From: a bacterium
Lineage (GTDB): Bacteria > Desulfobacterota > Anaeroferrophillalia > Anaeroferrophillales > Tharpellaceae
Direction of reading: 5' to 3'
Length of the DNA: 37,072 nucleotides
Assembly: GCA_029932385.1 (NCBI GenBank)
Contig: JAOZQE010000007.1
Span: forward strand, 1 to 37,072
Position 1 is the stretch's first letter. Every line of letters begins with the position of its first letter. Of the stretch, positions 1 to 37,072 are shown piece after piece. The notes beneath the pieces are model-generated. The model made no database searches and was not told the DNA's origin. It worked only from the letters and a program-made list of their open reading frames with translations. A program made the translations under genes and the position numbers.

Positions 1-68
1 ACGTTTACTGTACTTGCTGATAATGTTTTTTTTATTCAGATAAAATATAATTCTATTATAGGTTGATT

Positions 69-773
69 ATGGCGACTACATACGACTTTACTGCTAACGA
101 TTGGGTCGTCTATATTGTCGGTCAGCAGAATATCCGGAAAGGACTTCTGGCATCATTTTTAGAACGTGAGTTTGATTTCTGTTGTCAGGTCGCTGAGAAT
201 GGTTATGATCATCCTCCATCAAGCTTTGTCGGTAGCCGTTCTTTGCTGTTACTGAGGGATTGTTCAGGTGACAATGCTGAGGATGTCCTTGGCTATGTCG
301 CAACTTTTGGTGACCGTCTGCTATCGGATAAAAAGATCTATATGGCTCTGATTAATATTGCCCCTGATCTTGAGATCGAGGCTGAGTTGTTAAGGCGCGG
401 GGTGCGTGGGGTGATTATCGGTAGTCATGTCGCACCCGATCTCCTGCTACGTTTTATCGGGGCAGTTCTATCTGGTGAGTTGTGGTTTCCTAGGCAGCTT
501 ATTAGCCGTTGTATTCTTGAGAGCCGGGGGCAGATAGCAGCAAATGAAGGTGGAACACCGGCACCTCTTAAATCTATACTGCCAGTCACTTTATCTGTTA
601 GAGAGAAAGAAGTGTTAATGGAAATCGGTATCGGTTCAACAAATGATCAGATTGCTGATCACCTGTGCATCAGTCAGCATACGGTTAAAAGTCACGTCTA
701 TCGTATCTTCAGAAAAATACATGTACCTAACCGTCTTCAGGCAGCATTGTGGGCCTCTAAGTATTTAGTATGA
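69..773 (+). CDS. LuxR-family transcriptional regulator with degenerate receiver-like N-terminus (CsgD/VpsT-like architecture)
   Basis: C-terminal LuxR HTH (LSVREKEVLMEIGIGSTNDQIADHLCISQHTVKSHVYRIFRKIHVPNRLQAALWA). ORF track starts at TTG 63; ATG at 69 is the likelier start. Confidence 0.85.
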   Translation: MATTYDFTANDWVVYIVGQQNIRKGLLASFLEREFDFCCQVAENGYDHPPSSFVGSRSLLLLRDCSGDNAEDVLGYVATFGDRLLSDKKIYMALINIAPDLEIEAELLRRGVRGVIIGSHVAPDLLLRFIGAVLSGELWFPRQLISRCILESRGQIAANEGGTPAPLKSILPVTLSVREKEVLMEIGIGSTNDQIADHLCISQHTVKSHVYRIFRKIHVPNRLQAALWASKYLV

Positions 774-1338
774 ATTACTGTAAATATATCAAGTAATGGG
801 TAATTGATTGATGAGTGTACCCTTATGAATGAGATCCAGAAGATTACTTTTTAAAAACTGTGATACATCAGTGATTCAATTTATAGAAACTGTCGACCGA
901 AGCCTTAGGACTCATAAAAACCTGTAAAAGTGTCGGTTTTCTTTACAGATAATTAACGTAATTTCAATAGGTCAATTATCTTAGTGCCTTACATTTTGGC
1001 ATATTAAATGCATAATCCGTATGGTGTATTATAACTAGATATTTAACGTAGCTGTTGTTTCACAAATAATCATATTCAATTAATAGATGATTGATTGTTG
1101 GTGGTACCGTTATTTTTTTGGTTATGGATGAGATTCCTAAGAGTACTTTTTTTAAGAATAATCCTTTTTTAATACTTTTGACGGGTTGATTTTTTCTCTG
1201 TATATAGTATATAGGTCGTATGACAAAGTCATTTGGAAATTGATTGATTTTGATTTCTAGAAAAAGAGAGTTACGGTCGGTTTTTCTTCGTAGTTATATA
1301 TAGCTGGAAGCTATTTTATTTGACTGACGGGTGAGATT

Positions 1339-1656
1339 ATGGAAAGAAGGGTGGTTACCAGATACAACCTGCAGGTTCCGGCACATGTTGAGATTGTGCC
1401 TAGTGACGGTGAGGTTCAATCCTTTGAGTGGAAAACCCGGGATGTCTCATCCAGCGGAGCTTTTCTACTGACTGAGGGTCATGCTTTGGAGAATGGTACA
1501 GACCTTAAGGTTAATCTCTTTCTAAACTCTTTTTCCGGTGCTGGTTCATGGGTCACCATGAATGGTCAAGTTGTACGTTCAGAGTCTGAAGGGGTCGGTG
1601 TCTGTTTTGATGGTCAATATCAGTTTGTAAGTGAAGCTCCTGATCTCAATATGTAG
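1339..1656 (+). CDS. PilZ domain protein
   Basis: Begins MERRVVTRYNLQVPAHVEI and contains TRDVSSSGAFLLTE, the RxxxR and D/NxSxxG motifs of PilZ. Confidence 0.8.
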   Translation: MERRVVTRYNLQVPAHVEIVPSDGEVQSFEWKTRDVSSSGAFLLTEGHALENGTDLKVNLFLNSFSGAGSWVTMNGQVVRSESEGVGVCFDGQYQFVSEAPDLNM

Positions 1657-1705
1657 AATTAGGATTTTATATCCTTTTAAAGTTGTTCAGCAAAATGGCA
1701 ATAAT

Positions 1706-1745
1706 AAAAACCGGTTCAGAAATTATTTCTGTCCCGGTTTTTTTA
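1706..1745 (+). terminator. Rho-independent terminator after the PilZ gene
   Basis: AAAACCGG-TT-CAGAAAT.ATTTCTG-TC-CCGGTTTTTTT hairpin plus T-tract. Confidence 0.8.
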
Positions 1746-1767
1746 ATATTAACCAGAGGATGAAAAG

Positions 1768-2778
1768 TTGATGAGTATTTTGGTGACCGGTGCGGCCGGT
1801 TTTATCGGTTTTCATTTGAGTCGTCGGCTGCTGGCTGATGGAGTAAATGTGGTCGGACTGGACAACCTGAATGACTATTATGATGTTAAATTAAAAGAGG
1901 ATCGCCTGGCAATTTTGTCGCGAGCTGACAACTTCACTTTTGTCAATCTCGATCTGGTTGACAGTGTCGCTATGGCTGAGCTCTTTAAAATAAATACTTT
2001 TCAGAAGGTCGTCAACCTGGCGGCGCAGGCCGGAGTCCGTTACAGTCTGGAAAACCCGAAAGCTTACGTTGACAGTAACCTTTCGGGTTTTCTCAATATT
2101 CTGGAGGGCTGCCGCCATAATCAGATTAAACATCTGGTCTATGCTTCTTCAAGTTCGGTTTACGGGCTCAATACCAGGATGCCGTTCTCGGTTCACGATA
2201 ATGTTGATCATCCGTTAAGTCTTTATGCTGCCAGTAAAAAAGCGAATGAACTGATGGCGCATTCCTACAGTCATCTCTACCAGATCCCGGTTACCGGATT
2301 ACGCTTTTTCACAGTTTACGGTCCCTGGGGTCGGCCGGATATGGCCCTTTTCCTTTTCACTAAGGCCATTCTTCAAGGTGAGCCGATCAAGGTTTTCAAC
2401 CATGGTCAGATGGAGCGGGATTTTACTTATGTCGATGATATTGTTGAGGGTATTGTCAGATTGCTGCCGACACTGCCGCAACCAAATCCTGACTGGAATG
2501 GTGCTGATCCCGATCCCGGCAGCAGCCCGGCACCTTATCGGCTCTATAATATCGGTAATCACAGCCCGGTTAAACTGCTTGATTTCATCGCTATAATTGA
2601 AAAATCTCTAGGTTGTGAGGCCCGTAAAGAGTTCTTGCCGATGCAACCTGGTGATGTGCCCGCGACTTATGCGGATGTTGAAGATCTCAGCCGGGCCGTA
2701 GGTTTCAGCCCGGAGACTCCCCTCGAACAGGGGATTGAAGAGTTTGTGAAGTGGTACCGCCGTTACTTCAAGGTCTAG
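1768..2778 (+). CDS. NAD-dependent epimerase, UDP-glucuronate 4-epimerase-like
   Basis: [14 protein letters not shown] Rossmann motif, YAASKKANE catalytic motif, [16 protein letters not shown] typical of UDP-GlcA epimerases. Confidence 0.85.
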
Positions 2779-4517
2779 GTTTTCTGGCTCACCGCTTCGG
2801 AGTTGAACTGAAGTTTGTATAAATTAGCGTACTCTCCATCTTTCAGCAGGAGTTCAGCATGAGTTCCGACCTCTACAATCTGCCCGTTGCTCATCGTTAC
2901 TATTCGGTCAGCGTTGGTAATGGTTGAGAGGCGGTGGGCAATAACCAGAGTGGTACGATCCTGCATCAGGCGGGTGATTGCCTCTTGGACTTCACGTTCG
3001 GATTCGGTATCCAGAGATGATGTTGCCTCATCCAGAATCAGGATGGGTGAATTTTTTAACAGGGCTCGGGCAATCGAGAGGCGTTGTTGCTGGCCGCCGG
3101 AGAGACGGATGCCGTTTTCGCCGACAATAGTATCGTAGCCTTCCGGTAGATTTTCGATGAAATTATGGGCGTTTGCGGATTTAGCTGCGGCAAAAAGATC
3201 GTCATCACTGACATCTGACCGGCCGTAAGAGATGTTGACCCGGATAGTGTCGTTAAAGAGAATTGTCTGCTGTGACACTATTGCAATCTGCTGGCGCAGA
3301 GAGCGTTGGCTGAGAGTCCGGATATCATAGTCATCAATGGAGATCTTACCGGATGTCACATCGTAAAAACGGGGCAGAAGATTTACCAGCGTGGTTTTGC
3401 CGCTACCGCTCCGGCCGACAATCGCCACGGTCTCGCCTTTTCTGATTGTCAGCGATACCTTCTTTAAAATCTCTTCCTCTTGATTATAAGTAAAATCAAC
3501 TGATTCATAGCGGATGCTGTTATTGAAATCAGGAAGAGTGACTGCATCATCCAGGTCTTTAATCTCCGCTTCAGTATCGAGCAGTTCAAAAACTCGGGTA
3601 CCGGCGGCAAGAGCCTCCTGCACCTGGTTGTTACTGCGGTTTAATGAGCGGATCGGGCCGTAGAGCATAAACAGCGCCGTCATGAAGGAGAAAAAATTGC
3701 CTGGAGTCGATTGCCCGTTGATTACCTGACTACCACCGTACCAGATGACCGCTGCGGCTGCAATGCCGCCGAAAGTCTCCGAAATCGGAGCGGTTAATGA
3801 TTTTACCCGAAGACGTTTGATTCTCAGGGTAAAAAGTTTTTCGTTGACCCTGAAAAACTCCCGCCGGTTAAAATTCTCCATAAGAAAAGCCTTGATAATC
3901 CTGATGCCGGTAAAACTCTCCTGCAGGAAGGATGATATTTCAGCTATCTGTGACTGACCCTTTTTACTGAAACGGCGTAGTTTGCGGCTGTATTTAATAA
4001 TCGGAAAGAAGAGTAGAGGCAGAATTACAAGGGCGATAATCGCCAGTTGCCAGTCGCGGTAGAAGAGTACACCGATAAGTCCCAAAGCTGTAATGATCTC
4101 TTTCAGGAGTCCGGCGATAACGCTTGATACTGACCGCTGAATCATGCCGATATCATAGATGACACGTGAGGTTAGAGATCCACTCGGGATGGCGTTGAAA
4201 AAGGAGAGAGAGAGGCTCTGAATGTGGTTGAAAACCTCTTCCCTGATATCCGTAACAATCCGGTTGCCGACAAAACCGATAAAGTATGACTGAAAGTAAT
4301 TCGAGACTCCTTTGACAACAAAAATCAGAATAAGAACCAGCGGCAGGAGCTTCAGCATGGTAGCATCCTGTTGCAAAAAGATATCATCTAAGGCCGGTTT
4401 TACGAGAAAGGCGATTGCTGAAGTCAGAAGCGAGAAGATGATCATAAAGATAATCGCCAGCGACAGTTGTAGCCGCAAAGGTTTGACGTAGCGTAAAAGG
4501 CGGCGGTAATTATGCAT
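2775..4517 (-). CDS. msbA: Lipid A export ATP-binding/permease protein MsbA
   Basis: Six-TM ABC exporter with Walker [10 protein letters not shown], signature LSGGQQQR, Walker [13 protein letters not shown]; adjacent to lpxB. Confidence 0.9.
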
Positions 4518-5640
4518 GTTGACTCATTTCTTTGATGATGGCCTCAGCTGCCCGCTGTGGGGCTCCGGGTTCCCCAAGTCTGGATTTGACTTTTCTAAGT
4601 TCTGTTATGGTCTGGGTATAGCGGCGGCGATTATCAAGGATGGCCCGCATCTGGGCGACAATATTTTCCGGCACAGTTTCATTTTGCAGAAGCTCCGGGA
4701 CGATCTCTTTGCCGGCAATCAGGTTGACCAGGCTGAAAAAGGGGAGTTTGACCACTCTTCTGCCGATTTCATAGGATATCCGGCTGGTTTTGTAGACGAC
4801 TACCATTGGTACTTCAGCCAGGGCCGTTTCCAGGGTTGCGGTTCCGGATGTGACTATGGCAAAAGCGGCATCTTTCAGAACCGTCTTCAGTGGTTCCCGG
4901 AGCAGAGTTACGTGGTTACGAAAGTCGGCGGGGATCAGTCCGGCAACCATTGTTGATGAAATTGATGGAGCTATCGGAATGAGAAAACGAGACTCCGGTT
5001 TTTCTCTGGCATAGAGACGGGCCGCAGTGATCATCTCCGGCAGAAGATATTTGATTTCACCCATGCGGCTGCCGGGAATCAAAGCGATAGTGGAGCTTGT
5101 CCGGCGATCGCGGCACTTAAAAGTTTTAAACTCATCCAGTAGTGGATGGCCTACATATTCTACGGCCACGTCATGCTGGCGGAAAAAGTCTTCTTCAAAC
5201 GGCAGGATGACGAGAACCTTATTAATCAGCCGGTTGATGGTTGCAATCCGGCCCTGGCGCCAGGCCCAGACTTTAGGGCTGATATAGTAGACGATTGGAA
5301 TTTTAAGTTTGTGTGCGAAAGGGGCTACCAGATGCAGGTTGAAGCCGGGAAAGTCGATTAGAACCAGAAGGTCGGGCCGGCTCTCAGACAGATGTTGACG
5401 AATGGCTCTGCGGCCGGCAATGATATCGGCAAGGCGGCCTAAAACCTCAGTTAAACCGATTACCGCCAGTCGGGATGACGGGAAGATAAGTTCAACCCCC
5501 TCTTCTGCCATCTTGCGGCCTCCGATTCCGGATAACCTGATTTCAGGTACTTCCTGTTTCAGGGCCGCAGCTAGGTTGGCGCCGTGAAAATCCCCCGAAT
5601 CTTCACCCGCAACCATTACAATGTGGGGAGAGTTTTTCAT
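4510..5640 (-). CDS. lpxB: Lipid-A-disaccharide synthase
   Basis: MVAGEDSGDFHGANL, GIGGRKMAEEG, YYISPKVWAWRQGR, VGHPLLDEF motifs. Confidence 0.95.
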   Translation of the reverse strand: MKNSPHIVMVAGEDSGDFHGANLAAALKQEVPEIRLSGIGGRKMAEEGVELIFPSSRLAVIGLTEVLGRLADIIAGRRAIRQHLSESRPDLLVLIDFPGFNLHLVAPFAHKLKIPIVYYISPKVWAWRQGRIATINRLINKVLVILPFEEDFFRQHDVAVEYVGHPLLDEFKTFKCRDRRTSSTIALIPGSRMGEIKYLLPEMITAARLYAREKPESRFLIPIAPSISSTMVAGLIPADFRNHVTLLREPLKTVLKDAAFAIVTSGTATLETALAEVPMVVVYKTSRISYEIGRRVVKLPFFSLVNLIAGKEIVPELLQNETVPENIVAQMRAILDNRRRYTQTITELRKVKSRLGEPGAPQRAAEAIIKEMSQHA

Positions 5641-5641
5641 A

Positions 5642-6427
5642 CTATCCCTTTCGGCAAACTCCTCTTTTTGAGGATTTGATAAAATCTATCATTTCTTTAA
5701 TTTCCGGAGTTATCTCAAGCTCATTTTCAACCCTCTCGATGGCTTTGGTCAGGGAGAGTCCGGTGGTTCGAAAAAGAATCCGGAAAGCCTGGCCGAGACT
5801 TTTTAAAGTCTCTGGATTGAACTGATGTCTTTTTAAGCCTTCACGGTTCAAACCATAGAGCCGGGTGTGGTTGCCGCTAGCGAGGACAAATGGTGGAATA
5901 TCTTGAGAGACCCCGGCAGTGCCGCCGATAAAAGCGTGGCGACCAATCCGGCAAAACTGATGAATCGCACTTAAACCCCCGATTATGGCGTAATCTCCTA
6001 CTTCACAATGGCCCGCGAAGGTGGCCCCGTTGGAGAGAATAATATGGTTGCCGAACTGGCAGTCGTGGGCAATGTGCGAGTAGGCCATGATGAAATTATG
6101 CGATCCTATGCGGGTAAAACCGCCGTCGAGCTCAGTGCCGCGGCTGAGGGTTGCATACTCTCTGACGACGGTATGGTCACCGATTATAAGCTCAGACTGC
6201 CCCCCCTTATGTTTAAGATCCTGAGGATCGGTGCCCACCAGGGCATAAGGGTAGATGCGGCAGGAGCTGCCAATAACAGTTTTGCCTTTAACGGTAGCAT
6301 GATGATCAATGACGGTACCGCTGCCAAGATCAACTTCTCCTTCGATGACCGCGTAAGGGCCGACAGAGACATCTTCAGCGAGGGTTGCCTTATCAGATAT
6401 GATCGCAGTAGGGTGAATTTCCGACAT
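5642..6427 (-). CDS. lpxA: UDP-N-acetylglucosamine acyltransferase
   Basis: Left-handed beta-helix hexapeptide repeats, start IHPTAIISDKATLAEDVSVGPYAVI, C-terminal GLNREGLKR. Confidence 0.95.
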   Translation of the reverse strand: MSEIHPTAIISDKATLAEDVSVGPYAVIEGEVDLGSGTVIDHHATVKGKTVIGSSCRIYPYALVGTDPQDLKHKGGQSELIIGDHTVVREYATLSRGTELDGGFTRIGSHNFIMAYSHIAHDCQFGNHIILSNGATFAGHCEVGDYAIIGGLSAIHQFCRIGRHAFIGGTAGVSQDIPPFVLASGNHTRLYGLNREGLKRHQFNPETLKSLGQAFRILFRTTGLSLTKAIERVENELEITPEIKEMIDFIKSSKRGVCRKG

Positions 6428-6432
6428 AACTT

Positions 6433-6888
6433 TTAACCTCCTATACTGGCCATCATTTCAGCCTCACAGACAAGAATGCCGTCAACCTCGGCCCGGCCGG
6501 AAAATTTCCAGATATTACGGCGGTGGTTAAGCAGTGACATGGTCATGACCAGAGTATCACCCGGGCGTACAGGTTTACGGAAGCGGGCTTTGTCAATACT
6601 CATGAAGAAAATTTTGGTATCAGAATCTGCGTTCCCAGCCTTGAGGCCCGAAGCCTCTAGCCCGAAAATCCCGGCTACCTGAGCCATGGCTTCAATTATC
6701 AAAACTCCGGGCATTACCGGGAAATTAGGGAAATGGCCACCGAAAAAAGGTTCATTATAGGTGACGTTCTTAATCCCGACAATACCTTTGCCGGGATTAA
6801 GTTCAATAATCTTATCAATCAGCAGAAACGGGTAGCGATGCGGCAGATAATCCATGATCTGCTGGATGTCCATTAATGGTGAAGACAT
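6433..6888 (-). CDS. fabZ: 3-hydroxyacyl-[acyl-carrier-protein] dehydratase FabZ
   Basis: MDIQQIMDYLPHRYPFLLIDK and GHFPNFPVMPGVLIIEAMAQ. Confidence 0.95.
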   Translation of the reverse strand: MSSPLMDIQQIMDYLPHRYPFLLIDKIIELNPGKGIVGIKNVTYNEPFFGGHFPNFPVMPGVLIIEAMAQVAGIFGLEASGLKAGNADSDTKIFFMSIDKARFRKPVRPGDTLVMTMSLLNHRRNIWKFSGRAEVDGILVCEAEMMASIGG

Positions 6889-6897
6889 ATCTTAATC

Positions 6898-7440
6898 CTA
6901 TTTTTTCTGGTTGTTTGCGGCCCAACTGTCATAGGCTTTAATCAATTTATCGGTCACATCGTTACTGTCGTCAGCATAGATGATGCCGCTGCGTTTTTCA
7001 AGGATGAGCTGGTACTTGCCGCTTTTGCCGAATTCCGAGGTTACAATCTCAAGATCTTTCAACATTTTTTTCAGGAATTCTCCTTCCAGGGATTTCATGT
7101 CTTTTTCAGAATCAGAGACGAAAATTTTAAAATCACGAACCTTTTTCTGATAAGTGCTCTCTTTCTCCTGACGTTTTTCAGGGCTCAGCATCATACCCTG
7201 ACGTTCGAGTTCTTCCTTCATCGCTGCAATATCAGTCTGTTTCTTCTGCAGGATTTCTCTGAGTTCATCCTGGCGGGCTTTTATCTTTCCCTTGGCAATC
7301 TGACCCTGGGCTGAGAGGGCCATGACTTTCTGCAGGTCGATATAGCCGAACTTAAAATTCTTGTCTGCAGCCTGAACCGAAGCCAGGCTCATAAGTAACA
7401 TTCCCACAGTAATAATTGATACTAACAGATACTTTTTCAT
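6898..7440 (-). CDS. OmpH/Skp family periplasmic chaperone
   Basis: Signal peptide, FGYIDLQKVM start, coiled-coil centre, position next to bamA. Confidence 0.85.
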   Translation of the reverse strand: MKKYLLVSIITVGMLLMSLASVQAADKNFKFGYIDLQKVMALSAQGQIAKGKIKARQDELREILQKKQTDIAAMKEELERQGMMLSPEKRQEKESTYQKKVRDFKIFVSDSEKDMKSLEGEFLKKMLKDLEIVTSEFGKSGKYQLILEKRSGIIYADDSNDVTDKLIKAYDSWAANNQKK

Positions 7441-7537
7441 TTTGTTCTCCTTTTAGAAGGTTAATGGTTTTAAGTTCTCATTGCTAAAATCTATAAAAAT
7501 ATCAGAACTTTTTGAAAGTAACAGAGTAAACTGAAAA

Positions 7538-9835
7538 TTAGAAGAAGCTCCCGATCGAGAAATCCCAGACGTTGTCTTCTTCGTCGTCTTCGGGGCTTAA
7601 GTTAAAGCCCCACTCAATCCGCAGGGGTCCCATTGGTGATTTCCAGCGAATCCCGAAACCGACACTGTGCCGGAGATCGAAACTTAAATTTTCATTATCA
7701 TTGAAAGCCTTACCGGCATCGTAGAAAACTACTCCCTTAAGACCCATATTCTCAATCAGAGGGAAAATCCATTCCGCACTTAAAATCAGCTCTTTGGTAC
7801 CACCGATAACATCGCCATTTAGATCTTCCGGTCCGGCTTCACCGAAATCAAAACCGCGTACGGTTTGCAGGCCCCCGACATAGAAACGTTCGTAGAGAGG
7901 CAGATCCTGGCCGCTATAGCCATCGGCATAGCCGACGCGGCCCCAGAAATGAAAAGCACTCTCCCACTTGAAGGGATAGAATTTGTGCCCTTCAAGGATG
8001 ACTTTGTAGAAGTCATTATCAAAGCCTAAAGGGCCACCCGCCAGAACCACCGTTCCCTTAACTTTATAGCCTCGAGTCGGAAAGAGATAGTTGTTGCGTT
8101 TATCGCGGCTCAGCGTAAAGTAGACTTGGCTGGTTTCAGTGGTTCCCTCTTCATCCTTAAGATATTCTGAGGCGCTGCGGCTGACATTGTAGACCTTCAC
8201 TTTCTCCCAGCGGTATCCGGTTGACCAGCTTGTATACTCGTCAATCGGTTTGCCGAAGTGGACTCTGAAACCCTGCTGGGCCGTGTCGTAGGCATCATAT
8301 TCATAGTCTTCGTTATAGACATTTACCCCGGCACTCATATCCATGTCAAGGAAGTAGGGGTCGGTCAGGCCGAGATTGTAGAACTGGCGGGCGCCTGAAA
8401 GCTCAACATTGAAAGTCGCATCAAGACCTTTACCCAGCCAGTTCGGCTGAGAGATGTTGGCAACCCCGATAATGCTGTCAACCGTACTGTAGCCGAGCCC
8501 GATGCTGAAACTTCCGGTTGAGCCTTCAACCACATTGACGTTTACATCAATGGTTTCATCGTCATTCTGGACAGTCTGGATATCCGCTTCTGAAAAGAAC
8601 TGGGTATTATTGATCCGCTCCCGGCTCCGTTTGAGAGCTGAGCCGCTGAAAAGATCCCCTTCAGCGAAACGCAGCTCCCGGCGGATAACTTTGTCCCGGG
8701 TTTTGGTGTTGCCCGCGATATTAATCCGTCCGAACAGGAATTTTGTTCCCCGATTAATATGGTAGGCAACACTTATCTGGCGTTTTTCCTTGTCGATGCT
8801 GGTTTGTGGATCAATATCAACATAAGCATGACCGCGGTCGGCAAAAAAAGTCGAGAGGGTTTCAATATCATTCTGCAGTTTAAGATTGCTGAAAGTCTCA
8901 CCCGGTTGTCCCTGGAGAATCATAACCAGACTGTCGGTTGTTTCGTCTTCACCCTCCGGATCTATGACCTCAACCTTACCCATGGTGAAGACTTCACCCT
9001 CATCGATATTGAAATCGAGATAGATCCATTTGCGATTTTCATCAAGGGTTATTTTTGGTTTACTGACTTTGACCTGAACATATCCTTGACTCAGATAGAA
9101 TGATTTAAGTATCTTGGAATCATTGGCCAGTTGCTCCTGGTTGAGAACTCCGGCATCGGTAATCCAGGTCAGGAAAAAACTGTAGGTTTTGGTCTGGAGT
9201 TTACGTCGCAAAGACCATGAGCTGAATTCGTCATTACCGTGAAAGCGGATCTCTTTGACGTAACATTTCGGCCCCTCATCAACCAGAAAAATTAGTTGCA
9301 CCCGATTTTTACCGGCTTTAATCGTTTTAGTGGTGATGCGTATGGAATAGAAGCCTTCGTTCCGGTAGAAAGCTTTCATTTTGGCCACACTTTCGCCCAG
9401 TTTTTCCTCGTTCAGAATACTGAAGGTGTGCAGGGTTATCTCTTTGAGTAACTCTTTGCGTTTTATCTCGTTGTTGCCCTTGATGGTGATTGTACTGATA
9501 GTTGGTTTTTCAGTCACAATCAGAGCCACTTCGACTCCATCACCGACACGCTTAAGATTGACCATCAGGTTGTCAAAGAACCCCAGACTGTAAAGATCTT
9601 TCAGATCCTGATCAAGAGTTTCTTGTGATAACGGTTCACCGGTTTTAGTCTGCATCTTATCGGTGATCGTATCTTTGGTTACCTTCTTATTGCCGAGGAC
9701 AATGATCGAGTTGACGGGCAGGTTGGCAAATGCCGTATTGTCGGCCCAACAAAATTGCGGAGCTGTGAGCAGGGTCGCAATGATCAGCAGCAACCAAGGG
9801 GAAATGAGCCAGTTGAAGGTTTGTTTTTGGTTCAT
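7538..9835 (-). CDS. bamA: Outer membrane protein assembly factor BamA
   Basis: Signal peptide, multiple POTRA domains, Omp85 barrel with VRGFDFGEAGP and C-terminal Phe (WDFSIGSFF). Confidence 0.95.
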   Translation of the reverse strand: MNQKQTFNWLISPWLLLIIATLLTAPQFCWADNTAFANLPVNSIIVLGNKKVTKDTITDKMQTKTGEPLSQETLDQDLKDLYSLGFFDNLMVNLKRVGDGVEVALIVTEKPTISTITIKGNNEIKRKELLKEITLHTFSILNEEKLGESVAKMKAFYRNEGFYSIRITTKTIKAGKNRVQLIFLVDEGPKCYVKEIRFHGNDEFSSWSLRRKLQTKTYSFFLTWITDAGVLNQEQLANDSKILKSFYLSQGYVQVKVSKPKITLDENRKWIYLDFNIDEGEVFTMGKVEVIDPEGEDETTDSLVMILQGQPGETFSNLKLQNDIETLSTFFADRGHAYVDIDPQTSIDKEKRQISVAYHINRGTKFLFGRINIAGNTKTRDKVIRRELRFAEGDLFSGSALKRSRERINNTQFFSEADIQTVQNDDETIDVNVNVVEGSTGSFSIGLGYSTVDSIIGVANISQPNWLGKGLDATFNVELSGARQFYNLGLTDPYFLDMDMSAGVNVYNEDYEYDAYDTAQQGFRVHFGKPIDEYTSWSTGYRWEKVKVYNVSRSASEYLKDEEGTTETSQVYFTLSRDKRNNYLFPTRGYKVKGTVVLAGGPLGFDNDFYKVILEGHKFYPFKWESAFHFWGRVGYADGYSGQDLPLYERFYVGGLQTVRGFDFGEAGPEDLNGDVIGGTKELILSAEWIFPLIENMGLKGVVFYDAGKAFNDNENLSFDLRHSVGFGIRWKSPMGPLRIEWGFNLSPEDDEEDNVWDFSIGSFF

Positions 9836-9837
9836 AT

Positions 9838-10500
9838 CTAAAGTATCTGTCCGTTTTCTATGGTAATAGTTCGGTCCATTTTCGCTGCCAGCCGCTGGCT
9901 GTGGGTGACCAGTAAGAGGATTGTGTTAAACTCCCGGTTGCACTCTAAGAGCAGGTCAACAATCTCGTCGCTGGTTCCAGCATCGAGGTTGCCGGTTGGT
10001 TCATCAGCAAGCAGAGCCTGCGGTTGCATGATCAGCGCCCGGGCCAGAGCAACCCGCTGCTGTTCGCCGCCGGAAAGCTCGCCCGGTTTGTGTTTTTTAC
10101 GTTGCTCAAGCCCGACCTTTTGCAATAGTTGCGTTGCTTTTTCCCGAGCGAGAGGAGTTGAATCACCATTGATCAGAGCCGGAGTCATGACATTTTCCAA
10201 AGCGGTGAATTCCGGCAACAGGTGATGGAACTGAAAGACGAACCCTAATGCCTGATTGCGCCATTTTGCCAGTTCATATTCAGATTTACTGAAAATATCT
10301 GTACCGGATACCTTGATTGTGCCACTGCTGGGTTTGTCCAGTGAACCGATAATCTGCAGCAGGGTGCTTTTCCCGGCCCCGGATTCGCCGCAGATAGCGA
10401 TTCTCTCCCCGGTTTTAATCGTAAAGTCGACTCCTTTAAGGACAGGAATCTCCCGTTTGTCGAGGAAGAAACTTTTTTTCAGGGCTACCGCTTCTATCAT
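9838..10500 (-). CDS. lolD: Lipoprotein-releasing ABC transporter ATP-binding protein LolD
   Basis: GESGAGKSTLLQIIGSLDKP, FVFQFHHLLPEFTALENV, LSGGEQQRVALARAL, ADEPTGNLD. Confidence 0.93.
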   Translation of the reverse strand: MIEAVALKKSFFLDKREIPVLKGVDFTIKTGERIAICGESGAGKSTLLQIIGSLDKPSSGTIKVSGTDIFSKSEYELAKWRNQALGFVFQFHHLLPEFTALENVMTPALINGDSTPLAREKATQLLQKVGLEQRKKHKPGELSGGEQQRVALARALIMQPQALLADEPTGNLDAGTSDEIVDLLLECNREFNTILLLVTHSQRLAAKMDRTITIENGQIL

Positions 10501-10613
10501 GAGAAACCCGGCCTGAAGTTGTTACAGGTTCTTAGATGCCGGTTGTCATTCGCGGCCTGAGCTGTCCGGATGACTTGATTTCCGGTGAAGATTGATGACG
10601 ACATTAAAGGTTC

Positions 10614-11846
10614 CTATTCGTAACGCAAAGCTTCTGCCGGGAGCAGGCGTGAAGCACGATAAGAGGGATAAAGGGTCGCGATGAAAGCTAGTACCAGTGA
10701 GAGGGCCGCAGTTGCTGCCAGATGAAAGAGCTGCAGGTCTACTGGTAGTGAGGTTTCAAAATAGTAGACATCTCCCGGTAGAGTGATGAAATCATAGCGT
10801 TTCAGTAACTCACAGATAATCAGTGACCCGGCAAGTCCCAGCAGAGTGCCAGCAAAGCCGATAATCATTCCTTCCCAGACAAAGATACGCATAACTCTGG
10901 AGGCGGAGAGACCCATGGTTTTTAAAATGGCAATCTCTTTATGTTTTTCCATGACCACCATAATCAGAGTGGAAATTATGTTGAAAGCGGCCACCATGAT
11001 AATCAGGGCCAGGATTATAAACATCGTTATCCGTTCAAGTTTCAAGGCCGCAAAAAGATTGCGGTTCATGCTGATCCAGTCCCGAGCCCAGTAGGGGTAG
11101 GCGAGTTCCTGTTGAATCTCCTTTGCGATTTCACCGGAGTCGTAGATATTTGTAACTTCAACCGCAATTCCAGAGACCTGAGCCGGCAGGGCAAAAAATT
11201 TCTGGGCCGCGGCCAGAGTCGTGTAGCCCAGAGCCGAGTCGTATTGATACATGCCCGAAGTGTAAGTGCCGATAACCGAAAAACGCTGCATTCGGGGAAT
11301 CAGACCCAACGGGGTCGGTGAGCCGCTAGGGGCAACCAGACGCAGATTGGAACCCGGTTTGACACCAAGATTTTTTGCCAGCTCACTGCCCAGTATGATC
11401 TCCGGGGACGAATTTTTGTTCTCTTTGCCGGTCGAAAAATAGTGGCCGTCGACCAGCATTCCCTCAAGCTTTTTACGGAGCGGATCGTGATTCTGGTCGA
11501 TCCCCCGGATTCCGGCACCGCTGACCTGTCGGCCCCGGGTCAACATCGCCTGACTCAGGATAAAAGGGGCGGCCTCTTTAACGCCGCTCAGTTTACTTAT
11601 AGTTGTCGTCAGGCTTTCGTAGTTTTTAATCGCACCACCGTATTTCATCACCATGATATGCGCGGTGTTGCCTAATATCTTTTTTTTCAACTCCTTTTCG
11701 AAGCCGCTCATGACAGCGATGACCACCACCAGAGCCATTACTCCCAGAGCTATTCCCATAATTGAGATCAGCGAGATCAAGGAGATGAATACCTGCTTGC
11801 GCCGCGCCAGAAGATGACGCAGGGCGACGAAAAGTTCAAACCTCAA
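10614..11846 (-). CDS. Lipoprotein-releasing ABC transporter permease LolC/LolE
   Basis: MRFELFVALRHLLARRKQVFISLISLISIMGIALGVMALVVVIAVMSGFE and FtsX-like C-terminal permease domain. Confidence 0.9.
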   Translation of the reverse strand: MRFELFVALRHLLARRKQVFISLISLISIMGIALGVMALVVVIAVMSGFEKELKKKILGNTAHIMVMKYGGAIKNYESLTTTISKLSGVKEAAPFILSQAMLTRGRQVSGAGIRGIDQNHDPLRKKLEGMLVDGHYFSTGKENKNSSPEIILGSELAKNLGVKPGSNLRLVAPSGSPTPLGLIPRMQRFSVIGTYTSGMYQYDSALGYTTLAAAQKFFALPAQVSGIAVEVTNIYDSGEIAKEIQQELAYPYWARDWISMNRNLFAALKLERITMFIILALIIMVAAFNIISTLIMVVMEKHKEIAILKTMGLSASRVMRIFVWEGMIIGFAGTLLGLAGSLIICELLKRYDFITLPGDVYYFETSLPVDLQLFHLAATAALSLVLAFIATLYPSYRASRLLPAEALRYE

Positions 11847-11849
11847 AGT

Positions 11850-13346
11850 TTAAGCCTGTTCCGGTTTGAGAAGTGGAAAAAGAATGACGTCGCGAATCGA
11901 TGCTGAATCGGTGAAAAGCATTACTAACCTGTCAATCCCGATGCCTTCACCCGCAGTCGGGGGCAGACCATATTCCAGGGCTCGCAGGTAATCGGCATCA
12001 AACTGGTGAGCTTCCAGATCACCGGCGGCTTTATCCTGAAGCTGTTGTTCAAAACGGGCCTTCTGGTCAAGCGGGTCATTGAGTTCGGAAAAAGCGTTGG
12101 CCATCTCCCGGCCGGCGATGAAAAGCTCAAATCTGTCGACAACCTCGGGATTGCTGTCATTGCGCCGGGAAAGGGGTGAAATCGCCACCGGATAGTCGGT
12201 GATAAATGTCGGCTGAATAAGCTGTTCTTCAACCTTTTCATCAAATAGTTTCATCAGGCATTTTGCGTGACACTCCCGCTCCAGGGGTGCCATTTCCAAT
12301 CCCAGTTTATCAATTATTGCGAGAGTCTTTTCATGGCTGTCGAGTTGGGCGGCATCAATCTCAGCATATTTTTCAATAGCCTCAATTACGGTAAGGTGAT
12401 CCCAGGGTGCGGTAAAGGTTATCTCCTGACCCTGGTAGTTAATAGTATCACTGTCGTTCAGGGTTCGGCAGATTGTGGTGAAGAGCTCTTCAGTGATGCT
12501 CATCAGGTCGAGATAAGTGGCATAGGCCTGATAGAATTCAATCATCGTAAATTCAGGGTTGTGTTTTATCGAAATACCTTCGTTGCGGAAGTTACGGTTA
12601 ATCTCGAAAACTCTTTCGAAACCGCCGACCACCAGCCTTTTAAGATAGAGCTCCGGGGCAATACGCAAATTCAGGTCAAGGTCCAGGGCGTTATGATGAG
12701 TTGTGAACGGCCGCGCCGCAGCCCCGCCGGCAACGGCCTGCATCATCGGGGTTTCGACCTCAAGAAATTCTCTCTCTTTGAAGAAATCTCTAATCGTATC
12801 AATGATGATGGTTCTTTTGATGAAGGTGTCGCGAACTTCCTGATTAACAATCAGATCGACGTAACGCTGCCGGTAGCGGGTTTCAATATCTTTCAGGCCG
12901 TGCCACTTCTCCGGTAGCGGCCGCAGCGATTTGGTCAGAAGTCTGATTGCGTCTGCCTGAACCGTTAACTCACCGGTTCTGGTTTTAAAAATCGTACCGC
13001 TGACTCCCACGGTATCACCGATATCAAGAAGTTTGAAAACTTTGTAGTTATCATCACCGACCAGATTCTTGCGGATATAGGCCTGAATCTTGCCGCTGCG
13101 ATCCTGCAGGTGAATGAAGGCCGCTTTGCCGAAGGTTCTCAAGGAGACAATACGTCCAGCGATGGTCGCCGCGGGAGAATTCTCTGCCAGATTCTCCGCT
13201 TCAATTTCATTGTATTCAGCAAGTATGGCTGCGGCGGTGTTGGCAGGGGTGAAATCGTTAGCAAAAGGGTTGATTCCTAAGGCTCTGAGCTCTTCCAGCT
13301 TTTTTATGCGTTGCTGGCGTAAACTATTTTCGTTGTCCTGGGTCAT
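11850..13346 (-). CDS. lysS: Lysyl-tRNA synthetase (class II)
   Basis: OB fold, RYRQRYVDLI, FLEVETPMMQ, GFERVFEINRNFRNEGIS, GIGIDRLVMLFT. Confidence 0.96.
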   Translation of the reverse strand: MTQDNENSLRQQRIKKLEELRALGINPFANDFTPANTAAAILAEYNEIEAENLAENSPAATIAGRIVSLRTFGKAAFIHLQDRSGKIQAYIRKNLVGDDNYKVFKLLDIGDTVGVSGTIFKTRTGELTVQADAIRLLTKSLRPLPEKWHGLKDIETRYRQRYVDLIVNQEVRDTFIKRTIIIDTIRDFFKEREFLEVETPMMQAVAGGAAARPFTTHHNALDLDLNLRIAPELYLKRLVVGGFERVFEINRNFRNEGISIKHNPEFTMIEFYQAYATYLDLMSITEELFTTICRTLNDSDTINYQGQEITFTAPWDHLTVIEAIEKYAEIDAAQLDSHEKTLAIIDKLGLEMAPLERECHAKCLMKLFDEKVEEQLIQPTFITDYPVAISPLSRRNDSNPEVVDRFELFIAGREMANAFSELNDPLDQKARFEQQLQDKAAGDLEAHQFDADYLRALEYGLPPTAGEGIGIDRLVMLFTDSASIRDVILFPLLKPEQA

Positions 13347-13463
13347 AGTAAAATATACCTGATGTAAATTTAATGATTTATGGGGCTCACAACTGGAAAG
13401 TGCTGGCGTTCTGGTTTATTGGTGCCCGGTTTTCAGTCGGTTGCTTGATATCCAGCTCATTGC

Positions 13464-14282
13464 CTAATTAGAGTTGTTGATCCGCTTAAGCTCTTTAGTG
13501 GCCTGGTCAGCAAAAGTGCCTCCGGGTGCCAGTTTCAAGAGATGCTCAAAAGCTTCAACGGCTTTATTCTTTTCCCCGCTGGCTTCTTCTATTTTTCCGA
13601 TTTGCAGCCAGACTCCGGGATGATCCGGAGAAATCTGCTGAGCTTCATCAATCTCTTCACGGGCAAGTGTGAGACGATCAGTGGCAAAATAGAGCCGGCT
13701 CAGTTCGTAGTGAGAGGGGAAATAGTCCTTATTGAAACTGATCGCCTTATTATAGCACGCCTGTGCCTGCAGGTTTTTATCCTGCAACCGATAGAGGTTG
13801 CCGAGGTTGTGATAAGCTTTTTCCGGAGTATGGTAAAGAGAGTTGCTGCCAGCTTTTAAAAACTCAGTTTCAGCGAGGGCGAACTTTTTCTGCTGCATAT
13901 AGATCGTACCCAGAGTGTTGTGGGCTTCAGCGAACCCGGGATCCATGACCAGAGCGTCTTTAAGTTTGATGATCGCTTTGTCGGGATCATTCTCAACCAG
14001 TGCGACTAGAGCGCCAAGATAGCGGGTGCGTTTGTCAGCAATTCCGGCTTCATTGACCTTATCCAGTCCGGTTTTTACCAGGTCGTAATCGCGGGCATTA
14101 AATGCATTAAGCAGATTTTCATAAAATTGTTCCGAAAGTTCACGCTTTTCCGGCTCCTTGGTGGAGGAACCGGCACAACCGAAAATGGTTAGTAGGCAGC
14201 ACAGGAGCAGAAAAAAGGTTATGGCTCTTCCGGGTCTGGGTAAACTGTTATTTAATGTTGACATGGCAATATTATTATACAC
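13464..14282 (-). CDS. TPR-repeat lipoprotein (PilF-like)
   Basis: Lipobox LLTIFGCAGSS and several TPR units (DPGFAEAHNTLGTIYMQQKKFALAE etc.). Confidence 0.75.
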   Translation of the reverse strand: MYNNIAMSTLNNSLPRPGRAITFFLLLCCLLTIFGCAGSSTKEPEKRELSEQFYENLLNAFNARDYDLVKTGLDKVNEAGIADKRTRYLGALVALVENDPDKAIIKLKDALVMDPGFAEAHNTLGTIYMQQKKFALAETEFLKAGSNSLYHTPEKAYHNLGNLYRLQDKNLQAQACYNKAISFNKDYFPSHYELSRLYFATDRLTLAREEIDEAQQISPDHPGVWLQIGKIEEASGEKNKAVEAFEHLLKLAPGGTFADQATKELKRINNSN

Positions 14283-14285
14283 CTG

Positions 14286-14331
14286 AAAAAAAGATAAGCC
14301 CTCAATCGCCGGTCAGAGTTTGTTGAGGGCT
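14286..14331 (-). terminator. Rho-independent terminator for the 14434-15117 gene
   Basis: AGCCCTCAA...TTGAGGGCT 9-bp stem followed on the minus strand by TATCTTTTTTT. Confidence 0.7.
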
Positions 14332-14433
14332 GTGATTTGTAAGTATGACTGTATGTTGCGGCCGGCCATGTCAAAATTATGAGTCAGTCGTTCGGGGCTG
14401 TTCGCAAATTCGCAAATTAAAGTTGTATTTGGA

Positions 14434-15117
14434 TTATGATTTGGCGTTATTACGCAGGCTGAGCAGACGTTCTTCGGCCCAGGGTTTAAAAAATGAGCGC
14501 TGCAGAAGCTGAATCATATTTTCATAAGTCGCAATTGCTTTTTCCGGTTGATTGCTCTTTTCGTAACTCAGTCCTAAAAGAATATAAAGGTCTTCATTGA
14601 GGAAGCTCTGTTCAGTCTGCATACCTTCCAGAATAGAGATAGCATCGGCATATTTTTCCTGCTGGAAATTAATTGACGCGACTCCGAAATTTTGCAGGTC
14701 TTTGAGGTGGCGGTCGACACTGCTGGTACTGCTCTGGTAGGTGGTCGCAGCTTCATCAAGTTTACCGGCCCGGTATTCCTGATTTGCCATGAGATAGTTG
14801 GCGACCGGTCCGACAATGGTGCCGCTGTAGGATGCGAGAATTGCTTGTAACGGTTCCTGTACTGCAGCAATCGCAGTACCCGGTTTCTTCTCGATAGTCA
14901 GCACGGCTTGATTAAGCAAGTGCCGGGCATCTTTATCTCGGTCGCTGATGTACCAGAAACTGCCGATAGATGCTATGCCTACGGCAACCAGAACAACTAC
15001 TGCGATTGATATGAGCTTGCGATGTTTATTTGCGTAGTCGAGAGCTGAGTAGGTGGTTTTGACGAAAGCATCGGGTTCACGGAGCTCCCGGCGGACAGAT
15101 ATCTTTCCTTTAGACAT
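14434..15117 (-). CDS. Single-TM tetratricopeptide protein (YfgM-like)
   Basis: N-terminal cytoplasmic segment, TM helix LISIAVVVLVAVGIASIGSFWY, TPR-like C-terminus. Confidence 0.65.
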   Translation of the reverse strand: MSKGKISVRRELREPDAFVKTTYSALDYANKHRKLISIAVVVLVAVGIASIGSFWYISDRDKDARHLLNQAVLTIEKKPGTAIAAVQEPLQAILASYSGTIVGPVANYLMANQEYRAGKLDEAATTYQSSTSSVDRHLKDLQNFGVASINFQQEKYADAISILEGMQTEQSFLNEDLYILLGLSYEKSNQPEKAIATYENMIQLLQRSFFKPWAEERLLSLRNNAKS

Positions 15118-15250
15118 TTTCTAACTCTCTCCTTTGTAAAAAGTTGCGCAAAATTAAGGGGTTGTGTAGATGAAAAAAAATTATAATAAAGACTTGAAAA
15201 GACTAATTTTACAAACCTCGCACCTTTATCACAGGAGGACGGATGAAGCA

Positions 15251-15295
15251 ATGAAAATCGTTTTACTTTATGTCTTAGCGGCCGATTCCAACTAA
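15251..15295 (+). CDS. Possible 14-aa mini-ORF MKIVLLYVLAADSN, overlapping a preceding MKQ* mini-ORF (ATGA overlap at 15251)
   Basis: AGGAGG Shine-Dalgarno at 15233-15238, ATG at 15243 and 15251, followed by a small hairpin and a strong terminator. Confidence 0.3.
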   Translation: MKIVLLYVLAADSN

Positions 15296-15324
15296 ATTTG
15301 AGGCGAGCCGAAAAACGGCGGATC

Positions 15325-15368
15325 AAAAAAAGCCCAACATTATAATTAAAAATGTTGGGCTTTTTTTT
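15325..15368. terminator. Bidirectional Rho-independent terminator
   Basis: AAAAAAAGCCCAACATT / AATGTTGGGCTTTTTTT, a perfect 17-bp arm with A/T flanks usable on both strands. Confidence 0.85.
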
Positions 15369-15476
15369 AATTTATCGACAATCTTTCCAGTTTGCAGGTT
15401 GTTAGACAATATAGTGAGACTGAATCAGCTTTTAAGCAAACCCGCTCAAACAACCTGCTGTGGCAGAAGTTGTAGC

Positions 15477-16007
15477 TTAGGCTTTATCCTTCTTCACGGT
15501 CTTGGCCTTAGTCTTAGACGGAGCGGCTTTTTTACGCGGAGCTTTGGGTTTTACTTTAACCGCCCCATCTTTTTTAGCCTTGGCCGGACTCTTTTTTACC
15601 TCTTTCTTTACTGCCGGTTTAACCTCGGCGGCTTTGGCTTCAGCTTTCGGTGTCGGGGTACTGGCTGCGCTGGTGTCGGCAGTGGCGGGTATATCCTTTT
15701 TCTGATCCTCGTCCTCGGTGCCGAGATCCTCCGACGGATTTTCGGCTTTTATTTCGTTGATCTCATCAATCAGCATCTCCTGTTCCTGGTCAAGATCTGC
15801 AATCGTCAGCAGAAGCTGGGAAATCTCATCCTTTTCCCAGATATCTTCATCCTGTTGCAGGGCTTTGAAAATGTAGATTCTTTCACCCAGATGGCGCAGC
15901 TGTAATTTGCGGCGGTTACTGATTGCCATGAGTTTAGCTTTGCGACTGCCCATTCGGCACAGCCTGCCGATTTGATAATTGATCTTCTCGAATGTGGAAT
16001 TGGCCAT
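15477..16007 (-). CDS. Conserved N-terminal domain fused to a Lys/Ala/Pro-rich histone H1-like C-terminal tail
   Basis: C-terminal AEVKPAVKKEVKKSPAKAKKDGAVKVKPKAPRKKAAPSKTKAKTVKKDKA. Confidence 0.75.
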   Translation of the reverse strand: MANSTFEKINYQIGRLCRMGSRKAKLMAISNRRKLQLRHLGERIYIFKALQQDEDIWEKDEISQLLLTIADLDQEQEMLIDEINEIKAENPSEDLGTEDEDQKKDIPATADTSAASTPTPKAEAKAAEVKPAVKKEVKKSPAKAKKDGAVKVKPKAPRKKAAPSKTKAKTVKKDKA

Positions 16008-16169
16008 ATCTAGTTATCCTCCGCTAAATTATTTGCGGTATTAGGTAATAAAAAGCTGAATACTTGTCAAGTTTTTTATTTTCGGGTTGTGTTTATTTTT
16101 TTTCCGTGTAAATTAGGAGAGTTCTGAATTGGTGCGCACAAAAATTTTTGGATTAAAGTATTTTTTATC

Positions 16170-16952
16170 ATGAACGGTAAAATCTGGATTGTTATCCCGG
16201 CTCGTTTTCAGGCTCGCCGCTTTCCTGGGAAACCACTGGCCAGGCTGCACGATAAGCCGATGATTGCCTGGGTTCTTGAGGCCTGTCAGGCGGTTAAATC
16301 ACCCTGTGAAGTGGTGGTCGCTACGGATGATCAGAAGATTGCCGAGGTGGTTAAAGCTTACGGCGGCCGGGTGGAAATGACGGCTGCTTTTCATCCCAGT
16401 GGTACCGCCCGGCTGGCTGAGGTGGCGCAACGTAATCCGCAGGTTGAGTGGTTTGTGAACGTGCAGGGAGACGAACCGGGAATTGAACCAAAGTTGATTG
16501 ATAAGGTTATCGAATGTTTGCGACAACATTCTGATCCTGACCTGATTGTCTCCGCCGCTACCGTTTTGCAAGATTCTGCTGATTACAATTCACCTCATGT
16601 CGTCAAGGTTGTTACTGACCTTAAAGGCAGGGCTCTCTATTTCTCCCGGGCCGCAATCCCTTTTTTTCAGAATAAGTCAGCCGCAGCCGGTGTTGTTACC
16701 GGTGATCATTCTCCGGTGCGTCAGCATATCGGTATCTATGGTTACAGTGGTGCTTTTCTGCGGCGATTAAAATCGCTGCCGCCGGGGAAACTGGCCGCAG
16801 TGGAAAACCTTGAGCAGTTAAACTGGCTTGAAAATGGGTTTGCGATTGAACTTGTCGCTTGCGATTCACCCTGGTCGGGGATCGATACTCCTGAGGAATT
16901 AGAGCGTTTTGCCGCTGCCTGGTCCGGACCCGGGTACGCGGCGGAGGATTAA
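16170..16952 (+). CDS. kdsB: 3-deoxy-manno-octulosonate cytidylyltransferase
   Basis: IVIPARFQARRFPGKPLARLHDKPMIAWV, VATDD, NVQGDEPGIEP, HIGIYGYSGAFLRR. Confidence 0.95.
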   Translation: MNGKIWIVIPARFQARRFPGKPLARLHDKPMIAWVLEACQAVKSPCEVVVATDDQKIAEVVKAYGGRVEMTAAFHPSGTARLAEVAQRNPQVEWFVNVQGDEPGIEPKLIDKVIECLRQHSDPDLIVSAATVLQDSADYNSPHVVKVVTDLKGRALYFSRAAIPFFQNKSAAAGVVTGDHSPVRQHIGIYGYSGAFLRRLKSLPPGKLAAVENLEQLNWLENGFAIELVACDSPWSGIDTPEELERFAAAWSGPGYAAED

Positions 16953-16962
16953 AAACAGGATT

Positions 16963-17247
16963 ATGAGCGACTGGATTGAGATCGAGCGAGACGACAGTCA
17001 TATCCGGCGGGAGCGAGAGAAGGCCCGGCAGATGCGCGGCAGCCATTATTGGCAGCGCCTGCTGCAGAAAGGCGAGTGTCATTACTGCCATAAAAAATTT
17101 CCGGCCGCTGAGTTGACGATGGATCATGTTGTGCCGCTGGTGCGCGGCGGCCGCAGCGTTAAAGGCAATGTGGTTCCCTGCTGTAAAGAGTGTAATAATC
17201 GAAAGCAGTACAAAACCCCGGTGGAGATGATTTTGGAGGATATATAG
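16963..17247 (+). CDS. HNH endonuclease family protein
   Basis: CHYCHKKFPAAELTMDHVVPLVRGGRSVKGNVVPCCKECNNRK. ATG at 16963 preferred over the ORF-track start inside kdsB. Confidence 0.85.
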   Translation: MSDWIEIERDDSHIRREREKARQMRGSHYWQRLLQKGECHYCHKKFPAAELTMDHVVPLVRGGRSVKGNVVPCCKECNNRKQYKTPVEMILEDI

Positions 17248-17667
17248 ATGGGCCAGGTTGGTAAAGAGGCGAATATTGAGGTTGATGTTGCGACGGAGAA
17301 ATTTGCAGTTGCGGATATTTATGCTCAGTTTGTCGCAGGTGAGAGTGATGCGATTGGAACCATGGTTATGCATCACGGCCGGGTTAAATATCCGGGCAAA
17401 GTTCTGGCGGATTTTAAGCTGGTAAGTCTGGATGCCCTGGTGGATGATGTTTGTGAAGGGCTGCGTACGATTGCAATTGATGCGAGTTGGAAATTTTTAC
17501 TCCAGCGTATATATATTCTGCATCGTTTAGGTGAGGTTGAACGTGGGGGTGATGTCCTCCTGGTGATCTGTTCAGCAGTGACCCGTGGTGATGCTTTTAA
17601 AGCCTGTTCCTGGATCGTAGATGAAATAAAAAAAGAGCAGCTCATCGCTTTGCGTGAGCTGCCTTAG
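17248..17667 (+). CDS. Molybdopterin synthase catalytic subunit (MoaE)-like
   Basis: GTMVMHHGRVKYPGKVLADFKLV, IYILHRLGEVERGGDVLLVICSAVTRGDAFKACSWIVDEIKK; matches the MoaE C-terminal pattern. Confidence 0.7.
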   Translation: MGQVGKEANIEVDVATEKFAVADIYAQFVAGESDAIGTMVMHHGRVKYPGKVLADFKLVSLDALVDDVCEGLRTIAIDASWKFLLQRIYILHRLGEVERGGDVLLVICSAVTRGDAFKACSWIVDEIKKEQLIALRELP

Positions 17668-17701
17668 AAGAAAGGTTCGATATTTTCAGGATATTCTTTA
17701 C

Positions 17702-18130
17702 TTAGAAAGCGCCTAACTGACAGGGAGTAATTTTTATCTTGCCGGCTTCACAGGCCGCTGTGATGTCGGTTTTTTTGAGTTTGAAATCTGCGGCTATCTG
17801 CCAGGCCTTAAGGCATGAGAGTGAACCGTCAGTCAGGTTTTCCTTTAATGTCTTAATAAGTTTCGGTTCCGGATTTGCCGCTGCAGCAATCTTCTCTTTC
17901 TGTTCATGACCGAAAAGGCCGAGCTGGCAGCCGGAGAGACGTATTTCCATAAGGTCGGCCGTGCGCCCCACATCTGCAGGGCTGAAGCCGGTTTCCAGGG
18001 CCAGTTTGTGGGCTCTGCTACAGCTTAAACGGTTCTCGACTAATGCTTCCCTGATGCTTGTTTCCAGTATTTCCGGGATTGATCTATCTTGGTGCTTGGC
18101 GGCGTAATTGCCGGCATCACTGTGGGTCAT
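17702..18130 (-). CDS. Uncharacterised protein made of two internal repeats ending in CQLG[LA]F
   Basis: Repeat 1 LVENRLSCSRAHKLALETGFSPADVGRTADLMEIRLSGCQLGLF; repeat 2 LTDGSLSCLKAWQIAADFKLKKTDITAACEAGKIKITPCQLGAF. Confidence 0.75.
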   Translation of the reverse strand: MTHSDAGNYAAKHQDRSIPEILETSIREALVENRLSCSRAHKLALETGFSPADVGRTADLMEIRLSGCQLGLFGHEQKEKIAAAANPEPKLIKTLKENLTDGSLSCLKAWQIAADFKLKKTDITAACEAGKIKITPCQLGAF

Positions 18131-18240
18131 TGGGATTACCTCTTTTCAGTTTCAGATGGAGTCGGTTTCTGTTTAGGTTCACTTTTGCCGTCAATCACTT
18201 TATCTTTTTTTGCGTCAGCCACCTGGCAGGCAGGCCGCAT

Positions 18241-18330
18241 TCAGGTTGCAACTCCCATCTTCGGCAGGATATAGGCCTGGAGCAGATACCAGACGATAAT
18301 CACCCCCGCAAATAATAATATTCCCTTCAT
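18241..18330 (-). CDS. 29-aa single-TM small protein MKGILLFAGVIIVWYLLQAYILPKMGVAT
   Basis: GGAG Shine-Dalgarno 6 nt before the ATG; one hydrophobic helix; the longer ORF-track version (119 aa) overlaps the 3D-domain gene. Confidence 0.55.
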   Translation of the reverse strand: MKGILLFAGVIIVWYLLQAYILPKMGVAT

Positions 18331-18403
18331 TGTTTTCTCCTTAAGTTTTAAGGTTACGGCACTCTTAATTCTATTAAATACTAATATAATACATTTAATT
18401 AAA

Positions 18404-18952
18404 TTAATCAACCTTATAGATGTCAAGTTCCTTTCGGCCCCATTGCAAGGCGTCATCATGGGAATTGAAATAGAGGTCAAAACGCCCCTCTCCCTTGATC
18501 GCGGAGCCGCGATCTTCAACCCGGCCATAGCCGTAACCGGGGATGTAGAAGCGAGTGCCAAAAGAGTGATAGCGGGTGTCTGCGGCCAGAGTTCCATCAT
18601 GAGGGAACCAGAGCCAGGGGAAAAAGAGGTACCAAGGACGATGAAAAAGTCCGGGGTTGGGCTCTCTCGGAGTCGTTCCGGAGGCGGTCAGGCCGCTATA
18701 CTTTTTCCCTTTATTCTTACCGCTTGTGATATAGCGGTTCCAGAAATTAAGTTTAAGAAACATCCAGCTCCCGCGTTCCCATCCGCAACACTTGCCGCAG
18801 CCGCAGTAAGCAGTAGTCTCAGCCTTGAGCGGCCGGCCCCGGCCGCCGCAGCCGTAAAGAGTGGTTATGAGAAAAACAGCACAGAGCAGGAGCGCACCGT
18901 ATCTCAACATTATTTGTAAGCTCGATGAGACATCTTTTTCAGTCATAATCAA
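18404..18952 (-). CDS. 3D-domain (MltA-like double-psi beta-barrel) lipoprotein
   Basis: Lipobox LYGCGG, ETTAYCGCGKCCGW, GTLAADTRYHSFGTRFYIPGYGYGRVEDRGSAIKGEGRFDLYFNSHDDALQWG. Confidence 0.85.
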   Translation of the reverse strand: MIMTEKDVSSSLQIMLRYGALLLCAVFLITTLYGCGGRGRPLKAETTAYCGCGKCCGWERGSWMFLKLNFWNRYITSGKNKGKKYSGLTASGTTPREPNPGLFHRPWYLFFPWLWFPHDGTLAADTRYHSFGTRFYIPGYGYGRVEDRGSAIKGEGRFDLYFNSHDDALQWGRKELDIYKVD

Positions 18953-19054
18953 TGCCTGTCAATCATAATTTTTAAGTTGCGGTTTTTATTTTCTTTAAGT
19001 AGTGTCAGAGCTGATTTTTCAGGTTCAAATTAATGCCATATTGGAGATCTCAAG

Positions 19055-19879
19055 ATGAATTTTATCACTAAACTCGAATTAGCACAGCAAAAAAATAACT
19101 CACTTCTGTGTGTCGGTCTGGATCCGGTTATGGAACGACTGCCTCCCTTATGCCGTCAGAAAAAAGAGCCGTTTCTGAGCTTTAACCGGGCTCTGATTGC
19201 GGCAACCGCCAATCTGGTCTGTGCTTATAAACCGCAGATTGCTCATTACGCTGCCTGCGGAGCGGAGGCTGAGCTGCTGGCGACTATCCGCTATATAAAA
19301 GAGAACTATCCCGATATCCCGGTTATCCTTGATGCCAAACGTGGCGACATCGGGAGTACCGCGGAGAAATATGCACTTGAAGCTTTTGAACGATATCAGG
19401 CAGATGCGGTTACTGTCAATCCTTATCTCGGGGGTGACTCACTGGAACCTTTTTTGCGCTATGCCGAAAAGGGTGTGGTTATTCTCTGCCGCACCTCAAA
19501 TCCCGGCGGTGCAGATCTTCAGGGGTTGATGGTAGAAGGCGAAGCTCTCTACCTGAAACTTGCCCGCCTGGCGGCCGGGGTCTGGAATAAAAATGGTAAT
19601 ATATTGCTGGTGGTCGGTGCAACCTGGCCTGAGGAGCTGGCCCGGGTCAGAGAAATAGTCGGGGATATTCCCTTGCTGGTTCCCGGAGTCGGGGCTCAGG
19701 GAGGAGATGTTGCAGCGGTTTTGGATGCCGGGCTTGATCGGCGTGGCCTGGGACTGGTGATAAATTCATCCCGGGGCATAATCTATGCGAGTTCCGGTGA
19801 TGACTTTGCCGTTGCTGCCCGGCAGGCGGCTCTGGATTTACGGGGTGAGATCAATCGCCATCGTCACAAATTGTCATAA
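19055..19879 (+). CDS. pyrF: Orotidine 5'-phosphate decarboxylase
   Basis: LCVGLDPVMERLP, YKPQIAHYAACG, PVILDAKRGDIGSTAEKYA, LVPGVGAQGGD. Confidence 0.93.
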   Translation: MNFITKLELAQQKNNSLLCVGLDPVMERLPPLCRQKKEPFLSFNRALIAATANLVCAYKPQIAHYAACGAEAELLATIRYIKENYPDIPVILDAKRGDIGSTAEKYALEAFERYQADAVTVNPYLGGDSLEPFLRYAEKGVVILCRTSNPGGADLQGLMVEGEALYLKLARLAAGVWNKNGNILLVVGATWPEELARVREIVGDIPLLVPGVGAQGGDVAAVLDAGLDRRGLGLVINSSRGIIYASSGDDFAVAARQAALDLRGEINRHRHKLS

Positions 19880-19894
19880 TTAGATATAATATAG

Positions 19895-19922
19895 TTGACA
19901 AAATTAACTTATGAGTTATACT
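19895..19922 (+). promoter_or_regulatory. Candidate sigma70 promoter for the regulator/kinase operon
   Basis: TTGACA - 16 nt - TATACT. Confidence 0.6.
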
Positions 19923-20012
19923 CATTCTGTGAAGATAAGTACAATCGTTTAAGGAGGTTCTAAAATAATTGCACTACCCTCTTCTGTTTTCAGTCATCAG
20001 GGCTGAACCTAA

Positions 20013-21473
20013 GTGACAGGGAGTACCGGAGAGGTCGTGATCTCCAGGGAGTTTCAGGGTATGTCGGGTGTAAAAGTTCTTGTTGTTGATGATGAAGATG
20101 TGATCAGGCGGGGCATTTGCCGGGTCATGGAGGGTCGGGGCTACCAGGCAGAGGCTGCTGAAAGCGGTTACGGAGCGGTTGAAAAGCTCCAGAAAACACC
20201 TTTCAGCATCGTCATCACGGATCTTAAAATGCCGGGGATGGATGGCATCGAGGTTCTAAAGGCCATTAAAATCCTGCAGCCGGAGGTACCGGTCATTATC
20301 ATTACCGGGTATTCCACCGTTGATACTGCGGTGGAGGCAATGAAAAATGGGGCTTTTGATTATATTGCCAAACCTTTTACACCCGATCAGATGATCGAGA
20401 TGGTCGAAAAAGCACTGGAACAGAAAACCGTGCAGATGCAACGGACTCATCCGGTGGTTGGTCCTAGTCTGAACGGTTTTGAGATCTTTGTTGGTGAGAG
20501 CGAAGCGATGCAGAGGGTCTATGCCCGAATCCGACAGGTCGCTCCCACCGACAGTACGGTTCTTATTACCGGTCAGAGTGGAACCGGGAAAGAACTGGTG
20601 GCCAAGGCTATTCATAAAAACAGCCTGCGTTGTAATAAGTCCTTTGTCGCAGTCGATTGCACATCCCTGGTCGAGAACCTTCTGGAGAGCGAGCTTTTTG
20701 GTCATGTCAAAGGCTCTTTCACCGGGGCCGTACAGACCAAGATGGGATTGTTCAAAGTCGCTGACGGAGGTACCCTTTTTCTGGACGAGATTTCCAATAT
20801 CAGCCTGGCGACCCAGGGGAAACTATTGCGGGTACTCCAGGAGTTTAAGATAACTCCTATCGGTGGAACTAAACCCATCCCTGTTGATATCCGTCTCATA
20901 ACCGCTACCAATCGTGACCTGAATGATATGGTCAACGAAGGGCTTTTTCGACAGGATCTTTTTTTCAGACTCAACATCATTCCGGTTAACCTGCCTCTTC
21001 TGGTTGATCGAGAAGGAGATCTTCCTCTTTTCGTCGACCATTTCCTGAAAAAATTCTCCGAAGAGATCGGCAAGGAGATCCATGGAATGTCGCCGGCCGC
21101 CATGTCCATCCTTGAGCGACATCCTTTTGCTGGAAATGTCAGGGAGCTGGAAAATATTATCGAAAGAGCGGTTGTGCTCACACGCAACAAGCTTATTCAA
21201 CCCGAGGATCTGGAGATTATGTCCACCTCCGATGATGGTCCTCCTGAGATTATTACGGAGTCCGTTCCCCATAGTGTAGAGGGGCTGAAGGAGGTCAAGA
21301 GAGAGGTTCGGGAAAAAGCGGTTGGGCCGGTTGAACGCGCATTCCTTATCCAGGCCCTTGAGCGTAATCACTGGGTCGTTACCCAGGCTGCCAAAGATGT
21401 CGGGATGTTGCGGCCCAATTTTCAGGCTATGTTGAAAAAACATAGTATTTCCGTGAGAGATCATTCTGAATAG
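20013..21473 (+). CDS. Sigma54-dependent NtrC-family response regulator
   Basis: Receiver (VLVVDDEDVIRRG, VITDLKMPGMDG), AAA+ domain (GQSGTGKELVAKAIH, GSFTGA loop), Fis-type HTH C-terminus. ATG at 20061 is an alternative start. Confidence 0.95.
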   Translation: MTGSTGEVVISREFQGMSGVKVLVVDDEDVIRRGICRVMEGRGYQAEAAESGYGAVEKLQKTPFSIVITDLKMPGMDGIEVLKAIKILQPEVPVIIITGYSTVDTAVEAMKNGAFDYIAKPFTPDQMIEMVEKALEQKTVQMQRTHPVVGPSLNGFEIFVGESEAMQRVYARIRQVAPTDSTVLITGQSGTGKELVAKAIHKNSLRCNKSFVAVDCTSLVENLLESELFGHVKGSFTGAVQTKMGLFKVADGGTLFLDEISNISLATQGKLLRVLQEFKITPIGGTKPIPVDIRLITATNRDLNDMVNEGLFRQDLFFRLNIIPVNLPLLVDREGDLPLFVDHFLKKFSEEIGKEIHGMSPAAMSILERHPFAGNVRELENIIERAVVLTRNKLIQPEDLEIMSTSDDGPPEIITESVPHSVEGLKEVKREVREKAVGPVERAFLIQALERNHWVVTQAAKDVGMLRPNFQAMLKKHSISVRDHSE

Positions 21474-21502
21474 TCGAAAAAAGGAGAGAGGAGGAGATCG
21501 GC

Positions 21503-23071
21503 ATGCGCTTTAAATTGATCGTTCAGATCTCTTTGATTACGGGAATTATCCTTTTGTTTACATCGGCCCTCTTTGGTTATTTCAATATCTCAACTCTAAA
21601 ACAAGCCTTCCTTAAAAGTGCTGTATCAGACCTCGATCATCTGAGCGAAACCATTTTCAGAGCTGTATTTCATCAGATGCTGGAAAATAATAGGAGTCAG
21701 ATACAGGTTACAATCGGGGAGATGGGCAAACAGCAGGGGATCGAGCGTATTCGGATCCTCAACCGGGAGGGAATGATAGCCTTCTCTGTCATAACAACTG
21801 AAATCGGTACCATTCTTGATAAGGAAAAAGCTCCGGCATGTATGGTTTGCCATAATGAAGAAATGACCAAGGAGACTTGTTTTCCTCTGGAGGATCCCTC
21901 ACCCTTGGTTCGCAGTAGAATGTTTCTTGATTGTAACGAAAAAAGGGTTTTAGGTTTGATCAGACCCATATATAACGAGAAGACATGCTGGACGGGTGCA
22001 TGCCATGCCCACTCCAAGGATACGCCTCTTCTGGGTCTTCTGGATATTACTATTTCCGCTAATCCCATGCTTTCGATGGTTCGCAATTATCGCAATAATG
22101 CCATTATTCAGATCATCTTTCTGATTCTTTCCATCTCGCTTTGTCTGACCCTGCTTACCAAGAGGTTGATAATTCAACCGGTTCATGCGCTGTTAGAGCA
22201 CACCCGGGCTGTCGGTAAGGGGGATTGGAGTCTTGTCGAATCGGTGCCGGGGGACGAATTGGGAGAACTCGCGGAGGCGTTCAACGATATGACCGGCAAG
22301 CTGAAAACCCACCAGCATAAACTGGAGGAGTGGGCGGCGACACTGGAGACCAAGGTGGAGAAGCGTACGCGCAAGATAAAGGAGATGCAGTCGGTTCTGG
22401 TACGTTCGGAAAAACTTGCATCCTTAGGCGAGCTTGTCGCGGGGATCGCCCACGAGCTCAATAACCCGCTTACGGGAATTATGATTCACGCTTCTCTTCT
22501 ATCTTCTGACCCGCGTCTGGATGAGGGTTTGACGGAGGATTGCCAAACGGTTATTCATGAGGCTGCACGCTGTTCGAAGATCGTCAAAGAACTGTTGGAT
22601 TTCGCCAGGGTCACTGATCCGCAAAAGGAGATGCAGCCAGTCAGTAAAGTTATAGATAAAACTATCGCCCTGATTGAACATCATGTTGATTTCAGAGACA
22701 CTGAGGTAATCAAGGATTATGATCCTGACCTTCCGGAAATATTGATGGACGCTTCTCAGATTGAGCAGGTTCTCATAAATATAATGATCAACGCAAGCCA
22801 AGCAATGTTGCAGGGGGGTGAACTGGTTTTAGAAACGGGGGTAAATGCATCGAGGGATCGCATCTATATTCGGGTTAAGGATACCGGCTGCGGTATTGCG
22901 GCAGAAGATATAGAAAAACTTTTCGATCCTTTTTTCAGCACCAAAGGTCACAATGGCACCGGCTTGGGTCTCTCGGTCTCCTACGGAATTATTCAGTCTC
23001 ATGGCGGAGAGATCGAAGTTGAGAGCGAGCTGGGTAGTGGCACGGTATTTACAATTACTCTTCCTATTTAA
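21503..23071 (+). CDS. Membrane sensor histidine kinase with periplasmic CXXCH + CX4CH (putative dihaem c-type) sensor domain, HAMP, HisKA, HATPase
   Basis: Two TMs flanking ACMVCHNE and CWTGACHAH; AGIAHELNNPLTG; DTGCGIAAEDIEKLFDPFFSTKGHNGTGLGLSVSYGII. Confidence 0.93.
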   Translation: MRFKLIVQISLITGIILLFTSALFGYFNISTLKQAFLKSAVSDLDHLSETIFRAVFHQMLENNRSQIQVTIGEMGKQQGIERIRILNREGMIAFSVITTEIGTILDKEKAPACMVCHNEEMTKETCFPLEDPSPLVRSRMFLDCNEKRVLGLIRPIYNEKTCWTGACHAHSKDTPLLGLLDITISANPMLSMVRNYRNNAIIQIIFLILSISLCLTLLTKRLIIQPVHALLEHTRAVGKGDWSLVESVPGDELGELAEAFNDMTGKLKTHQHKLEEWAATLETKVEKRTRKIKEMQSVLVRSEKLASLGELVAGIAHELNNPLTGIMIHASLLSSDPRLDEGLTEDCQTVIHEAARCSKIVKELLDFARVTDPQKEMQPVSKVIDKTIALIEHHVDFRDTEVIKDYDPDLPEILMDASQIEQVLINIMINASQAMLQGGELVLETGVNASRDRIYIRVKDTGCGIAAEDIEKLFDPFFSTKGHNGTGLGLSVSYGIIQSHGGEIEVESELGSGTVFTITLPI

Positions 23072-23097
23072 GGTAGCAGCCTTCTAGAAGAGATATA

Positions 23098-23137
23098 AAA
23101 AAATGTCATTCCGGTTTTCATCGGAATGACATTTTTT
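23098..23137. terminator. Bidirectional terminator between convergent units
   Basis: AAAAAATGTCATTCCG - 8 nt - CGGAATGACATTTTTT, perfect 16-bp stem. Confidence 0.85.
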
Positions 23138-23197
23138 CATATCTCCTTGAATTTACGCCCCCGATGGAAATGCCCTTGGGAGCTGTTTCCTGGCGTA

Positions 23198-23440
23198 TTA
23201 ATCCCCCTTTGTTACGGCTTCGGTTGCTGCAGTCTCTTTACCGTGTATTGAGGCCACCGCTCCCTTAATAAATCCCACAACCAGCATAAGAGCCGGAACC
23301 AGTTGGGCCACAACGATCAGAGCACAGATACCGACAAATACAGATACGAGAATCCCACTTTTGTAAACCACTGTCTCTGCGGCAAATGCCGGGCTGATAA
23401 CCGCAAGAACCAAATATAGTGTTGTGATAGCCGTTTTCAT
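23198..23440 (-). CDS. Small membrane protein, 80 aa (paralogue of 29294-29536)
   Basis: Signal peptide + TM; VVYKSGILVSVFVGICALIVVAQLVPALMLVVGFIKG nearly identical to the second copy; Shine-Dalgarno upstream. Confidence 0.85.
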   Translation of the reverse strand: MKTAITTLYLVLAVISPAFAAETVVYKSGILVSVFVGICALIVVAQLVPALMLVVGFIKGAVASIHGKETAATEAVTKGD

Positions 23441-23482
23441 GATAAATCCTCCTTTTCGATTCCAACCGAGTGAATTAGTTTT

Positions 23483-23713
23483 TTAGTTGTTCTTAACTCC
23501 CTCGTGATCTTTTGCTTTCCCAAAAACACCCGCCAGCATGGAGCCTATCATTATCAGGGCAGGGACAAACTGTAAGGCAACGATAAGAGCCAAAAATCCG
23601 AGAAATATCCATCCTGCGAGGCCTAACTCACTAACCTCTACGCCGCTCGCGGCGAATGCTGCATTTGCTTGCAGGACGGTCATGAGTGCAATGATACGAA
23701 ATGTGTTTTTCAT
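23483..23713 (-). CDS. Small membrane protein (paralogue of 30057-30305)
   Basis: MKNTFRII...AFAASGV...GWIFLGFLALIVALQFVPALIMIGSMLAGVFGKAK; GGAGG before the ATG at 23713. Confidence 0.85.
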   Translation of the reverse strand: MKNTFRIIALMTVLQANAAFAASGVEVSELGLAGWIFLGFLALIVALQFVPALIMIGSMLAGVFGKAKDHEGVKNN

Positions 23714-23808
23714 TTTTCTCACCTCCGCTTAGATTCAAAAGACTTCAATGTCTCTTGGGTTGTATTTCCCATCTTGAAATACAAAATACTTTATATGATC
23801 TACATCAC

Positions 23809-23824
23809 TGCATGAAGTGTTCCA
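23809..23824 (-). promoter_or_regulatory. Sigma54 (-24/-12) promoter
   Basis: Minus strand TGGAACACTTCATGCA; GG and GC separated by exactly 10 nt. Confidence 0.8.
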
Positions 23825-23922
23825 TTTGTGATATAAATTCTATTTATTTATCTAAATAACTGAATATAAAGAATTTAATTTTTATAACATGAAGGAGTAG
23901 GACTTGTAATGTTTTGTCCAGA

Positions 23923-23941
23923 TGTATATATTTTTTGTACA
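23923..23941. promoter_or_regulatory. Candidate activator binding site (UAS) upstream of the sigma54 promoter
   Basis: TGTATA-TATTTTT-TGTACA, 98 nt upstream of the -24 element; same motif and spacing at 30508-30526. Confidence 0.55.
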
Positions 23942-24110
23942 GTGTATGTGTGGAAATGGGTCGTGGGGAAACATTAAATATCCTAAGCCACTGAAAAGTA
24001 TAGAGTTACTCAATATTATTTGAACGTATATAAAAAAAGTGCCCTTCATTTCCTTCCGCATACATCCTTGTACAGGTTCGTTATTTATGGGAGAGTAGGG
24101 GTGAAAGGAT

Positions 24111-24139
24111 AAAAAAAGACCAACCTGAAAAAGGTGGCC
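24111..24139 (-). terminator. Terminator for the redox operon
   Basis: Minus strand AGGCCACCTTTTTCAGGTTGGTCTTTTTTT: imperfect stem then T7. Confidence 0.6.
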
Positions 24140-24163
24140 TTGTTGGTGGAAATAACAGACTGC

Positions 24164-24592
24164 TTAAAGGTTTTTCTTGGGTTGTTTTTTGTCTGCGGTT
24201 ATGTGTAGTCCACAATGGAGACACCGGCGCAGAAAAAGCGGTGTAAATCCATTAAGATGAAAAAGTTTGCCACAACGTGGGCACTTGCCGGCGGTTGTGA
24301 GAAGGCTGGATACAAGAACAAGCAGAAACCAGACAGCAAAAACTTTGGCGGTTTGGCGATCCGAATTGGTTAACCGTAGCGAAACCCAGATAGCCGGCAC
24401 ATAAATTAGAATAACGCCCCAAAAAAAACAACGTCGTCGACGAAGGTTTCTCAGTCCCGGGGCGAATTTAGAGAAATCTTCAGTCTGCTCACCTTTCAAC
24501 CTGATCTCCTGATCATATATTGTCAGCATATAGGCAGAAGGTACAAAGTAAACCAAAAGCTCAATGCCTTTGTCTCTAATTTTCTTTGACAC
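24164..24592 (-). CDS. Membrane protein with C-terminal zinc ribbon (CPRCG...CLHCG)
   Basis: Two hydrophobic helices followed by KCPRCGKLFHLNG..RRCLHCGL. Confidence 0.65.
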   Translation of the reverse strand: MSKKIRDKGIELLVYFVPSAYMLTIYDQEIRLKGEQTEDFSKFAPGLRNLRRRRCFFWGVILIYVPAIWVSLRLTNSDRQTAKVFAVWFLLVLVSSLLTTAGKCPRCGKLFHLNGFTPLFLRRCLHCGLHITADKKQPKKNL

Positions 24593-24603
24593 CTATAAGT
24601 CTA

Positions 24604-25128
24604 TCACTTATCCAAAAACGCGAGAGTCTTTTCTTCTTTCTTGATGGTTTCACTGCAGACGGACCAGACCCGATAGTTCTCAAGGCTGAGAATCGTCAGA
24701 CCGGCTATGAATACCGCCCAAAAGTTATCCCGAAGTGTGCCGCTATAGTAATAGAACAGATAAAACGCCGAAAGATAGCCGATGTGCGACCAACCATGAA
24801 AGTGGACGGATGCAGTATTCATGCGGCCCAGGATGAGGATAAGGGCGGAAAAAGCGTAGATGATCAGGGCAACACTGATTAGGGTGGAAGAGGGAGAAAT
24901 GCCCAGGAACTGTCTTACATTTTCGGATATGGGGGGGAGAAATCGAAAGTTGACCGCCGCACCCAGGCTGATCAGGAAAAAAAGGGCTGTCCACCATTTA
25001 CTGAAGCGTATCTGCTTTTTAAGGCTGAGAATTCGATCTTTAATTTTTTGGTGTCGCTGCTCCGAGCTTGGTATCTCCTCGCTCGGAGCCAATTGATGAT
25101 TTTGTTTCTGCTTTCGCCGTAAAAACAC
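24604..25128 (-). CDS. Multi-TM uncharacterised membrane protein (GTG start or frameshift product)
   Basis: ORF with ~4 hydrophobic segments; only in-frame start is GTG at 25128. Confidence 0.6.
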   Translation of the reverse strand: MFLRRKQKQNHQLAPSEEIPSSEQRHQKIKDRILSLKKQIRFSKWWTALFFLISLGAAVNFRFLPPISENVRQFLGISPSSTLISVALIIYAFSALILILGRMNTASVHFHGWSHIGYLSAFYLFYYYSGTLRDNFWAVFIAGLTILSLENYRVWSVCSETIKKEEKTLAFLDK

Positions 25129-25200
25129 GCAAAACCCCCGTATGGGTCAATAACCTCGATTAAGGTTGCCGAGCTCCTGCCATTAAGAACTGAATTAAAC

Positions 25201-26049
25201 TTATTCATCCTCTCCTTTATTTATATTATCAGTTTTTTGGATTTTTATCAATCTTGTTTCAGTAAGTTGTTTCTCTCTGGCCATGTCAAGATAGATTTGG
25301 CTTAAGGTTTCAATCTCACTGATCCCCTTGGGGAAATCATTATCCATTTCCCCCCCGGAAAGCTTTTTCACATAGTCCATCAACTGGTTGATGGGGGTGA
25401 GTAGGTTTCTTTTAAGCAAAGCACTGACTCCGCCCACGGATAATATGAGAATCATGACGCAGAAGGAAACCATTTTCCAGTGCAGTGCTTGCAGGTTGCT
25501 GTCCAGAGAAGCGGTCGACAGACCGATGTCCAGGGTTCCGAGAACTTTTTTCTCAGCGGGGTGAAAATGGCAGTCACCCGCAGAGCATAGGGCATCGTTG
25601 TAGATCGGGGCGGTAATGGCCAATACATTGTGGTTATCAGCATTGACAAAACGCCTTGCTAACTCCATGGAGCCCAAACGCACTGAAGGTTCGGAACCGC
25701 TGTGGCACTCGATACATCCGGCTGTCGTTTTGTTAACGACCTGATTTAACTCCTCGGGGGTCGAGGAGAACATGATAACCCCCTCCTTATTGAAGATCCG
25801 GAGATGCTCGACTCCTTTCTGATCCCCGATACTGTTAATAATATAGTTTAGACTTTTCCGGTCATCAGTCATCATGGTGTAGCGGGTCGCACTGATTACA
25901 GTAGCGGCAAGGTTCGTCTCTTGTTGTACCGTGGTTTTCAGAAGATCTTCTTTAATGGAGGAACACAGAACAATGCTGCAGATAACGACAAAACCAGTTA
26001 TGGAAAGTGCGACCGGGACGATTGCTTTGGAAACAAAGTTGTTGAACAT
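25201..26049 (-). CDS. Kinase-less membrane sensor: periplasmic CXXCH + CX4CH domain plus HAMP
   Basis: GCIECHSG, CSAGDCHFH, TMs on both sides, HAMP-like NLLTPINQLMDYVKKLSGGEMDNDFP, then stop; no HisKA/HATPase. Confidence 0.85.
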   Translation of the reverse strand: MFNNFVSKAIVPVALSITGFVVICSIVLCSSIKEDLLKTTVQQETNLAATVISATRYTMMTDDRKSLNYIINSIGDQKGVEHLRIFNKEGVIMFSSTPEELNQVVNKTTAGCIECHSGSEPSVRLGSMELARRFVNADNHNVLAITAPIYNDALCSAGDCHFHPAEKKVLGTLDIGLSTASLDSNLQALHWKMVSFCVMILILSVGGVSALLKRNLLTPINQLMDYVKKLSGGEMDNDFPKGISEIETLSQIYLDMAREKQLTETRLIKIQKTDNINKGEDE

Positions 26050-26121
26050 ATCCAGTTCTCCTTTCCGGTCTTCCGGTTTAAATGAGGCTCAGCGTGAAAT
26101 GAGCAACTATTTATTGCCTTT

Positions 26122-26166
26122 AAGTCAAAGGGGTCAAAGGATCCACCCCTTTGACCCCTTTGACTT
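26122..26166. repeat. Perfect 19-bp inverted repeat (hairpin)
   Basis: AAGTCAAAGGGGTCAAAGG - ATCCACC - CCTTTGACCCCTTTGACTT; each arm contains tandem GTCAAAGG. Confidence 0.95.
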
Positions 26167-26187
26167 TTTAGACCTTTTGTACATTTT

Positions 26188-27534
26188 TTACGATGGTGTT
26201 ACCACCTTTGCGAACTGATGCTCGGGTTGAACCGGGTCAGGGTCAGCCTGCTCGGGCACAGGTACGCTCACAAGTTCCTTTGCCGGCACGGCCTGCCACG
26301 CGTACAGAATTGGGAGCCGATAGAGGATAAAGCGATAGACAGTCACGAACAGGAAAAATATGGTTACGCTTATGATCGTTTCCAACAGAGGGGGCCATTC
26401 CTGGTAGAGGTTCCAGTTGAAGCTGATCAGAACCGTATTAAGCCGGTTCAACAGCAATCCAAAGATGGTGAGAAAAGCTGTAAATCGGATCAGGCCGACG
26501 CTTTTATTTCTAATGGCAAAGGAGAAAAGGATTATGGGAAGCACCACTCCCAAACCGATTTCCAGTAGATACCAGGTACCCCATCCGGTGGTGAGATATG
26601 CCCACAGGTTGTCATGCGTCATCCCGACAATCTTGATAACTAAATAGGTTACCAGGGCCATACTGGCACCTTTGGCCAGACCGATGGTAATCGAGTCGAG
26701 ATTATCCAGAAACTCACCGCTGCAACGCCAGGACATGGTCTTTTTGACAATAGTACTGACCGCAATAACCATGCAAAGGCCGGCAAAAATCGAAGAACAG
26801 AGGAAGAATATCCACATAAACTCAGCTGAGTACCAGAGTGGGTGCACTTTCCCCGGTGCATAGGTAAGGAGGGTTCCCAGAGCTCCCTGATGGAGAGTTG
26901 AAAGGATGATTCCCGCCACGGTCAAGCCGATGGTTCCTTTATGGATATAGTTCTTCGCGGTGGGCCAGCCTATCCATTCGAAAAACGACTCGGAGACTTC
27001 CAACACCTGTACTGTCAGGTAGGTTGCAACATGCCAGCCAACCAAAAAGAGAACCGCTGCCGTACCCCACGAGATAACCATGGGATAGTAGAGCCGCCAA
27101 GGCATGCCCAGATCCACCAGCAGGAAAACAACCGCGAAGAAATATCCGAGCAAACCATTGAGTAGCGCTAGATTGAGGATTGGTTTGTAATCTTTTTGAC
27201 CAAATAGTTCCACCGTTGTCCCGAGCAGAAATCCCGAGGCCGAGAGCGGTACCATACAGAAAAGACCGAAGCCTAAGAAAAGGCCCCACGGATAATCGAA
27301 ACTGCCGTGCATAACCGAGCCCAGTCCATTGATATATCTGTAGACGATAACCGGCAGACCCACGGCAAAGATCATAAATAGGAACCAGTTGAAAGGGTTA
27401 CGCCGAAGTTGCTGAAAATACTCTTTAGGAGATAATCCCAGCAACAGTTTCTGCATTAGACTCCACTGGTGACCATCATCCGGATCATTGAGAGAGTCAA
27501 CCGGCTTAAAGCCTTCTTTTATAAAATTTTTCAT
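26188..27534 (-). CDS. NrfD/HmcC/DsrP-like integral membrane quinol-interacting subunit
   Basis: About ten hydrophobic helices; follows a TAT ferredoxin and multihaem cytochrome; LHQGALGTLLTYAPGKVHPLWYSAEFMWIFF typical of NrfD/HybB/DsrP proteins. Confidence 0.85.
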   Translation of the reverse strand: MKNFIKEGFKPVDSLNDPDDGHQWSLMQKLLLGLSPKEYFQQLRRNPFNWFLFMIFAVGLPVIVYRYINGLGSVMHGSFDYPWGLFLGFGLFCMVPLSASGFLLGTTVELFGQKDYKPILNLALLNGLLGYFFAVVFLLVDLGMPWRLYYPMVISWGTAAVLFLVGWHVATYLTVQVLEVSESFFEWIGWPTAKNYIHKGTIGLTVAGIILSTLHQGALGTLLTYAPGKVHPLWYSAEFMWIFFLCSSIFAGLCMVIAVSTIVKKTMSWRCSGEFLDNLDSITIGLAKGASMALVTYLVIKIVGMTHDNLWAYLTTGWGTWYLLEIGLGVVLPIILFSFAIRNKSVGLIRFTAFLTIFGLLLNRLNTVLISFNWNLYQEWPPLLETIISVTIFFLFVTVYRFILYRLPILYAWQAVPAKELVSVPVPEQADPDPVQPEHQFAKVVTPS

Positions 27535-28472
27535 TCTCCGTGAACCTCCACTTTGTCTTTAGATTCCTTATCTCCCTTTCCCCCTTTTGCCAGGAGGTGA
27601 AATCCCATAAACAGGGCCGGCCAGATACCTAAGACCATGGGTACGATGCCCAGAAAACTTTTGGTGTTGTCTAAGATCGGATGGTGCTGCAGGGTTGTGT
27701 TGAAGCCCGCTTGATCGAAGGGAACGCTGGAGAGATACATCCAGGATGTACCACCAACCTCTTTTTCCCCGTAGACATGATCAACATACTTTTTGGGGTT
27801 CGACCGAATTCGCTCATGCGCAGTTTTTACGAGGGTTTTCCGGTGGCCGAAAGTCAGGGCCTCCTGGGGACACGCCTCGACACAGGCTGGCGGTTTCCCT
27901 TTAGTTAGACGGTTATCGTAGCAGAAGTTACATTTTATTATCTGAGGATGTAAAGCACTGTCATAGGTGTATGCCGGCATACTGAAGGGGCAGGCAACCA
28001 TACACATTCTGCAGCCAACGCAGACATCTGCGTTGTAGATGACCGCGCCCTCTTTTGTTTTCGTGTAAGCGTTAACAAAGCATGAGGTCAGACAGGCTGG
28101 TTCACTGCAATGGAAGCACTGGAGTTTCCGGTATACCGGTGCTCCCTGAGCTTTTGTATCATAGCGGTTGACAACCGTGTAGGCCTTTTCAGTAGTTCGG
28201 CGTTTCTGTTTGCCCTCGTGAAATACCTGATCGAAAACCGAGAAGTCGTCAAAGGGAAGTTCCGGTTCCGGCAGGCCATGTTCCTTATTGCACGCTGCTT
28301 CGCAGGTACGACAGCCAATGCAGCGGGTAAGATCTACCAATACCCCCATACTCTCCGGGTAACCTTCGAACTCCTTCATTGCAAAACTTTTAGTGGAGGA
28401 CATCGCTGCAGCGGCGCTGCCGCCAGCGACGACGGTCGATTTGAGAAATTTTCTCCGGCTTATACCACTCAT
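27531..28472 (-). CDS. TAT-exported 4Fe-4S ferredoxin-type subunit (HmcB/DsrO/HybA-like)
   Basis: SRRKFLKSTVVAGGSAAAAMSS TAT signal; CIGCRTCEAACNKEHG, CFHCSEPACLTSC, CVGCRMCMVACPF, CNFCYDNRLTKGKPPACVEACP; C-terminal TM. Confidence 0.92.
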   Translation of the reverse strand: MSGISRRKFLKSTVVAGGSAAAAMSSTKSFAMKEFEGYPESMGVLVDLTRCIGCRTCEAACNKEHGLPEPELPFDDFSVFDQVFHEGKQKRRTTEKAYTVVNRYDTKAQGAPVYRKLQCFHCSEPACLTSCFVNAYTKTKEGAVIYNADVCVGCRMCMVACPFSMPAYTYDSALHPQIIKCNFCYDNRLTKGKPPACVEACPQEALTFGHRKTLVKTAHERIRSNPKKYVDHVYGEKEVGGTSWMYLSSVPFDQAGFNTTLQHHPILDNTKSFLGIVPMVLGIWPALFMGFHLLAKGGKGDKESKDKVEVHGE

Positions 28473-28523
28473 GATGATCTATCCCCCTTTCCTAGTTGAA
28501 AAATGATCTTTTTTCTGAAAAAT

Positions 28524-29051
28524 CTATTCATGACTGCCCCCACTTTTACCGCCTGTGGGCGCATATTTGCCGGAACTGTAAAAACGATTACCGGCATCAG
28601 TTCTTTCGTGACAATCTACACACTCTGTGGGTGCTCCCGTTTCAATATGGCAATTTAAGCACTTCAGGTGATAGGCACCCTTGAGCCCTGTTATGTCGAC
28701 ATGGAATCGATGAGGATCCTCCTCCATCTGCCGGATATGCTTGCCCGTGAATGGTTCGGCGACATGGCAGTCACTACAGGTCGGTGAGAAGGTTCCCCCG
28801 CATTCAGAATGGCATGCGGCGCAGCGATCCGCCGCAACCTCACTACTAAACCTATGATGATGGCAGACAGAGCAGTTTTCTTCTATGTCGACATGCAGTT
28901 CGTGGTCAAAATCAACTCCTTCATAAAGGTGGGACAGGGAGTCTATGCGCACTGATGTCGGAGGCTCATCATCGACCCCGAAAGCCGGAGCGGAGATGAA
29001 AAACAGCGCCAGGATTATCCCGGTTATGATCCGTATCTTTCTAATTTTCAT
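28524..29051 (-). CDS. Five-haem c-type cytochrome
   Basis: Signal peptide; five CXXCH motifs (CSVCH, CAACH, CSDCH, CLNCH, CVDCH). Confidence 0.9.
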   Translation of the reverse strand: MKIRKIRIITGIILALFFISAPAFGVDDEPPTSVRIDSLSHLYEGVDFDHELHVDIEENCSVCHHHRFSSEVAADRCAACHSECGGTFSPTCSDCHVAEPFTGKHIRQMEEDPHRFHVDITGLKGAYHLKCLNCHIETGAPTECVDCHERTDAGNRFYSSGKYAPTGGKSGGSHE

Positions 29052-29083
29052 TCGTTTGTTCCCCCTTGAAATGTTCAGAGACT

Positions 29084-29272
29084 CTATTTATTCCCTTTAT
29101 CGGCATCTTTATCGTACATGATAACTTTCCTGAAAAATATTGGAAACGCGATCAAAAATCCGACGCAGATAAGATATTCGACAGCCTTGATATAATCGTA
29201 GTACTCCACCAGGGTGCCGATCGCTACCGGTTCGCCGATGGTATTAAAAAAATCAACTATTTGGTTGCCCAT
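29084..29272 (-). CDS. Small single-TM subunit, 62 aa (HmcD-like by position)
   Basis: MGNQIVDFFNTIGEPVAIGTLVEYYDYIKAVEYLICVGFLIAFPIFFRKVIMYDKDADKGNK; in the redox operon. Confidence 0.7.
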   Translation of the reverse strand: MGNQIVDFFNTIGEPVAIGTLVEYYDYIKAVEYLICVGFLIAFPIFFRKVIMYDKDADKGNK

Positions 29273-29293
29273 TGAAGCTCTCCTTTTTCGCAG

Positions 29294-29536
29294 TTAGTTT
29301 GCATTCGGAGTGGATTCGGTTGCGACGGCCACTTTTTTGTTGGACAAGCCCACCGATGATTTAATAAATCCCAAAACCAGCATCAGCGCCGGAACCAGTT
29401 GGGCGACAACGATCAGGGCACAAAAACCGACAAAGACGGAGACTAGAATTCCGCTTTTATAAACCACCGTGTTCCCGGCAAAGGCCGGACTGATTGATGC
29501 CAATACCAAAATGATTGTTGAGATCGCTGTTTTCAT
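29294..29536 (-). CDS. Small membrane protein, 80 aa (paralogue of 23198-23440)
   Basis: MKTAISTIILVLASISPAFAGNTVVYKSGILVSVFVGFCALIVVAQLVPALMLVLGFIKSS. Confidence 0.85.
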   Translation of the reverse strand: MKTAISTIILVLASISPAFAGNTVVYKSGILVSVFVGFCALIVVAQLVPALMLVLGFIKSSVGLSNKKVAVATESTPNAN

Positions 29537-29568
29537 GAATAATTCTCCTTATAATTATTTTGCGTTTT

Positions 29569-30012
29569 TTATCCTGCTTCCGGAGTAGGTCTCTCTTTAC
29601 AGAGTCTCCCGACAGGAGTTTTTTGTGAAATTATTTTGTCGCTGGAGTTGTCAAAGGCACATTGAACTACCTGTCTGAGTTCTTCCTGATCATCACTATT
29701 TACTGGTTTCAAGGCATGGTAGAAGATTCCTTCGCGACGAAATCTGCGGATTATGGCTGGGGACTCTTCATTTGAGATCAGGATTATAGTTAAATTCTGA
29801 TTACATTTTTTCAAGAGAGGGATGATTTTTATGGCTGATAATCCATCGAACTCACTTCCTAAAAGGATGACCCGGGCATCTTTTTTCAGGACATCATGGA
29901 GCACGACATCCACAGAATCAGTTGCAATAACACTGTACTCGCTTTCGTTGAAAAACCCGGCGATCCGTTTGCGAGTTTCTTCATCCCGGTCGGCTATTAG
30001 AAGAATCTGCAT
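29569..30012 (-). CDS. Stand-alone receiver-like protein, apparently lacking the phospho-acceptor Asp
   Basis: ILLIADRDEETRKRIAGFF, ARVILLGSEFDGLSAIKIIPLL (Gly at the usual Asp position), YHALKPV. Confidence 0.8.
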   Translation of the reverse strand: MQILLIADRDEETRKRIAGFFNESEYSVIATDSVDVVLHDVLKKDARVILLGSEFDGLSAIKIIPLLKKCNQNLTIILISNEESPAIIRRFRREGIFYHALKPVNSDDQEELRQVVQCAFDNSSDKIISQKTPVGRLCKERPTPEAG

Positions 30013-30056
30013 GCTCTCTTCCCCCTATTTAAGGAAATACCCGGTATCCACTTTTC

Positions 30057-30305
30057 TCAAGAGTTGTTGACCTTCCTGTTTTCCACAACGCTTTTACCGG
30101 CGTTCGCTTTCCCGAAAACGGAAGCCATCATCGATCCAAACATTATCAGGCAGGGAACAAATTGAAATGTAATGACAATCCCCAGGAAACCGATGAAAAT
30201 CCAACCGATGAAGCTAATCCCTCCACCACCGACACCGGTTGCGGCAAAAGCCGTACTGGCTTGCAAGGTGGCTAGTATTGTAATGATACGAAATGTGTTT
30301 TTCAT
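30057..30305 (-). CDS. Small membrane protein (paralogue of 23483-23713)
   Basis: MKNTFRIITILATLQASTAFAATGV...GWIFIGFLGIVITFQFVPCLIMFGSMMASVFGKA; GGAGG before the ATG at 30305. Confidence 0.85.
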   Translation of the reverse strand: MKNTFRIITILATLQASTAFAATGVGGGGISFIGWIFIGFLGIVITFQFVPCLIMFGSMMASVFGKANAGKSVVENRKVNNS

Positions 30306-30393
30306 TTTTCTCACCTCCGCGCAGATTCAAAAGACCTGAATGTCTTTTGCCCTATATTTTATGTTTTATATACATTACGGTTATATACGTATT

Positions 30394-30409
30394 CGCATAA
30401 AGCGTTCCA
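30394..30409 (-). promoter_or_regulatory. Sigma54 (-24/-12) promoter of the redox operon
   Basis: Minus strand TGGAACGCTTTATGCG; GG-N10-GC; near-identical to 23809-23824. Confidence 0.8.
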
Positions 30410-30507
30410 ACTCTGAAAGAAATCACCTTGAGAGTCATAAAATATTGTATTTATTATATTTTATTGTTTTTTTGGATTGAAGGAAGTTCGTCGTGGAATG
30501 GTTGTGG

Positions 30508-30526
30508 TGTATATTTTTTTTATACA
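30508..30526. promoter_or_regulatory. Candidate activator binding site (UAS)
   Basis: TGTATA-TTTTTTT-TATACA, 98 nt upstream of the sigma54 promoter. Confidence 0.55.
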
Positions 30527-30616
30527 TCATAACAAGGTGATATGCTTGGGAGAAGATATCATCCTGTTGTAAGTCTGTGAAATTAAGTACTTATCTGATA
30601 TTGTCAAAGAGTATAT

Positions 30617-30655
30617 AAAAAAAATGCCCCTGTTTATCAATAAAATAACCGGGGC
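30617..30655 (-). terminator. Minus-strand terminator upstream of the redox operon
   Basis: Minus strand GCCCCGG...CAGGGGC followed by ATTTTTTTT. Confidence 0.6.
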
Positions 30656-30911
30656 GGAAGATTGATTGTATGACGTTTAAACTATGGTAAATTCTTGGGT
30701 GATCGTATTCCTGGAGCCGGGTGGTTGCAGGGTCAGATTGGCTGGGATATCATCGTGGACTTCGGGAAATGTGAAAATTCAACAAGAGGTTAAATCTTAT
30801 GCCGGGGATTTAATTTTTAACAACTCGCACATCTGCTTTTTGGGTTTCACTATAACCCCGGGTAGCTTTGTGGTGTCATTGTTTCTGTCATGGGTGTTGT
30901 TGGCATATATG

Positions 30912-30940
30912 TTGCTGAATAGCTAGTTCGATCATAATAT
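30912..30940 (+). promoter_or_regulatory. Candidate sigma70 promoter for the dehydratase-like operon
   Basis: TTGCTG - 17 nt - TAATAT. Confidence 0.5.
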
Positions 30941-30998
30941 CTGGTGACCAACTTTATTTTAGATAAAATTTGTACACTTATTTTAAGTGGAGGCATTG

Positions 30999-32225
30999 AT
31001 GGCTGAAATTAAAAAACTCGAGACTGCGAAACTGATGAAAAAGGTGATGGCGGATCATTTCTATGAGATTGATGCGGCCGTTAAATCGGGCAATCCCAAG
31101 GTTGCCTGGTGTACCAGTGTGGGGCCGGCTGAACTCTTAAGGGCGATGGGTTTTCTTGTCTATTTCCCGGAGAATCACGCGGCTATTTTAGGTGCCTCCC
31201 GGGCCGCCAACGACTGCATTCCGGCGGCCAACGCAATCGGTTATTCGCCGGAGATCTGCTCTTACCTGACCTCTGACGTTGGTGCTTACCTGAAAGGGTT
31301 TACGCCTCTGGCCAAGATTTACGACGGAATTGATTCAATCCCGAAGCCGGATGTTCTGGTTTACAATACGAATCAGTGCCGCGACGTCAAAGACTGGTTT
31401 GAGTGGTATGCGCGTGAGTGGAAGGTTCCCTGTCTCGGGATTGAGAGTTTTGTCAATGTCGGTGATGTAACCAAAGATCATGTTGACAGTATCGCCGCCC
31501 AGATGAAGAAACTGGCTGCTGATATTACGGCTGCGACCGGTAATAAGATGGATGAAGATCTCTTGAAAGAGACGGTGCGGCTCTCCCGGCAGTGTTCGGA
31601 TTTATGGAAAGATGTTCTTGAAATTGCGACCAATAAACCTTCGCCGCTGACCTTTTTTGACGGCACCATTCATATGGGGCCGGCCGTCTGCCTGCGGGGT
31701 ACTCAGGTTGCGGTTGATTATTATGAAACTCTGCTGAAAGAGCTCCGCGGCTGGGTCTCCCAGGGAGTGGCGGCAGTTGCCGGCGAACGCCACCGGATCT
31801 ACTGGGAAGGGATGCCGGTCTGGGGTAAATTGCGGGAAAATGCGAAACTTTTTCTCAGCCTGGAAACTTGCCTTGTCGCTTCAACTTATTGTAACAGCTG
31901 GATTTTTACAGCATTAGATCCGGATGATCCGTGGAATTCAATGGCTCGTGCTTATACTGAACTCTTTATCGTTCGTGATGATGATTTTAAGGAAGATTAC
32001 TACCGGCGCATGCTTGATCTTTTCGATTTCGACGGAATTATTTTTCATGATGCCAAAACTTGTCCCAATAACTCCAACTGTCGTTACGGTCTCCCGCAGC
32101 GTTTCAGTAAAGAGACCGGAATCCCGTTTATCACGATTGACGGCGATCTTAACGATCTGCGCTGTTATTCGGAAGAGCAGGCGATTACCAAGATTGAGGC
32201 CTTCATCGAACAGTTAGACGGTTAA
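30999..32225 (+). CDS. 2-hydroxyacyl-CoA dehydratase / benzoyl-CoA reductase superfamily protein (single-subunit, HgdB/double-cubane type)
   Basis: KVAWCTSVGPAELLRAMGFLVYFPENHAAILGA, NDCIPAANAIGYSPEICSY, DGIIFHDAKTCPNNSNCRYGLPQRFSKETGIPFITIDGDLNDLRCYSEEQ; GGAGG before the ATG at 30999. Confidence 0.85.
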   Translation: MAEIKKLETAKLMKKVMADHFYEIDAAVKSGNPKVAWCTSVGPAELLRAMGFLVYFPENHAAILGASRAANDCIPAANAIGYSPEICSYLTSDVGAYLKGFTPLAKIYDGIDSIPKPDVLVYNTNQCRDVKDWFEWYAREWKVPCLGIESFVNVGDVTKDHVDSIAAQMKKLAADITAATGNKMDEDLLKETVRLSRQCSDLWKDVLEIATNKPSPLTFFDGTIHMGPAVCLRGTQVAVDYYETLLKELRGWVSQGVAAVAGERHRIYWEGMPVWGKLRENAKLFLSLETCLVASTYCNSWIFTALDPDDPWNSMARAYTELFIVRDDDFKEDYYRRMLDLFDFDGIIFHDAKTCPNNSNCRYGLPQRFSKETGIPFITIDGDLNDLRCYSEEQAITKIEAFIEQLDG

Positions 32226-32226
32226 A

Positions 32227-32353
32227 ATGGCGTTGCAAAAAGTTTCGCTCTGACTGCGTCAAATTGATTTGTCAGAAACTCGATATACTTTCTGTATGAT
32301 CTCGTCTCTGAAAAATCTCTTTTTCTTGCAGAGCAAAATTTTTGCTTAGCCAT
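32227..32353. repeat. Imperfect ~60-bp-arm inverted repeat (foldback/MITE-like)
   Basis: ATGGCgttGCAAAAAgTTTcGCTCTG...GATTTgTCAGA... pairs with ...TCTGAaAAATC...CAGAGCAAAATTTTTGCttaGCCAT; central ATAC...GTAT. Confidence 0.75.
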
Positions 32354-32376
32354 TAAATATTATAAGGAATTTTTAA

Positions 32377-33168
32377 GTGAAACCTCTGTTTGTCGGTATA
32401 GATATCGGTTCAACCACAGCCAAGGCGGTTATCGTTGATTCCGAGGGGGCAATTTTAGCCCAGTCGATTCAGCGCAGCGGTTATGACTTCGCGCAGGTGT
32501 CGGAATCGGTTCTGACAGCAGCTCTGGCTGCGGCTGATCTGCCGCGCGCGGCGGTGACCGCGGTACTTTCAACCGGCTACGGCCGGCGCAATGTTGCCTT
32601 TGCTGATTATCAGCGGACCGAAATCCTCTGCCATGCCCGGGGCGTACACTACTATTTTCCGGAACCGGTAAGTGTGGTTGATATCGGCGGCCAGGATAAT
32701 AAGATAATTCATCTCGGGGCCAAGGGTGAGCGTTTGAACTTTACGATGAATCGTAAATGTGCTGCCGGTACCGGGGCTTTTATTGAAGAGATTGCCTATC
32801 GTTTGGATCTTAAACTTGAAGACTTAAACGGGATGGCTGAGGCCGCCGATACTGAAGTTACTATCGGCTCTTTCTGCACGGTTTTCAGTTGTACCGAGAT
32901 CTTGGGGATGGCTCGTCGCGGGGTTCCCATCGGTGGGATTATCAAAGGGGTTTTCCGCTCGGTTATCAAGCGCGTGGCGGAGATGGATGCTCTGCCTGGT
33001 AAAGTAGTTATGACCGGCGGCGTGGTTGATCATAACCCGATTGTCAAAGAGATGCTTAGCGAAGCTTTAGGCCGCAAGGTTGAAGTTCCGCCTCATCCGC
33101 AGGTTATCGGCGCATTAGGTGCCGCCTTGATTGCGAAAGAGTTGTATACAGCGGGTGCTGCGAAGTAA
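32377..33168 (+). CDS. ATP-dependent activase/reductase of the HgdC/BadF/DCCP-R family
   Basis: VGIDIGSTTAKAVIVD, STGYGRRNV, VVDIGGQDNKII, NRKCAAGTGAFIE, FCTVFSCTEILGMARRGV, MTGGVVDHNPIV. Confidence 0.92.
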   Translation: MKPLFVGIDIGSTTAKAVIVDSEGAILAQSIQRSGYDFAQVSESVLTAALAAADLPRAAVTAVLSTGYGRRNVAFADYQRTEILCHARGVHYYFPEPVSVVDIGGQDNKIIHLGAKGERLNFTMNRKCAAGTGAFIEEIAYRLDLKLEDLNGMAEAADTEVTIGSFCTVFSCTEILGMARRGVPIGGIIKGVFRSVIKRVAEMDALPGKVVMTGGVVDHNPIVKEMLSEALGRKVEVPPHPQVIGALGAALIAKELYTAGAAK

Positions 33169-33263
33169 TTAGAAGTAACTAAAGCTTATTTTCTAGCGGG
33201 CAACGCCCGCATTAGATCAATACATTTATAATTGTAAGACAAACTTAAAAGAAGGGTAAAGTT

Positions 33264-35351
33264 ATGTTAGATGCACTTTTTCGTCCCCGGGCTGTAGCAG
33301 TTATTGGCGCTTCAAATCGACGTTTAACGATTGGCTATCGGATTGTTGAGAATCTGGTCGACAGCGGTTTTAAGGGGCCGATCTTTCCGATCAATCCCAA
33401 AGCGCCCTACATCAAGAATTTTATCGCCTACAAGGATATCATGGATGTTCCTCTGCAGGTGGATTTAGCCCACATCATCGTTAAAAATACCCGGGTTCCC
33501 GGCGAGATCGAAAAGTGCGGTAAGAAAGGGATCAAGGTCGTCATCGTTAATACCGCCGGTTTCGGCGAAATCGGCGAGGAGGGCGTTAAACTTCAGGAGG
33601 AGATGCTCGCGGTCGCGAAAAAATACGGCGTCCGGGTTTTCGGCCCCAACTGTCAGGGGGTAATGAACTCCGATCCTGAAATCCGGGCTTACTGTAACTT
33701 TACCTTTACGAGTATGATTGAAGGCTCAATTTCGGTCATGGCCCAGTCGGGCGGTGTTGGTGAGGTTATCAATAACCGTTTGTATGAGCTCGGACTTGGT
33801 TTTCGGATGTATGCTTCTTATGGAAACCAGGCGGATATTAATGCGACTGAAATTCTGGAGTACTGGGGTAATGATCCCGGCACCAAGGTTATCATGCTCC
33901 ACATCGAAACCCTGCAGAATCCGGCCGAATTTGCCAAGGTTGCGAAAGAGATCTCTAAACGTAAACCGATTCTGGCGATGAAAACCGGCCGCACCAAACT
34001 TGGCGCTAAAGCGGTTTCATCCCATACCGGCGGCATGATGGCGGTTGATACGACGACTAACCTGCTGCTGGAAAAATGCGGAATTTTGACATTTACCGAC
34101 GAAGAGGAACTCTGTCAGGCGGCGCGGGCTTTAGCCCAGCTGCCGGTTGCTGAAGGAAACCGGGTCGGAATTATCACCAATACCGGCGGTCCCGGAATTA
34201 TTGTTACCGATGAGCTGACCGAGCGCGGTTGCGATCTCTCTGAAATCAGTGAAGCCAGTCGGGACAGCCTGCAGGGCAATCTCTATCCGGAAGCCTCGCT
34301 TGCCAATCCGATCGATGTTCTCGCAACCGCAACTCCGGAACATTATAAACTCGCGGCTGAAACCCTGATGAGTGACCCCGGAGTTGATATTGTTTTTGTC
34401 AATTTTATTACACCGTTCTTTGTCGATACCGAAGGCGTGGCCCGTGGCCTCACCGAGGTTGCTAAAGATGCGTCTAAACCGATGGTTGCCTGTGTTATGA
34501 CCGAAAAAGAGGGCTGGAAGAAGACGCTGCAGATTTTTAACGAGGGCGGCATTCCAACTTTCGATATGCCGGAGATGGCCGGTAAAGTTGCGGCTGCGGT
34601 TGCCCGCTACGGGGCTCTGCAGCGGCGTCAGGAGAGCTCTCCGGTTTCCTATAATGGTATTGATATTGCCGCCGCGACTCAGTTGATCGAAAAAACCAAG
34701 GCCTCCGGGCGCTCTTTCATGGCTCAGGCCGATGCTTTCAGTATGCTCTCAGCCTACGGTCTGCCGGTTCCGGCCTATGGAGAGATAAATGATTTTGACG
34801 GGGCCCTGGCGGCTGCTGTTGAAATCGGTTACCCGGTAACTATTAAAGTTGAGTCTGAAGAAGTAGTCCATAAGTCAGATGCCGGCGGGGTGGTGCTTAA
34901 TATTAAAGATGACGCCGAACTTGCCGCCGCCTGTAAAAAAATGGAGCAGAATTTCCCTGGCGCAACCTGTTTCATTCAGAAATTTCTTGATCCCGGCATT
35001 GAGGTGATGGTTGGTGCTAATCGCGAGACGGAAGGTTTGGGTCATGTCGTTGCTTTTGGTCTCGGCGGTATCTTCGTCGAAGTGATGAAGGATGTTATTT
35101 TCCGTCTCAACCCGCTTTCAGCTGATGATATCGACGAGATGATCTGCGGGATTAAGGGTTTTCCCATCCTTGAGGGAATCCGCGGCCGGGCCGGTGGCGA
35201 TATTGAGAAATTGAAAGAGGTTTTAAGCCGGATCTCGATGCTGCTGCGTAACCATGATGAAATTGATGAGATGGATCTTAACCCGATTTTCTCCTATCCA
35301 GAAGGTCAGGAGCCGGGTCTGGTCGATGTTAGAATTAAATTAAAAGCGTAA
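33264..35351 (+). CDS. Acyl-CoA synthetase (ADP/NDP-forming), fused alpha and beta domains
   Basis: CoA-binding domain AVAVIGASNRRLTIGYRIVENLV, FGPNCQGVMN, SSHTGGMM; C-terminal ATP-grasp VTIKVESEEVVHKSDAGGVVLN. Confidence 0.92.
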   Translation: MLDALFRPRAVAVIGASNRRLTIGYRIVENLVDSGFKGPIFPINPKAPYIKNFIAYKDIMDVPLQVDLAHIIVKNTRVPGEIEKCGKKGIKVVIVNTAGFGEIGEEGVKLQEEMLAVAKKYGVRVFGPNCQGVMNSDPEIRAYCNFTFTSMIEGSISVMAQSGGVGEVINNRLYELGLGFRMYASYGNQADINATEILEYWGNDPGTKVIMLHIETLQNPAEFAKVAKEISKRKPILAMKTGRTKLGAKAVSSHTGGMMAVDTTTNLLLEKCGILTFTDEEELCQAARALAQLPVAEGNRVGIITNTGGPGIIVTDELTERGCDLSEISEASRDSLQGNLYPEASLANPIDVLATATPEHYKLAAETLMSDPGVDIVFVNFITPFFVDTEGVARGLTEVAKDASKPMVACVMTEKEGWKKTLQIFNEGGIPTFDMPEMAGKVAAAVARYGALQRRQESSPVSYNGIDIAAATQLIEKTKASGRSFMAQADAFSMLSAYGLPVPAYGEINDFDGALAAAVEIGYPVTIKVESEEVVHKSDAGGVVLNIKDDAELAAACKKMEQNFPGATCFIQKFLDPGIEVMVGANRETEGLGHVVAFGLGGIFVEVMKDVIFRLNPLSADDIDEMICGIKGFPILEGIRGRAGGDIEKLKEVLSRISMLLRNHDEIDEMDLNPIFSYPEGQEPGLVDVRIKLKA

Positions 35352-35437
35352 TTTTTAAGTGAAAAGGGTGAAGTGTGAAATTTGCGCCTCAAGGCGCATT
35401 CACCTTTTATCTTTAATTTAAGAGCAAGGTAACTGAA

Positions 35438-36982
35438 ATGGCACTATGGCTTAATTTAGGGGAGATTTTACGGGTTAATGCGGTAAAATTTCCGGAACAG
35501 ATAGCATTTTGTGACGCGGCCCGGCATTTTACCTACCCGCAGACCAATGTTCGGGTTAACCGGCTGGCGAATGCGCTGGCCGGGCTGGGGGTGGTCAAAG
35601 GTGATAAAGTCTCTTGTTTTATGGAGAACTCGATTGAAATCTGTGAGCTCTATCTTGCCTGTGCCAAGCTTGGTGCGGTGATCAACCCGATAAACTTTCG
35701 CCTGGTCGGGCCGGAGGTTGAATATATTGTTAACAACGCCGATGCCAAGGTGATGATGGTTGATGATGAATTTGTGCCGATGGTTGAAAGCATTAAGGCC
35801 AAACTTCTAAGCGTCAACGATTTCGTTGTCGTCGGCAAGCCTTGTGCCGGGTTTCATGAGTATGAAGCGTTGCTGGCGTCAGCGGTTGAGAGTGAACCGG
35901 TTGTAGCCGTGGCTCCCGCCGACCCCTGGATTCTGCTCTATACCTCTGGTACTACCGGACGGCCTAAAGGGGTGATCCGTTCACACGAATCGTACATCGC
36001 TTTCTACCTTATCAATGGTGCTGATTTCTATTTCAGCTATCGGGATAAGATTTTGACCTGTATGCCGTTGTGTCACGTCAACACCACATTCTTCTCGTTT
36101 GCCGCGACCTTTTTCGGCGGCGGTAACTATATTCAGCCGGCCCGGGCTTTTCGGCCGGAGAAGATTCTTGAAATTATAGAAAAAGAGAAAATTACCTTTC
36201 TTTCACTGATCCCGACCCACTACAACCTTATTTTCAGCCTTGATCAGGAAAAACTTGACTCTTACGATCTCTCTTCAATTCAAAAATTGCTCTGCTCTTC
36301 GGCTCCGGCCCGGAAAGAGCATAAAGAGGCGATCATGAAACTGATCCCCGGGGTCAAGCTTTATGAAGGCTACGGCTCAACCGAAGCCGGGATTGTGACG
36401 ACCCTGATGCCGGAAGACCAGATGCGGAAACCGGGTTCCATCGGTAAAGAGTCATCCGGTACCGATTTGATCAAAATTCTCGATGAAAACGGTAACGAGG
36501 TTGCACCCGGAGAAGTCGGCGAACTCTACTCGCGCGGGCCAATGCTTTTTGATTACTATTACAAACTGCCGGAAGTAACCGCCGAATCTTTTCAGGGTGA
36601 ATACTTTTCCGCCGGCGATATGGCCCGGCGCGATGACGAGGGTTACTACTATCTTGTCGACCGGAAGAAGAATATGATTATTACCGGTGGTGAGAATGTC
36701 TACCCCTCGGAAGTGGAAAATGTGCTGGCCGCGCATGATGATATCTTTGATGTCGCCGTCGTCGGCCTGCCCCATGAAAAATGGGGTGAAGAGGTAAGTG
36801 CGGTGATTATCCTGAAAGATGATCACACGCTGACCGAAAAAGATGTGGTCGATTACTGCCGGGCCCAGCTGGCCCCCTATAAATGTCCAAAAAAGATATT
36901 TTTCATTACCGCTGATGAAATGCCGCGCACCGGTACCGGAAAAATTCTCCATCGGATCTTACGCGAGCGTTATGCCGAGTAG
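35438..36982 (+). CDS. AMP-forming acyl-CoA synthetase/ligase
   Basis: LLYTSGTTGRPKGVIRSHES, YEGYGSTEAGIVT, YFSAGDMARRDDEGYYYLVDRKKNMIITGGENVYPSEVE, PRTGTGKILHRILRERY. Confidence 0.95.
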   Translation: MALWLNLGEILRVNAVKFPEQIAFCDAARHFTYPQTNVRVNRLANALAGLGVVKGDKVSCFMENSIEICELYLACAKLGAVINPINFRLVGPEVEYIVNNADAKVMMVDDEFVPMVESIKAKLLSVNDFVVVGKPCAGFHEYEALLASAVESEPVVAVAPADPWILLYTSGTTGRPKGVIRSHESYIAFYLINGADFYFSYRDKILTCMPLCHVNTTFFSFAATFFGGGNYIQPARAFRPEKILEIIEKEKITFLSLIPTHYNLIFSLDQEKLDSYDLSSIQKLLCSSAPARKEHKEAIMKLIPGVKLYEGYGSTEAGIVTTLMPEDQMRKPGSIGKESSGTDLIKILDENGNEVAPGEVGELYSRGPMLFDYYYKLPEVTAESFQGEYFSAGDMARRDDEGYYYLVDRKKNMIITGGENVYPSEVENVLAAHDDIFDVAVVGLPHEKWGEEVSAVIILKDDHTLTEKDVVDYCRAQLAPYKCPKKIFFITADEMPRTGTGKILHRILRERYAE

Positions 36983-37017
36983 TTTATAACTTTGATTTTA
37001 AGGAAGGGAATGTCACC

Positions 37018-37072
37018 ATGAAAATTGCAATTGTTGGAGCCGGGGGCTTGGGTGCCTCTTTCGGGGCGATGC
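37018..37072 (+). CDS. Start of a ketopantoate reductase-like (PanE/ApbA) NAD(P)-binding protein, truncated by the window edge
   Basis: MKIAIVGAGGLGASFGAM Rossmann motif. Confidence 0.55.
   Translation, partial: MKIAIVGAGGLGASFGAM

Follow-up and report, generated by a model that had tools for sequence, protein, structure and literature searches.

A candidate sigma54 enhancer shared by two paralogous small-membrane-protein units, one of them leading an Hmc-like redox operon

Two minus-strand gene units encoding small membrane proteins are each preceded by a sigma54-like element and an inverted repeat in a stretch of 37,072 nucleotides (hereafter the window; contig JAOZQE010000007.1 of assembly GCA_029932385.1) from a marine sediment bacterium of the family Tharpellaceae, which raises the question of whether the shared motifs control both units or are only the imprint of their common origin. 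The analysis described below indicates that these motifs very probably constitute a sigma54 enhancer, in which a heme-bearing kinase would act through its activator on the palindromes of both paralogous units.

The minus-strand sequences confirmed the sigma54 GG-N10-GC elements that an earlier note on this DNA had placed before both units, and the distance between the end of the 19-bp palindrome and the T of TGG was exactly 98 nt in each, as that note had also claimed (Table 1). The start codons it had assigned at 30305 and 23713 were likewise correct, both being ATG with a GGAGGTG Shine-Dalgarno sequence. In the window, the palindrome yielded 4 matches at ≤1 mismatch (2 sites, both strands) vs 0.09 expected, and a scan of the whole 2.35-Mb assembly (89.6% complete) found the exact pattern only at these two sites. 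Two one-mismatch palindromes located elsewhere in the genome (C80 and C131), in or beside enzyme genes, did not match the composite palindrome-sigma54 pattern. Within the window, the sigma54-like pattern alone turned up about as often as chance predicts (16 found vs 16.7 expected at ≤2 mismatches). Identity between the two units was 17/19 for the palindrome, 13/16 for the sigma54 element and 17/20 for an additional upstream element, compared to 43/98 for the spacer separating palindrome and sigma54 element (31% expected) and 31/82 for the spacer further up (28% expected). The intervening DNA is thus diverged, as noted earlier, and far more so than the motifs, but its identity is still above random. 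Because units 1 and 2 are paralogous duplicates, their identical spacing might have been inherited.

Table 1. Features of the two units and of the neighboring activator/kinase operon. UAS1 and UAS2 are the proximal and distal candidate activator sites.
Feature	Coordinates	Strand	Remarks
sigma70-type promoter, activator/kinase operon	19895..19922	+	TTGACA-N16-TATACT; 11/12 matches
sigma54 activator	20013..21473	+	canonical receiver, AAA+ (GSFTGA loop) and Fis-type HTH domains
Sensor histidine kinase	21503..23071	+	sCache-fold sensor; invariant CxxCH plus CX4CH-x-H motifs
Terminator hairpin	23094..23141	-	between unit 2 and convergent kinase gene
S2b small membrane protein	23198..23440	-	paralog of S1b
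S2a small membrane protein	23483..23713	-	paralog of S1a
Leader stem-loop, unit 2	23737..23758	-	compensatory changes
sigma54 -24/-12 element, unit 2	23810..23824	-	TGGAACACTTCATGC; GG-N10-GC
Weak IHF-like site, unit 2	23853..23865	-	ATTCAGTTATTTA; 2 mismatches; -41 from sigma54 T
UAS1, unit 2	23923..23941	-	TGTACAAAAAATATATACA in gene orientation
UAS2, unit 2	24025..24043	-	GGCACT-N7-TATACG; decayed
Kinase-less paralog of heme sensor	25201..26049	-	CxxCH and CX4CH
HmcC/NrfD-like membrane subunit	26188..27534	-	341.7 bits, below equivalog cut-off of 550
HmcB-like iron-sulfur subunit	27531..28472	-	398.8 bits, below equivalog cut-off of 420
Multiheme c-type cytochrome	28524..29051	-	related to TmcA and C-terminal parts of nine-heme/high-molecular-weight cytochromes
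62-aa small membrane protein	29084..29272	-	conserved in operon
S1b small membrane protein	29294..29536	-	80 aa
Pseudo-receiver	29569..30012	-	receiver-only, without phospho-acceptor aspartate
S1a small membrane protein	30057..30305	-	82 aa; signal-peptide-like start and one helix
Leader stem-loop, unit 1	30328..30349	-	CAAAAGAC-N6-GTCTTTTG; upstream of Shine-Dalgarno; compensatory changes
sigma54 -24/-12 element, unit 1	30395..30409	-	TGGAACGCTTTATGC; GG-N10-GC; kept in 12/12 aligned Tharpellales promoters
Weak IHF-like site, unit 1	30438..30450	-	ATACAATATTTTA; 2 mismatches to WATCAANNNNTTR; -41 from sigma54 T
UAS1, unit 1	30508..30526	-	TGTATAAAAAAAATATACA in gene orientation; orthologs keep it
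UAS2, unit 1	30610..30628	-	GGCATT-N7-TATACT; decayed; in register with UAS1, 102 bp further upstream

Both the chance-level frequency of the sigma54 pattern and the possible inheritance of the spacing were settled by the orthologous promoters, which conserve the palindrome-sigma54 architecture from Tharpellales to Desulfuromonadales and Geobacter/Geomonas. The search of this and related genomes proposed in the earlier note thus recovered both motifs in orthologous loci over order-level distances, bearing out its view that motif and spacing are constrained. All 12 Tharpellales promoters compared have the sigma54 element and the palindrome at 95-101 nt, and the promoter consensus TGGAAC/TGGCAC-N6-TGC is kept across orthologs. 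Among 49 promoters from a set of 80 loci, 42 carry the palindrome site with ≤2 mismatches and 48 with ≤3, the shuffled-sequence background being ~0.3% per position at ≤2 mismatches, a figure that overstates significance because relatives are not independent; of 60 further S-unit regions, 36 had the site at ≤2 mismatches. Composite palindrome-sigma54 matches (24, in 17/24 genomes; 0 in the control) preceded an S gene in every case with enough downstream sequence. The palindrome site occurs near-exclusively before S genes or the redox complex. The "local two-target regulon" proposed earlier fits this genome, but in relatives the site is also found at dispersed copies, so that the putative regulon is defined by small membrane proteins and a redox operon, and not by locality.

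The S proteins form a family of ~80-aa membrane proteins, modeled as a signal-peptide-like start followed by one long helix, a structure uninformative for fold searches. No convincing match was found in Pfam, NCBIfam, PHROGs or PDB, and an assignment to phage or other known small-protein families was rejected for lack of a significant match. A role of the receiver-only protein as a phosphate sink was also rejected for most members, which lack the phospho-acceptor Asp. The cytochrome of unit 1 (175 aa, five CxxCH motifs) is not a 16-heme HmcA. As the S genes are the most frequent target and are also found alone elsewhere, the main operon might be transcribed mostly from internal or sigma70 promoters, the sigma54 switch serving mainly the S-receiver-S module. 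We consider this improbable, although it is the best of the alternatives, because the operon of the HmcB/HmcC-like complex retains its own palindrome and sigma54 element in genomes where it is separate from the S module; at three such loci (L105, L106 and L111) the palindrome site is present at both.

Across promoters, the spacing between palindrome and sigma54 element falls into clusters (76, 82-87, 92-101, 105-109 and 119), with most shifts near whole helical turns; a gap of 92 (L115) and one of 128 (one promoter) deviate from a strict helical step. A second upstream palindrome and an IHF-like site, both absent from the earlier note, were also detected. Many Desulfuromonadales have an exact TGTATA-N7-TATACA at the UAS2 offset (gap 196-202), the separation between UAS1 and UAS2 being mostly 101-104 or 123-125, and the copies in the window are weak (4-5 mismatches). 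An interpretation of UAS2 as a terminator was rejected, since the hairpin seen at unit 1 of G000 is inconsistent in orthologs and relatives show an in-register palindrome. The IHF consensus was present between enhancer and promoter at ≤1 mismatch in 32/88 promoters, vs 10% expected, and its position is strongly conserved, most sites of the family lying at -39 to -42. Genes for IHF and for RpoN (433.8 bits, cut-off 277.35) are present in the genome. The spacing series across genera, in which the site-to-site distance is largely preserved, offers a natural experiment on the geometry of enhancer looping.

The gene that the earlier note had described as a sigma54-type activator next door does encode the receiver, AAA+ (GSFTGA) and Fis-type HTH domains of a response-regulator bacterial enhancer-binding protein, with the phospho-acceptor Asp in VITDLKMPGMDG; it scores 422.6 against AtoC and 401.9 against NtrC, short of the 714 and 558.6 that these NCBIfam equivalogs require. 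The sCache fold with CxxCH in the kinase sensor was supported by the WalK sensor domain and GSU0935. Orthologs of the activator share one common recognition helix and co-segregate with the palindrome site, which was absent from loci without an activator ortholog and from five S modules beside another activator type; two incomplete assemblies (G002 and G008) hold palindrome sites and S genes, yet no activator ortholog. The palindrome could instead be the operator of another factor, such as a repressor, acting on these sigma54 promoters as a co-regulator while the neighboring activator binds elsewhere; binding by the activator is itself a prediction, and a further, unassigned block conserved in Tharpellales just downstream of -12 (TGTAGATTGTATAAAG) may suit such a factor. 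We regard this as quite unlikely, given the two copies at enhancer distance, the near-whole-turn changes in spacing, the co-segregation with one activator type and the absence of the site beside another, and the fact that no other DNA-binding regulator gene was found consistently in the cluster. That motif and spacing are functionless relics shared only through recent duplication, as paralogy, similar leaders and the S2a-receiver-S2b order of unit 2 in G006, the same as in unit 1, might suggest, is scarcely credible, since divergence is much stronger in the spacers than in the motifs, and the latter persist in orthologs from different orders as well as in scattered single units.

We therefore retain the sigma54 enhancer as the preferred reading, its anatomy, conservation, spacing steps and activator co-segregation being computational observations. 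Activator and sensor kinase are probably co-expressed from the sigma70 promoter, and the kinase would phosphorylate the activator in response to a signal that may be NO or redox change at the heme. The Fis-type HTH is predicted to bind a TGTATA-N7-TATACA palindrome whose centre lies ~107 bp before the -24 element; many relatives have a second one for it, centred ~210 bp upstream. IHF-like bending and looping would then bring the activator to the sigma54 polymerase at TGGAAC-N6-TGC. In this way, S1a, the pseudo-receiver and S1b, followed by the HmcB/HmcC-like quinone-cytochrome c complex and the kinase-less heme sensor, would be switched on from unit 1, and the duplicated S2a-S2b pair from unit 2.

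Systems of this kind are already known, whereas the regulon and the S protein family appear to be undescribed; no report of the TGTATA-N7-TATACA motif or its regulon was found in the literature, which is weak evidence of novelty given incomplete coverage. Activators of the NtrC/AtoC/ZraR type use palindromic enhancers roughly 100-200 bp upstream. The activator studied here shares the domains of these two-component regulators, but differs in its sub-threshold equivalog scores, its GSFTGA loop and its own putative site. In Desulfovibrio vulgaris, two sigma54-driven orp operons with IHF and the activator DVU2106 similarly combine palindromic activator sites, an activator encoded alongside, and IHF sites that separate the activator site from the promoter, although activator, palindrome and the cell-division-related targets are different (PMC3897727). 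Here, by contrast, the activator belongs to the classical response regulators and comes with a sensor kinase. The complex resembles Hmc/Nhc/Tmc of sulfate reducers in its HmcB-like iron-sulfur, HmcC-like NrfD and c3-type multiheme cytochrome subunits, but scores below the HmcB and HmcC cut-offs, has a short cytochrome replacing HmcA, and its operon is led by S proteins and the pseudo-receiver. The sensor shares the periplasmic sCache fold and the CxxCH in an inserted helix with the sCache_heme sensors (GSU0582, GSU0935), of which fused forms were reported to bind NO (PMC12889525). It differs from them in the extra invariant CX4CH-x-H, in its coupling to a sigma54 activator and in the kinase-less paralog within the target operon.

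A wider reading can be put forward tentatively, as possible rather than probable: throughout the lineage, a periplasmic c-type-heme sensor of NO or redox state, via one sigma54 activator, may command paired single-helix S proteins, of which one genome can hold up to 12 scattered copies, and a pseudo-receiver; these regulated proteins would then partner or protect a quinone-cytochrome complex. The role assigned here to the S proteins is conjectural; if correct, together with the pseudo-receiver they would represent a novel type of inducible membrane device. The analysis also gives the uncharacterised sigma54 activator, which the cultured Desulfuromusa kysingii, Malonomonas rubra, Pelovirga terrestris and Geomonas possess, a precise candidate binding site, and brings the heme sensor, the Hmc-like electron-transfer complex and the unannotated small membrane protein family together in one putative regulon. 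The leaders of units 1 and 2, each with a stem-loop, are alike.

Both minus-strand units of the window, unit 1 (S1a start codon at 30305) and unit 2 (S2a start codon at 23713), which express genes for small membrane proteins (S proteins), are preceded by a palindrome and a sigma54 element. The earlier note had claimed identical spacing of these motifs within mostly diverged DNA, and this was borne out on both counts, with 17/19 palindrome positions and 13/16 sigma54-element positions identical between the two promoters versus 43/98 and 31/82 in the spacers. The palindrome frequency in the window lies far over the chance expectation of 0.09, and a genome-wide search of the 2.35-Mb assembly found the exact pattern only at these two sites. 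The generic sigma54 pattern alone showed no excess over chance, so that support for the sigma54 elements comes from conservation.

Features of the locus and of its two promoters
Feature	Positions	Strand	Remarks
Activator and sensor kinase genes	20013-23071	plus	canonical sigma54 response regulator, then sensor kinase
Unit 1			S1a, receiver-only protein, S1b, 62-aa protein, multiheme cytochrome, HmcB-like, HmcC-like, kinase-less heme sensor
Unit 2			S2a, S2b, then terminator
Sigma54 element, unit 1	30395-30409	minus	TGGAAC-N6-TGC
Sigma54 element, unit 2	23810-23824	minus	TGGAAC-N6-TGC
Palindrome, unit 1	30508-30526	minus	19 bp; ends exactly 98 nt upstream of sigma54 element
Palindrome, unit 2	23923-23941	minus	19 bp; ends exactly 98 nt upstream of sigma54 element
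Leader stem-loop, unit 1	30328-30349	minus	CAAAAGAC-N6-GTCTTTTG
Leader stem-loop, unit 2	23737-23758	minus	CAAAAGAC-N6-GTCTTTTG
Receiver-only protein	29569-30012	minus	
Kinase-less heme-sensor paralog	25201-26049	minus	
Zinc-ribbon-like membrane protein	24164-24592	minus	zinc-ribbon-like end at the C terminus, CxxC...CxxC

The conservation of both motifs at orthologous loci that the earlier note called for was found in all 12 promoters from nine genomes of the order, with the palindrome at 95-101 nt, and in relatives outside it. The 12 promoters also share an element GGGCATTTTTTTYATATACT about 102 bp further upstream and IHF-like TTCAANNNNTTA blocks. The wider set comprised 80 orthologous loci, many from Desulfuromonadales and with Geobacter and Geomonas represented; among 56 promoter regions, the best palindrome was exact in 17, had one mismatch in 12 and two in 15 (about 0, 0.1 and 1.4 expected from shuffled sequences). 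Tharpellales promoters (e.g. loci L034, L035, L036) also conserve a block TGTAGATTGTATAAAGTAT right behind the sigma54 element, downstream of -12. Most S-a leaders of Tharpellales retain the stem-loop immediately 5' of the Shine-Dalgarno sequence; 91% of cells are paired, and the changes are compensatory, with both sides altered in 4/8 pairs.

Palindrome distances in the 56 regions form two main groups, 95-101 and 196-202. Comparison with the second, more distant group indicates that the upstream element of the window, which is in register with it, is a decayed second putative activator site; in many Desulfuromonadales that site is an exact palindrome. The two sites are mostly 101-104 apart, and a further group, in Desulfuromusa, has them 123-125 apart. 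Proximal gaps over 88 promoters (76, 82-87, 92-101, 105-109, 119, 128) fall mostly near helical-turn steps counted from 97, as expected if the activator has to face the polymerase; the gaps 92 and 128 agree less well. IHF matches with at most one mismatch occur in 32/88 promoters, compared with 10% of shuffled sequences, and usually lie between -39 and -42 relative to the sigma54 element; the source genome encodes IHF alpha and an IHF beta that scores near the threshold. Because relatives share ancestry, these spacing and IHF figures, like the palindrome counts above, are descriptive and do not amount to independent tests.

A composite search for palindrome and sigma54 element at the right spacing across 24 genomes gave 24 matches in 17 of them, versus none for the reversed control pattern. 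Leaving out two Malonomonas matches at contig ends, every match outside the main operon with enough downstream sequence lies 5' of an S gene (Desulfuromusa kysingii, Malonomonas rubra, Geomonas sp. Red32 and one Tharpella relative). Of 60 further S-unit regions inspected, the majority carry a strong sigma54 element, and a palindrome with no more than two mismatches is present in 36. S proteins (~80 aa; a start resembling a signal peptide and a single long helix bearing F.GF.AL....Q.VPA....G..KG) had no convincing match to any known family; they are present in 30/297 sampled genomes of the phylum, in up to 12 copies (D. kysingii).

A single recognition helix, ..GM.RPNFQA.LKK, is common to the activator orthologs, which are 55-100% identical. 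In five S modules adjoining another activator type (helix ..GLSQSRLYALLK), sigma54 elements are present and the palindrome is lacking; it is also absent from loci with redox subunits and no activator ortholog. Where the redox operon is split from the S-receiver-S module (L105 from Pelovirga terrestris, L106, L111), both carry palindrome and sigma54 element, as does the redox operon of L093, a locus in which the search found no S module. In G001 and G012, two largely complete genomes of the window's genus, the complex, the S genes and the activator ortholog are jointly absent. Second S-receiver-S modules at L126, L129, L135, L136 and L085 (Geomonas and one Desulfuromonadales MAG; minus strand, near positions 1-4000) have their own sigma54 activator and kinase; the TGTATA palindrome is absent there despite strong sigma54 elements, so a different binding site should exist.

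The analysis shows the promoter anatomy, its conservation, the identity of the targets and their co-segregation with the activator. On the best reading, the heme sensor kinase would phosphorylate the activator, which would bind the palindromic enhancers; an IHF-assisted loop would link these to sigma54 polymerase, leading to expression of the S proteins and the HmcB/HmcC-like complex. The signal and S-protein function are likewise inferred. The kinase sensor has an sCache fold resembling WalK and the heme sensor GSU0935, with CxxCH and CX4CH-x-H motifs invariant in aligned orthologs; NO-sensor behaviour has been reported for sCache-type heme domains fused to signalling modules (PMC12889525). 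A good sigma70-type promoter precedes the activator/kinase pair. In its architecture the system follows known sigma54 systems, for example the Desulfovibrio vulgaris orp operons (PMC3897727). Literature text searches turned up no account of this regulon; hmc, tmc and the present motif all go unmentioned in the main text of the D. vulgaris sigma54 regulome paper (PMC4641369). The complex falls outside Hmc proper by NCBIfam cut-offs. The S-protein target family appears to be undescribed, and is the most interesting part of the system.

The closest named relative is Candidatus Tharpella aukensis (PMC9213671). In compared genome G006, the receiver gene remains in place between S2a and S2b, which shows unit 2 to be a duplicate of the head of unit 1. 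The receiver-only protein has an almost invariant EGIFYHALKP motif, and its phospho-acceptor aspartate is missing in nearly every ortholog; L105, L106 and L111 are the exceptions. The kinase-less paralog, ~30% identical to the sensor part of the kinase, sits inside the operon that the kinase putatively controls; a feedback or separate redox role is possible. The zinc-ribbon-like membrane protein adjoins S units in several genomes (loci L161, L105, L106, L111, L164).
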